DNA of 64,000 bases, taken from assembly GCF_965363235.1 (NCBI RefSeq), contig NC_134847.1, forward strand, positions 63,024,439 through 63,088,438, given 5' to 3'. Below the pieces are notes generated by a model. It was not told where the DNA came from, did not search any database, and worked only from the letters and a program-made list of their open reading frames with translations. This document shows positions 1-64,000 of this stretch, piece by piece. Source of the DNA: Mytilus galloprovincialis. Its lineage: Eukaryota; Mollusca; Bivalvia; Mytilida; Mytilidae. The position numbers were made by a program, and so were the translations under genes. Numbering within the stretch: the first letter of the stretch is position 1; each line of letters opens with the position of its first letter.

Positions 1-110
1 CAACAGTCAATATTGTGTTATCATCTTAATATCACTACATAAACAACAAATGTAACAAAGTAGCACAAAAAGGCATACATCAAATTTAACATTATCATTT
101 TGCTTTTCTT

Positions 111-613
111 ATACGGCTGAATTTATCTATGTAAAGTCTACCCATAAATGAAAGAAGGTTTTCATTACTGGTGTAAAATTGCGCGTTTGAAATTCGCACA
201 GGTAGACATAAAACTAATTTTGTCGTATGACGGCATACATAAATGCAGACTCACGTAAAGTAGATATAACAAAAAACAGACTTACAGTTAAAATAATAAA
301 TAAAATAATGGTGTGGTTCAAAGTATGACGGGACACATAAGTACAGTTTCACGTCAAATACGGCTGAATTTATCTATGTAAAGTCTACCCATAAATGATA
401 GAAGGTTTTCATTACTGGTGTAAAATTGCGCGTTTGAAATTCGCACAGGTAGACATAAAAATAATTTTGTCGTATGACGGCATACATAAATGCAGACTCA
501 CGTAAAGTAGATTTAACAAAAACCAGATTTAACAGTAAAAGTAATAATAATAAATAAAATAATGGTGTGGTTCAAAGTATGACGGGATACATAAGTACAG
601 TTTCACGTCAAAT
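111..613. repeat. Two-unit tandem duplication of about 247 bp
   Basis: The block beginning ATACGGCTGAATTTATC at 111 starts again at 358, giving a unit of about 247 bp. The copies differ by a few substitutions and short indels, for example a longer AATAATAAT run in the second. Shorter, more diverged pieces of the same unit (GACGGGATACATAAGTACAG and its variants) continue to about 780. The array lies immediately on the 3' side of the minus-strand reverse-transcriptase fragment at 854-1630. I infer that it is the 3' untranslated part of that element. Confidence 0.85.
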
Positions 614-853
614 GTATATCATAAAAAACAGACTAAACAGAAAAAGTAGTCTTATTGAATAAAATAGTTTAGTCATTCATAGTATGTCAAGATCCTTAAG
701 TAAAAGTAATATCAATAAATGAAATAATTTTGCCGTTCAAAGTATGTGGTTTTACGTAACCACAGATTCACTTCAAATGAATATCTAAAAAAGACATATA
801 AAAGAATACTATAATACGTAATTAAGATGCTAACAAACGTCAGTACGCAAAAT

Positions 854-1630
854 CTATACTTCAAGACCATCTTGTATTATTTGTGAAGTTGATACGGAAT
901 ATTTATCAACAAGTTCCGGGTATCTTCCGATGAACTTTTTAACAAAAAGGACGAGACGTTCTTTGACATACCCCTGGTTCATCAATTTTCTGCTCAGACA
1001 CTGGTGACGTTTTACAAAGTCTGAATAGGAGCTGCAAGCTCTTGAATACCTAATAAGTTGGGAAATGTATATTCCATATGCAGGTGAAGTTGTTATATTA
1101 CTACTAAGGTGGGGGAAATTGATAATTTCAAAATTAAAATCGTCTCGTTTGTCATAGATTCTGGTACTGAGATGACTGTGTATGTCAAATTCGAGGTATA
1201 AGTCTAAAAATGAGGCAGAGGAAGCCGTGTCTGTGGTCTCTTTAATTTCTAGTTCTGGTGGGTATATTAATGGAATCCAATCAGAAAAGTTCGGATTGTT
1301 AATGGAAAGAACATCATCAATATATCTGAAAGTGAAATTAAATAACCTGGCTTCTTTGATCTTCTTGTTTTTGACAAGTGTCTGAAGGAACTCCGATTCA
1401 TATGAAAATAAGAAGAGGTCGGCAAGGAGAGGCGCACAGTTCGTTCCCATAGGAATGCCGACAATTTGTTGAAAAAGTCTACCTCCAAATTCAACAAATA
1501 TGTTGTCAATAAGAAACTCCAGCATACTGATCACTTGTTCCTCTGTGTAGTATGTTTTACCCTTTTGTTCCTTATTAACAAAATATGCCTTATGGTATCC
1601 CAAAGTGATAAATTTATAGCGTATGCTACT
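854..1630 (-). mobile_element. Reverse-transcriptase fragment, Penelope-like or other non-LTR family (C-terminal half)
   Basis: The minus-strand reading frame has the RT landmarks in order: GIPMGTNCAPLLADLF (fingers/palm), FRYIDDVLS (catalytic YxDD) and then a long conserved C-terminal part containing IYDKRDDFNF and YISQLIRYSRACSSY. The N-terminal half of the RT is absent. Similarity stops at about 1630, exactly where the inverted-repeat element at 1631 begins. This family is common in mollusc genomes. I think it is Penelope-related, but I see no GIY-YIG endonuclease here, so the clade is uncertain. It is a dead fragment. Confidence 0.85.
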
Positions 1631-3641
1631 ATAGACAGAAGAAAGATAGGTTTCTCCTTATTTTCTAATTTTTTTTTCTGACATCTAAGAATATATATAC
1701 ATATACAACTATTTTCTATTGTGATATGCAATATTTTCTACAACCGTTCTATATTAACGAAGAAATAAGTAAAAATGCATGTCAAAATGACGAATTGAGA
1801 GAACTTTGCCTCGAAATTGTTTAATTTCTGGTTAAATTGTTCACATTGTACGGAAAGAAAGGTACGGGAAGATAGATACTGACACGGAGATTGCAAAACT
1901 AGTCATTATGATCATCTCAATACTTGTATTTCTGTGTATAGAACGAAAGAAATGGGTCATGTCAAATTAAAATACACCGGTTTCGTCATTGTTGTTTACT
2001 ACACAATCGCCCGGTTTCGTCTATATATATCACCCGGTTTTTTTATATTTTTTTAAAACCAACAATTTATGAAAAGCAACATTAACACGGATCTGAACAT
2101 TTTCTTTCGAAAGAATTTAAATATATATTTATTATAAAGTAAACTTGGCGTGTTTAAATTTATTTACATTGGTAATTATAGTAATACATATTTTCCTTAT
2201 GAAAGGCGTATCCGTTATTTCACTGATCTTCAAACTAATTTTAAATAGAATATAAATACTCAATAGCAAACACTGATATCTAATTATTTTTTTAACATTA
2301 ACATTATGATATTTTTTATAGGTTTTGAGATACATCGCAATATGTGACCCCCCCTTTTTTTTACAGAAAAAACTAACGCAACTTTAAAATATCACCAAAA
2401 AGTATGCAGAAGTTTAGATTCATATAAGAAATGTGTACAGTTTAATGCAATAATTATAAATCGTTTTGAGATATGGCGCGACATGTTAAAAAAAAAACAC
2501 AGCTCCTGTTTTTCTTACAAAGTCCTGTAACTCAAAAAGATTTAATTTGATTTTCACTAAAAGGTTTACAGATCGTTTGACCATTTCAAGAAATAACTTT
2601 GTTAAGTTTCATGAAAACTAGATCAGTTGTTCTCAAGTTACGGTGCGACATTTTTACGCTGAACAGAAGGATAGACGGATAGAATGACTGATAGATGGAG
2701 GAACGGACGGATGGAAGGAAGGACAGACGGACGGACGGGCGGATGTATACAATAATACGTCCTCTCAAAATTGTGACGGGAGTGTAAAAACGCAATGAAA
2801 TGAAAAAAAAACTCTTAATTAAAGGTCAATAAGTTTTATTAGGATATCGGCAAAGTCGATTTATTTGTATATCTTCTTGACTTCCTAAGTCATTTTTGCT
2901 ATATGACTTATATGTTTGAAAATAATAAATAGAAATTGATAAAAAGAACTTCAAATTCGTCATTTAAGGGCAATGCAATAACTCCTTTAAGAACTAAATT
3001 AAATGTGAAAATTTTATAGTAAATGGACAAATGGTAGAGCTCAACATTTTGAAGATAATCATCTGGCCCTTTCGAATTGTCTATATATCTACGGTTGTTT
3101 TTAAATAATTGACATCATGCACTTTCCTGTTGGGTCAAGTGAGGTGAAAACAGCAAAGAATTCCAAACAAAAATACACCGTTCTTGAATTAAATAAAAAA
3201 ATGTGTAACAACTGAAAATTTCAAATTTCACGAACCAGATAACTTGATCGGACATAGCAAACAACTTCACTGGCGGTTTTTTTCAATAAAAAAATAATAA
3301 GACATATTATTTATATTTAAGTGTACGCACTGACATGTCACAAATGCTTAAATGATATATGTTCATAATGACAAGTTTTGCAATCTCCGTGTCAGTATCT
3401 ATCTTCCCGTACCTTTCTTTCCGTATAATGTGAACAATTTAACGAGAAATTAAACAATTTCGAGGCAAGGTTCACTGAATTCGTTATTTTGACGTGCATT
3501 TTTACTTATTTCTCCGTTAATATAGAACGGTTGTAGAAAATATTGCATATCACAATAGAAAATAGTTGTTTATGTATATATATTCTTCGATATCATAAAA
3601 AAAATAAAAAAATAAGGAGAAACCTATCTTTCTTCTATCTA
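1631..3641. mobile_element. Long-inverted-repeat DNA element (about 2.0 kb, arms about 290 bp)
   Basis: The sequence from 1631 to about 1916 returns as its reverse complement at about 3365-3641. Shared stretches include AGAAGAAAGATAGGTTTCTC at the outer end and GATACTGACACGGAGATTGC at the inner end. The arms differ by scattered substitutions. The interior (1917-3364) has no convincing reading frame. It includes an impure GGAC/GGAT-rich tract at about 2670-2745. The structure fits a non-autonomous long-TIR or foldback transposon. Its left end abuts a truncated RT fragment. The flanking duplication cannot be fixed; a TA dinucleotide is possible. Confidence 0.75.
2670..2745. repeat. Impure GGAC/GGAT microsatellite
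   Basis: A run of imperfect tetranucleotides (GGAC, GGAT, GGAA, GACG) on the plus strand, inside the long-inverted-repeat element. The minus-strand reading frame through it is repeat-derived, so I do not call it a gene. Confidence 0.7.
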
Positions 3642-3867
3642 TTAATGTTCCGTCATTGTGCCGGATGTTAGATACCATCGAGTCCGAACAAATTTTGCCG
3701 GTGTGGTTTAGACACAGTGATATCACAATCCCATAGTACGTAAGAAAAATTTCACCAAGTTCCAACCTTGTACACGAGTCGAATTTTATTTTATCTTACT
3801 CTGAAAGACAATACTTAACGGATAAGCAGTATTTATTAGTCACTAGTTTTACAGTTTACAAAGCATT

Positions 3868-4085
3868 GAATTTTTCGAAAAACTAAGGATTTTCTTATCC
3901 CAGGAATAGATTACCTTAGCCGTAATTGGCACAACTTTTTGGAATTTTGGATCCTCAATGCTCTCCAACTTTGTACTTGTTTGGCTTTATAAATATTTTG
4001 ATATGAGCGTCACTGATGAGTCTTATGTAGACGAAACGCGCGTCTGGCGTACTAAATTATAATCCTGGTACCTTTGATAACTATT
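3868..4085 (+). repeat. Dispersed bivalve repeat, copy A (GACGAAACGCGCGTCTGG core)
   Basis: About 220 bp containing, in order, ATTACCTTAGCCGTA, GGATCCTCAATGCTC, GGCTTTATAAATATTTTGAT, CACTGATGAGTCTTATGTAG, the GACGAAACGCGCGTCTGG core and AATCCTGGTACCTTTGATAA. The same order of blocks recurs at 56770-57075 and 57185-57435 (plus strand). It recurs more partially at 30130-30235, 30480-30650 and 59255-59390 (minus strand). It is a short non-coding interspersed repeat. I see no tRNA-like head or poly-A tail that would make it a SINE. Confidence 0.8.
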
Positions 4086-5370
4086 CACTGGCTCGGATGA
4101 CTTGGTTGATTTGAGACTTGTTCCCATAAAAAAATATATATCTTCGGTGACAAGACTTGTCCTGATGTCAATTATGAACAGGATATGATACTTGAGTACA
4201 CGATAAAAATAAATATACATATATTTATATAACCGTTTGAGGTATAGGCAAGATGTGCATATTTATCTACATGTCCAACAATGAATTAGTACTACAATTG
4301 GATTTCTTAACTTATGTTATATTTTATGCATACGGGCCCAGGTATTCTCAAATATTTAGCAAAGTCATGGTGGTGTCCCTAAAACTTTCAATATTTTAAA
4401 CTTTACTTCTAAGAATCTATTGTTTTTAAGCATTTGGATAAATGAAAATAACTCATTATGTATTAATGACATCCCGTCGAAGAACTTTATGAAGAACAGT
4501 TTGATTTCTTGCAAAAATAATAAAACAGTTTATAACAAACTACGCAACAAACATTAATATAAAATAGTAACGTATAGAACTCACCTGAAAGTAAAACAAA
4601 CATTATATTAGACACAAATTTCCTAATCCCCGCATACTTTAATAATGATAATAAAAAGATGTGAGAACGCTTGAGTTGGTGGTAAGGTCAATAATAAAAA
4701 TGTAAACGTTAAAGTGTCATCACTTACCTGATGGCTATATATATGTATGTCCACATCGGATTACAACCTGCAAACAATGTATTCAGTCGAACACCTGTAA
4801 GATACTGATTTAATGTGTAATGAAAAGTAAAGTTTACGGATATCTGAACGTGTAATTTATAAAGTATAAAGATGCACATAAATAATTTTAATTTTAATAG
4901 GATCTAGTTTTTTTTTTTAAATAACCCGATTTTATGATAAAAGAAAAATAAATACATGTATACTTAATATGATTTCTTGCGGAGCTGAATGACAGTACGA
5001 AACGTGTGAATATTTTCGTCAAATGTATATATCGTTGTATTATAATGCAACCTTTAATTTGTTTATCATTAGGTTCATATCATAAAATCGTCCTTTTGAA
5101 GTGACTAACATTTGAAATGTCTTTAATTTATATTTTAGATACACAGCATATATTGACATATACTATCAAACTCTTTCGAATAAAAACAATAAGCATTCGT
5201 ATGAGGTTCTACGTTCAAAAGAAGGAATTTTATTTATTTGAATTGTTAAGTGTTCAAATTCATTGCTATGAGACACAACTAAGCTAAACCAAAACTGACG
5301 TGATGGCATGAACACCAAAATGTGCGAGGTCAGGTGTTGAAGAGAGGGGGATGATAACAAAAGGAACATT
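4086..5370. other. AT-rich stretch, nothing recognised
   Basis: No reading frame with recognisable content, no clear repeat boundary and no structured RNA were found on either strand. Short open frames here look like chance. Confidence 0.6.
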
Positions 5371-5439
5371 CAAGTGCCTCGGAAGGGTAGGCAGATCTTG
5401 TTTTACATGTGACACTTGTCCTGTTGTTCATGTTAGTAC

Positions 5440-6360
5440 ACACTCGTTGAAAAATCGTATTCGGTAGGTCATCTACCGAGAAAAGGGGAGTAGATTATAA
5501 TTACGACTATTGGAGCATAACCGTTGTCATCATCGATACGGATATTCCATAATGGTCGACCAATTCGTGATTGCGCCATTAAGATAAATGGAGGGTCGAT
5601 TTAAACTTCACCAAATTGAACTTTTGTTTAAGAGCTTCTTGTTGAGCTCCAACCCTCTATTAGGAAATCTTAATAGTAAATATAAGCCCTGGGATATCGT
5701 CACAACTTGGAGATATATACTCCTTAATCAGGCGCCGCTAGATTGTTACTACGTAGAAATAAAAATAATTGAGCAGCTGAAGTTTGCTCTTTTTGTCTCA
5801 CAGCTCAGTTCTCAGCCGACCATAATTGCCAATTTCTAGATGTAAATCAAGCTATGAGACAGACTTTTTTCCTGTGTATCCTTTATCTCATGTACAATGG
5901 GATGTATGATTTCAACACAGTCACATAATTTAAATAATCTAGTGATAGAACATCATCTATATAGCATATTATTAAGTTAAAGGTTGCTGATAACTTTTAT
6001 CTTATTCCTAAGAATTTCTTGTATAAATAAAACATTTTAAAACACAAGTACAGTTGGTTTTGATGGGAATGCCAATTATGTGTTGAAAAACAAATCGTTC
6101 AAATGTAACGAATATATTGTCAGTCAAGAAATCAAGCATCTTGATATTGTCAGTTTTAAGAAAAAATTGTTTGAATCAGAGTGAAGTACGATTAATCCCT
6201 CCCTATGACAAGAAACTTGTATCTAAGTAAGCCATTATTTTAAACAAACACTTTCAATTTGTCTTTAAGTTTGGAATGGGGAATACTTGTGTAAAATGTA
6301 GAAAAGTCAAATGTGTTAATTCTATATATAGCACAATGAAAAAGTCTTAGATATATGTAC
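5440..6360 (-). mobile_element. Decayed reverse-transcriptase copy, same broad family
   Basis: Read on the minus strand, the segment around 6330-6240 encodes the RT motif DFSTFYTSIPHSKLKDKL. The segment near 6090 matches the FQQ-IVGIP region, and the one near 5955 matches the YIDDVL catalytic region. The 5440-5590 end matches the C-terminal and 3' tail shared with 61000-61190. Order and orientation are those of one RT gene. It is heavily decayed and is more diverged from the copy at 854-1630 than the copies at 24249 and 43590 are. Confidence 0.65.
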
Positions 6361-6869
6361 TCCAAAACCAATATATACATAAATCTGATTTCATCAATAA
6401 TATACATAGATCTCACGTCTTTTGTTATTAATCAACAGAACGACTTATGTTATTTAACATTCGACCTGACACGTTTAAGAAGACAAGGTTATGACAGATT
6501 TTCTACGATGACTGGAGAGGTACCGACGAGAAGATAATCATAGGTACGTCTATGTTATATGTTCCTTTGAAAATATATAACTAAAGCTGATAAAATGTCT
6601 GTTTTAAAAATAACGAATAATTTGTATCGTTGGATTACTGTTTAATAGACGCATCCATATTCTCAATGCAATAACCCCTAAGCCTCAATTTATTCGCCAT
6701 GAATATCTATTTTTTTTATATATTTATTGAAAACAATATAAAAAAATCTAAAAGATGGACAAAAGTTACTTTTGGGATATTCAAACTCACAGATCGAAAA
6801 TAAACTGAAAACGCCATGTTTTATATGAAAAACTCAAACAAACAAATAAAAGTTCACCAGTCACAACAT

Positions 6870-7150
6870 AGAAAACTAAAGACAACTGAAGCAACACTAA
6901 CCTCGTCAAAAACTGGATGTGATCTCAGGTCCTATTGAAGGGTAAACATATCCTGCTCCGAATGTGGCACACTTTGTATTGCTCATGTTATTACAAACCG
7001 ATCAAATGGTCTTATTTGATAGGTCATATTCGTGAAAGGGGACCTGGATTGTAGTTACAACATAATAAACATATTCAATAACATATTTCGAAACGGTCAG
7101 CCAACAGGTGAATTTTACAACACTAGTTCGTCATCTACTGGTGTCCTTAT
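6870..7150 (-). mobile_element. Tail fragment of the same RT element
   Basis: The stretch with AGGTCATATTCGTGAAAGGG, then GGATTGTAGTTACAAC, then AACGGTCAGCCAACAGG parallels 5440-5590 and 61030-61150. In those places it follows the RT C-terminus. Only the extreme C-terminal coding end and the 3' untranslated part remain. It begins with a common mussel repeat (ACATAGAAAACTAAAG) that also occurs at 27240-27330. Confidence 0.5.
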
Positions 7151-7780
7151 TCTAATCTAGAGCCTCGAGTTTTGTGACAATTATATTATGGGTGAACTAT
7201 TCAACACTAAACAAGTAACTCTATTTACATTTCAAATAAACTCTCTTTAGAGATGTGAATATGTTAAAAGCATTATTGATTCCAAATGTTTTTTTTATTA
7301 CGGATGAATACTTTTAAATAAAACATACTAGTGACCTAAACTTGAGGAAAATGTTGGTTTAAATATTACTTGTTTTCAAATTGTTTTTCTTTCTCAAACT
7401 TTCATCGAAACGTCAGGTTTCTAATCATTGTTTATCTGACTGCATTATTTCAATCTCACTTAAAAATGGTGGCCGGCATTTTTAGTATGAACGCCGGTAC
7501 CGATGTCATTCTTCATTTACTTTGTTTTCTAAGTTATCTTTCATTTAAATATCCATTCATTTCCATTTTCGTTCAAATCTTCTCTGATGTTGGGTCTGAA
7601 ATAAAAACAAAAGTGTAATGTGTATGTTGCAATTATAGTTTCCAAAGATATTTCTTTAATTTGATACATTCTTTTTGATTTTATTTAGGCTTATATTGTA
7701 GATCGCAATTCTCCTATGTTAACATGTATATATAATGATATACAGACATGTATAACTAAACATTATCCCTGATAAATTGT
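7151..7780. other. AT-rich stretch, no supported gene
   Basis: Contains an 82-codon open frame at 7370-7618 (plus) with no recognisable domain, no splice context and no codon signal that I can argue for. I treat it as chance. Confidence 0.5.
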
Positions 7781-7789
7781 CTCACAAAA

Positions 7790-7950
7790 AAAAACTTTAT
7801 ACGTAGATCAAAGTTGATCCACCTAAAAAGTAAACTAAACAAAAACACTGAACTTCGAAATAAATCTAAACGAAAAGTCACTTAGCAAATGGCAAAATCT
7901 GACTAGGTACAGGCATTTTCTTAATTAGAAGATATAAATAAAGAAAACCA
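7790..7950 (+). repeat. Interspersed repeat R1, partial copy
   Basis: Carries the blocks ACTGAACTTCGAAATAAATC, ATGGCAAAATCTGACTAGG and GGTACAGGCATTTTC. These occur in the same order in fuller copies at about 10975-11690 and 42690-43280 (plus strand). They also occur in reverse at 42205-42435, 49560-49790 and 61565-61845. Confidence 0.7.
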
Positions 7951-8436
7951 GTGATTAATTAATTATATTTACGCGAACAATATAGTTTACATTTCAAATC
8001 TCTATCAAACATTGTAGGAATTAACAAAAGTTGTAAAAAAGAGGAACGAAATATTATAAATCCGATGTAGAGACGACCGAATTACAATCAAAATCAAATC
8101 GTACTTAATATAAATAAACGAAAGTGGTAATATTCTTAAAATGAGAAAGCCATCCAGCCATAAGAATAACAATGTCAATTTTAACCAAATCAAAAGAAAA
8201 CTGTAACTCAAAAGTATTGAGTGTTATCGCATTATTGTCTCAAATTTTGAATGAGAAATATACATTCCAAATAGTTCTATCAAATGAATAAAACAAACGA
8301 TTATCGTATGAATCGAAACATACTGACACATTCATTTTAGCTGAAATTAAGCAACACTAAATATGACTGTTGTGCTCATAAACGTCTACTAACTGTCCTT
8401 TATAACCGCGCATGCGTGGATAACTGCTTAGCAATG

Positions 8437-8840
8437 TTTCAGTCTTTAGTTTTCTATGTTGTGTGTTGTATACTTATGTTTTTTTGTTGGTCTTTATTTT
8501 CTGTTAAGCCCTGGCGTTATCAATGAATAAAAGAAGGTGTGGTATGGTTGCTTGTGAGACAAATCTTCACAAAAGACCAAACGACATAGAAATTAATAAC
8601 TATAGGTCACTGTATGGCCTAATGAGCAATGTCAACTACAGGAGGACCCGAAATGACAAACGTAAAACAACTCAAACGAGAAAACTAACGATCTAATGTA
8701 TGTTAAAAAAATGAACAGAAAACAAACATGTAACTCAGAAACAAAGTACAACATCTGAAATAATATAGGCACCTGACGTGGGACAGGCACATTCATACAG
8801 CATGGGGAGAGGTTATTATCGTTTTTCTTTTGAATGTACA
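8437..8840 (+). repeat. Composite of two common mussel repeats
   Basis: The left part (CTTTAGTTTTCTATGTTGTG) matches 32570-32710. The right part (GGTGTGGTATGGTTGCTTG, then TATAGGTCACTGTATGGCC, then ACCCGAAATGACAAACG) matches 34590-34790 and 60000-60130. It continues with GGGACAGGCACATTCATACA, which matches 34940-34965. No coding capacity was recognised. Confidence 0.7.
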
Positions 8841-8922
8841 TTTGGTATGTTTCGTCTTTATAGAATTTCATCATCCATAAACTTTTAATAAAATGATAAA
8901 ATTATTACCTCTTCCAGTACTG

Positions 8923-9411
8923 CTATATATAATATAGCCGGAGGCGATTATACTCTGCAACTTTGTAGATGTATTTCTTCCAACGTAAAATATACACTTC
9001 AAGTTGATCATTTTTCTGAACTTTATATAATTCATCAAGAACTAGCTGACTGAAGAAATTATGTTTTCTTCCTACTTTACCAGACATTCTTTGACATGTT
9101 TTCTGATTTGTGCGTTTTAGAGTTATACAAGCAGCGGTCATAAGTTTCCCTCGGTAGGTTCCAGTTGTTAGTGATAGCTCTGCTTTTAAAATTCCATCAG
9201 TAGGCACAATAAAACTGTTATGCTTGTTTATTTGAAAGGAAGATGAATTTGAGATTTGCTTCCAGGCAAATTTGAACGATTTGGTATCGTTTATCAAACG
9301 TTGGAATGTGAGTTTATACATCCCGACGTCGTCGGTGGATTGGTTTGCAGTTATCAACAATACCCCAGTGAGCATGACAAAATAACTCAACGACATGTTA
9401 AGGCACTTCAT
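8923..9411 (-). CDS. Small secreted beta-rich protein, family copy 1 (TNF/C1q-like fold suspected)
   Basis: A 162-residue protein. I choose the ATG at 9411 because it starts a typical signal peptide (hydrophobic core at about residues 8-22), gives the same length as copy 2, and lies just after a splice acceptor (TTTTGCAG, ending at about 9430). A 5' exon should therefore lie upstream and contain only leader sequence. The conserved C-terminal half has LKAELSLTT (about 75-83), AACITLKRTNQKTC (93-106; Cys95 and Cys106 may pair), KVQKNDQLEV and KKYIYKVAEYNRLRLYY at the end. The alternation of short hydrophobic strands, the closing LYYI and the NDQLEV turn recall TNF/C1q jelly rolls. This is inference and no family name is assigned. 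It differs from its paralogues by TTGTYRGKL where they have TTRS, and by RWKKY where they have RGKKY. Confidence 0.75.
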   Translation of the reverse strand: MKCLNMSLSYFVMLTGVLLITANQSTDDVGMYKLTFQRLINDTKSFKFAWKQISNSSSFQINKHNSFIVPTDGILKAELSLTTGTYRGKLMTAACITLKRTNQKTCQRMSGKVGRKHNFFSQLVLDELYKVQKNDQLEVYILRWKKYIYKVAEYNRLRLYYI

Positions 9412-9430
9412 AACAGACTCGGAACACACT

Positions 9431-9440
9431 GCAAAAGTCA
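9431..9440 (-). other. Splice acceptor preceding family copy 1
   Basis: On the minus strand GACTTTTGCAG is followed by TGTGTTCCGAG and then the start codon 9 bases later. The same arrangement (T-rich tract, AG, short leader, ATG) precedes copies 2 and 3. This argues for a conserved intron in the 5' untranslated region. The distal 5' exon and promoter could not be located. Confidence 0.6.
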
Positions 9441-9519
9441 TAAAAATATGTTAATACACATTTTTAGTATTTACACGCTATACATATTAAAGAGGTATAT
9501 CTTGTGTATTTGAGATAAT

Positions 9520-10970
9520 TCCTACATATGAATTGGAAGTAATTTGTGCGTTTTAACTTAACATTGCAGTAGATGAAACAGTGATCAAACAGTAATATGC
9601 TTACTTTTGGCTATGAGAATGATTTAGTACTATTTTAACAAATTGGACGAGTTAGACGCATCTAAGCATTGATTTCAGAAACTTAAATGTCGTAGTTATA
9701 TGTACAACTTACAGATAGAAATATTTAAATAGTTACCATGGTCTACCCCTTAACAGCGAAACAATCACTTTTAGAACTTTGTCTATTTACCAAAATGATG
9801 AAAAAGACGATAAACATGATGTGTGCTAATCGGTGTTGAAATGGCTATAATAGGTCGGAAGAGGGATTACAAACCCAGTGATATTGTTGGCTTTTTTTCA
9901 AAACTACTTCTACCTTTTTTTTTATTTGGGAAAATATGCGTCATTTTTATCGAATTTGGAAATTTATAATAAACCATGAATATGACTGAAACTTCAATTT
10001 TTAGACCCCCTTGCATTTGCCTTTCAGAGGTAAACTCTCATTTGAAATAAGACCCCTTATTGTCAGTGAATATACATAAATACTTTTAAATAGACACTCA
10101 AATCTGCACATATAGTCATTTTAGGCATGAAAAATGTTTAAATGAGTGTTTTTCAGTTTGTATTGATGCACAATTACTACTGAGACTGCACTGTTTGGGA
10201 AAAAGTTGTCTCGAATATTTTTAAGCCATTTTGTTCAATTCGGATTCTTCTCAAAGGTAAAAACCCTTTATTCTCCAGTTCGTCCTCAGTCAATATACTT
10301 CTTTCAGGTAATATATCCTTGTATCGTCCTCATACAACGGCAATAGTTGTATAGTACCGACCTCATACAACGGCTATATTTGTATAGTATTACTTTGGAT
10401 TTATAATTATTCGTTTCTTACCGATTTTCCTGGATTTTTTTAGTAAATGTTAATCACTAATTTAAACGTTCAATTACACATACATCTTTGTAAGGCTTGT
10501 ATGGAAACTTTTGAAATACCACGAAATCAAACATACATGAACATGTAAAATAATGGAATCCGAAGTTAAATTTTCTTCGTATTTTAATTCAGTGTGGACG
10601 TATTTTTCTATACAAACGTTGTTTAAAATTTGAATTATAATAAAGAAAATCAATATATTTATAGAAAAAATAAAGATGTTTTTATCTTTTGTTGCCATCT
10701 TTATTCATTGAATAAGATTTTTTTCACTTGTTTTAGTTTTTTTTTTCATTATGAAACTTAAGATCATTAATTGTTAATTTCGATCAAACCATATCCGTAG
10801 TTGTGTACTCAGTAGGTGATACCTGTTGTGACTGTCAATCAGCCGAGGTATCGGCTAAGTGTAGAATTGCAATTAACAGTACCTATGTTACTGCTCCAGG
10901 GGAATATTTAGACTTATAATGTCTCTTCGATGAAACTAAAGGCCAAAATAGTTTCAAATGATAAACCTCC
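9520..10970. other. Non-coding stretch with a small tandem duplication
   Basis: Mostly AT-rich DNA without a supported gene. At 10325-10390 a unit of about 44 bp (CCTCATACAACGGC, then TTGTATAGTA) is present twice. No other structure was recognised. Confidence 0.55.
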
Positions 10971-10974
10971 ACGA

Positions 10975-11690
10975 TTGATGAATTCAAAAATGATCCTAAA
11001 ATGTAAAATCACAATAATACAAAAACTCCGAGGAAAATTCAAAACCGAAAGTTCCTAGCCAAATGCCAGAATTGTCTTAATACAGGCATTTTCTTAATTA
11101 GAAAAAAAGTAAAATCACAAAAATTCTGAACTTAGCGGAAAATCAATACAGAAAGTCCATAATCACATGGCAAAATCAAATAACAAAACACATCTAAAAC
11201 GAATGGACAAGAACTGTCATATTCCTGACTTAGTACCGGCATTTTCAAATGTAGAAAATGGAGGATTAAACCTGGTTTTATAGCGCTAACCCTTTAACTT
11301 TGATAACAGTTTCATCAAATTCCGTTTAATTTACAATGATGCGTTAACTAAACAGACACAATTATAAATAAAATAGTCAAAATATGGGTACGACAGTCAT
11401 CATCGTGAAACAATTTTAAAAGGAACAATTTAACAGAACACAAAAACATCTATCTACAAATACATTCATTGATTTGTGTGTCTGACGTCAGAAAATTTTA
11501 TATGTCACACAATTTGTCGTTCAATGTACATACAAACAATTTTAAATTCCACATATTAAGCAGTGTTAGCATACAGTGTTAAAAAATCAAAAGTATGTAA
11601 GAATAAATTTCAGAAATAGACCGAGATTTAAATATTCCAAAATTTATATCGAAATTATAAGAATCCACAAATAGCTAATTCCACTACGCG
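10975..11690 (+). repeat. Interspersed repeat R1, long copy
   Basis: From about 11095 the sequence matches 42690-43280 almost block for block: AAAATCACAAAAATTCTGAA, CGAATGGACAAGAACTGTC, GGATTAAACCTGGTTTTATA, AATATGGGTACGACAGTC, AACATCTATCTACAAATAC, GACGTCAGAAAAT and GAATCCACAAATAG. A shorter tandem head lies at 10975-11095 and carries the AGGCATTTTCTTAATTAGAA block. In the second location the repeat sits directly 3' of a minus-strand RT fragment. It is therefore probably the 3' untranslated part of that retroelement. Confidence 0.8.
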
Positions 11691-11929
11691 ATATATGGTG
11701 GTTTTAACCTAATTTAAAAGCCTACTTAACCTACCATGCACTTATATGAAAGTTGCATAAAATTCCATTATATTTACAACGATGTGTGATCAAACAAACA
11801 GACATAATTGGTAAAAATGTTTAAAAAAAAATAGGGATATAGCAGTCAATATTGCGTAATAATCTGAATGAATATGAAAACAAACAAATATGTTTAAAAA
11901 TAATCACAAAAAGACATTTATGTTTACTT

Positions 11930-12295
11930 GTGTTAATATGTCGTCATTCAGCTGGCCCCTAAACAAAATTGTGTATTATTTTAGTGATAATGGACGTTAT
12001 ACTCCTAAACATATAAAAGAAACTAAAAGTTAAAAATCATAAAATCAGACTAACAAAAACCAGAGGTTCCTGACTTGGAATAGGCGAAAAACTGCGGCGG
12101 TGTTTATTTTAAAAGTTTCAAATCATAATTTTCTAAGTCGATTGTTGTTAATATGTCGTCGTTCAGTTTGCCCCTAAACAAAATTGTGTAAACTCCTAAA
12201 GATATGAAAAGAGGTTCCTGACTTGGAAGAGGCGAAAAAATGCGGCGGTGTTTATGAAGTTGCAAATCATAATTTTATAAGTCAATTTTGAAGTT
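11930..12295 (+). repeat. Direct duplication of a retroelement 3'-region repeat
   Basis: Two neighbouring copies (about 11930-12120 and 12145-12295) share TTAATATGTCGTC, then CCCCTAAACAAAATTGTGTA, then GAGGTTCCTGACTTGGAA, then GCGGCGGTGTTTAT. The second has lost an inner piece. The same blocks occur at 45465-45620, downstream of the RT fragment at 45976-46398. There GGCCCCTAAACAAA marks the 3' untranslated region. Confidence 0.75.
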
Positions 12296-12560
12296 TAAAA
12301 TTTTTAAATTTAAAATAACCAGTGAAAACATTAACTTTACTGAAATGTGTTTCTAGTTTTAACAACATTATATCATGCCAGCCGATTATTGTAGAATCCA
12401 AGTGATCAAAAGTAACAGTCATGAAGAAAAAGATAATTTCAAACTCTTACCTGATTAAAATGTGCGTCCTTCCCGATTCAGAACAGAAAATTAAGGGGAA
12501 AATCTCTTTTAATGTGTTACGTGGTATATATATTTAGAAAATCTTGTAGTCATTTCATAT

Positions 12561-12607
12561 TTTGTGTGGTCTATTATAAAAAAAGATAAAATAGACCACA
12601 TATTTTG
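12561..12607. repeat. Short hairpin (arms about 16 bp)
   Basis: TTTTGTGTGGTCTATTA is followed, after a short A-rich loop, by its near reverse complement AATAGACCACATATTTT. It lies just outside the left end of the TTAA-flanked transposon. The next 60 bp (CACATATTTTGATTATGAG) also resembles 22262-22330, so it is probably part of another small dispersed repeat. Confidence 0.55.
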
Positions 12608-12719
12608 ATTATGAGTATGAGAAAAGAAAATATTGACATTTTAATCATGATTTATGTCATGAATTGGATAATACAACATATAGTCCTAAATTTATTAATT
12701 TGACATATAATACGTTTAA

Positions 12720-12758
12720 AGGACACCGGCCACTTCAAACAATTATTTGTAAAATAAA
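12720..12758 (+). repeat. Left terminal inverted repeat of the transposon
   Basis: Begins AGGACACCGGCCACTTCAAA and pairs with 18997-19035. The first 24 bases are identical between the two ends, and two mismatches occur in the following 15. Preceded by TTAA. Confidence 0.95.
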
Positions 12759-12990
12759 TCGTAATGAGATGTAAACATCGTTAATTTCGTAGATAAGTGT
12801 GTAACACATATCGTATGTCTATAAAAACAGGTTGTATCAGCTTGAAATAATCCTTCTCCGGACATTACCGATAATTACCGACATTTAATAAGCATCGTCC
12901 CGAATGAGTGCGTGACGTCACTTGTGTTGTTTACATCCGCTAGACCACGAGAATCATACTATTTCCAACTAAAATTAAACAAAGTATACA

Positions 12991-14324
12991 ATGGATTTCG
13001 ACGGACAGGACAGTGGCGATGAGCCATTTATAACTGCTGTTGATAATATTCAACCGTATCAGTTCGAGCCTGTTGTTCATCTTGAACAAAACGAAGTGAG
13101 CATTCAAAACCAATCGGACTCCTCTGAGGAAAATTCTGAAGCTGAATCTAACGCCTCTGACCTGCAAGACAGCCGGATGGATAACTTGGCATAGTATGGT
13201 TGATTGTATAATACTGTCTAACATGATTACATACTTCACATTACCAAGCCTCCTTAGATGTAAATGTTTTCGTCCGTTTTTTGTTCTTTATAAAAAAGGG
13301 GGGTTGGCATGTATATCATACACATATGCATATAGTATTTTACACTCGTATATAATTTTACACTTCCTAAACTACATACAGAGTCAAATAAGTCATATAA
13401 ACTATAAGTTTTAATTAAAAAAACTATTCACTTGACACAATAATATTGAATTGATGTTAAAATGCACCATGCTATTCATTTCACATTGATGCATTGTAAC
13501 TTTTTTTTTATGAATAACTTGACTGTTTTTTACAAATTTACATAATAATGGATCTTACTGAGGATTTATTGTAAAATATTTGCAAGTCAAATCTTCTTGT
13601 ACATTAAATTTCCCAGGTGTGACTGTAACAACTGCACTGCAATGCCCACTGTGAACGAATGCCTTTGTTGCAAGGAAGTTGGTCCGGTTGCAGAAAAGAT
13701 GGAAGATGGGGACCTTGTTTGTATAACAGACCATGAGGGGTTCACTGGAAACTGTCTAAATAGACATGTCACTGAGGTCTCTTTGTATGACTTTGTTGAA
13801 AGGCAGGGACCAGTAGACGATAATGAACCAATTCATGAGTAAGATTAATTTAATATTGATGATTAAACATAAACATAACTTCACAACTATTATTTTTTAA
13901 TTACAATTTTAATCAGAAACATAATAAAATAAATGTCAAGACCAAGCTGATGATGAAGTGCAAAAAAGGCTAAATAATAAATCTGGATAAACATACAAAA
14001 TATACATGTATCATCATAAAAATATGAACTCATCTTGATCACTTTTTTCAGCATACTGATATATGTCATATATCAGTTAAAATAATATCCTTGTTCAAGC
14101 TTTGAGTATCACTGTATCACTTTGTAAAAGAAAATGAATAATCTGTTAAATACGCTATTTTTTCAGATTATATAGATATGTTGCGTACAGACGGTTCACT
14201 CGTTGGATCTGGCATATACTTGGTAAAAAAAGAAGAAAAGTGATACCAGCATGTACAGTATTAAAAAATTCGTGAGGCTTTCCCGTCTGAGGACTTTACT
14301 GGGTTCAAATATGCCAGGCCATGA
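12991..14324 (+). CDS. P2X7 ballast-like Cys/His domain protein carried by the transposon
   Basis: Three exons are inferred: 12991-13193 (donor GTATGG), 13617-13838 (acceptor TTTCCCAG, donor GTAAGA) and 14167-14324 (acceptor TTTTTTCAG). Exon 1 encodes an acidic, Ser-rich head of about 67 residues. Exon 2 carries CDCNNC, ECLCCKE and CITDHEGFTGNC, a Cys/His set suited to binding zinc. Exon 3 carries LYRYVAYRRFTRWIW, then LGKKRRKVIPAC and REAFPSEDFTGF. This order matches the cytoplasmic ballast domain of vertebrate P2X7 receptors, which also occurs alone in invertebrate proteins. There are no membrane segments, so this is not a channel. Two oddities: joining exons 1 and 2 gives TAG where the family usually has Trp, and one extra A in the A-run at about 14263-14268 shifts the end of exon 3. 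Its role in the element is unknown; DNA or RNA binding is only a guess. Confidence 0.7.
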
Positions 14325-14507
14325 TAATTTGAAAAAAATAATTGTGGTTAAAATCTGGGTAAATTTCATGTTTCCACAAACAGAGCTTTGAAAGATAAAA
14401 ACACTTGTCTACATGATGTAAATTGTGGTAAATACAATGTAAATGGTGAAGAGTTATATGGAACAATGATCGCATAACATATTTAAACAAATGTACGAGA
14501 AATGATG

Positions 14508-17500
14508 TCAGTTTCTAGCAAAACGACTTCTTCGATGTCTTATTAGCTCCTCCTTATCAAATTGAGGGTTTGATGCTGTTAGTGGAGGAAGTCTCTGGTA
14601 TACAACATTAAAGTCCTCTAAGGCTTCTTTAATGCTTGACAAGTTATTTCGTCTGTCAAAAGTTCTTTTCAGAAGAGATCCAACATAATCTACAAGACAA
14701 ATATAAACTATATGTAATAGCTCAGCCTCTAATTTACATAACTAATTAACAGTGCGAATTTATAGATGCAATGACATTACTTGCATGTGCAGTCTGCATT
14801 TTTAGAATATTACCTCTTTTAATTCCAATTGTACAAAAAGAGACTCAGAATACTGTTAATAAACCAATATTATTACAAAATAAATGTCTTGCATAGTGCT
14901 TTTTATGTTTTATTATTGAACCAGAAAGTTTTATGAAATCTTACCATAGGTCGCTTGAACTTTCTGCGGTTTGACAACACATTGCTCTCCTTTTTTTGCT
15001 TTAGGGTACGACTTTCTCATTTCAGGATGCCTGCTTTTGTGACAGCTTGCTGTCTATTTCCATTTTCATTGTAATGCAATGCAGCAATATAAATTCTGGA
15101 GAAGAAGAAAAAACATTACAAAATCATTTAACTCATCAAATTTTAAGATAAGGAACCTACTTAACTTTTTAATTTACTGCTTTAAAGTTTAAAATTAGCC
15201 ACTGATGAGTTTATGTGTACACTATGTGGTGACCATGATTACAGTACAGGTACACACCTTTCATTATTTTGTTTGGTATTGGTTATTTTAACATATTGTA
15301 CACAATCAATTACCTTGCTTTCATTGCATATTGGAAGAAGTGGGTGTTCTTTGGTGCATACTGGTTCACAAGAGAGTGATACACCTCAAGGCCATATGTC
15401 TGGTGCACTGGTGACAGCTTTTTTAAATCGTTTAGCAAATATTTGCTTTCGATTACTTCCAGAACAAGTTTATGAGATCTGGAACCTAGAAATTAAAATT
15501 GAATATCATTTATTAAAAAGATAATATGAGCCATTGAAATTTATAGATTCAAAACTGAAATGTCTCACTTGATGCAAACATTTAACCATATATGGCTATA
15601 AATGATGAGGCATTTTCTCAAAATAGTTCCTATTTTTTAATTTGTACAAAGCCATGAAACACAACAATTGGCCCTTTTTCATAGAACATGAAAACCATTT
15701 GTATTTCAAGATATTTGTTTACCTTGTTTAAGCCAAGCTCTTTGTTCCTCAAGCTCTCCATGGATACATTGCGGAAATACATCAGACTCGTGGACATGTT
15801 TATTGATGATGTGGTTGGAAATTGATGTCCATTTGTGTATTTTTTCGTTTTGATCTTCCCCACTTGATGCAGCTACCCAATATGTATGGTTAACAATGCT
15901 CTTTATCCATTGTCTTATGTCTCCTGTGTCTTTTATTTGGCTCTGGTTTCCAACTTTTTTTATATTCCTGCAAGTAATGGATTAAAGAAAACATTTTGAA
16001 ATGTATTTTTTTATCAACAGCCTAAGAGTATTGCGTATTTATAAAACATGATTTTTTTTCTCACAATTTGATAAGATAATACAATTAGCTCTAGTAAAAA
16101 GTTGATTGAGTTATACCTTTTGCTATATGCCATACATCGAAATAATGATTTATTTCTGGATGGTTGTCCTTCATGAACTTCTTAATCATAACATGTCTAT
16201 CTGTGACAAGCGTTGAGACTTCAATATGGTTAGTGTCTATAAGAAGGGACAAACCCCTCTTAAGTCCTTCCAATTCCATATGGGTTGACCCCTTAACTTC
16301 ATTGGACTGAAAAAAAATAAGCAAACACTGAAATTATTTGTCAACATGATTTATGAAAACAATGTGATTTGGGGGAAATTCATGAAATACTGGCCACTGG
16401 ACAACAGCAATAAATCTGTAGTATGTGTGTTTAACTATTTACTTCTAAGCATTTATACAGATCTTATTTAAATCTTAAATATACATATAAACAATGAGAT
16501 TTGGGTAATATTCATGAAATACTTGCCACTGGACAGCAACAATCAATCCGTTTTAAGTAGTATGCATGTTAAACTGTATTTATTTGTAATCATTTTAATA
16601 CAGATCTAATTTAGACTTATATTGAGAAACCCATCAAGAGTTAAATTAATGCAAACCTGAACAAGCTGAATGTCCAATATTTTATTTGTGTTCAAGTCCA
16701 TTAGAGTGTAACTGCCATATTTAGCACTATAACCAGGACTGTCACACCTTCCGTCGCCACCAAGTACTACTTGTTTATCTGGACCTGCAATATTAAAAAG
16801 TGTAATGCGTGAAGATTATAACACTCTTATTTATATAATTAACAATAAAATTATTCTGTACAGAAAATATATTAACAAGATACCTAATTTGAGAGTGGGA
16901 GAAAATGAGGATAGAAATAAACATGTATTCCAGGAAATAAATAAAAAGATACGTAAGTATAATAAAAGAAGTAACACTACGAAGAAATATACATACCTTG
17001 CAAGGAAGTTATCAGATCTGCTTGCTGGGAGTCGAATTCATAGATAACTGCACATGATGTGTATGCTGTTTGCAGTCTTCTAATCGAGCGTTCACTAATG
17101 CCTTTTAGTTTCATTTGATTAAACAGTCTTACAATCTTGGCTGTATTGTTCCCGCTAAACATTATGGCACTTGCTAGCAAAAGATTTCCCCATGGTAGTC
17201 TTTCATGACAGTTTTGGGATTTCCACTTGTACACGTGTCCAAAAGCACATACAGAAGATTCAATAATTGGAACGCATCGACTGTTACACTCTCTGCATAC
17301 TGATAGTAACTGAAATAGGGCTGTTTCAGAGACCATGTAATATTTTTCTTCAACTGGATCATTACATTCTTCCATTCTGTAATTGCTTGTTTCTTCCTCA
17401 TCGTCAGATCCATACTCATCGTCTCCATCTTCTTCCTCGGACTCGTCATAAATATAATCCGGATCATTATCATATTCATCTACATCATCTTCATCATCAT

Positions 17501-18652
17501 CAATCTCATCATTGTCATCCAAGTTTTGTTCGGTCGGTACCGGTGCAAGGCTACTGCTTGTAATATTTGCGGTTATCGTGTTTTTCTTTGATGTGGTGAA
17601 TATACTTGCTGAATCAATATCTGAAGGGTTACACTGAATGCCTTTAGATTTTCTCTTGGGTTTTAACGTTTGGTTTCTTCTTGTTCTCTGTGGAATGGGA
17701 TCTGTTTGATTTTTCTGTATTTTCATGTTTGTGTAATCGATATTAAAAGATTTTGACTCGAATGTTTTTGGTATAACTGCCGGAATTTCTTCCTCTTCCT
17801 GAATCTCCATACTGTCAGGTGCGGGTGGCGATTCAGTTTCAGTGTCAATGGAGTCTACGGACTTATCTAATGAATCATTAAAGGCCTCTTCAAGAACCTA
17901 TAGGTGAAATTAAATTTTTATTTTAAAATTTGCTTTCATAAATAAACCATACATGAATGTAAAAGAAATCATATATCCTGTAAATTCACCTTTTTTGTCG
18001 TTGTATGCGGGAAAGGACCGGGTCGTAGATCTCCAAGCGACTGATTTCATAAAAAAAAAAATGCGAGAAAAATATAAATCCCAGAAGTCCTTGACTTAGA
18101 TAATTTTTTATTGGATCGTAATATTATGTAAAAGAATGTATACCTTTTCATGTAAATAAGATAAATGCCTTTGACAATTTTTACTAGAACCAAAACGGGA
18201 AGAAAGATATACAAATATAATAAATAATAAGTATTGAAACCATACAGATAACCATGAACATATTTTTCACAAAAGTTTCGATGGATAATAAAGAGAATCA
18301 ATTGTACCTGACGTTTCTGTCTTTTTTCGAAGGCCGACCTAGGCTTTTTAGGAGAAGATGGTCCTTTTTCTGCATCCACAACTACAGGAATGTCGGGCAT
18401 GGCGTCATCTTTTAAGGCTGCCTTTGTACCCGGATATCCCAATTCTGAAAGTCTTTCAGGGTGTCTGCTATACTGATGGAGGGTAAAATGTTTAGAACAA
18501 ATTCTGCTGTGCTTAGACGGTGTAAAGTCCTGTCGTTTACAATAGTGAACCCAAACACGATTTCTCTGAGAATCTTTCGGAAAAGTAAACCAATATATAT
18601 TTTTGTCACATTGAGAATTGCTATTGCAACCGTAAACCGCACAATACGGCAT
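14508..18652 (-). CDS. THAP-domain DDE-like transposase, nine exons
   Basis: Exons on the minus strand, all with GT-AG ends: 18652-18308, 18040-17990, 17897-16997, 16784-16657, 16306-16117, 15967-15723, 15485-15314, 15095-14945 and 14689-14508, coding for about 788 residues. Residues 1-90 form a THAP finger: Cys4, Cys9, Cys52 and His55, with FPKD, an inner Trp34 and a closing AMPDIP in place of AVPTIF. A basic stretch and a strongly acidic stretch (about 259-301) follow, then a Cys-rich patch (CRECNSRC). Exons 4-7 hold the likely catalytic region: GGDGRCDSPG (about 441-450), LVTDRH (Asp511), YFDVWHIAKG, and GLEVYHSLVN with a candidate Glu. Two single-base slips occur: one base is missing in the A-run at about 15954-15962 (exon 6, 245 nt instead of 246), and one is missing in exon 8 near 15035. 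They could be real damage or homopolymer errors in the assembly. Catalytic assignment is inference. Confidence 0.8.
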
Positions 18653-18996
18653 ATTTACACTTATATTTACGAAATAAAAAATAATTACTTCTTACTTTTA
18701 AATAATTCTACTACGTAAAGATTTGCTTTTACATAAAACTAAAACATGGATGTAATATGAGATATGAATGGAACCCTATACTCATGGCATTTCTGTATTA
18801 TCGATATAGTATTACCACTGAGAATATACAGCTGGTAACACAAGTGATGTCATAGCCGTGAGCCTCGTTATCATGTCTGAAAATATGCATACAATGGCGA
18901 TCAAGGCCATCTGTGTATACACTACTGATTATCACATTACATGATAAGAAATACATATTACAACATGAAGATATCAATTTTATTAACTAAGAAGGT

Positions 18997-19035
18997 TTTA
19001 TTTTACACATGATTGTTTGAAGTGGCCGGTGTCCT
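18997..19035 (-). repeat. Right terminal inverted repeat of the transposon
   Basis: The reverse complement of the left end, reading inward as AGGACACCGGCCACTTCAAA. Followed by TTAA at 19036-19039. Confidence 0.95.
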
Positions 19036-19302
19036 TTAACAGAATGTGCAAAATATACTGGAAATTAAACGGGTTTAAATGAAATATGAATACCTTGTTA
19101 ACTACACGATTTTCAGAAAATGTATTTTAACATGTAAATACATGTAACGGTTCTTATCATATAAGGGAATTGTAAATGCTTTGTATCATTTTAAAATTTC
19201 TACGTGTTGCACGTTTCAGAATCCTTCAGTGCAAGGGATATGTATCCACATATTAATTACACTACACTAACCATGAATATTACTTATTGTCATCATGTTG
19301 CA

Positions 19303-19415
19303 TAGACGGATCCAGGGGTTCCGGGGGTTAAATGGGAGCATAAAGTTGGACCCTCCCCTTTAACTCTGGGTTGGGAATCCCCCTTTTTAAAATGGCTGGA
19401 TCTGCCCCTGCGTTG
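19303..19415. mobile_element. Small hairpin MITE with GGATCCAGGGG ends
   Basis: The left end, GACGGATCCAGGGGTTCC, and the right end, GGCTGGATCTGCCCCTGCG, are imperfect inverted repeats about 110 bp apart. They enclose a C/G-rich core (GGACCCTCCCC). Short elements of this type are widespread in invertebrate genomes. Non-coding. Confidence 0.6.
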
Positions 19416-19864
19416 CATTTTATTTAACGCTTTCAAAAATATCAGAATTTATTTCTAACTTGTAACTAAGTTCAATTTTTATGAAAGAAATAGCTGAGAC
19501 TCAAGACTTTTTTCATAATGGCCAAAACATGAAAAACAATGTCACGTATGAATTCTTGTAATGCCACAGAAAAAAAAACAAAATGTTAATGATTTCTATT
19601 CAAGGGTAAATAATAGAAACGGAAACCCATTCAACGAGTTAAAAGAACAGTTGTTTCACTTTTTGTTTCATCTATTTTTCATTACAATAAATTTGCAAAG
19701 TGTTTAGTTTCCAGAGTGTCAAAATGTGCTTCTTGGTATTGTCTTAAAATGTGAGACTGACATACCATACATACCATATATTGATGAATACACTCAATTT
19801 TCTGGTGACACAACGGAAGATATTTTTTATAACTCATCACAGATTCTACATTATAGCACAAAGG

Positions 19865-20437
19865 AGTAGGTCCGGTAAGGGCCGATTTTGGCCTCAAATT
19901 TCATGTTCATCTGACTAAAGATTTTAGACTTTTTTAAACACGTAAGTGTCAATTTCAGTTGATTCAATTAGTTTATGTGAAAGATTTTAACTGATTTACT
20001 GATTTGAAAAGCTCCGATTCTAGCTTAAATATGAAAAATCTATCAAATATGACAAAAAATGTCACTTTCCAGATGGTTTTTGTCAAAAATTAAAGAGGCT
20101 GCATCGGTGTTCATCCTCAACCTTTATAAATGTTATGTATTATCATCAAATACAACTAATATTTCAATATTAAGATTGAACACAAATGCGGCCACTTTCA
20201 TTTAAGACGGAAACGTCTAAAATTTAACTAAAATGCTGAAAATGTGAAGATTTCAGTTATTTAGCATGACTTAATGATGCTAGTTCGCGATATATGTGCA
20301 TTGTATTGTCCAAAACAGCCCATATTTTTGTAGCTGAAGCATTCAACTTTCTAAAAAATAGCTAAAAGTTCACATTTTAACAAATTTGTAAAACTGCTAT
20401 ATTTTGAGGCAAAAAAGGAGTCTTACAAAATCTACTT
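19865..20437. mobile_element. Non-coding inverted-repeat element of about 570 bp
   Basis: The left end reads AGTAGGTCCGGTAAGGGCC and then TTTTGGCCTCAAATTT. The right end, reversed, reads AGTAGATTTTGTAAGACTCC and then TTTTTTGCCTCAAAATAT. The two are clearly related but diverged. The interior has no convincing reading frame. It fits an old MITE. Confidence 0.55.
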
Positions 20438-20498
20438 CTTATGGATATATTGACCTACATAAAGGCAGAAATTTACTGCGCCGCGGATTTTTACAGTT

Positions 20499-21458
20499 CA
20501 AGCTGTGGTCACACCTTACCGGATAGCTCGAACGGACGACGAACAGATAAAACAGTTTTCAGTTGACACAATTTGTAAACATTGAGTGTCCGTTGATATA
20601 CTGATCAAATGAAATGGACGGATAACGAATACTTAACGGAAACTCACTAGATATTCAAACGTACGTTAAACGAAAATGTACTGGACAGAACAGATCTCGA
20701 CGTACATCCAACGGACGAGTACCGCATAAACAGTAACCTAACAGAAGTGTACCCGATTAAACGGAAGAACAAGGTAAGCGGAAATTAAAAGCGATAATTA
20801 TAATACAAATCTTTCAGGACTAAGCAATACTCTTGCCCACCATTTCCTTTGTCTTATCCTTCTTCTCCTTTCGACAATTAGTAGGTTTATATTTGCAACA
20901 TTTAAGTTCCGTCGGACCTGAATAAGAGCTGCTTGATAGTAAAGATATGCTTTTACATGACTATAAACATTCACTACACTCAAGACATCTGACATTTTCT
21001 GAGTGACGTAGAAAATTTCAATTGACATTTATCCGTTTAACATTCGGTAGGTATCCGTTATCCTTCCGTTCATGTCCGTTTCTCATCCATTTATCCGTTA
21101 TACGTCCGGTAGACGTCCGTTGGTGAATTTGTCTACCGGACCTTCAACGGATGTATAACGGAGAAGTAACGGATACAAAACGGAAACGAATCTGACGAGT
21201 ACCGTACAAAACGGACGCCTAACGGACGCTCACCGGACATTTCATCCGTTGGACGTCCGTTCAAAGTTTTGAACATGCTCAAAATTTTCCACCGGACAGA
21301 ACGGACGTCGGCGGATAAAACGGACGTTTAACTGAAATAAAACGGATATGGACGGACGTCTAACGTATCAGAAAGAATGTGTTACGGACAGTAACGAATT
21401 GAAAAAAGGTGATCTGTTCGGCATCCGTTCGAGATGTCCGTTTATGTGACCGAGGCTT
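20499..21458. mobile_element. MITE-like element built of ACGGAC/GTCCGT motifs
   Basis: The ends are imperfect inverted repeats of about 50 bp: GTGGTCACACCTTACCGGAT with CTCGAACGGACGACGAACAG on the left, mirrored on the right by CTGTTCGGCATCCGTTCGAG and TGTCCGTTTATGTGACCGAG. The interior, especially 20640-20770 and 21030-21360, is full of degenerate ACGGAC, AACGGA and TCCGTT hexamers on both strands. This makes it much richer in CG than the neighbouring DNA. The minus-strand frame at 20798-21028 has no recognisable content. Target duplication unclear. Confidence 0.65.
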
Positions 21459-22639
21459 AATGATTAATAAATACGTAGTAGAACGTTGGAATTTGTAATG
21501 ATCACGATTCACTAGGACTATCATTATGTTTATTGTTACTTGATGCTAATCACGAATTGCTTATCAGGACATATTTTCGAGCCTCAAAAATAAATGAAAG
21601 ATTGTCGACTATGTTGACAACTAAACAATGCTTATATCGGGGGAAAGTTAAGTAATTCGGAAGGAGTTATCTTAATTTGTGGCTTTCAAAAACAGAAAAA
21701 GTCACACCAATGCTATAAAAATAGTGGTTGCTTTTTATATAAAGAAAGCTTGTGTTATATCATTTTTTTCCGACATAATTATTTCATATCATCAGACTTT
21801 AAAGCATTTGAAATATTAATAATTATGAGTTTTGTAGTTTGAATTAGAATTTTAAAATATAATTTGAAAATTTTCTAAATTTCCCTTAGATTAAAACGAT
21901 AGTACGAATTTCAAGTTTTACAATACATTACAATTACACATTTTTTTCTTCAAACTAGCAGATTTTAAACTTGATGGAGCATAAAAGATAACTGATTAAT
22001 AGTCCCATATAGTCACTGAAAATTCCCAGCGTCATACTATTAAATATCTACACGTATTTGTGTCAACATATAAATGCCTTACAATTGTTTACCAATGGAA
22101 TTTAGAAATAAATTATAAGATATGACTGTAACATAAAAAAAAATGTGGTGCACACTTTAAATAACACCCTACGAAAGTTATTCAGTGTTCAACACATTTC
22201 TGATGTTATTTCATTAAAGACAGAAACAAGTATTATAGTCAATTCATAATTATAAATAAAAATATCCCACATATTTCAATTATGTGCGTGGGAAAAGACA
22301 TTATTGATGTTTTAATAACGATTAACAAATTTAGATTTTTTGATTAAAGATGATAAGCTTTAATTAATTTAATTGAAATACTATAGGATGTACACAATAC
22401 ACCAGAAAGGACAAGGTTCACTAATGGCACAAAATGGCCTAAAATATCAACTTTATCATAAAACACCACAAAGGTCTCAATTTGGTTCGTAAATGGTTGT
22501 ATTTCAAAAGTCTAAATGCTAAATATATCAGTTCTTTTCATAAGAGAACATAATATTCTCCAAAGTAAGCCTATATTGGACATTTTGTCAAAATATGATG
22601 ATTTTGTGCATTTTTTAAACCTCAAAGCTTTAAAAGCAT

Positions 22640-22743
22640 CTTGGCCGCCTCCTACGATCCAAAATGTGTTGTAACCAAAAGATTCCAAATTTGATATAGA
22701 TTTCATCAATATAAAAACTTTTTGGATCGTAGATGGCGGCCAA
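22640..22743. repeat. Hairpin with 25-bp arms
   Basis: CTTGGCCGCCTCCTACGATC (22640 onward) is mirrored by GATCGTAGATGGCGGCCAAG (ending 22743), with about 54 bp between. The arms differ by one short indel or mismatch. This is probably the centre or ends of a small foldback repeat. The surrounding 22400-22640 is AT-rich and without a gene. Confidence 0.65.
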
Positions 22744-22819
22744 GGTTAATTATGCCATATCAATTAAAAATTATGGAAAAAAGTACCAAATAAAGGCAAC
22801 AGTAGTATACCGCTGTTCA

Positions 22820-24240
22820 AAACTCATAAATCCATGGACAAAAAACAAAATCGGGATAACAAACTAAAACCGAGGGAAACGCATTAAATATAAGAGGAGA
22901 ACAACGACATAACACTAAAATGTAACACATATAGACAAAATCCCACGAGAATAACAAATATAACATATATATATAACATCAAAACCAAATACATGAATTT
23001 GGGATAGACAAGTACCGTGACACGTCTTATCGCAATGTGAATTTACACTCAAAAATAAGAGAAAACAAACGACACAACGTTATAATGTAATACACACAGA
23101 AACGAACTATAATATAACAATGACCATATTCCTGACTTGGTACAGGGCATTTTTAAAGGAAAAAATGGTGGGTTGAACCTGGTTTTGTGGCATGCCAAAC
23201 CTCGCACTTTTATGGCCATGTGAAATATAACATCAAAATGACAACACAGGACTACAATATAAATAAATTGGAGAACACAATTGACAAAGAATCACACGAA
23301 CAACAGCCAACAAAAGGCAACAAGTTCAAAATTTTAATACGCCAGAAGTGTATTTTGTCACACAAGACCTATGTGTGACGCACAGATACAAAAGTTTGAA
23401 AGCCGAAACGAGTACAAAGTTGAACAGCATCGAGGACCAAAAGATCAAAAAGGTTGTGCAAAAAACGGCAAGGGTTTTCTGTTAAGTTACCAGAAAATCC
23501 CTATAATTTAGAGTAATTTATACTTTTGCAAACAGTAAATTTAATAAAATGAATATTCAAAATATGTACATGATAAAGCTGAAGTATTAACTAATTACAG
23601 GAAACAACTGAAATACATTTACATAACCAGACATTTGAAACACAAAAGTAGACACATCCGAATACGTTTAAACCTCTACGCCAAGTGACGTCCTATTTGA
23701 AACTGAAAAATGACGAAAAAATGACGTCATTTGAATTAGTAAAACAGAGCATCAAAAAATGAAAAATGACGTCACATAAGAATGAATAAGATAGAATTAG
23801 GATTAATTTAAGATTATATATTTGAACTAAATACTGATATTGCATTTAATAACAAAGCACATTTTAATTCTTATTAATATAAAACTGAGGTAGCAATTAA
23901 CTATATTATAAAACTATGTCAGGTTTGTTATGAATCTAACTTCAAACGTAAAATGTCGTACTGATTACTTTGAACGAAATCAAATCTGATAAATGAAGGC
24001 GGTGATTAATTTTCTTTACCATAACACATAAATATAATAGAAAAGACGTCAACACATTTGACAAAATCCGATGAGAATTACAAATATAACATTAAACATT
24101 TAAACTAAATACATGAATTTGGGATGGATAAGTACCGTACCACGTCTTATAGTAATGCGAGTTCACACTCGGCAAAACAGTCACAATCGGGAATAAGTCA
24201 CGTTTGGTAATTAAAAGATTAGACGACATTATGACAAAAC
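22820..24240 (-). repeat. 3'-region repeats of an RT element
   Basis: Common mussel repeat blocks: TTCAAAACTCATAAATCCATGG, ACATGAATTTGGGATAGAC with AAGTACCGTGACACGTC (near 22990), and AGGGCATTTTTAAAGG with GTTGAACCTGGTTTTGTGG (near 23145). The ACATGAATTTGGGATGGATA block recurs at 24110-24150, immediately beside the RT fragment at 24249. By analogy with the other copies, this is the untranslated 3' side of that minus-strand element. It also contains a bit of the CAAAGTTGAACAGC/GAGGACC repeat at 23415-23445. Confidence 0.55.
23686..23785. promoter_or_regulatory. Cluster of TGACGTCA-type palindromes
   Basis: GTGACGTCC (23686), ATGACGTCAT (about 23730) and ATGACGTCACA (about 23765) lie within 100 bp. 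The 8-bp palindrome TGACGTCA is the CREB/ATF site in animals. No gene start is recognised nearby and the sites lie in repeat-derived DNA, so a regulatory role is doubtful. Confidence 0.25.
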
Positions 24241-24248
24241 ACAATCTA

Positions 24249-24788
24249 CTATGTGGTAAAAATGTCCTTAGCTAGTTTGGTCAACGAAACATCGTATGGA
24301 TCCACCAAATCGTGATGGTGTCCATAAAATTTACGAAGTGTCAATTTTAATCTGTCCTCCTCATAACTTTGTTGGAGCAGTTTCTGCGTAAGGAGCACAC
24401 TCCTGTATATGAAGTCCGTATAGTGTGAACAAGCACGTGAATAACGTATCAATTGTGATATGTAAACACCATACGAAGGGGCAGAGGGTATGTTACTGCT
24501 GAGAAATGGGAAATTGATAATTGGGAAGTTGAAATCGTCCCGTTTATCATAGATTTTCGTGTGAAGTCGTCCATCTACGTCAATATTGAGGAAAAGATCA
24601 AGGTATGAAGCAGTCCTTCTAGTATCAGTGGTATCCTTAATTTCAAGTTCACTTGGATATATGAGATGTAAGTATTGGCTGAAATATGGGTTATTCAATG
24701 ATAGAACATCATCAATATATCGGAAAGTAAAATTAAAGAATTTCGCAAGGTGCTTTATCTTTTTGTCTTTTAGAAGGTTCTGAACCAA
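24249..24788 (-). mobile_element. Reverse-transcriptase fragment, C-terminal half
   Basis: The minus-strand frame of about 179 residues begins just before FRYIDDVLSLNNPYF and runs through YPSELEIKDTTDT, SYLDLFLNID, IYDKRDDFNFPIINFP and YGVYISQLIRYSRACSHYTDF to the normal C-terminus. It aligns throughout with 854-1630 but belongs to a somewhat different subfamily. The 5' part of the RT is missing beyond 24788, as expected for a 5'-truncated retroelement copy. Confidence 0.85.
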
Positions 24789-24789
24789 A

Positions 24790-26550
24790 ATTGACCTTTT
24801 AATACAAATTATGTTTATTTAAGGGGTCATAGCTCCATAAATTGTAAAGGAAAGTGCTGGAAATTTTTTGTTGGTCTTAATAGTATTATCACAAGAATTT
24901 CTACGTGAAATTTGTAATATTTTGGCCCAATTTAAAAAACATTAAAAATTCAGGGCCAATTTAAGCCTTCGTGAACCTTCTCCAAATTTAACGGGTTTAG
25001 AAGGAATTTCAATGGTTTGACTAAAACACGAGTTATAATTATAAAAATTATATTTTGTATATTAGGTACATGTAAATGCATCGTGTCAATTTGAATCTCT
25101 GTGTTTTACACGCTTTAGAATCATTAATTATTGTTAAGGTCTTTCCTCTACCCAAGGAAACCCCTTATTGTTTTTCTCATTTTTTTTTCTTTTTATTTTT
25201 TTCACTTGCAGCCTTTTTTTTTACATGGACTCCCCCTGTTTCTATTGGAGTTATCAAGACCAAAAATGGACCGTTGGTAGATCTCATCATGAGATTTTAC
25301 CAGATGAGGCTGTTTAGGATTTCATCATACTCTGTAGAAGTTATCTACCTTTTATTGTTTTTTTTTCAACATGCCCTCCCCCTCGTTGTTTTTAAAGATA
25401 TCATGACCTTATCTGGACATTAGGTAGATCTCATCATGATGTATTACCATATGAAGCTGTGTAAGATTTCATAATCCCCTTTGAGAGTTATGTCCTCTTG
25501 AAGAAATTTGTTTTATTTGCATTTTTCTTTAAAAGTATTAGAGATAGAATCGATTTGAAAATAGCAGCATGTACAAGAACAGATGACAATGTTTATAAAC
25601 ATAAACAATTCATTTGTTACTAAGCCTTATAAGGAAATATTTTCCTTTGAAAATCATAAATAATTTTTGAAAAATTCAATTTCCAGAACCAGAAGTCATA
25701 GAGACTTGGAACCTTCACCAATAATCTTTAATTCATGTGACCTTTAATATGCACCCAAGGTCAAGGGTCACCGAGTGCAAAAAAAAATTACGCTGCAATT
25801 TCAAGCTTACATATAAGGAAAACGATAAGACTTTGCTGCATACATACAGCGTATAAATTGTTCCTCTCGACGAGCTCTACATTTTATACAAGAAGCCCAA
25901 AAAAGTCCGACCGTCTGTTCAAAAGTTACAACGGGATGATTCTTAAAAGTATAGTATTGTGTGTATATCTTTTTAAAGGTAAAAGATATCAACCTACTAT
26001 AAACTGCAAAGATGATCAGTAATTCAGGACCTTCAATTTGAGGTCAATGTCAGGTCATGATGAAATTTCACCTTGACCTTCACAGTATACGATGACCTTG
26101 ACCATGTGATATTTGAAAGGTCAAGTGGTCCTGAGTTGAATGGTGGTAGTCCCATGTCTACACGACTTCCGGTTCACAAGTTTGGTATTGCATCATATAT
26201 TTGATGATTGATTGTGACATTGATGAACTTTGGAATTGTCCCAATTTTTTTTCTACAATGATATGCTTCATCTGCAGATCATTTATCATTTAACAGATTT
26301 GAGATATCTATTGTCGTTTTAGAGATAATGCAGTTTGGAGATTTGCGAGCGGAGGCATGTATTTCTGAATCAAAAAGAGCTTACCACTTAAATGTTTTAG
26401 AAATTGAAAAGGTTAACATAGTTATATGTTTTACCAAATACCAAAAAACATTCTATGAAAAAAAAAAACCTAAATCAATTTGCAATTTTCAAGTTTTGCA
26501 TTGACTTTGTAAGTTTCATAACTTCTTTTTATATAGTTGATGTTGCATCA
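24790..26550. other. Repeat-derived non-coding DNA
   Basis: Contains an internal duplication (GGTAGATCTCATCATGAGATTTTACCAGATGAGGCTG near 25280 and a diverged copy near 25425). It also has a segment rich in AGGTCA/TGACCT half-sites (25740-26140: CAAGGTCAAGGGTCACC, ATGTCAGGTCATGATG, CCTTGACCTTC). The 115-codon open frame at 25076-25423 runs through T-rich repeat and is not supported as a gene. Confidence 0.5.
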
Positions 26551-26554
26551 TTAT

Positions 26555-27110
26555 TTGCACTTTGTCAAATGGGGTCATCTGATATATCAAATTGAAGGTC
26601 TTTATAAACTCTACTAAAAAATGAAAATTTTAAACCCCCTTTTCATCCCAGGGGGACGGTGGGGTCATTTAGTGCAAACATTTAAATCTCTCAGATGGTA
26701 AGGTTGTTGCATATCAAATGAAAGAATATAAAGCGTACATTTCAAGTTTCAAATTGACGTCTCCCAAAAATGGATGGATGGGGTCATTGAGTGCAAAAAA
26801 TAATTTTTCTTTTAAGATAGGATTGTTGTATATCAAATGAAAGGTCATGATGTGTACATTTGAAATACCAAATTCCGACCTCCATAAATTAGTTGGATAG
26901 GGTTATTAAGTGCAAAAATCAAACTTTCTAAAAAATGGCGTTGTCGCATGTCAAATGAAAGTGCATCTACTCTATGTTACATATATCATAATTCTGATCT
27001 CAAAAATGTAGGCGGATGAGGTCATTAAGTGTTAAAAGCGAAAAGTTTCAGAAGGTATGGTTGTCGTATATTAAACGAAAGGTCGTACAAAGTACATTAC
27101 GAAAACATCA
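26555..27110 (+). repeat. 119-bp-period tandem array
   Basis: The anchor GGGGTCATTTAGTGC (with variants) occurs at about 26661, 26780, 26899 and 27018, exactly 119 bp apart. An additional partial unit starts near 26571. Each unit continues with a CATATCAAATGAAAG block and a TACATTTCAAGTTTCAAATT-type block. The units are diverged from each other, so this is an old satellite-like array or the internal repeat of a larger element. Confidence 0.8.
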
Positions 27111-27189
27111 CTTTTACAAGAAAGACCTTTCAATTGTTTTACAAACAATTGAGATGCTAGTTACTTATTGTTATTTTCTTGTCGGAAAC

Positions 27190-27335
27190 ATACTGACACA
27201 ACCGTGGCTAACAAAGAAAAAAACAACACACGAACAATAGTACACAAAACACAACATAGAAAACTAATATTGAGCAACACTACCCCCATTGGGTCATCCA
27301 GCTGAGGTTGTGTAAGTAGATTCTGCTCCATATGT
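27190..27335 (+). repeat. Common mussel repeat fragment
   Basis: Blocks ACACAACATAGAAAACTAAT, GAGCAACACTACCCCCATT and GATTCTGCTCCATATGTGG. They are related to 6855-6975 (ACATAGAAAACTAAAG, GCAACACTAACC, CCTGCTCCGAATGTGG). Confidence 0.6.
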
Positions 27336-27339
27336 GGAA

Positions 27340-29180
27340 CTCGTCGTGCAAATGTTTCGTTAAAAACCAACATCAACCAATAGATCAACTATGACTGTTG
27401 TAGTATTTTCCCCGTTGAAATGTTTTAACATTTTATCAAACATACTTGCATAATGCTACAAATCACCAAATTTAGATTTTGAAAAATGAAAGGAATGAAA
27501 ACTTAGTCGTCTTTGAATATTTTAAGCAAAATTTACCCACCACAAACTATCACCCAAAGAGAATTCAATGTGCATTTAACATGAAAAATAATGTTACTGT
27601 AAAAAAAAGACACCAGATGTTATAAGAGAAAGACTTTAACAGAAACTTTAAGATGAGATTTATTTCAGGGACCGAGTCTGAACTACGAATCCTAATTAAA
27701 AACAACTGGACGCTTCATTTTCAAACAAACCTCACATCGTATGGTTAAATTTTTTTTAGAAATTCATTCTTCCTTGCCTTGTATTGATATAAGAAAATTG
27801 TGTTACAACTCAATTCACGCGGTTAAGATCACGAAATTACCCAAAATGATAGATTAATTACACTGATGAAGCCACATCAAATAAAAGACGCATTTTTTAC
27901 AATTAATTGATTCCAATTTGACTTGAAGGCAAATTAGGAGCAGGTTATATAATAGACCGAAAAGTATCTATAATTCGAATATAAGAAACACATGTTGTTG
28001 CATAATATTGTGACGAAAACGTGACCTCCGGGTTGTGTCGGGATGGTAAATGCTGGCTGGGTCTCCAATCTTTAAAAAAAAAAACAGACGACAGATGCCA
28101 ATAACACCGTGATCGACAGACACAAATGATGCACATTACTGATTTCCTTGTTTAGGGAAATCCTGGTCACATGAAATTATATGGGTTCTTGAGTAGTGCA
28201 TAACGTAAGAAACTCTTAAGTCGATGAAACATTTCACTATTATTATTCAAAAGACATTTAATACTTCAAACACCATTTCACAATGATTTGTGATACACGT
28301 AACAAGTGATGATTATTATTTCAAACCCGCAGAGTAATGTTAATAACAACGCAGGCCCTATTTATACTAGTAAATAGCCTGAATTATGATAATAAAACAC
28401 TAACCAAAAAATATCGTGCATAAGTTTCCGATGGGATACCTAACTACAAGGCCAAACGGGGCATATCTGGTAAGGCTACTAGGGCAAAAGATATAATTGC
28501 ACTAGGTCATGGGAAAATGAAAGTTGATACAGGAAATATCCGTTATGTATCACTAACCTTATTCCTGAACAAAGAATGGCCCTAAAAAACTCATTAACAT
28601 ACTAAATTGAGATGAACAGGAATATGAATGATGAAATACTGATGATAAGTGCAAAAGTAAATGAACTTCATGAAATATAAAATAAAGAGGAAGGGTGAAA
28701 TGCAAATTCACTACAGTATTTTCAAAACATTCGGTAAAAGATAAGATTGGAAATTTCGTATAACGTATGATAGACATTGAAAAAAGGGAAATATCAAAAC
28801 AGACATTATCTAGAAATCTTTAGTAGGTTAGTTTTGTCTGAAGTGTATCTCTTCATTCTCCTATCTGTATTGTAGCCATATTAGTCACACGCAATTTTAC
28901 AAACTGGTCATATGTTCATAACGGTGTAAAATGATGCTTTGAAGTTATAAAGTTATAAAGCACAGAAAGGGACACTGCACTACTAGCGTACAGTAAAAAA
29001 AATATAAGACTTGAGAGTATTCTTTCTGAAAACATGACAGATCTTAAGGATACTAAAACGAAACATGGCATTATAGAAATTATAATTATATATCTTAAAA
29101 ACTGAAAGCTAAAATTATACGAAAATATTGTAATTTGTGACATTAACATCATCCACTGTGTTTTAACAAAATATTAACAA
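27340..29180. other. Intergenic stretch, no supported gene
   Basis: AT-rich with only short open frames and no recognisable protein content. The last part (about 28900-29190) is presumably the 3' untranslated region and downstream flank of family copy 2. Confidence 0.5.
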
Positions 29181-29192
29181 ACTTCCTCATTT

Positions 29193-29681
29193 CTATAAAT
29201 AGTATAATCGAAGGCGATTATACTCTCCAACTTTGTAGATATACTTTTTTCCACGAGGTATTGACACTTTAAGTTGATCGTTTTTCTGCACTTCAAATAC
29301 TTCATGTAGAATTAACTGACTGACGAACTGTTTTCTTCTTCCCGGTACCCCAAATATTCTCTGACAGGTTGTCTGATTTGTGCGTATAAGGGTTATACAA
29401 GCGGCAGCCTTAAATTTCTTTTCCTTGCTTCTAGTCGTTAGAGATAATTCTGCTTTTAGCATTCCACCTGTCGGCACACTAAATAAATGGCAGTTGGTCA
29501 CGTTAAATGAAACTGTTTGTGAAGATTGCGTCCAGTGAAAATTGTATGATTTTGTTTCATTGTTCGAACTACTTCGGAAAGCAAGATTGTATAATCCTAC
29601 ACTTGGTGTTTGTTTTGCAACTACAAAAAGTTTTGCAGAGAGCACAACAACGAGCACGAGCTGTACTAATGGATACATCAT
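29193..29681 (-). CDS. Small secreted beta-rich protein, family copy 2 (TNF/C1q-like fold suspected)
   Basis: A 162-residue protein. The signal peptide spans about residues 1-22 (hydrophobic core VQLVLVVVLSAKLFVV). The mature part starts with a VGLYNLAF strand. Conserved blocks: FSVPTGGMLKAELSLTTRS (about 67-85), AACITLIRTNQTTC (Cys95 and Cys106, a probable disulfide), VPGRR, VSQLILHEVFEVQKNDQLKV and GKKYIYKVGEYNRLRLYYL at the end. Cys64 is extra relative to copies 1 and 3. It is preceded on the minus strand by TTTTGCAG, then ATTTATCTGGT and two ATG codons. A 5' leader intron is therefore likely, and either Met could start. It has no membrane anchor beyond the signal peptide, so it is probably secreted. 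It is closer to copy 3 than to copy 1. Function is not assigned. Confidence 0.8.
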   Translation of the reverse strand: MMYPLVQLVLVVVLSAKLFVVAKQTPSVGLYNLAFRSSSNNETKSYNFHWTQSSQTVSFNVTNCHLFSVPTGGMLKAELSLTTRSKEKKFKAAACITLIRTNQTTCQRIFGVPGRRKQFVSQLILHEVFEVQKNDQLKVSIPRGKKYIYKVGEYNRLRLYYL

Positions 29682-30129
29682 ACCAGATAAATCTGCAAAA
29701 CCAAGAAAAAAATAACATTTTAATTAACATGTGACATGTTGACATTATTAAAAGAAGTATACAAGAAATCTTAAATGCATTCACTTGTTTTTATTCTTTT
29801 ACAAATAGGTAACTGAATGCTGATATTGTTCTCACAAAATTAAAACATTGGGATGTTACAAAACATTACAAAACATAAACAATTCAGAACCAATTCAATG
29901 TCAACTGTAGTCGTCAAAAATTAAAACCACCACGAACACATCAAACATCACAAGAAAAGAAGATGTTTCATATTTCATTAATTTCAATGATCCGAATTAG
30001 TAAACCCAACTTAAAGAAGAATATCAAAATTTGGTACATATATAAAAATATCAAACTCATGGTATTAAACTAGTTATAATTCAAACTGTTTAGATGTCGA
30101 CCTATGCAAAAAAAAAGTAGATTACTGTG

Positions 30130-30235
30130 ATAAATAACCTCATCAAAGATACTCATCTTAAAATTTGGTACACCAGAAGCGCGTTACGTCTGCAAAAATT
30201 CTCATCGGTGACGTTCATGTATTAAAGTAAACGGC
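30130..30235 (-). repeat. Dispersed bivalve repeat, copy F (partial)
   Basis: On the minus strand: AACGTCACCGATGAGAATTT, then GCAGACGTAACGCGC, then TTCTGGTGTACC. A diverged copy of the core described at 3868-4085. Confidence 0.65.
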
Positions 30236-30479
30236 TAAATAAGATAATTTAAGATATAATGTGCATATATGAACAAAACAAGAAAAATTACTATTTTCTA
30301 TAATATTTTTATCAATTTTTAAAAAATTTCTCTAAGTTACTAGATTTGACATGAACCGAATATTAAATAGTTGTTAACCGTTAAGTTCCGAAAAGAGGAA
30401 TCTGGTGTCATGATTTAGCACACCATTACATTACATTGTTTAATTGTAGAATATCTTTAAAACAAGAAAGAAAGAAACG

Positions 30480-30650
30480 TATCTCAGATACCAGGATTAA
30501 AATTTTGTATTTGCGCCAGACGCGCGTTATCGTCTACAAAAGACTCATCAGTAACGCTCGAACAAAAAGTTTAAAAAAAAAATGCCCAATAAAGTACGAA
30601 GTTGAAGAGCATTGAGGACCACTAAATATTGCCAAATTCTGCTAAGTGAC
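30480..30650 (-). repeat. Dispersed bivalve repeat, copy D
   Basis: On the minus strand: GTCCTCAATGCTCTTCAACT, then GTTACTGATGAGTCTTTTG, then TAGACGATAACGCGCGTCTG, then TTTTAATCCTGGT. Same order as copies A-C, but the base after GACGA differs (TAACGC instead of AACGC). Confidence 0.75.
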
Positions 30651-31425
30651 AGACCTTGAAGCAAAGACGATTTTTCCGCGTTTTATTCTCTACCTGCTCA
30701 ATTCTTTTTCGCTTTCTCGGGTAAACTAATAATTGATATCATTCTTAACACTAATACCTGTATAGAATTTTTCTATCCAATTTGACGTGATTACATTGCA
30801 TCATTATCTATTTTACTACAAATAAACTTCATGGTAGAAATTTAATATTTTACAATTTTGAAAAGCAATTGCAGTTAAATTTTGACTACAAGTTGGATCT
30901 AAATTCAATTTAATCGCAACTTTTGTCTAGATGAGTCAGCACGAAATATTAATTAACAATAATATGTGCTTCCATTTTATAAAAAAAAACAATATCTAGA
31001 TGTTTTAAGGCTTTTAACGGATTGAAAATGTCATTCGTGATATTACATACCATGTATTTCAGAATCGGCAATATCAACAATAAAGGAAAACACATGTTTT
31101 TATTTGATAATATGCTTTTTTCGTTGTCCTAGAATAGCCAAATTGCAACATTGCTAAATATACTCTGGAAATAACCGTTTCATCACTGGGATTGGTTAGC
31201 CTCAACATAGTCTTGAAAATTCCCGACGACGTAAATAGATTTAAAATAATGTCAAATGAATCTGATTAACACTATGGACTAAAATAAAGAATAGAAAGAA
31301 TAATGCAGTGTATTAAATCCGTACCTCATGATTGTAACTTTGATCTTAATAGTCATTTTCAAAATGTGAATTATATTTGTATATATGTATACTATACGCT
31401 CTGTTCGCTTATACATAGTTTCAAG

Positions 31426-31426
<1 letters not shown>

Positions 31427-31452
<26 letters not shown>
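31427..31452. repeat. (TA)n microsatellite
   Basis: An uninterrupted AT dinucleotide run of about 26 bp. Confidence 0.95.
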
Positions 31453-31456
<4 letters not shown>

Positions 31457-31660
31457 AGCTCAACCGATAACCTTACTGACACAGAGAGTTCGGTTCGTCC
31501 AGTGATTTTTTTACAGGTCTTCCATTTACTACATACTGTCAATCTTCGAAATCAATATAATGAAACAAGGACAGCACGGAAAAAAATCAATTGTAAAGAA
31601 ATATACTTTTATCTACACCTGATTTGATCATAAAATTGATGGCGTCTTTGTTAGAATAAA

Positions 31661-31686
31661 TTTGTTTTTTTTTTTTTTTTTTTTTG
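31661..31686. repeat. Poly-T tract
   Basis: A homopolymer of more than 20 T with one G near its start. Possibly the reverse of a retroposon poly-A tail, but no element body is recognisable beside it. Confidence 0.85.
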
Positions 31687-32499
31687 TATTAATTCTTTAG
31701 TAAGTTGTGTTGTTGCATGTGTGTAATTTGTTAACTGTATTTTTGTGCAGTGACCCAATTATTGTAACATTAACTTGTTAAATCTTTTTGGGTTTCTTAT
31801 CCAATATAATTGAACTATAAAAAAACTGCTAGTTTCATAAAAGAAGTAAAAATTAAAAAGTTAAGGCAAACATGAATTCTGAAAAATATAAATATATAGT
31901 GCAGCTTACCACAACGATGTTTTTCCAAATAATAATGTAATGTTAGTAACAATTGTACAAATATTAAATTCGAAAAACTGAAAATTAGAAAAGGGGAAGT
32001 CCGTAAAAACTACCAAATTCATATGCTATTAATCGAAGGAAAGAGTGCAATCGTGTATCTAGCAAGAGAAAAACGACCCTCACTAAAACTTTAAGAAAAC
32101 CGCAGATAAGATATGATAACTGATATAATAAAAGGGGGATTAACACGCCCTATTAACGTTAAAGTATTTACTTTATTTGATAAACATTTAAGATCAATTA
32201 GCATTTGTACTACTAACATTTGCCATTGTAACACCTTGACATTGAACTCAATAAAATTATTCGATATGTAAAAGGTGAACCCTAAACACTTCCTCCTGTG
32301 CTAAGTAACCAGATATATTAGAAAACAACCAATCATTAAAACGAAATCTTTCATCCCGACATTTTTCAATACCTTTAACTGTTGATATGTAAAGTGACTG
32401 TTTTGTGTTCATTCGACTATATTGAGCTATGTTGAAAGACGTGCATAATGGCCAGTTTTACAAAATATAAATGGTTTGATCTTTTAAAAGACCAATATG

Positions 32500-32715
32500 A
32501 TTTTCTCGGCTTTTTTGGGAAAATGAATGCAATTTAGAGATCACCCCTAGTTTTTGGTGGGGTTCGTGTTGTTTATTCTTTAGTTTTCTATGTTGTGTCA
32601 TGTGTACTATTGTTTTTCTGTTTGTCTTTTTCATTTTTAGCCATGGCGTTGTCAGTTTGTTTTAGATTTATGAGTTTGACTGTCCCTTTGGTATCTTTCG
32701 TCCCTCTTTTAGGTA
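32500..32715 (+). repeat. Common mussel repeat (retroelement 3' region)
   Basis: TTTTTGGTGGGGTTCGTGTTG, then TAGTTTTCTATGTTGTGTC, then CCATGGCGTTGTCAGTTTG, then GACTGTCCCTTTGGTATC. The same blocks, more diverged, end the segment at 35700-36105. The first blocks also occur at 8437-8520. Confidence 0.75.
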
Positions 32716-32719
32716 CTTG

Positions 32720-34585
32720 GTGCAATTTAGATACGTTGACGGTTGAGATACTATGTTTATAAGGAATGCGCTATATTTATTTTTTAATTCTATATTCCTT
32801 TTTTTTAAGTTTCGAATCAAGTTTTAACCAAGTTTAATAAGAGCAGTAATGATAAGATAGTCATTTCAAAATTAATTAAGATTATTATAACTTTAAAAAC
32901 AAGAATGACTTCAAAACAGCAGTGTTTTAGAACTGCTAAAGAACGTATTGTAGTTTTAATTGCACTGTTCAAGTATTCGTAAAAAGATTGTAGTAAAATG
33001 ATGACCTGTGCACCGTGTCCCGTGGTAATTGTTAACAATAAAATAATTGGTTGGTACAAAACTGAAAGTAGTAAATACGAAAAAGCGAAATTAAAAAACA
33101 TTTTTTTTTCAAATAAGGAACTCTTTATTATATTTCCTTATTTGTAATAATTGTGATTACCAGTGTAGCTTAGCTTTAATCCATTCTTTATATTTTAGTA
33201 CCTCACTTGTCTTTAAATCTCAGTTTAAAACATGCAGCGTTACATCATTTTAATATATCAACCGATATCAATATTGTGTTGTAGGTGAAGATAATGACAG
33301 TTTTTTGCAAATTTTTAATATTATTTGTTTATAAGAGTTAACTTACCACAAAATCTGATCTTGATAGTTTAAAATTCAAATTTCAGTAGTGTCCAAATAT
33401 TACTTGAAGTGCCAAAGTTTATAATCAAAGTGTTTGTTAAGGTTAACATTTAATAACATATTCAACAGTTTTATCTTATCAATATAGTCTACTGATGATA
33501 CGTCCATAAAAACTATAATGAAATATACATGTCTTAAACTACTAATCAAAATGGAAATTTTGAAAAAAAGTTTTAAATAGTAATGATGCAATTTTAGTAT
33601 AATTTTATTGGTTGTTGCCACAAACCCCTTATTGCAAATTTGACCCGGCAACAAAACAAACAAGTTCAATACATCTGTTTACAATGATTTAAACACAATT
33701 TGTTTGAAAATCAAGATTAACTGCAGGATAGACGAACACTGTATGCTCGTGAATGTAGTTCATACACAATGTGGAAATGTTTTACCTATTGAAAGTGTAC
33801 GTTTTGAAAGGAGAGGGGAGTCAAAAAATATATAGATCGCTCAATTGTTTAATAAATTTACAAGGGGACAAAGTTTTTCATGCTCCTGAAAGTATATCTA
33901 GTTGCAGTCAACCTTTTTATAGAACGCATTCTCATTCATGAAAATTTATTTCATGCTAGTATTATGGATATACACGCCTTTCAATGACTGGCTTCCCACA
34001 ATTCAGGAATAAATGTATATTCTACCGACGAATATTACTGGACCACATTTGAGTTATTTCATATTTTTTTGTGTTATTTCGCAATTACATTATTAACATA
34101 GTTTTTCAAAAATATATTACGAGACTCAAAAGGTTAAAAAACAATATAATGAAAATGAAATCATGCTGTCTCATCATACAGACATGACACAATCCTGAAA
34201 TTGCTGGTGTTTGTGAGGTGGCTTTTTCATCGAACCTTTGGAACTGAAATTTGAAGTTTGTAATAAATTTAATGTCTAATGTTTATAATATACCGACTAC
34301 GATCTCATTCTTCTTGTGAACCTTTTGATATAAAATTTATCAATATGTGTCTACTACACTTTGAACTAAACCATGAAAATTCCAAAGTAATATTTCAGAC
34401 ATTTTATGTTCAGTAAATATCTGCATGATTGAAAGTTGCACGTTATTGTTTTCTTTATAATTTCTTTGAATGCTATAATATCAGTTTTGTTTGTGACAAA
34501 AAGATAAACTGAGATCATGTTTTATCTTCATAAAGGTTGGTCGGTAGATTTTTAAAAATTTATATGGTGAATACATATCACAATT
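32720..34585. other. AT-rich stretch, no supported gene
   Basis: Open frames at 32817-33101 and 33400-33669 (minus) are AT-driven, with no recognisable domain or splice context. Confidence 0.5.
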
Positions 34586-34589
34586 TATA

Positions 34590-35050
34590 TTGCATACAAA
34601 GAAGTGGTATGAATGCTACTGAGACAACTCTCCACAAGAAACCACAATAACACAGAAATAAACAACTATAGGTCACCCGGACCGTACGGCCTTCAACATT
34701 GAGCAAAGCCCGTACCGCATAGTCAGCTATAAAAGGCCCCGAAATGACAATGTAAGACAATTAAAACGAGAAACCCAACGGCCTATTTTATGTACAAGAA
34801 ATGAATGGAAAACAAATATGTAACACATAAACAAACTACAAACACTACGCTGTTGACTGCTCTATGGTCGGGTTGTTGTCGGTTTGACACATTCCCCATT
34901 TCCTTTCTCAATTTTACTAAATTACAGGCTCCAGACTTAGGACAGGCACATACATACAGAATGTGGCTGGGTTACACATGTCAGCGGGATGCCAACCCTC
35001 CCCTATCCCGGGACAGTGGTGTAACAGTACAACATAAGAACGAACTATCA
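34590..35050 (+). repeat. Common mussel repeat with a nested short insertion
   Basis: The outer repeat runs GAAGTGGTATGAATGCTACT, GAGACAACTCTCCACAAG, CGGCCTTCAACATTGAGC and CCCCGAAATGACAATG. It continues after an interruption with CTCCAGACTTAGGACAGGCA and GATGCCAACCCTCCCCTATC. The piece at about 34850-34920 (GACTGCTCTATGGTCGGGTT, then TTTGACACATTCCCC) interrupts it. That piece occurs alone at 43915-43980 and, reversed, at 40905-40985 and 45340-45400. The uninterrupted junction is visible at 8690-8790. Confidence 0.7.
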
Positions 35051-35699
35051 AAATCAATTGAAAAATGTATTCAGTCAAGTAAACAATCTGAGATTGACTT
35101 AGAGTACCTGTGAAAAAAAAATCATAATAAGTCTTAGCGTGGACATTCTAGTAAGTCTACATCAAGAATTGTGATTTAATTGATTATGCGTAATGTTTCA
35201 ATGTTCCAATATATGTGTATTTTAACTATATTCGCAATATTTATGAAGCTGTTCACAAATTCATGTGATATGACCAAAAATTGTAAAGATTTTTTAAAAT
35301 TAGAAATGCATGTCAAAATAGTAACAGGCATTTTGCTTTTTCTTAGCATACTATGATGTATGTGTTTTGCTATATTTTGAGTTTCGAACGGTGACCTTTT
35401 GTTGCATACATTTAAATCATTTGGTCTCATGTCGACAGTTGTCTCAATAGCAATCACAACACTTCCAAATAGTAAGTTCTTTACATTTTACCTTAGCCTT
35501 GTCAAATTGGTAAACCTTAAACACAGGACTGGCCTCAGTTATTTCTTTTCAAAATTGCTTTGAAATTTGTCTGCTGTCAATGAGTCCAGCTCCTCTCCAA
35601 TTTCACACGAAAAGATCTTCTGAGACGATTCAGGCAATGCCAGAATCTTCTAACAATAATAAAACTGATAATTAAAGCTAAATAAAGATATTTTCCTGT

Positions 35700-36110
35700 T
35701 CACTGTCAGGACACCTGCATTATAAAAATAGAAAATCCGTTGTTGTCGGAACAGTGGAAATCTTTGCGACGTCAGAAATATGCCAATTATCGTATCCACA
35801 ATCCCGTCCTATATTCCTCGAATGTGACTTTCATGTTACGCTGATCGCGAGTTGGTGCTTACACGAGGGACACGACAGATGTGGAGCAATATCAGCTTTT
35901 CGTTCCGAAGCAGCTGACGCAAACCCCCCACCCCATCCCCGGATGATTTTATTGGGGTTTCGTGTTGCTTAGACTTAAGTTGTATGTGATTTTTGTTCTG
36001 TAACGTTGTTTGTTTTTCGTCGTTTTTTGTTTTTGTTATGTCATGTCAGTTTGGTTTCGATTTATGAGTAGTTTGAATATACCTTGATATCTTTCGTCTC
36101 TATTGTAAAC
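35700..36110 (+). repeat. Diverged retroelement 3'-end repeat
   Basis: Contains CGACGTCAGAAATATGCCAA, ATCCACAATCCCGTCC, TCCCCGGATGATTTTATTGG and GGGTTTCGTGTTGCTTAGAC. It ends with the GTCAGTTTGGTTTCGATTTATGAG block shared with 32640-32680. A 72-codon frame at 35754-35972 is repeat-derived. Confidence 0.6.
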
Positions 36111-36119
36111 ATTCATTAA

Positions 36120-39100
36120 ACTTTATTATAAATCACGTGAAATTGATACGCTTTTGATAAAGACGAAAAGAGTAGTGTTCATTCCATTCATTGATACGGA
36201 CGGATATCAGTCTTCTACATATTTTGTAGATTTAGCGACAACAATGACAACATGCATTCATTTCTAATATCTCTGATAACACGTCATCACTCAGCTGTAA
36301 TATTTCATCAACAAAGTTTCGATCATTGTACTACAACAGTAGTTTAAGCAAACATTCACATTATTTATTGATCGATTATTATTTGTATTTTGTTTATTTT
36401 TTCGGTGTTTAAATATTAGTTGACAGTGGTGTAATTTAAAATGTTTACATAAATAAGTACAGTACAGTTAACATGTGCGTTCGAAATATATATTGTTTAT
36501 TTTGAAAAGTAATAAACCAAAGAAAACGTTATAAATGTGTTTGACGCTAGCATCGATGAACAGCAAGATATAATACTCTTACCTTACTTCTACATGTTCT
36601 ACAACTTGCTGTGTACTGCATGCAAACAATGTGTGATCGTTGGTTTTTTGGTGTGAGTTGGTACCTCTGTTATGGTGTTACTATGCTATATAACTTTTTT
36701 TCAGAATATTTGTTTCCAAATCTATAAGAAAAATAAACTTCTACTTTAATTCTGATATTTTTCACTTTGCATGTAAATTGATCACAGTATTATTGGTGTT
36801 TCGTTCTTAGTGTGGCAATTATAAAGACATGTGTAATGTTGTTTTGTTGCCACTTTTTAGTGGGCAGCAAAGTAATTTCCAATGTTACAAAAATTAATAC
36901 AGTACAATTGAAAACGAGAACGTTGAAAAAGCAGTTTTTGTTCGAAGGGGAAAAACCTCCTCATGCATTTTCTCAGCTACTAGTATTTGTTATTTATTTA
37001 TTTAACTGAATGTTCTGTTGTAACGTATATATACTGTCTAATATGTATTCAAATACAAAGTTATGAATTATGACTGCTTGTAAACACTAACCATTTGTAT
37101 TAAATAAAGGGCGTGTTCTCATTTCGCCTTAGCTGTAAATTCCAGGTATAAAAGGTAAAAAATATATAAGGCCAGATGGGAATTGAACTAAGGCGAAATG
37201 TGAATTTAGATAAAAAATATTAAATAAACAAATTACACCTCTGTGTTTTTATAACAATTTAAACAACATGTAATTAGGGAATTGTTTCTCTTGAATTATT
37301 ACTTTTAATAAAAGTGACCATTTTTATGATTTCAAAAGTTGTGAAATCAGGAAAAATCTACAATAAAAAAAAATGTAGTTGGAAAGTTGCTTCTCTTGAA
37401 ATATTGTTTGTTTCATATTTAATAAAAGTTGCAACTTTTTTTTAATTCATGCAGTTAGAAAAATCAAAATAATTTAATTATCCTTTACATTATGCAACAC
37501 AAAAAGTTTAATAGAAAAAAAAACACATATTTTCCCACAGACTTGTTTTAAATCACATAACAGAAACTTTAATAAAAAAAAATAAAGCGGACCCTAGACC
37601 AAGGGTCTTTGTTAAAGGTAATAGAGTCCATGGGATAGGGTAAATGATATCCATCACATAAATCAATCAAAATCTTGCATTTTGGCACAAAGTATAATCA
37701 AGTAAAATATGTACTGTTAACATATTTATCATGCATGGTATTGTAAACAGAATTATTGTGACATTACAGAAGATCATGTTGTTCTAAAAAAAAACATACA
37801 ACATTCTTACTCTGGTGATGATGTAGGTGTACCAACTGATATTTATATTTATATATGGTTTATATATTTACAATAAGCGAGTAACCAAGCTTTCCGTAAC
37901 CAATAGTACTTATTTTAAAGTGTAAGCATATTCCAAACATAACCAAATATTGAAGATGGAAACTTTCTCACCCATTGCTCACCCATCCCTTACAGTGAAT
38001 ATCTAAGTGATATATATATTATTTTCATCAAAATCAAGTATAACACATTTTATACCTGAGCAATAAAACAAAACAAAAACTGACACCAACGCAATATCAC
38101 ACTAACGAGAAAAACTTTTGACACGTTTGTCTAGCACATATAAATTATCATACGTGATATTCTAATATCAATGTCTCCTGAAGTTTGTGTGGTGTCCTTT
38201 AACCAGTTGAATTTCGTTATAAACCGTAAAAAGGCTGGTCCATTAATGTTGTTTAAACAATAGATAACTTACTGATGATAATCTCTTTGTTATCACTGAA
38301 GATATTTAATTTCTTTTAAGACCATCACTTAAGTGTGACGTTAGATACGCTTGAAAGTCGGTTTTTTTTAAATGACTTACAAATATTCAAAACCATATTG
38401 TATTTCTACAGGTATTTTTACTACATGTAATAGCCAGCATGACACATAATCAATTGATTATCTAATATTTTACATTTTCGTTAGTTTGTTTCCAGAGGGA
38501 GGTGAATAATATTGATAGGTAAAATTCAGTATTTTTCTTATTCGATCGATTTTTAAGCTTTTATTGTTTGGATTCAAAAGGAAGAAATATTTATGTTCAT
38601 TAATGAAGAAATGTGATTTAAGGATATTCCATTCGTTTTATAAAGCTTTCGGTTGTTTCAGTAAATATTGTTTTAAATTGTGATCTTAAAAAAGCAAGAA
38701 ACTGTCAAATATTATGTCGTATGTTAAATAATGTAGTAAACATTAATTGAAATGCATGAAAGCAATCACGCTTGTTAACATCTGTTCATATTTTTTCCGT
38801 AACTGCGAAATTATGGATTATTATTTCCGATTGAAGTGTTTGCATTTAATTTGTTCTATAAAATATATGAAATAGAGTTTCGCCAGTGTTAATTAACCAA
38901 CCACCTATTTAACATAAATAATTTTATCGGCAAACTGCAGTATGTTTAGTACATATTTAGAAAAAGAATCAACAACACTAATTAAGTTGTGTTTTATTTT
39001 GTCTTTTCGCAACTAGCATGCAGATATTTCAAATGGTATGAGATTTTTTTTACAGTAAATCTTATTTTAATACATGTTTGACCTTCGTCGTAGATTATTT

Positions 39101-39390
39101 TGTAACATTTGATTTAATATGTATGACAACTTTTGCCTTACATTTTCACGTCATTATTAAGGTTGATTGGAAAGCGGCATTCTGATCTGCTTAGTAGTTG
39201 TGTTTTATGGTGTATCTACTTACATAATGTCTTGAAACTTGACACAGAACAACTAAATGGCAGACATAAAGTTTTGTTAACGTTTTTTTTTTTTTAATTT
39301 ATTTTAGGATAATAAGTTATAAAAAATCAAACAAAAAAAATATGTATATTCTGTAAAATATTTATCTTCAATAAAGTATCAGTAAAATGT
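36120..39390. other. Long AT-rich stretch with one small hairpin
   Basis: No supported gene. At 37113-37203 there are inverted arms of about 25 bp (TTCTCATTTCGCCTTAGCTG and GAACTAAGGCGAAATGTGAA), about 40 bp apart. This is a tiny foldback repeat. Several A- and T-runs occur near 37365-37580. Confidence 0.5.
37113..37203. repeat. Small foldback with CATTTCGCCTTAG arms
   Basis: Left CATTTCGCCTTAGCTGTAAA and right AATTGAACTAAGGCGAAATG are imperfect reverse complements separated by about 40 bp. Non-coding. Confidence 0.6.
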
Positions 39391-39396
39391 TTTCTG

Positions 39397-39745
39397 TCTT
39401 CTGGTACTTCTATAGATAATATAAACTGTAAGTGAGTGTCCAGATAACTTTGTAGATGTACCATAGAAATTAAACACTTCGTATCGATGTTATTTTCTGG
39501 ATTTCAAATTTTTCATGACGATTTAACCAGATGTGAAAGTATTGGTGCTCCATTAACGTGTATGCCTTCTTCTAGATGTCACTGATAGTTCTGTATTAGA
39601 TAAGTGTTTATAATGATTAATTGGTTACGTCAAAAAAGTTATTTCTAAAAATTCCACCCAGTCAGAGGTGGATGATTTTGTATCGTTGTCGAACTGAATA
39701 TGTTTAGGAAATATAATCCTACATGGGGTGTTGATTTTACTGGAT
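39397..39745 (-). pseudogene. Relic of the small secreted protein family (copy between 2 and 3)
   Basis: Compared on the plus strand with copy 3, the same landmarks appear in order: ATAGATAATATAAACTG (stop-codon region), AACTTTGTAGATGTACCATA (YIYKV region), CTTCTAGATGTCACTGATAG (LSLTTRS region), TTGGTTACGTCAAA (FDVTN region), GATGATTTTGTATCGTTGTC (ETKSY region) and AATCCTACATGGGGTG (N-terminal strand). The middle part, including the two-cysteine segment, is largely gone or unalignable, and no long open frame remains. Orientation matches all the other family members, so it is a dead tandem duplicate. Confidence 0.75.
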
Positions 39746-39779
39746 AAAATATCTCAGCTGTGTGAAAAAAAGTCAAATT

Positions 39780-40900
39780 ATAAAACTGTGAATTGACACT
39801 TAATATTTGACCACACTATACAAACGAGTAATTAATGATACATCAAAATGAAACAAAAGTAGCTCTTTTTAATTTTCTAATGCATAAAAGGCGGATTAAT
39901 ATGTCTTTTATAATGTGAAAATTCACTCGAAGGAAACAAATACAAGCTGAAATTGTGAATAGTTATCAAAGGTGTCTTGAAAAGTTCACGATACAAATAA
40001 AAAACGCAAACAAATAAATAAATGATTTCTTTTGCCTTGTGATTTAGGAGTTTGATCGTTCATCATGAGAGTAAATCAAGAAAAAAGTTGCGGCTGCATC
40101 AATTTGTAAAGTGTTTTTTTTTGTTTTTTTGTTTTTATTTATTTACTAAAGAACAATTTAATTTCATATGCAACACATATTTCAGATGAATCACATTTCA
40201 AGTTACACTTTTTGTAAAACAAAAAAAAAATGGTTATGGGCTAATGATAAATGGTTTATGACAACTATCGCGTATACAATTTTATTTTGTAAACAAAACT
40301 CTTTTGACATTCTTACAAATACTGATAAATTACGCCAAATGGTACAATGTATAATTCATCACTATTTTGTAGAGCGTAAGTATGTATAGGAGAAACAAAG
40401 CATACTGCCCAGGCTTTTCATTTATTTAAAAAAAATATGATTTTTAAAGACCGTGTATATAAAAATTGTTAAATGAAATAGCTCACAATACAATAAAAAC
40501 ATAAATTGGAAATACAAATATCAAATTAATCTAACATCAAATAAAAAGAAAAATTACTATGAATATAACAAAGCAATCAGACATTGAAAAACACAACAAA
40601 GTGCTATGTTAAAGTTTTGATCACTAAGAGTTTTCGTAACATAAATTCGAATGATTTTTGTTGTTGTTGTTTTTTTAGATTGTTGGAGGTTGACGCCACC
40701 TTCATTCAACATTTCTTATCATATCATGGGGGTCAAGTTTCAATAGTGGAGGAAACTATATTAACAGTTGAAATATAGAGTTCACTCTTTGTTGTGAGGA
40801 ACATTAAAAAGTCAATAAAGTAAATGTATATATATATGTATCCGAAAAAAGAATTCATTAGGGTCAAATTAATTCTAAAGAAGGTGTAGTGAATATATAG
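39780..40900. other. AT-rich stretch, no supported gene
   Basis: Only short A/T-rich open frames (for example 40168-40389). Nothing recognised. Confidence 0.5.
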
Positions 40901-40904
40901 AATT

Positions 40905-40990
40905 GAGAATGGAAACGAGAAATGTGTCAAAGAAACAACAACCCGACCATAGACCAGAAAATAGACCAAGACCACCAATGAATCTTCGAG
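40905..40990 (-). repeat. Short repeat R2 (reverse copy)
   Basis: GAATGGAAACGAGAAATGTG, then CAAAGAAACAACAACCCGAC, then CATAGACCAGAAAATAG. The reverse of the short piece inserted at 34850-34920, and parallel to 45340-45400. Confidence 0.65.
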
Positions 40991-42200
40991 ACAAGCCCGC
41001 ACGAAGACGTATCAGAATTATTTAATAGTTAAACGATTATGAGAGAAATCCTGAAAATGTATGCATATAAGAGTATAAACTGCATACTGATATATGGAAT
41101 TAATTGGTTATGTAATTTAAACACATTTATTCAGAACATTAGTGAAATGGATTGGAGAGCAGTAAAATTCCAATACAAAGCAACATGGCACCTTCCAGTG
41201 TGCATTACAATTTATATTCAAAGGGAGATGACTCAAATTGTATCACATCAAACTACTGATATTCATCAAAGACGCTCTTTTACCGTGTTGTAAAATTGGT
41301 GTTCACGGGAAAAATCTGATTTAAAATGAGTAAAAGAGAGAATAATACGCATAGAATAAAAAAAAAACTTCAATTACTCGTAATGCGGATTTTGTCGGGC
41401 GTCATAGTAGTGCGCTCTACATAGAGTCATATAGCAAGATAGCATATCATAACATAACAGATTAATGCCTCTTCTGAAAATTTGAAGTCCCTTTAATAAA
41501 TTGGTTACTTTAACTAAAAAAATATCAATAAAATATTGTTTCGGTATCAAGTGTGTGTTTTACAACAATATTTCGGTATTTATCACTAGTTCCTTAATTT
41601 CTTTGTAATAACTCATCATTAACTTTGGTAATAAAATGAAATCTGTGGAACTAACGATTTGTAGATAATAAAAAACCTCTTTTGATGTTATAGTTTTATG
41701 GTCCTTTTGATTCTGTTGACAGATTTGACTTTCAACTATTTACACTACACTTACATACAATTTTATATATCAAAAATATTTCTGCTTAATTGAATGGTCG
41801 TTTTGGTAAATCTGAATGCAAATATATGAACTGCAACTAATTTTACTGTCTTATTAGGTAGATATTCCAGATAAACTCACTGCACGTGTGTTTAGATGAT
41901 TGATTGCTTGTAGGTATTCCTGTTGGCACCAATCGCGCCTCTTTAATAGAATAGCCATTATCTTCTTTTTCTGTTATGAATCACAGTTGATGACCAAACT
42001 CAGTAAGGAACCGTCTAAATTCCATTCAAATAATCACGAGTACACTGCCGAAATTTACCCTCAGAAAATGTTAACGATTAAAACTGTCCTATCTTAATCT
42101 AGATATTTTAGTTCGCACGGGAAACTCTACACTACGATTTTCGACGCACAGGACTGAATATTAAACCAACAAAAAAAATCCATGCATATTTGAACACTCT
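40991..42200. other. No supported gene
   Basis: Short open frames (41039-41293, 41900-42097) lack recognisable content. At 41905-41940 the plus strand reads ATTCCTGTTGGCACCAATCG, which resembles the GIPMGTN RT motif. The neighbouring TTTAATAGAATAGCC and TCAGTAAGGAACCG could be a very decayed RT piece on the plus strand, but I cannot follow it further. Confidence 0.35.
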
Positions 42201-42204
42201 GTTG

Positions 42205-42435
42205 TTGGCATATCGATGGCTTGCACTGTCAAACAAGTGAGAGGTTAAGCTCGCTATAAAACTATATTTAATCCACCATTTTCTCCTCAAGAAAATGCAT
42301 GTACCAAATCATTAATATGACAGTTGTTGTTTATTCGTTTGTTACGTATGAGCTTTTGATTTTGACATTTGATTAGGGACTTCCCGATTTAAATGGGAAT
42401 TCATTATTTTTGTGATTTTACTTTTGACTCAATTC
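42205..42435 (-). repeat. Interspersed repeat R1, reverse copy
   Basis: CTCGCTATAAAACTATATTT, then CCACCATTTTCTCCTCAAG, then CATTTGATTAGGGACTTCCC. Matches 49560-49790 and 61565-61845 in the same orientation, and the long copies at 10975 and 42690 in reverse. Confidence 0.75.
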
Positions 42436-42689
42436 GCCCATAACAAAGAATTTATACATCCTAAAACTTATTCTAGGGCAATCGAATCTTTGGTAATTGT
42501 GTATATAAGTATGCCATTTTTTTTATTTCTTTCCGAGGGAAAGTCAGATGAATGTTTTTATGTCCAAAGACAAGTATGTATGCATATTTAGTACGATGTC
42601 GTATTGAAATCGCTGTTCAGTGTTCATGTCGGTTGTTGTCTTTTTTGTAATCGAGACTTTAAAAAAAATCCCAAGAATGCTGGCACAAC

Positions 42690-43280
42690 CTTAAAAAGTA
42701 AAATCACAAAAATACTGAACTTAGAGGAAAATCTAATCGGAATGTCCATAATCGCATGGCAAAATTAAATAATAAAAAAATATCAAAAATAATCAAAAAC
42801 GAATGGACAAGAACTGTCATATTCCTAACTTGGTACAGGCATTTTTAAATGTAGAAAATGGTGGATTAAACCTGGTTTTATAAAGCTAACCCTCTCACTT
42901 TGTTGACAGTCTCATCACATTCCGTAATATTTACATTGATGCGTGAACTAAACAGACATAAAAAATAATATAGTCAAAATATGGGTACAGCAGTCATCAT
43001 CGTGTAACAATTTTAAAAGGAACAATTTAACAGAATACAAAAACATCTATCTACAAACACATTCATTGATTCGCGTGTCCGACGTCAGAAAATTATATAC
43101 GCTACATATTTTTGTCGTTCAATGTTTATACATACAATTTTAAAATTTTAGCAGACAGGGTTAAAAAAAAATCAAAAGTATGTAAGAATTAATTTCAGAA
43201 ATAGTCCGAGATTTAAAATAGTTCAAAAGTTAAATAGAATTTATAAGAATCTACAAATAGTTCATTCCATTACGCGATTG
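42690..43280 (+). repeat. Interspersed repeat R1, long copy beside an RT fragment
   Basis: Near-parallel to 11095-11690 over about 590 bp. It lies 3' of the minus-strand RT fragment at 43590-43890. Between them is a piece (GGGATGTGTAAGTACCGAGC, about 43455) like the 3' blocks near 24130. Confidence 0.8.
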
Positions 43281-43589
43281 AATAATTTTGACGTTTGTGG
43301 TTCAACGTACTTTCTAATTCATAATAGAAATATATCACAATGACATATACTAGAACAATATCATACTGACGGGATATTTTAAAGTACAGTCACGTTATAA
43401 GAACCAAAGAAACACAAAAAGTCGCATATACAAAACACACCAGCAAAACACATTGACGGGATGTGTAAGTACCGAGCCACGTTAAATGGATATTACATAA
43501 AATAATCCAACAGTAAAAGTAATATTAATAATATAACAAAGAAAAATGAAAGAACAATAAAACACGTTGTTAAGATGATAAACAACATC

Positions 43590-43890
43590 AGTACCTTCCG
43601 ATGAACTTTTTTTAGAAAAAGGACGAGACATTCTTTGACATACCCCTGGTTCATCAACTTTCTACTCAGACACTGATGACGTTTTACAAATTTACAAAGT
43701 CTGAGTAGGAGCTGCAAGCTCTTGAATATCGCATAAGTTGGGAAATATATATCCCATATGCATGTGAAGTTGGTATATTGCTACTAAGGTGGGGAAAATT
43801 TATAATTTCAAAATTAAAATCGTCTCGTTTGTCATAGATTCTGGTTCTGAGATGACTGTGTAAGTCAAATTTGAGATATAAGTCTAAAAA
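43590..43890 (-). mobile_element. Reverse-transcriptase fragment, extreme C-terminus
   Basis: Nearly the same sequence as 990-1230 of the copy at 854-1630: LDLYLKFDLHSHL, IYDKRDDFNFEIINFP, YGIYISQL and KRHQCLSRKLMNQGYVKE. The recent common origin with the first copy is plain from the nucleotide match. A short fragment only, dead. Confidence 0.85.
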
Positions 43891-43914
43891 AAAAAGTGGC
43901 AATAGTAGACCTCG

Positions 43915-43980
43915 CTTGTTGCCTGCTTAATGGTTGGGTTGTTGTCTCTTTGACATATTCCTAATTTCCATTTTCACTTT
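43915..43980 (+). repeat. Short repeat R2
   Basis: TGCCTGCTTAATGGTTGGGT, then TGTCTCTTTGACATATTCC, then TTCCATTTTCAC. The forward form of the 40905 and 45340 pieces. It starts directly at the broken end of the RT fragment. Confidence 0.65.
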
Positions 43981-43984
43981 TATT

Positions 43985-44740
43985 CATTAGCTACAAGAAA
44001 TAAAAAAAAACGTTGGTTCAGTCATTTATGAAGTCAAAATATTCGCCTTTTGAAATGATTTTGGTTCAATTTTATCTGTAAGGGCTAAGAAAGCGCTGAT
44101 AAATTATTCACTTTCAAGTGAATAATTCGACCTCATTCAATCCGTTATATATGAATTCACCTCGGTGGTAAATTAGATGGCATCTAAACCGAAAGACACA
44201 TGAAATGGTAATATATATTATCGAGTACATACATAGTAAATTGTTTTTAGACTCTTTATACTTTTAATATACGTTAAAGTTTGTTGGAAATCAAATATGA
44301 GAATTATAATCAAATCGGTGAACACAAATTATGATAGCTAGTGTCTTTATCAATAGATATCACTTAAAAGCAATATTTAGTTACAACATCTATTGATATA
44401 TTTAAATGCAAAAATACTTCCTTATTTGGGGGATTTAAAATCAAACACATTAAACAGTGATTCTTTGGTTAATTTATCATTTATTCAAAGATTGGTTTTG
44501 ATTTGAACAAATGGCATCAAAATACACGTTAAAAGTGTATATGTTTCTTCCTGTTGTTCGACTGGTGTTAGAAACTACAGTTGAAATAAAGTAATCAAAA
44601 CTAAAAATGGCGTTATTTTGAAAGGATTTTTGAAGTGCAAACATGTCAAATACGCATTAAGAGTATTGAAATATGACATAAGTATAATATTTAATATCCT
44701 TGAAATTCTATAAAAATGTTCACTAAAACCTATTTGTCTT
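43985..44740. other. Flank downstream of family copy 3
   Basis: AT-rich, no supported gene. The last 100 bp resemble the sequence downstream of the relic at 39397 (TTGTCTTCCTGCACATCTAG beside CTGTCTTCTGGTACTTCTAT). They are therefore part of the duplicated gene unit, probably its 3' untranslated region. Confidence 0.5.
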
Positions 44741-44749
44741 CCTGCACAT

Positions 44750-45229
44750 CTAGAGATAATATAAAATAAGGCGATTGTATTCGGCGACTTTGTAGATGTA
44801 TTTTTTTCCACGTAAAATTGCCACCTCAAGCTGATCATTTTTCTGCACTTCAAACACTTCCTGGAGAATTAATTGACTGATGAACACTGTTCTTCTTCCT
44901 GGTATACCAGATATTTTTTGACAGGTTTTTTGTTTTGTCCGTTTTAAAGTTATGCATGCGGCGATCTTTAGTTTTCTATGGTTGCTTCTAGTCGTAAGTG
45001 ATAATTCTGCTTTTAACATTCCACCAGTAGGCACAGTAAAGAATCGATTATTGGTTACGTCAAAGGCAGATGTTTGTGAAGTTGTTTTCCATGTGTATGA
45101 TTTTGTTTCAAATTTTAAACTTTTAAAGTTGAGGTTGTATGACCCAACGTACACTGTTGGTTTTGCAACTGTGCAAAGTACCCAAGTCAGCAAAATGAAA
45201 GATTTCAACGGAATAAATGGACACGTCAT
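44750..45229 (-). CDS. Small secreted beta-rich protein, family copy 3 (TNF/C1q-like fold suspected)
   Basis: A 159-residue protein. The signal peptide covers about residues 1-22 (core SFILLTWVLCTVA). The mature part begins VGSYNLNFKSL and TKSYTW. Then come FFTVPTGGMLKAELSLTTRS (about 63-82), IAACITLKRTKQKTC with Cys92 and Cys103, IPGRRTVFISQLILQEVF, VQKNDQLEVAI and GKKYIYKVAEYNRLILYYL (141-159). The start is supported by an acceptor on the minus strand (TTCTGTTGTAG, GTTCATT, ATG), as in copies 1 and 2. It shares more identical residues with copy 2 than with copy 1. The pattern of amphipathic strands ending in a hydrophobic LILYYL fits a TNF/C1q-like sandwich, but no diagnostic motif proves it. 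The plus-strand open frame at 44952-45476 is its shadow. Confidence 0.8.
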   Translation of the reverse strand: MTCPFIPLKSFILLTWVLCTVAKPTVYVGSYNLNFKSLKFETKSYTWKTTSQTSAFDVTNNRFFTVPTGGMLKAELSLTTRSNHRKLKIAACITLKRTKQKTCQKISGIPGRRTVFISQLILQEVFEVQKNDQLEVAILRGKKYIYKVAEYNRLILYYL

Positions 45230-45339
45230 AATGAACCTACAACAGAAAAGAAAACTACCTTTTCATAGTGATTATGATTATAACATACCTGTCGACTACT
45301 GTACACTTATTTTTACATTTTTATCTATTATAAAAATAA

Positions 45340-45975
45340 AATTGAGAATGAAATGGGGAATGTGTCAAAGAGACAACAACCCGATCATAGAGCAGACAAC
45401 AGCAGAAGGTCACCAACAGGTCTTCAATGCAACGAGAAATTCTCGCACCCGGAGGCGTCCTTCAGCTGGCCCCTAAACAAATCTATACTAGTTCAGTGAT
45501 AATGAACACCATACTAAACTCCAAATTGTACACAAGAAACTAAAAGTTAAAATAATACAAGACTAATAAAGGCCAGAGGCTCCTGACTTGGGACAGACGC
45601 AAAAATGCGGCGGGGTTAAACATGTGTGTGAGATCTCAACCCTCCCCTATACCTCTAGCCAATGCAGAAAAGTAAACGCATAACAATACGCACAATAAAA
45701 TTCAGTTCAAGAGAAGTCCGAGTCTGATGTCAGAAGATGTAACCAAAGAAAATAAACAAAATGACAATAAAACATAAATAACATCAGACTACTAGCAGTT
45801 AACTGACATGCCAGCTCCGGACTTCAATTAAACTGATTGAAAAATTATGTCTTCATCATATGAATATTGGCACAATCCTCCCCGTGAGGGGTTTAGTATC
45901 ATACCATCATAACATATATGAGAAGAACATAACCCGTTATCATGCCAACAACTGGTTTATTAATAATAACTGTGT
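45340..45975 (-). repeat. 3' region of the RT element at 45976
   Basis: Blocks GTCCTTCAGCTGGCCCCTAA, CAGAGGCTCCTGACTTGGGA, AATGCGGCGGGGTTAAACAT, GACATGCCAGCTCCGGACTT and CCTCCCCGTGAGGGGTTTAG. I know these as a very common mussel repeat. Here they sit directly 3' of the minus-strand RT C-terminus. The copy of short repeat R2 at 45340-45400 forms the outer edge. Confidence 0.65.
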
Positions 45976-46398
45976 TTAGTTCCGATGTAAAGACCCTATA
46001 AATGAATCAATATTAACGCCAAAATATGCAATCTTTAATGACTTGACAACAGTATCGTAACTATATCCCTTCTTAATAAGTCTATGTAAAGGTTTTGTTA
46101 GCTTCTGAGGCGAATACTGACATTTTTGTGCTTTATAAAGAATATTTCCATAAAATATTGGATGTGAAATACCTGAACGTATAAGAAGTCTGCATGTTGA
46201 TGATCTATATTTACGAATGATGTCCTTATAGCGATGATAAAATTTAGTAAATGTTTTGACTAGTTTATGATATCGAAAACCCTGGTGTAATAATTTTTCA
46301 GTAGTACATAAACTTCTCTCGTTAAAATCTAAAACATTGTTACATACACAAGCGAATCGTACAAGTTGAGATAGATAAACACCGTAAGATGGTGACAA
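45976..46398 (-). mobile_element. Reverse-transcriptase C-terminus, second subfamily
   Basis: About 140 residues on the minus strand: SPSYGVYLSQLVRFACVCN, DFNERSLCTTEKLLHQGFRY, FTKFYHRYKDIIRKY and KKGYSYDTVVKSLKIAYFG. The YGVYLSQLVR block and the spacing to KLLHQGF match the C-terminal part of the other RT fragments. It continues further, with an additional tail (LTKPLHRLIKKGYS) that they lack. It is cut off on its N-terminal side. Confidence 0.8.
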
Positions 46399-46399
46399 T

Positions 46400-47380
46400 G
46401 TCTGCTTGTATTGTCAATATAATGAATTTAATGCGCTACAAATGAGAGGTTTCGATAGCTATTTTGCTTTCAGTCTTACAGTCTAATAGTACTGCAACCA
46501 GAGTTCATTTTTTTAAACTTTAATGTTCCGGAAGAACACATACCTAAATTATATATCGATGGAAAGAAGAAAACGTGTTCAATAAGAAAAGTTTAGTCGT
46601 AAAAATCCAGAGTGGTATCATTCTTGGGAAATTGAGGTCAAAGGTCAGACCTAAAAATATCAATATGTCAACAACAAGGAAAAAAGGAGAAATTTCCTGA
46701 TGTTTATTCAATAGAATGCTACAAAAACGGTTCAATCATAAGCATATGCTATAAACGATGTTGAGACGAAAAAAATGACTAATTATATGAAGATCGGCCA
46801 TTACAAAATGGCGTTGATCTGGAACTTTCCGATTTTTTTCCATTGATGACATAGCAAAAGAAGAGGTCGCCTTGATCTTTTCACATCCTTAAACTTTCAT
46901 ATTTCTTTAATTTTTCACTACAGTAAATTACAGAATTATTTTCTAAACTATAAAACACCAGTTAATCAAACTATTTTTATATTTTTTTCTATCTTTGAAA
47001 AAAAACTAATATTAAATTCAATTTCCACTACTTAGATGCAATATATCAAACCACAGGCATATCGGATTCCAACTCATTCGGTATATAATAGCATGAAGCT
47101 GCTATTCACACTTTATTAAAGTGTCTGAACAGAGAGTTACTGAACTAATGTTAAATCAAAGAACAGCTCGTTCTTTTTCTAAACCATTTCAGCGGAAGAT
47201 ACAAAGACAATGATGATATATATCAACTTCACAAATGAAAATAACCCCTCGTCAAAAGCCAAGATACATTAGGTAATTCATGACCTTGATTTATTAGATA
47301 TATGGCGATTGTATCATCCTTTTAAAAAGATGCACTCATGGCAGGGTCCAAATAACAAAGTCGTTTGGATTACTTCCCTG
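46400..47380. other. No supported gene
   Basis: AT-rich DNA. The 63-codon frame at 46544-46735 (minus) has no recognisable domain. Nothing else was recognised. Confidence 0.45.
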
Positions 47381-47689
47381 ATAAAGAAGCATTTGTAACA
47401 TCATCAGATATAGGGATCAGTTATAGATCAGATAATTCTACGGTACTTATTAGGTTAAGGTTTTCGAGCCAGTGAAGTAGGAAGGGTACATGTAAATTTA
47501 ATACAGTCTTTTAAGGGAAACTTAATTTATTGAAAAAGTAAAAGGGACATCAAAACTATCATCGAAGAATATGAGTCTGATCCATCTATGGATATTGAGA
47601 CAGAGGATAAACAGTTCAATATAAGCTATCACCTTTTATGGGATATGATTAAAATGAGAGTTCGCGGATCTGCAATCTCATTTTCGTCA

Positions 47690-48640
47690 ATTCAGAAGAA
47701 GGAAAAAAATAAAAAATAAAAAATTACGATACAAGATAGCATTATTAAGTAAAAAAATAAAAAATTTTATTCTGGTAAATTTTTCCAAGTTGAAAAATAA
47801 ATTTAAAGTTGAAAACAATACTGATATTCTGGACAAGTCCATATGGCTGAACCCAAACATCAAATTAAAGACGATCTTGAAGTTCAAATATATATTGAAA
47901 ATTGTATATTTCTTATTAATGATCTGGTGTCCGATAATAATACATTATTCTCATATGAAGAATTTAAAAAAAGTATCATATCAATACTAATTTTGTAGAA
48001 TTTTATGGTATTTTAAATGCTATTCAAAAGCGATGTAAATATATGATAGAACTTCGTTCAAAGTTGATAATAGTAAAAGTAAATGAATAGATTAAGTTAA
48101 AAAAAGAAACAAAATCTTGTATTTTTTTCTTTAAATTATATTTGGAGGACAATAAAGTGTTATCTTTATCTTCCAGTAATGAATGGTAAATAGATTTCAA
48201 TATAAGAAGATTGGAGATTGGTATGCTATATATTCCATGCCCTTCATTTTAACCAGAAATTCGTTTTTACAAAATTTTAAATTTAAGATGTTTCATAGGA
48301 TTCTTTTTAATGATCTGTAAATTAAAAGAAAATGACCCGGTACATTTTGTTTAGAAATTAGAGAAAAATATTTTTCATATTTTTGAGTAATGTAATGTTA
48401 CACAAAACTTCTGGTTATCCATTACAGATTGGATTAGAAATTATGACATCTACAGCGCAAAAGAAGTAATTTTAGGTGTGTCTAAGGATTTTCTCAACAG
48501 TAAAACAGTCAAAAATATCTTGTTGTTAGTTAAAAACCATATATATACAAATGTAGATGTAAGAGCATATCCTCCACAAAATAAGGTGGGATAGATATTT
48601 AAAATATTGGGTTCATATAGAAAAATACTCAGTACTCACA
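47690..48640 (+). mobile_element. LINE ORF2 C-terminal fragment (L1/Tx1- or CR1-like)
   Basis: Plus-strand frames give VENNTDILDKSIWLNPNIK, then INDLVSDNNTLFSYEEFKK, then FVEFYGILNAIQKRCKYM, then FILTRNSFLQNFKFKMFHRI and DWIRNYDIYSAKEVILGVSK. The order is that of the region after the RT domain in L1/Tx1-type LINEs (IWLN, the SYEEF block, FKMFHRIL, closing W/VLLG). The frame changes several times, so the copy is old and dead. Recognisable remnants may start earlier, near 47380. Confidence 0.65.
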
Positions 48641-48649
48641 AAAATGGAT

Positions 48650-49550
48650 AAGAAGTGGTACTTGTCAGAAAGAAACAGCATTTGATTAACAAAATCAATT
48701 GTAATATTTATTTCTTATTATACCATTATGATTTGATCGATCTTAAAAGTGTTACTTATTTTTTTTATAATTTGTGTCTAATACTGTATTATGTAATTTC
48801 CATCATGAAAAATAAAAAACATATGAAAGCAAACTTCACAAATAATACATGATGGTCTTGAAGTATGAATTCTAGGTTCTGGCGTTTTTTATCATCTTTA
48901 TTTCGTGTTATTTCATTAGTTTTTATTTATTATTAATCTTGACTGCTTAGTACATTTTTCCTCTTGGTGTGGCTGGGTACATATACATCCCGTCATTGTG
49001 TTATTGTCCGATTATCATTTTTGTGTATTCTAGTCTTATTTGTATGCTTTTTTTTTACAACAAATTGCACTTTCTTCTGTTAACAATATACTTCACTAAT
49101 CCGACAATCCAGTGAAGAGTTCCTGTTTGTTAATACTATAAGTCCAGAGTTGTTTTATGGTAAGCATCATTATATCAAATTTATATTAGTTTTAATTTAA
49201 CTGATAGATTATAAAAAAAAAATATATCAAATTGAAATATACAAACACTTATTTGTTTAACAATTCACTATATATATATCATATAGTAATAATTGATTTT
49301 ATTGCATTGTTTCTGGATTTTTTTATATTTCCTCCGTAAACGTGTGAATTGTTTTTCTATCCTGGTTTTGAAACAAAGTTGTCATATTTGTGCTTATGTG
49401 CTTTGTCTATATGTCATTTTTTTTTCTTTGTTGACATGTTTGTTTGTTTTTATAATGATTTAATTAAAACACAATGTTGACTGCAGTATTCCTATTTTTG
49501 ATATTTTACATATCATGCCTCTTTGGGTTTTTTCACACATTGTTGTCAAT
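48650..49550. other. AT-rich stretch, no supported gene
   Basis: Only short open frames in T/A-rich sequence. An impure TA run lies near 49268-49280. Confidence 0.5.
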
Positions 49551-49559
49551 ATGATGGAA

Positions 49560-49790
49560 ATTTATGCGACTGTTATTCAAGTGAAAATTGTAGCTAACTA
49601 TAAAACCAGGTTTAGTCCCCCATTTTTAACTTAGAAAATGTCTGTACAAAGTCATGAATATGACAGTGTTATTCATTCGTTTGATGTGTTTGCACGTATG
49701 ATTTTGCCTTTTGATGAGGGACTTCCCGTTTTGGATTTTCCTTGGAGTTCGATATTTTTGTTATTTTTAGGTTTACTTTAAAGTGTTCAA
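49560..49790 (-). repeat. Interspersed repeat R1, reverse copy
   Basis: AACTATAAAACCAGGTTTAG, then CCATTTTTAACTTAGAAAATG, then GATGAGGGACTTCCCG, then TTTTCCTTGGAGTTCGATAT. Same family as 42205-42435 and 61565-61845. Confidence 0.8.
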
Positions 49791-49799
49791 AATAAATTC

Positions 49800-51220
49800 G
49801 ACTTATCCTCTTCAATGTTGGCAGCCATTTTTAATTTGGTGGTCATTATGAAGTTTTTAGAAGGAAAGAAAAAAAGGCAACATAACTTACATGTTATGCT
49901 TTTACATTTAAGTAGTCAATATTACCAATTTTTATGTTTTGGAAATAGTTTACATGGCTTTTCATCCAGCTCCTGATTACTCCCAAGACATTTTATTTTT
50001 TATTTATTTTTTATTTTTCCTACTTTATTGAAAACTTACACATGTGTTAGTAAGATACAAAAAGTACTGGTACCTTATCACAGCCTCGTTAATCATTATA
50101 GTGCCTAACAAGGGAGTTGTGAGGGAATTCGATGTTTGCTATACCACTGTTTATTTCAACGCACTTTATAACAATACTTCTGTACCAATCGAAATGAAAA
50201 TTTTTGCATTGTTTTGAGAAATGATTTATTTTGTAGTTAGGTATTGTTTTGGAAAGATTTTATGTTTTAAAAGGACAAATTTTCTGTATAAAGTCAATAA
50301 TTATGTGTACTTTTGAAGCCCAAACTTGTATGGCCTTAAATACATACATGAAAGATCCAAAAACTGTACCAATACAGAACGACATGTTTATGAAATTAAA
50401 GCAAAACTTTTGGTTGACAAATTTTTATCCGTTATTGCAGAAAAAATAATTTTGAATATCTTTCATTTTCTCCCTACCTAGTTTACCCCTATTACTTTTT
50501 ATAATGTGGACCGGTCATTGTTATTGAATATTACGAAATTTGATTGGGTTAAGTTATTATTAGTTTACCTTCAAACTGTTTATGCTATAATTGATTAACT
50601 CAGAACGTGCATGAATGTGACAGTAACTAAAATGACCTTTAAACTGGACACTGGATGAGTCCATGTTATGTTTTATCAATGAAAGTATAGGTATGAAAGG
50701 TAAGAATTGCCAATTCTATTTTCACAAAATTTTCCAAATACACAGTAAATATATTATTTTCTAATAGTCAATTGCGGATAAAATCAGAAAAAGTTTACAA
50801 ATAAGAAGTTTTATTCTAATCAACAAGTCATTTTCGGAGAGAAATGCCGAAATACACTTTACACACGGCTACGCCAGGTAAAATTATTATTTATCTTACA
50901 AAAAAAACAACATTTTTCAGTCTCATAGGAACATGCTAATTACAATTAATCCCAAACTAAGGAAGTCATTAAATAAAGTCAAAATATGTCCGATCTACCT
51001 ATTTTTGGAACAAAAAAGTCAATACGATCGTTTTAAGGTCAATTTCGTCTACCTCACAAAATCTTGTTAGGCACTATAGATTGTATATTTAGATAGGAAC
51101 TAGTTATCAATTGTTAGTATTCTAAATCATAAAATATACACTATATTAGTATGTATCCATTATTTCAATTTTGTTAAATGAAAAGAGAATTATATTTCAA
51201 AGGAAAAGAAAAGAGAGAAG
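49800..51220. other. No supported gene
   Basis: AT-rich. A pair of CCTAACAAG (50105) and CTTGTTAGGCACTATAGA (51065) blocks is partly inverted: TTATAGTGCCTAACAAGGGA against TCTTGTTAGGCACTATAGAT. An old inverted-repeat element of about 970 bp spanning 50096-51082 is therefore possible. Confidence 0.4.
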
Positions 51221-51227
51221 AGAAAAT

Positions 51228-51318
51228 AATAAATAAATAAAAAAACAAACAAAAACAAAAAACAAAAACAAAAACAAAAAACAAAAACAAACAAAACAAA
51301 AACAAAAACAAACAAAAC
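51228..51318. repeat. (AAAAAC)n / (AAAC)n microsatellite
   Basis: About 90 bp of AAACAAAAAC-type units, ending at a T-rich transition. The Phe/Cys-rich minus-strand frame through it is an artefact of the repeat. It lies just 3' of the LINE tail on the minus strand, where a LINE would carry its A-rich or microsatellite tail. Confidence 0.9.
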
Positions 51319-51443
51319 TAGAAAAAAAATCACTGAAATTTAGATTTTTTGCAGCAGTATTTTGGTAATAACTAGCGTGTGTCTGCAGAAACAACATTAC
51401 ATAAATTTGGCAAAGTTGTTTTTTCCATTGTGAAAAAAGTTCA

Positions 51444-52060
51444 TACAAACACAAAACAGATATTTAAAAAAGTACATGTGGTTTTAGGCACAAAAAAAGC
51501 AAAACAAATTAACACCATATAACAATATTTTATATAAAACACATATGGTGTGGAGAAGGCTAAAACAATACACACAGTAACATTACATAGGGTAATGATA
51601 AGTTGTTTAAGTGTAAATTTTTCTAGTAATGGAAGACAGGGGTCCCAGTAGATGTTGGCATGTGAAGAAACTTTGTTTTTGAACATATATTCTTTTGTAG
51701 TATAAGTTTTCTTTGGATAATATATCAGTCCTGCCAAATTTACTTGATTTTCATACAGTTTTGTTCTATCTATAAAGAATTTTGATGATAGTATTATTAA
51801 TTTTTTTCTAATATTATTTTCTATTTTTCCTAAATTTCCAAGTAAAATAATATCCTTGTAAAACGGAATATTCATTTGTGTTTGGTTATAAATCCAGTAA
51901 CCGAGTCTTATCCAGGGATCTGCTGTTTTATGTCATGTCCAAAATATGTGTTCAATATCTTCGATATCTTTAAAAATACAAAAATGATACGATGACCGTA
52001 TAATTCAAAGACACAGTACTCCATGTCGGCATCAAACAAAGTTAATGTTGTACAGTACAA
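51444..52060 (-). mobile_element. LINE ORF2 tail fragment (L1/Tx1- or CR1-like)
   Basis: On the minus strand: KDIEDIEHIFWT, then KTADPWIRLGYWIYNQTQMN, then IPFYKDIILLGN, IENNIRKKLIILSSKFFI, DRTKLYENQVNLAGLIYY and WDPCLPLL. This is the typical end of a LINE ORF2 after the HIFWxC block. Parts lie in two frames, so the copy is broken. It belongs to the same broad class as 47690-48640 but does not overlap it in content enough to show that they are the same family. Confidence 0.7.
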
Positions 52061-52099
52061 CAAAAAAGAGTCTGTATCAGCATACACACCTATCATAAC

Positions 52100-53420
52100 T
52101 GTGGATGGGAGAGTGTTATATCCAATGATTATTCGATGTAACAGTACTCACAGATATCTATTGCATGCCACCCGAATAGGCTTCTTGTAAACATCTAGAT
52201 CTGTGACTGCGACTCATTCAGCAGTAAACATCGACGAGGTTAACGTTATGCCCAGCTGATCAATAACTGCTTGATTATAACCGTTTTGAAGACCACCACT
52301 TCAATCCAAAATAGTCAACAACCATAATCATTATACGCAAAAGCAAAATGGCCGCCTTTTTCCGACTACATGATAAGGCAACATTCCAATGCTTTCCAAA
52401 TGTATTAGGGCACCGAGCACCCCCAATCGTATCAAATATAAAGCTGTGGATATTCATGTTTTTACCATAATGTAAATAATTGTTATACATTTTTTTTAAA
52501 CACAAAAAAAAGGTCAAAAGAATATATTGTTTTAAATATGTGGTTTGAATAAAATAAATCAACAAAAAAATAAAAAATGTACTACATACCTAATAAAAAG
52601 CAATCGTCAGATTCGTTTTTTTCTATTATTATCTCATATTTACTGCAGAATACCTTGGTGAAATACCATTATGTGCCCTTCCCATAGAAGAATCATCTGT
52701 AGACCTAAAATAACAACAGCCAGGGACCAAATTTGTATGCGGTTTTTATGTGTGAATATTCGGCATATGAAATAGCTGTGTTTACACCACATGTTTCACT
52801 CGGAGTAGAAACTAGCCTGTGCCCCTTGGAAGACTTTTTAGGCATGACTTTACCCAGATAAATAAAATTTAAATGTGGTATTTTTTTCGTAAAATTTCTA
52901 GTCGTCTGGAATTGTTTGCTTCAAACATAAAGTGCGTCAGAAACTACATTGGAAAAGATATTTGTAAAGCTCCGTCACAGTATAATTATAGTTAACTGTA
53001 TAGATTGATACAGACAATAAAGTGATAATAAACATCTTCAAATAATAGTTTGCATAATCATCACTCAAAAACAAATACGAATCTCTAAATTCAAAACATA
53101 TATTACATTTCTGAAACATACAATGCATATAACCACTTTATATCCAGCCACGCCATAAAATATCAAAAGGTGGACATATTTTGCTCTACTCAGATTACAT
53201 TTTCAAGTGTATTGAGACATTCCTATTTTTCTATTATATTATTTGTACCATGTCATTTCATGTATTTTCATGCTTTGCAATCATACCCTTAACTCGCGAA
53301 ATACTCATGAGTGACTTATTTTGAAGTATACAGTCATTATCAATATAAAATGAAATATGCATTTTATTTATATTGCAATCATCCATTCAGTTTACCTGTC
53401 TTGTTGTGTTTCTATGCAAG
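52100..53420. other. No supported gene
   Basis: AT-rich DNA. The open frame at 52275-52565 (minus) has no recognisable content. Nothing else was recognised. Confidence 0.45.
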
Positions 53421-53435
53421 TCTTCTTTCCTATGT

Positions 53436-53810
53436 AAGTCTTCTTCTCAACTTTGTAGGTGTATTTATTCCAACACAAAACTGACAAGAAAATATTACCA
53501 TATTTGATCATTTCAAATGCACGATAATCTTTATAACGAACCTTTTTCTTCTTCCTACAACACCGTACATTCTCTGACAGGTGTTCCGATTGTTCATATA
53601 AGAGCATAAGTTAGCTTTTAATTTCCTATTTTCACTTCCAGTTGTTATTAATAGTGTGGATTTTAAGAACCAAAGACTAACCACATAAGATAATGAATGA
53701 TTTAATCCGTGTGCAAGCGAAAAATTTCAGAAATTTGCTTCCAGACAAACACATCTTTGTTTATGATTTCAAGGTTATATAATCCAATACTTCCACAACT
53801 GTCGAATGCA
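53436..53810 (-). pseudogene. Relic of the small secreted protein family (most upstream copy)
   Basis: Compared on the plus strand with copies 1-3: AACTTTGTAGGTGTATTTAT with CCAACACAAAACTGAC (YIYKV and strand before), TTCTTCCTACAAC (PGRR region), TTCTCTGACAGGTGTTCC (TCQR), TTTTAATTTCCTATTTTC with CCAGTTGTTATTAATAG (LTTRS), TTTGCTTCCAGAC and GGTTATATAATCCAATACTTC (N-terminal strand). About 375 bp are recognisable against 480-489 in the intact genes. The reading frame is lost, although a 71-codon fragment (CRKKKKVRY...NKYTYKVEK) survives. Same orientation as all the other members. Confidence 0.75.
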
Positions 53811-53829
53811 TTGCATCGTATCTCAGATG

Positions 53830-55550
53830 TATATACATGTACTCCGTATTAGACCACACTACAAAAAAAGAAAATATTTGAATATCATAATGAAAAAAAA
53901 GTAGCAGTTTAACATTATTCAAACTAAATAAAAAGAATTAAAACAATGACCAATAAAAATCAGTACAAACGACCACAGATTGAAAAAAAAATCAACAGAA
54001 GGAACCATTTAAAATCCTATAAAGAACTTGTTAAATTTGCAGTTAACGTTGATTGCATTTTGGAGTTCTTATGAATTTTTTTAATTTGGTCATTTGTAAT
54101 GGTATATTCCTTGAATGCCTACATCCTTTGATATACGGACAAAATATAGGTACATATATACTCGCATTGAAGGAATAGCGGCTGCTTAAAATTAAATGTA
54201 GTGAAAACACATAGTAATTATAATGTTTGCAGGTAAGCTCTGTCTTTTGAATAAAACAAAAACTTTTTTCTATTTGGAATGAATATATCTGTATGTTTAT
54301 GTTTGTTTGATTTGATTTTTTATGGATGGATGAAAAATAAATCTTTAGTTAAAAGCTCAGTGAAGGCATGTTAACGACAACCAGAATATGTGTGTGTTCA
54401 AGTACCTGTTAAAGATACAAAAAATGGTTGCAGTCCTTTTATTTTTAAGATACTAGGATATCATTTGCGGCATAATTTATTTTTATAAGCTTTTAGTTGC
54501 ACAAGAAAACGAACTTATTATTATACAAAATTACTTGTTTGCATGTTTATCAAATGATTTATGCTAACCTGACATATATCTTAATATTCAACCAATACTT
54601 TGGAAGAAGAGTATTGTTGCATTCGAAGCATTTTTTTCTGGATTTACTTGCTTTATGAATGATCATTGCTGAATAATTAGAAGCCAAGGATGTATAAAGC
54701 CGAAACAATTGAAGAAATTTCACACAAAAAGAGACATACAAATAAAGGCAAATCCAGTTACGAAGGTAGACCTAGGTTAAGGGAAATAACTCTTAAAATC
54801 ATCAGTACGTTTGTGTCAACCATTTTCAAAAATATATTCTAAGCATCTAGTTACATAGATTATTTTTAATCTGTTTCAGGTAAATGCTTAAAATACATTG
54901 ATGAACTTGACTTTTACAAACGCTTAACTGATTTAAAGAGTTATCTCCCTGAACTAAGGTTACCCCCTTAAGATCAAAATTATAAAGTGTGAAATTAAAA
55001 TTACACTTTTTCCGCGAAATAGTGAATAGGTTTATTAAATTTTTGACAAATGATACTATTTAAAAAGCCGAAGCGTGCAAACGTATAGACGCAAGTTAGT
55101 TGAGATACAACAGAACAATTGTTCGACACTAACCAATTTCTTTCAGAATTGTTGTGTTAACATGCAAAATGATATATTTATCTAATTAGATATATAAAAA
55201 AAATTACAAAAATATTTAAATTTATAACATAAAAAGATCCAATTCACAGTTTTTTCGAAACAAATAGGTTCGTTTGGGATTTATAAAAACATACATACAT
55301 GTATAGGGAAATTATTTCATATAAATGTTTTAATTTTATTTATTCGATTTTAAGTTTTCATACAAATTAATCTGTCGCATACTAGTGCAGAGAAATTTTA
55401 TTATAGGTTTTATTTTTAAAGAAAAACATTTAAGATGCGTATTTTTGTGTACATTCGAGAAATAAAGATTCCTATGAAGACTCCTTAATAATATTTCCTT
55501 GTTTGCTACTTTCCCTAATTGTCGGGCTTATTTAATTTTGATGAACATAA
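53830..55550. other. No supported gene
   Basis: AT-rich. No recognisable protein, repeat boundary or RNA gene. Confidence 0.5.
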
Positions 55551-55559
55551 AACACTTCC

Positions 55560-56120
55560 AAAGAAATAACTTTATAGAATTAAAATAAACATATCGGAAT
55601 ATATTCACTGCGATTTAAGGAGATAACAGTTTAGCATATTTGAAACATAACTTGAAAGCATTGGCTGAATTTAAAGTTAAATTTGAAGGGGAAAAATGAA
55701 GTCCATTTAAGTGAGTACTAAACGGAAATTTAAAACAATAAGGCATAGTTTCTCATTTCTTAGAATTGCAATATTGATATCGTTTAGGTTTTCACAAATA
55801 GAAAATTGCAGAAAAATAGATTTACAATACAAAGCTATTGAGAAAAGTTCAAATACATACTTTTACCTTATAAGAAATAAAGTCCGTTCTCCTAAACATG
55901 AGCAAAAAAGTAGAAACATTTAATGTAATATATATTCCTAGAAACGGATAATAGCAATGAAAATAAATGAATTGGGTGGTAGTTTAACTGGTAAATCGAT
56001 TGTTGGGATTGTGTCATATGAACTTACCGAAAGGTCAAAACTGCACAAATAATCTTTGTTATTTCAACATAAGCTAGTCAATTATCAATAGAACTATATC
56101 AGAAGTATATAACTCAAGTT
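55560..56120 (+). repeat. Interspersed repeat R3, copy 1
   Basis: TTCACTGCGATTTAAGGAGA with TAACAGTTTAGCATATTTG, later CCTAGAAACGGATAATAGCA, then TCGATTGTTGGGATTGTGTC and CCGAAAGGTCAAAACTGCAC. The same blocks in the same order lie at 60320-60680. A loose copy of the GATAATTCCTAGAAA block also lies at 56578. Confidence 0.6.
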
Positions 56121-56769
56121 TTATAGGAATATCTATAATCAATTAGTATGCCTGATTTTTTGTTTAGATGCCTGCGTCTAGAGCGATAGAAAATACAGTA
56201 CATACCGTTTGGAACTAACAGAAATCATTTTATAAAAATTCAAATGCCAGAGATCACATTCTAACATATGAGTAAGGTACCTGATTAGAAATGATTTGCA
56301 TACATGTTGTATCCAAACTAATGGTATCGAAACTCCAATCATCAGGAAAAGCGTCAATATCACAAAAATAGTTTGACTTTCTTCAAAATTTCAAATCTTA
56401 TATGCTTGGGATTATGTCACATAGGATATTGAAGAAAATATAAGGGTGTACAATAAAAGGTAATTAGCAAAAAGTATTTGCATACACTAACTAACCTTAT
56501 AATAACCTTAAGTATCCCTTAATTAAAAGAATAAAAATAAAATGACAAAAAGTTAAAACATCAAACCAGTAACGCCATGATAATTCCTAGAAATTGTAAA
56601 TGACAATTAATATAGATCAGTGAACTTATTATTTTGAAAATTCGCATGAGCACACCTTAAATTCCCAACAGAAAATTATGTTTTCAAGCCAACCTAGATT
56701 GAAATAACAAATATGTTAATGTGTGTTTCCCTCGGTTTTAGTTTGTAACCCGAATTTGTTTTCTCTTAA

Positions 56770-57075
56770 TCGATTTATGGATTTTGAAAAGAGGTATACT
56801 ACTGTTGTCTTTATTCAATCAAGTTCGAGAGAGATATTATACCATAAAAATCACTGTATATTAAATGAATGGCACTTAGGATTTTTTTATCCCATGCATA
56901 GATTACCTAAGCCGTATTTGGCTCGACTTTTGGAATTTTGGGTCCTCAATACTCTTCAACTTTGAACTTGTTTGGCCTTATAAGTATTTTGATCTGAAAG
57001 TCACTGATTATTCTTTTGTAGACGAAACGCGTGTCTGGTGTAATAAATTATAATCCTAGTACCTTTGACAACTAT
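56770..57075 (+). repeat. Dispersed bivalve repeat, copy B
   Basis: CATAGATTACCTAAGCCGTA, then GGGTCCTCAATACTCTTCAA, then GTCACTGATTATTCTTTTG, then GACGAAACGCGTGTCTGG, then AATCCTAGTACCTTTGACAA. Longer than copy A at its left end. Confidence 0.8.
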
Positions 57076-57184
57076 TTACACCACTGGGTCGATACCACTG
57101 CTGGTGAACGGTTCGTTCCAGAGGGTATCAAAAGCCCAGTAGTCAGCATTTCGGTGTTGACATGAATATCAAGTATATGGTCAT

Positions 57185-57435
57185 TTTTGTAAATTTTCTG
57201 TTTACAAAACATTGAATGTTTCGTAAAAAATAAGGATTTTCTTATCCCTTGCATAGATTACCTTAGCCGTATTTGGCACAACGTTTTGGAATTTTGGGTC
57301 CTCAATGCTCTTCTACTTTGTGCTTGTTTGGCTTTATAACAATTTTGATCTGAGCGTCACGGATGAGTCTTATGTAGATGAAACGCGCGTTTGATGTAAT
57401 ATATTATAATCCTGGTACATTTGATAACTAACTAT
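57185..57435 (+). repeat. Dispersed bivalve repeat, copy C
   Basis: CATAGATTACCTTAGCCGTA, then GGGTCCTCAATGCTCTTCTA, then AGCGTCACGGATGAGTCTTA, then GATGAAACGCGCGTTTGATG, then AATCCTGGTACATTTGATAA. Head-to-tail with copy B, about 110 bp apart. Confidence 0.8.
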
Positions 57436-57847
57436 CCCCATTTTTAATATAAATATTTACATGCGCATTCGAAAGTGGCAAAATAGTTCTTTTACTGATG
57501 TGGGCGTATCATATTATATGCTCTTGATAAGTTATAAATTATCTTTTTAAAACTAATGTGTCAACGCCTTCAGACAAAGATTTAAGTTCAGTTTTAGTCA
57601 AATGGCTCCTCGTGTTTTATGATATTTTAAACAGGTTTTTTGTGTATTTTGGCTTTGCAAATTTGAGGTTTTATCGTTCCTTATAAAGAAAAGCAATTTG
57701 GACGCATTAAAGTGTTAATTTCATTTATAGTACTGGAAAGCAATTTGATTTCAACCCGTATTTATATATGGTACATAACAACGAATAGTGATGTACTAGT
57801 ATCATCGACGAATAGTTTTATATTATAATTCATACTTTTTATATATT

Positions 57848-57868
57848 TTATATATATATATATATATA
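57848..57868. repeat. (TA)n microsatellite
   Basis: A TATATA run of about 20 bp in an AT-rich stretch just left of the iterated-end element. Confidence 0.85.
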
Positions 57869-57944
57869 ACAAAAAACGACCTAACAGAGGTTTATTGGGA
57901 TTTCTAACACCAATTTATTATTGGTTATTATTCATAATGCATAT

Positions 57945-59194
57945 GTAGGACTCTAAAGTGCGATGGTACTCTAAAGTGCGATGGTCACGCTAAAGTGCGA
58001 TGGTCTACGCTAAAGTAAGATGGTGTATCAAGGCGTGACGCTAAAGTGCGATGGTTGTTTTGTTTTGTACGATTGTATATCACGCTAAAGTGCAATGAAC
58101 CAATATAGTAAAGTTCGAGGGATTAGAGCTAATTTCCTAATGCTTGTAGAGTAAGACTTTAGTTAGCTTGCTTGCATATATGCAATATTCGCCAAGCTTT
58201 CTTCTTTTTCTTTGTAATGAGTACCAATAGATATAGGTAGATGTTGTATGAGTGCCAATGAGACAACTTTTCATCCAACTGCATTACAAATTTATAAAAG
58301 TAAACCATTATAAGTCAAGATACGGCCTTCAACACAAAGGCATCACTACATGTTATATTTTCATACACTGTACAAAATAATGTTTTAGCGGACATTTTAT
58401 GATTTACGCATGAATCTACTAAATTACGAACGAAAAGGTGAGAATTCAATTAACTTGAATCCATTCTTAAGCTAGCATGAAGAATTTGACCAAAGCGATG
58501 TCCTATTTAATAATACGCTGGGGCCTTACTATTTTGGGTACTCATTTGTGTTTTGAATAATGATAGAGATTCACATTTTCTTATGTTTAGGTTAAGAGTG
58601 TTCCATAGTTTTGTTGTTGCAGAGATGAAATATTCAAAATATAAACGGGTCCGTGTGTCGACTTCTGTAATATTATTTCGTGTCTTGTATTATGATCATG
58701 CCTACTTCATACTGAATCAGGCAATAAATCTATTAAATATTTTAATGGGGACCGCAAAGTAGAAAAAAAACTGCAACATAAACAATAATTTCAATTATCC
58801 GTTATAGCTTCTAATATAGAAACAAGATTAAGGATACTTTTGTATCTGTATATTAAAATGGTCGACTGCAGGACATAAGTCCTTCTTCCAGAACCCGGAG
58901 AAAAACATCTACTTCAGCCAACAAAGCACGGTTAGGTTTAAATTAAGTAAGTCATAGACATTTAAAGTTATTAATCAAATACAATTTTTGTATTTTAAAC
59001 ATTTATCTTTCGGCATGTTCATTTTTCGTTTGAATAAACGACTGTTCACGTCATAATTCATTGTACGTTTATTAAGCTATACTTTCGCGGACAATCGCAC
59101 TTTAGCGTATGTAGGCATCGCACTTTAGCGTAGACCATCGCACTTTAGCGTGACCATCGTACTTTAGCGTCCCCATCGCACTTTAGAGTCCTAC
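57945..59194. mobile_element. Inverted-repeat element with iterated CTAAAGTGCGATGG ends
   Basis: The outer ends are a perfect inverted repeat starting GTAGGACTCTAAAGTGCGAT (57945 onward; mirrored at 59194 inward). Behind each end the motif CTAAAGTGCGATGG is reiterated: six times on the left (57952-58098) and five times on the right in reverse (59092-59188). Spacing is about 18-35 bp, and the variants include AAGTAAGATGG and AAGTGCAATGA. The interior of about 1 kb is AT-rich. It holds a copy of a common mussel repeat (58220-58340, GTATGAGTGCCAATGAGACA) and no recognisable transposase. The flanks read TGCATAT and TGAATAT, a possible 7-bp duplication with one mismatch. It is probably a non-autonomous DNA transposon whose iterated motif binds its transposase (inference). 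Confidence 0.75.
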
Positions 59195-59465
59195 TGAATA
59201 TTTGTTCCCCTAAATAAGAAAATGTGCTATGATTGTAAAAAAAAACTCATGGATTTAAATTTTGTATTTTCACCAGACGCGCGTTTCGTCTACAAAAGAT
59301 TCCTCAGTTACGCCCGATTAAAAAAGGTTGAAAAGGCCATATAAAGTACGAAGTTGAAGAGCATTGCAGACAAAAAAATCCTATACGTTTTGACAACTGA
59401 CATTATTTTTCGTTGGATACCAATTTCCGTGGGTTTCGTGGGTACAGGGGAACAAATATTCAGTA
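59192..59465. mobile_element. 274-bp MITE-like unit enclosing dispersed repeat copy E
   Basis: The ends are a perfect 20-bp inverted repeat, TACTGAATATTTGTTCCCCT at 59192-59211, mirrored at 59446-59465. Inside, on the minus strand, lies copy E of the dispersed repeat (GTAACTGAGGAATCTTTTG, then GACGAAACGCGCGTCTGG). The left end overlaps the last bases of the iterated-end element by 3 bp. Confidence 0.6.
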
Positions 59466-59469
59466 ACAT

Positions 59470-59990
59470 GTTAGTTTTCTTTAATTCCTGAAAATTCGAA
59501 CATGCGAAAAATAAATGAATCCACATTATGTCGATAAATATCAACTTAATGTTTGTTGTTTTTTCTATATACTTGATTTCTTAAAGGGTTTTTTTATAGA
59601 TGAAACAAGACAAGTACATTTAGGTCAAATTGTGTTCTCTAGGGTTTTTATTTTTACATTGGCTTATCTGTATGTATTCAAAGACTGTTATTAATTCCAT
59701 TTGATTTTTTTGTCTTTTTAGTGTGTTTTTTTTATACTGGAAATTTTTTTATTCGTGATGTGTGCATGACTTTTAAATCATTTAAGTTTTGGTGGTTTAC
59801 ATTTTATCGTTTCTTTTCTTGTATTTCGATTATTTTTATGGGGTTGATTAATTTGTACAAGGTCGGATTTGATGGGATTCCAAAAAACAATTATAGCGAA
59901 TCGTTGCATGGCTGATAATACCAAGATTGTTTTCGATTTGAACAAATGAAATAAAAAAAAATCGAAACAACGCACATATGTTTATAAAAA
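59470..59990. other. No supported gene
   Basis: T-rich. Open frames at 59721-59915 (plus) and 59778-59975 (minus) overlap on opposite strands and have no recognisable content. Confidence 0.45.
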
Positions 59991-59999
59991 AACCAAGAG

Positions 60000-60130
60000 T
60001 GGTATGATTGCCAAAAAATTAACCAAGATAGGTAACCGTTATGCCTTGAACAATAGGCAAACTCCATACCATAAAGTCAACTATAAAAGACCCTGAAATG
60101 ACAAATATAAACGAATTCAAACGAGAAAAC
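60000..60130 (+). repeat. Common mussel repeat fragment
   Basis: GAGTGGTATGATTGCCAAAA, then AGTCAACTATAAAAGACCCTG, then AAATGACAAATATAAACG, then CAAACGAGAAAACTTACGGC. Parallel to 34690-34780 and 8640-8690. Confidence 0.7.
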
Positions 60131-60319
60131 TTACGGCCCAATAATGCATTTCAAACAAAAAAGAGTTATCATCAATAAGTAATGACGTGTTTCATAGTAT
60201 AGGCAAGTTTTGATCGCTGGCACTGGAAACCTGTACATAATATAAATTAAGTAGATAGGGTTTGATTGTCAATAGGACAACTATCCAGAGGAGTCAAAAT
60301 AACGTGGATTTAAGCAATT

Positions 60320-60760
60320 TTAAATAACATGATACATCGAAATAAACTCTACAATTGAAGGAGATAGCAGGTTATCATATTTCAAAAAAATCACTGACAT
60401 AATTGTCAACAACACAAGTTGTATCGGAACATGATTTATCGCAAATTAGGGATCATAATATAAATAATTTCTAATACAGGGTTATTCTGAGAAGGCCAAA
60501 TTTACCTGATAACAAGCAGACATCTGTTCCCCTATAAACTCGCCAAAACACTGTTATAATGTTACGCAATGATAATTCCTAGAAACGGAAATGACAATGT
60601 GACACGATTGTTGGGATAATGTCACATGAGAAGACCGAAAGGTCCTAACTTCACAGATTATGGTTAGTTTCCAAGAATCCAAGTCTATCTACAATATAAA
60701 TACATCAGAAGATTTAAACCAGTGTTATCGATTAGATTTTGTTTATCATAAACAAAAAGA
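60320..60760 (+). repeat. Interspersed repeat R3, copy 2
   Basis: ACTCTACAATTGAAGGAGAT with AGCAGGTTATCATATTTC, then ATAATTCCTAGAAACGGAAA, then ACGATTGTTGGGATAATGTC and GACCGAAAGGTCCTAACTTC. Matches 55560-56050 in order and orientation. Confidence 0.6.
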
Positions 60761-60999
60761 TGTCTCCTATAGATAACAGTTTAGGGTGCCTGTTTTATCG
60801 CTGTTTGTGGCCTTTCAGTCCTGGAGGGTATCATTATCTCAATATTCAGAGTTTTTCTCGGAGATCGGTATTTTTGTGGTTTTAATTTTTGTTAATATAC
60901 TTTTCTTATGTTGATAATAAGTGCGCGTCTGTATTTAGTTTATAGCATAAGTTTTATTAGATTTCGTACATGTTGCTCATGTTATTTTAAACCCGATTT

Positions 61000-61380
61000 A
61001 AACACGGTAAATAGTCTTATTCGTTACGTCACATTCGTGAAAAAGGGAACCGGATTGTAGTTACGACATCGATACATATCTGATATCATTTGTGAAACGA
61101 ATATTCCATAACGGTCAACCAACTCATGATGGCGTCTGTAAAATTTACGAAGGGATGATTTCAACTTCACCATTTGGAACTCTTTACAATTTATTCCTCC
61201 CTAAGACAAGATACTTGTTTCTAAGTCGATAATATTTTTTTATGAAACAGAGCAATACCAATTCTTTCTTTTTGTCTTTTAGTTTTGAATGGGGAAGACT
61301 TGTTTAAAGTAGAAAGTCAAATGTTTTAATACTATTGCAAGATGAAAGAGTCTTAGATTGTATGTACCCTAAAAGATCTA
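61000..61380 (-). mobile_element. Reverse-transcriptase fragments (C-terminus and first RT motif)
   Basis: On the minus strand, 61190-61080 encodes LKSSLRKFYRRHHELVDRYG and SQMISD, the end of the RT protein. The segment at 61340-61230 matches the first RT motif region (DFSTFYTSIPH-like), which elsewhere lies far upstream, so the middle is missing here. The tail continues to 61000 with the 3' blocks shared with 5440 and 7030. Confidence 0.65.
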
Positions 61381-61564
61381 TGGATTGTTTAAGTATCCAC
61401 AGCTGATTCACGCCACTTCTAGAATAGGCAGTTTCACAATAGCTTTATGGATTGATTTAAAATACATATATAAGTAAGCAGTGAATGTGGCTGTTAAATT
61501 TGATATATGTTTGTGTGCTTCTTTATTAAATATTTGTTTGTTTTGAGATTGTGACACAGTGATG

Positions 61565-61845
61565 ACTGCTGTATCCCTATTATGACAACGTTACCTAATA
61601 TCTGTTTTGCTCACGCATCGTTGTAAATATAATGGAATTTGATGTGACTGTCATACAAGTAAGAGGTTTAGCGCTATAAAACCAGGTTCAATCAACCATT
61701 TTCTACATTTAAAAATGCCTGTACCAAGTCAGGAATATGATACTTGTTGTCCATCCCTTTGCTGTGTTTTGTCATTTGATTAGGGACTTTCCATTTCGAA
61801 TTTTCCTCGGAGTTCAGTACTTTTGTGATTTTACTTTTTGAAAAC
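61565..61845 (-). repeat. Interspersed repeat R1, reverse copy
   Basis: GCGCTATAAAACCAGGTTCA, then CCATTTTCTACATTTAAAAATG, then CATTTGATTAGGGACTTTCC, then TTTTCCTCGGAGTTCAGTAC. It lies between two parts of an RT element on the same strand, so it looks inserted into that element. Confidence 0.75.
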
Positions 61846-62790
61846 CGATGAAATAGATGTTGATAATTGATAGAGGTTTCGTGGAGCACTTGGAAGATCC
61901 AGCAATATACCGTTGGTTGTAAGTACACTTATGTAGTTTATGTGTCCAATACAGTGATGGAAAATCCAGTTCCATATTTGTCATGGAAGTAGAACAAGTG
62001 TTTTGCAACATTTTGGTCTTTGCAGATTGACGTAGCATGGGTATTGATAGACCCATTCAGTTTCTTGATTCTAACTTGTATCTACGACCTCACAGCCTTC
62101 ATCCATTGGGAAAGAGCATCTACGTCTTCCTTCTCGAGTTAAGTTCATTGCCTGGCATAATCCTCAATTGAATTAATCAGTATTTTGAAGTTGTATTTTC
62201 AATTGATGGCTTTAGGCTCACGATATTTCAGAATTACGTGGCCAGCTGGATTATATGTGATTTGCGAACGAGCACAGGTCCAATCAGGAGGTTTAGACTT
62301 GAAGTCGTCAATATGAAGATCCTTCAAAGCGAGTTTAAAATTGAAAATTTTAGTTGCAATTGGTTAAGTATGGGTATAAGAAATGATTGGTACAGGCTGT
62401 TCTTTAAAATAAGGAGGTATTATTGATTGAGCTAATTTATGATGAAGGATATTGCCCAAAGTTGACGCCATCGATACATTTGTTGGCAAAGGAAAGTTTT
62501 AGAAAAAATCTTTTCTCTTTTTCATCTTTTCAATGCCAACTGGTTTGAAAAGTCTGCGACTTGCAATATTCGAAAATGATAGCTGTAAGTTTGTGTTGGT
62601 TTGAATAAGGGTCTGTAACAATAGTTTCCAAATATAAATTGAACAGAGAATGAAGTTTTGAAAGAGGTAATGAATAAAATTTTGTGCGAATGTGATGTAA
62701 TGGTTTTTGCTATGACTGTGTCTATGTCGGGGAGTAGAGTTGAAAATATTTTGTCATTGCAACCATATGGGGTCGTAGTTCCCAATTGTC
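61846..62790 (-). mobile_element. N-terminal part of the RT element
   Basis: On the minus strand: TITSHSHKILFITS (62700 region), SIEDYARQ and LSQWMKAVRS (62170-62080), IRKLNGSINTHATSICKDQN-like sequence (about 62060-62000), FHDKYGTGF, and WTHKLHKCTYNQRYIAGSSK with CSTKPLSI (61950-61870). The last block is the conserved stretch just before the RT domain in this mollusc family (THKLHK, RYIAGS, CSTKPLS). It is broken in several places and ends at the inserted repeat R1. Confidence 0.65.
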
Positions 62791-62799
62791 AAATCAAGT

Positions 62800-64000
62800 A
62801 GGCCTCTTTTTGTCTACAGAGAGGCATTGCAAAGTGAGGATTGTTAGTCCTGTGGTATATTTTTTCATTAATGCAAATTGTCATAGAGACGATAGAATAA
62901 TCAGGCTGATTAAAATCCTGGTAAAGAATGTGGCTTGCATTATGGTTGATGTATGTTTGTTATGCCTTAGTTACAGTCAAGTCACAGTTATAATTCTTCA
63001 TCAGAACCCATATAAATTATGATTTGACAACAAAAATAGCTAGGTTGTAACAATAAAGACACAGGAATAATTCATTATCGACAGAGATATACTGATGTAG
63101 GACCACAGAGAAAAGGCCCAGAAACACATTTGTTTAAGTTGTGCATTTTTTTTCAAACATTAACACATGCCTGTGCTTTCTCAAAAATATGTTGACAAGG
63201 TGATCTACTACTTTCATTACACATAGTATCAACATTATAGAAAACTTCCTCAGCTCTTACTCAAAATATAAATAATATAATATAATGGGGTCTTGAATGC
63301 TATTTGACAGCATCAGAAAAATTTAATTTTAAAACTTTTTTAACTGTACCAAATTACTACTCAACTTTAAATGTCATCCCTTTCTTGCATTAAACATTAA
63401 AAAAATAAATTTGGAAGGGGTATGAAAAAATATAGTATACACTATCCTTACTAGGGACTATACTTGTACACAACGAAAATCATAGGACAAGAATTATGTT
63501 CCCAGAACAATAGTTAGGCTGTGTAAAATGATAACATTTAATATTTGTGACAGATTTTATTGTATGATTTTTAACTTATTAAAGGACTATATGAGCTGAA
63601 TAAATAATGACAATTAAAATTTAAATCATATGTATAACATAAATATAAAGAAGAATATACAACTAAAAAAAATTATGCCAAATTCCAACATACAGTTGAA
63701 AATATTTGACATTATAAACATGCAATTTGTCAAATTTTTATTGAAGTAAAGAGGTACTTTCGAATAACTTTCGATAGACTGAAAAAAAGCATATTCAACA
63801 CATTTGTGACTTTCATAACTTTTGTGACAAGGTCTTTAAAAGTATAAGACAGAAATTAAATTTGCTTGTAATTAACACATCAACTGAACTTTCGATTTTT
63901 AGTAAAATGAGAATTGAAGAAATTTACTTTGATTGTATAGATAAGACAACTTTAAAAACATTTGTGAACAAAGTAAGACAACATTTTTTCTTTTGTCACT
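62800..64000. other. Right edge of the window, no supported gene
   Basis: The 78-codon frame at 62786-63022 (plus) overlaps repeat-derived sequence and has no recognisable domain. The last kilobase is AT-rich. It may contain the untranslated part or an intron of a gene beyond the window, but nothing in it shows this. Confidence 0.4.

Follow-up and report, generated by a model that had tools for sequence, protein, structure and literature searches.

Introduction

Kolobok DNA transposons of the Kol0 lineage have been described as encoding, together with a DDE transposase, a second protein called KolX (Kojima and Bao, 2022; PMC9587614). KolX resembles residues 476–595 of human P2X7, including seven conserved cysteines, and this region corresponds to the P2X7 cytoplasmic ballast domain (PMC9587614). 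The same authors read P2X7 as having arisen when a P2X4-like gene fused with KolX, and Nanor as another domesticated KolX (Kojima and Bao, 2022; PMC9587614). Kolobok transposases usually carry DDE, THAP and H2CH domains, according to a 2018 Xenopus paper (PMC6004289), and 5'-RR and YY-3' termini mark Kolobok as against piggyBac, a few families of which also encode KolX-like proteins in which most of the seven cysteines are missing (PMC9587614).

From the P2X7 side, the ballast has been reported to bind a guanine nucleotide (PMC7016195, PMC9859053), and the role of its nucleotide and zinc sites has been described as unknown (PMC9859053). Of the nucleotide residues, R546 and R578 are reported to be the only two retained outside deuterostomes, and stand-alone ballast-like proteins have been presented as predicted genes of animals, among them oyster and limpet (Rump et al., 2020; PMC7016195). 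Among the matches listed for the literature from 2021 on, the word KolX appeared solely in Kojima and Bao (2022), and no functional study of KolX was seen.

Here we analyse a stretch of 64,000 nucleotides from Mytilus galloprovincialis (contig NC_134847.1, positions 63,024,439 to 63,088,438), hereafter the window. We are highly confident that window positions 12716–19039 are an inactive copy of a Kol0-type Kolobok DNA transposon; from what is known of Kolobok biology, KolX would be a conserved helper, probably of the transposition complex. The element is a new family example of a published kind of transposon, and both the pairing of transposase with KolX and the link to P2X7 are already in print. 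An earlier note on this DNA had known of no described element with such a pair of genes, a statement that does not stand, as Kojima and Bao (2022; PMC9587614) describe the pair and reach an equivalent view of how P2X7 arose.

Results

Ends and target sites

The transposon spans window positions 12716–19039 and has TTAA on both sides, at 12716–12719 on the left and 19036–19039 on the right. Immediately inside lie a left terminal inverted repeat at 12720–12788 (plus strand), which starts 5'-AG and whose first 36 bp are near perfect, and a right terminal inverted repeat at 18967–19035 (minus strand), which ends CT-3'. The two ends match at 34 of their first 36 bases, bearing out the TTAA-flanked inverted ends of the earlier note, and weaker similarity extends farther inward, with a repeat search returning arms of 73 nt, TTAA included, at 78%. 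The terminal bases AG...CT satisfy the 5'-RR and YY-3' pattern of Kolobok. When the whole window was scanned for perfect 20-bp inverted pairs flanked by TTAA and at most 10 kb apart, 12716–19039 was the single instance; allowing up to two mismatches, the same scan gave three more pairs, nested, at 1754–3520, and it gave no TTAA-flanked inverted pair in 20 mononucleotide shuffles of the window.

Copies and families in the host genome

An 85-base query from the left end had nine matches in the host genome, including the window's own two ends. One of the copies, L036, lies on another contig, measures 6435 bp from TTAA to TTAA, contains both genes, and is 95% identical to the window copy over 6217 aligned positions (K2P 0.052). 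The other loci of this kind are less complete. L037 is a shortened copy in which the KolX exons are present but broken, and L038, of 1717 bp, retains only exon 1 of KolX. L040/L041 represent a single place on contig C1 with the right end only, and L039/L005 have a left end of related sequence and a diverged piece of KolX. L042, which came from the transposase search, has part of the transposase and the right end, with no KolX match. The window copy, L036 and L038 each have TTAA on either side, and by eye their flanks differ.

Our script found TTAA-flanked end pairs in the window region and, among 14 loci scanned, in four (L036, L038, L045 and L046). Both Kolobok ends of L037 also adjoin TTAA, the left one being one base short and so missed by the script, which picked another, smaller TTAA-flanked pair at this locus. 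L045 and L046 make up a second family, of 7344 and 7559 bp, with other inverted ends and with both genes between TTAA-flanked ends. At C4, C13:2749479 and C7:29102892 no inverted-end pair was found at the settings used, and these stretches may stop short of one end or the other.

The transposase gene

Both genes have introns and they converge, the transposase being on the minus strand and KolX on the plus strand. The first transposase exon (18308–18652) encodes a THAP domain (Pfam PF05485, E 2.6e-15). It is followed by a tentative exon 2 (17990–18040), where about 115 nt of the siblings are absent in the window copy, and by exon 3 (16997–17897; 300 codons), comprising an acidic linker and the pre-catalytic part. 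Exon 4 (16657–16784) carries GGDGRCDSPG, with the first D; exon 5 (16117–16306) carries VTDRH, with the second D, and the DxxH signature as DVWH; exon 6 (15723–15967) carries an H-H-C-H zinc-finger set; and exon 7 (15314–15485) carries LEVYHS, with the catalytic E as judged by alignment. Exon 8 (14945–15095) has a broken frame in the window copy, and exon 9 (14509–14689) encodes the C-terminus. Exons 3–9 were placed using GT/AG signals together with a comparison to siblings.

The blocks in exons 4, 5 and 7 align to those of a relative on contig C4 that has an open frame of 611 codons, and the H-H-C-H zinc finger, which lies between DxxH and the last E as it does in most Kolobok lineages, is conserved in that relative as well. 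Motif and alignment thus suggest DDE catalytic roles for GGDGRCDSPG, VTDRH and LEVYHS, and the THAP-plus-DDE-like gene and its convergent, spliced partner proposed in the earlier note are both recovered. Apart from THAP, the transposase gave only sub-threshold Pfam matches in the window exons scanned and in the C4 relative: MULE scored 21.4 bits against a cut-off of 27.6 in the window, and the MULE and Mutator models were both under threshold in the C4 relative.

The window transposase does not read through from exon 5 to exon 6 with the boundaries chosen, and its exon 8 is broken relative to L036 and L042. The transposase of L036 is damaged too, by a stop and by the replacement of VTDRH with VTYRH.

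KolX

The plus-strand gene has three exons in the window. Exon 1 (12991–13193) encodes an acidic, serine-rich N-terminal part, exon 2 (13617–13838) the CxCxxC, CC and CIT zinc-cysteine blocks, and exon 3 (14167–14324), the end of which was set from the sibling's stop, the YRYVAYRRFTRW and PxC blocks. In this copy a stop codon falls at the junction of exons 1 and 2, and exon 3 carries a frameshift, with a stop at about 14273. Given these lesions and the broken transposase frame, the window copy looks inactive as judged from its sequence. The broken state of both genes was absent from the earlier note.

In L036 the corresponding exons form an open frame of 188 residues. Exon 2 of the window by itself falls under the threshold of the Pfam P2RX7_C model (12.3 bits, E 0.16), being too short for it, and so we used the spliced protein of the sibling, which scored 64.9 bits (E 1.2e-17) against a gathering cut-off of 23.5. 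The ballast-like character that the earlier note had ascribed to the second gene is therefore borne out by the P2RX7_C profile for the spliced L036 exons, and the profile match fails for window exon 2 alone. Against four PDB chain sequences of P2X7, the L036 protein gave E values of 4.4e-5 to 5.8e-5 for three and 0.021 for one, in an alignment spanning 471–594. A single-exon KolX on C4 matched P2RX7_C at E 3.5e-19, and its E values for these four P2X7 chains were 2.6e-10 to 7.3e-9.

Conservation and constraint

Ten KolX rows were compared (the window, L036, L045, L046, L047/56, L051, L052, L053, C4 and L055), with rat P2X7 residue positions carried over from the alignment of L036 to P2X7 and by motif matching. 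CxCxxC and C-[IV]T are kept in all ten, the CC pair in nine (L046 has lost one cysteine), and PxC in all nine for which exon 3 was recovered, L052 being the row without it. Among the nucleotide residues, the equivalent of R546 is kept in the eight rows that reach the site and that of R578 in 8/9, the frame of the window copy breaking before the site. The equivalents of R574 and K583 are replaced in 9/9 and 8/8 rows, respectively, and H547, counted in L036 only, aligns to Y.

Even between families in which roughly half of all residues differ, the cysteine blocks persist. For exon 2, nine between-family pairs gave dN of 0.31–0.58, with dS of 1.7–2.6 in three pairs and, through saturation, not computable in the other six, which indicates that the exon has been under constraint between families. 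Within the family, estimated constraint is weaker and varies by method: the window and L036 give dN/dS of 0.035/0.245 by NG86 and 0.049/0.115 by YN00.

These comparisons bear on the suggestion that KolX is a passenger which the element no longer requires, or never did. High-copy derivatives with a broken KolX exist, the window's own KolX is broken, and no functional test of KolX was seen in the literature consulted on it, all of which would suit a passenger. The persistence of the cysteine blocks over such divergence and a between-family dN far below dS do not, and we consider the suggestion unlikely.

Pairing of transposase and KolX across the genome

Loci were collected in the host genome with two transposase queries and with KolX exon 2 plus P2RX7_C, and merged, giving 69 loci for the transposase and 124 for KolX. 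KolX lies within 20 kb of the transposase at 33 of the 69, in convergent orientation at 32 of these, where about 0.25 would be expected under an even spread; these figures count loci rather than events, since copies within a family do not count as independent. A search restricted to the first transposase query and KolX exon 2 had 12 of 20 loci paired, all convergent. The pairing is not accidental.

Unpaired within 20 kb are 36/69 transposase loci and 92/124 KolX loci, which speaks against the Kol0-type reading. The likely reasons are the limits of the search, in which matches were made exon by exon and only the best candidates scored, the presence of other lineages of Kolobok, and derivatives that arose by deletion. 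L059, L060 and L061, three of the 92 KolX loci without a partner, were read and proved to share one repeat, with 87–97% identity over the stretches listed. This repeat covers 3804 bp in L060, between TTAA-flanked 12-base inverted ends with one mismatch; its matches to L059 and L061 start or stop only a few bases from those ends, and its frames of at least 80 codons lie solely over the KolX region. The script found no end pair in L061 or L059.

Two further observations were made by eye. THAP matches lie at the outer side of several paired transposases, and, from a genome-wide search for piggyBac transposases, at least one locus (C11:8422821-8423615) has a KolX match some 4 kb away, at C11:8427782 on the same strand.

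Could KolX instead be a host gene that lies by chance inside a Kolobok element or was inserted into one? Predicted animal genes for stand-alone ballast-like proteins have been reported (Rump et al., 2020; PMC7016195), and the 92 KolX loci with no transposase detected within 20 kb would fit such an origin. Yet L036 and the second family (L045 and L046) hold KolX at the same place and in the same orientation between their ends, the close pairs are convergent with a single exception, and the unpaired loci that were read belong to a repeat that in L060 has TTAA-flanked inverted ends. We regard a host gene as highly improbable. The nested insertion for which the earlier note had allowed is likewise rejected, since the full-length sibling keeps the plus-strand gene, though shortened copies have lost one gene or the other; its proposal that a ballast-like gene travels as the second gene of a transposon is supported by L036 and by the other families with the same convergent pair.

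Superfamily assignment

That the element belongs to piggyBac, another TTAA-specific superfamily, is scarcely credible: its TTAA target sites and the KolX-like proteins of a few piggyBac families (PMC9587614) would allow it, but the AG...CT termini fit Kolobok, the transposase has THAP, DxxH and H-H-C-H, the Pfam piggyBac domain is unmatched in window exons 3, 4, 5, 6, 7 and 9 (at E 1) and in the C4 relative (at 0.5), and the seven KolX cysteines kept here are mostly missing in piggyBac proteins (PMC9587614).

Membership in KolobokP, for which a His-Me nuclease and long direct repeats at the termini were taken as the marks, was rejected: the 20 direct-repeat families listed include none that links both ends of the element, and the second gene is KolX.

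Discussion

By analogy with known Kolobok biology and with other THAP transposases, the THAP domain would bind the element ends and the DDE domain would excise the element and paste it into TTAA, with KolX acting as an element-encoded helper that is probably part of the transposition complex. The likeliest form of that help is structural, KolX serving the transposase as a zinc-binding partner.

It is tempting to go a step further and to ask if KolX might supply the Kolobok transposase in trans with a guanine-nucleotide function of the kind that the GTP-binding insertion domain of the P element transposase supplies in cis. The P element transposase also bears a THAP domain and needs GTP, which is bound in its insertion domain (PMC7776569), and the P element superfamily has been named as a close relative of Kolobok (PMC9587614). 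Against this, the role of GTP in the P element transposase has been called unique among the transposases studied (PMC7776569), and two of the four counted nucleotide contacts are missing in KolX; the idea is speculative and strikes us as quite improbable. If it were true, the P2X7 ballast would have started out as a cofactor of transposition before an ion channel took it over, and the GDP site of the ballast, at present a puzzle, would be a relic of that earlier role.

What the genome-wide pairing count does provide is support, from a further genome, for the published proposal that the P2X7 ballast domain originated as a transposon protein. No new principle is added, and the role of KolX in transposition becomes a testable question.

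Comparison with known systems

The window element shares with the Kol0 lineage (type Kolobok-1_XT; PMC9587614) its TTAA target sites, RR...YY ends, a DDE transposase that has the DxxH signature and, ahead of its last E, a zinc finger, and KolX of the P2X7 ballast type. It differs from Kolobok-1_XT in being another family in another genome, and the Kol0 label is given from the shared features rather than from placement in a tree. Nanor/ZCD proteins are, like KolX, short and have the same C-terminal cysteine blocks, but differ in being described as animal genes (Rump et al., 2020; PMC7016195).

The likeness to the P2X7 ballast (P2RX7_C; 6u9v and others) extends to the seven zinc cysteines, arranged in matching blocks, the R546 and R578 equivalents, and the final GFK(Y) block. 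KolX differs from P2X7 in having no P2X channel part, in its changed R574 and K583 equivalents, and, in L036, in the Y that takes the place of H547. In RAG1L–RAG2L transposons the transposase and the accessory fold are not known to be related to those of the window element. What these transposons have in common with it is the arrangement, two convergent genes of which one encodes the transposase and the other a second protein (PMC7204232).

KolX-bearing loci elsewhere in the genome

Both genes of the Mytilus galloprovincialis element have counterparts in a relative on contig C4 (loci L054, L057 and L058; C4:50664948-50665550 and 50666865-50668697), where they are again convergent, KolX, the protein akin to the P2X7 ballast domain, is encoded by a single exon, and the transposase frame is open for 611 codons. 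A repeat in three further loci, L060 (positions 193-3996), L061 and L059, retains a broken KolX and lacks a transposase frame; its L060 and L061 copies are 96.6% identical across 2711 bp. In L037 (C11:18582460-18587500), a shortened copy of the window element, the first KolX intron holds a 617-bp insert (L037 positions 3501-4117) that is flanked by TTAA and has inverted ends of its own (GGTAGATGGGGTGTCT).

Other repeats and open frames in the window

Between exons 4 and 5 of the window transposase gene lies a 70-nt direct repeat (16357-16426 and 16489-16558, 83% alike). The stretch 1754-3520 contains inverted repeats nested one inside another (pairs 1754/3520, 1821/3453 and 1832/3442, each with at most 2 mismatches in 20), and TTAA occurs in it at several places; this is perhaps a second TTAA element or a large hairpin. 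Nearly the same 19-bp unit forms two short arrays (57953-58024 and 59081-59186), spaced ~1.1 kb apart and, judging from their consensus units, oppositely oriented; a 14-base core of the unit is matched exactly in the former array only, and the two may be subterminal repeats of a small element. Finally, two minus-strand open frames, at 857-1657 and 24252-24818, returned zero matches in a Pfam scan at E 0.01; common to both is FNFTFRYIDDVLS, which resembles a catalytic block of reverse transcriptases.
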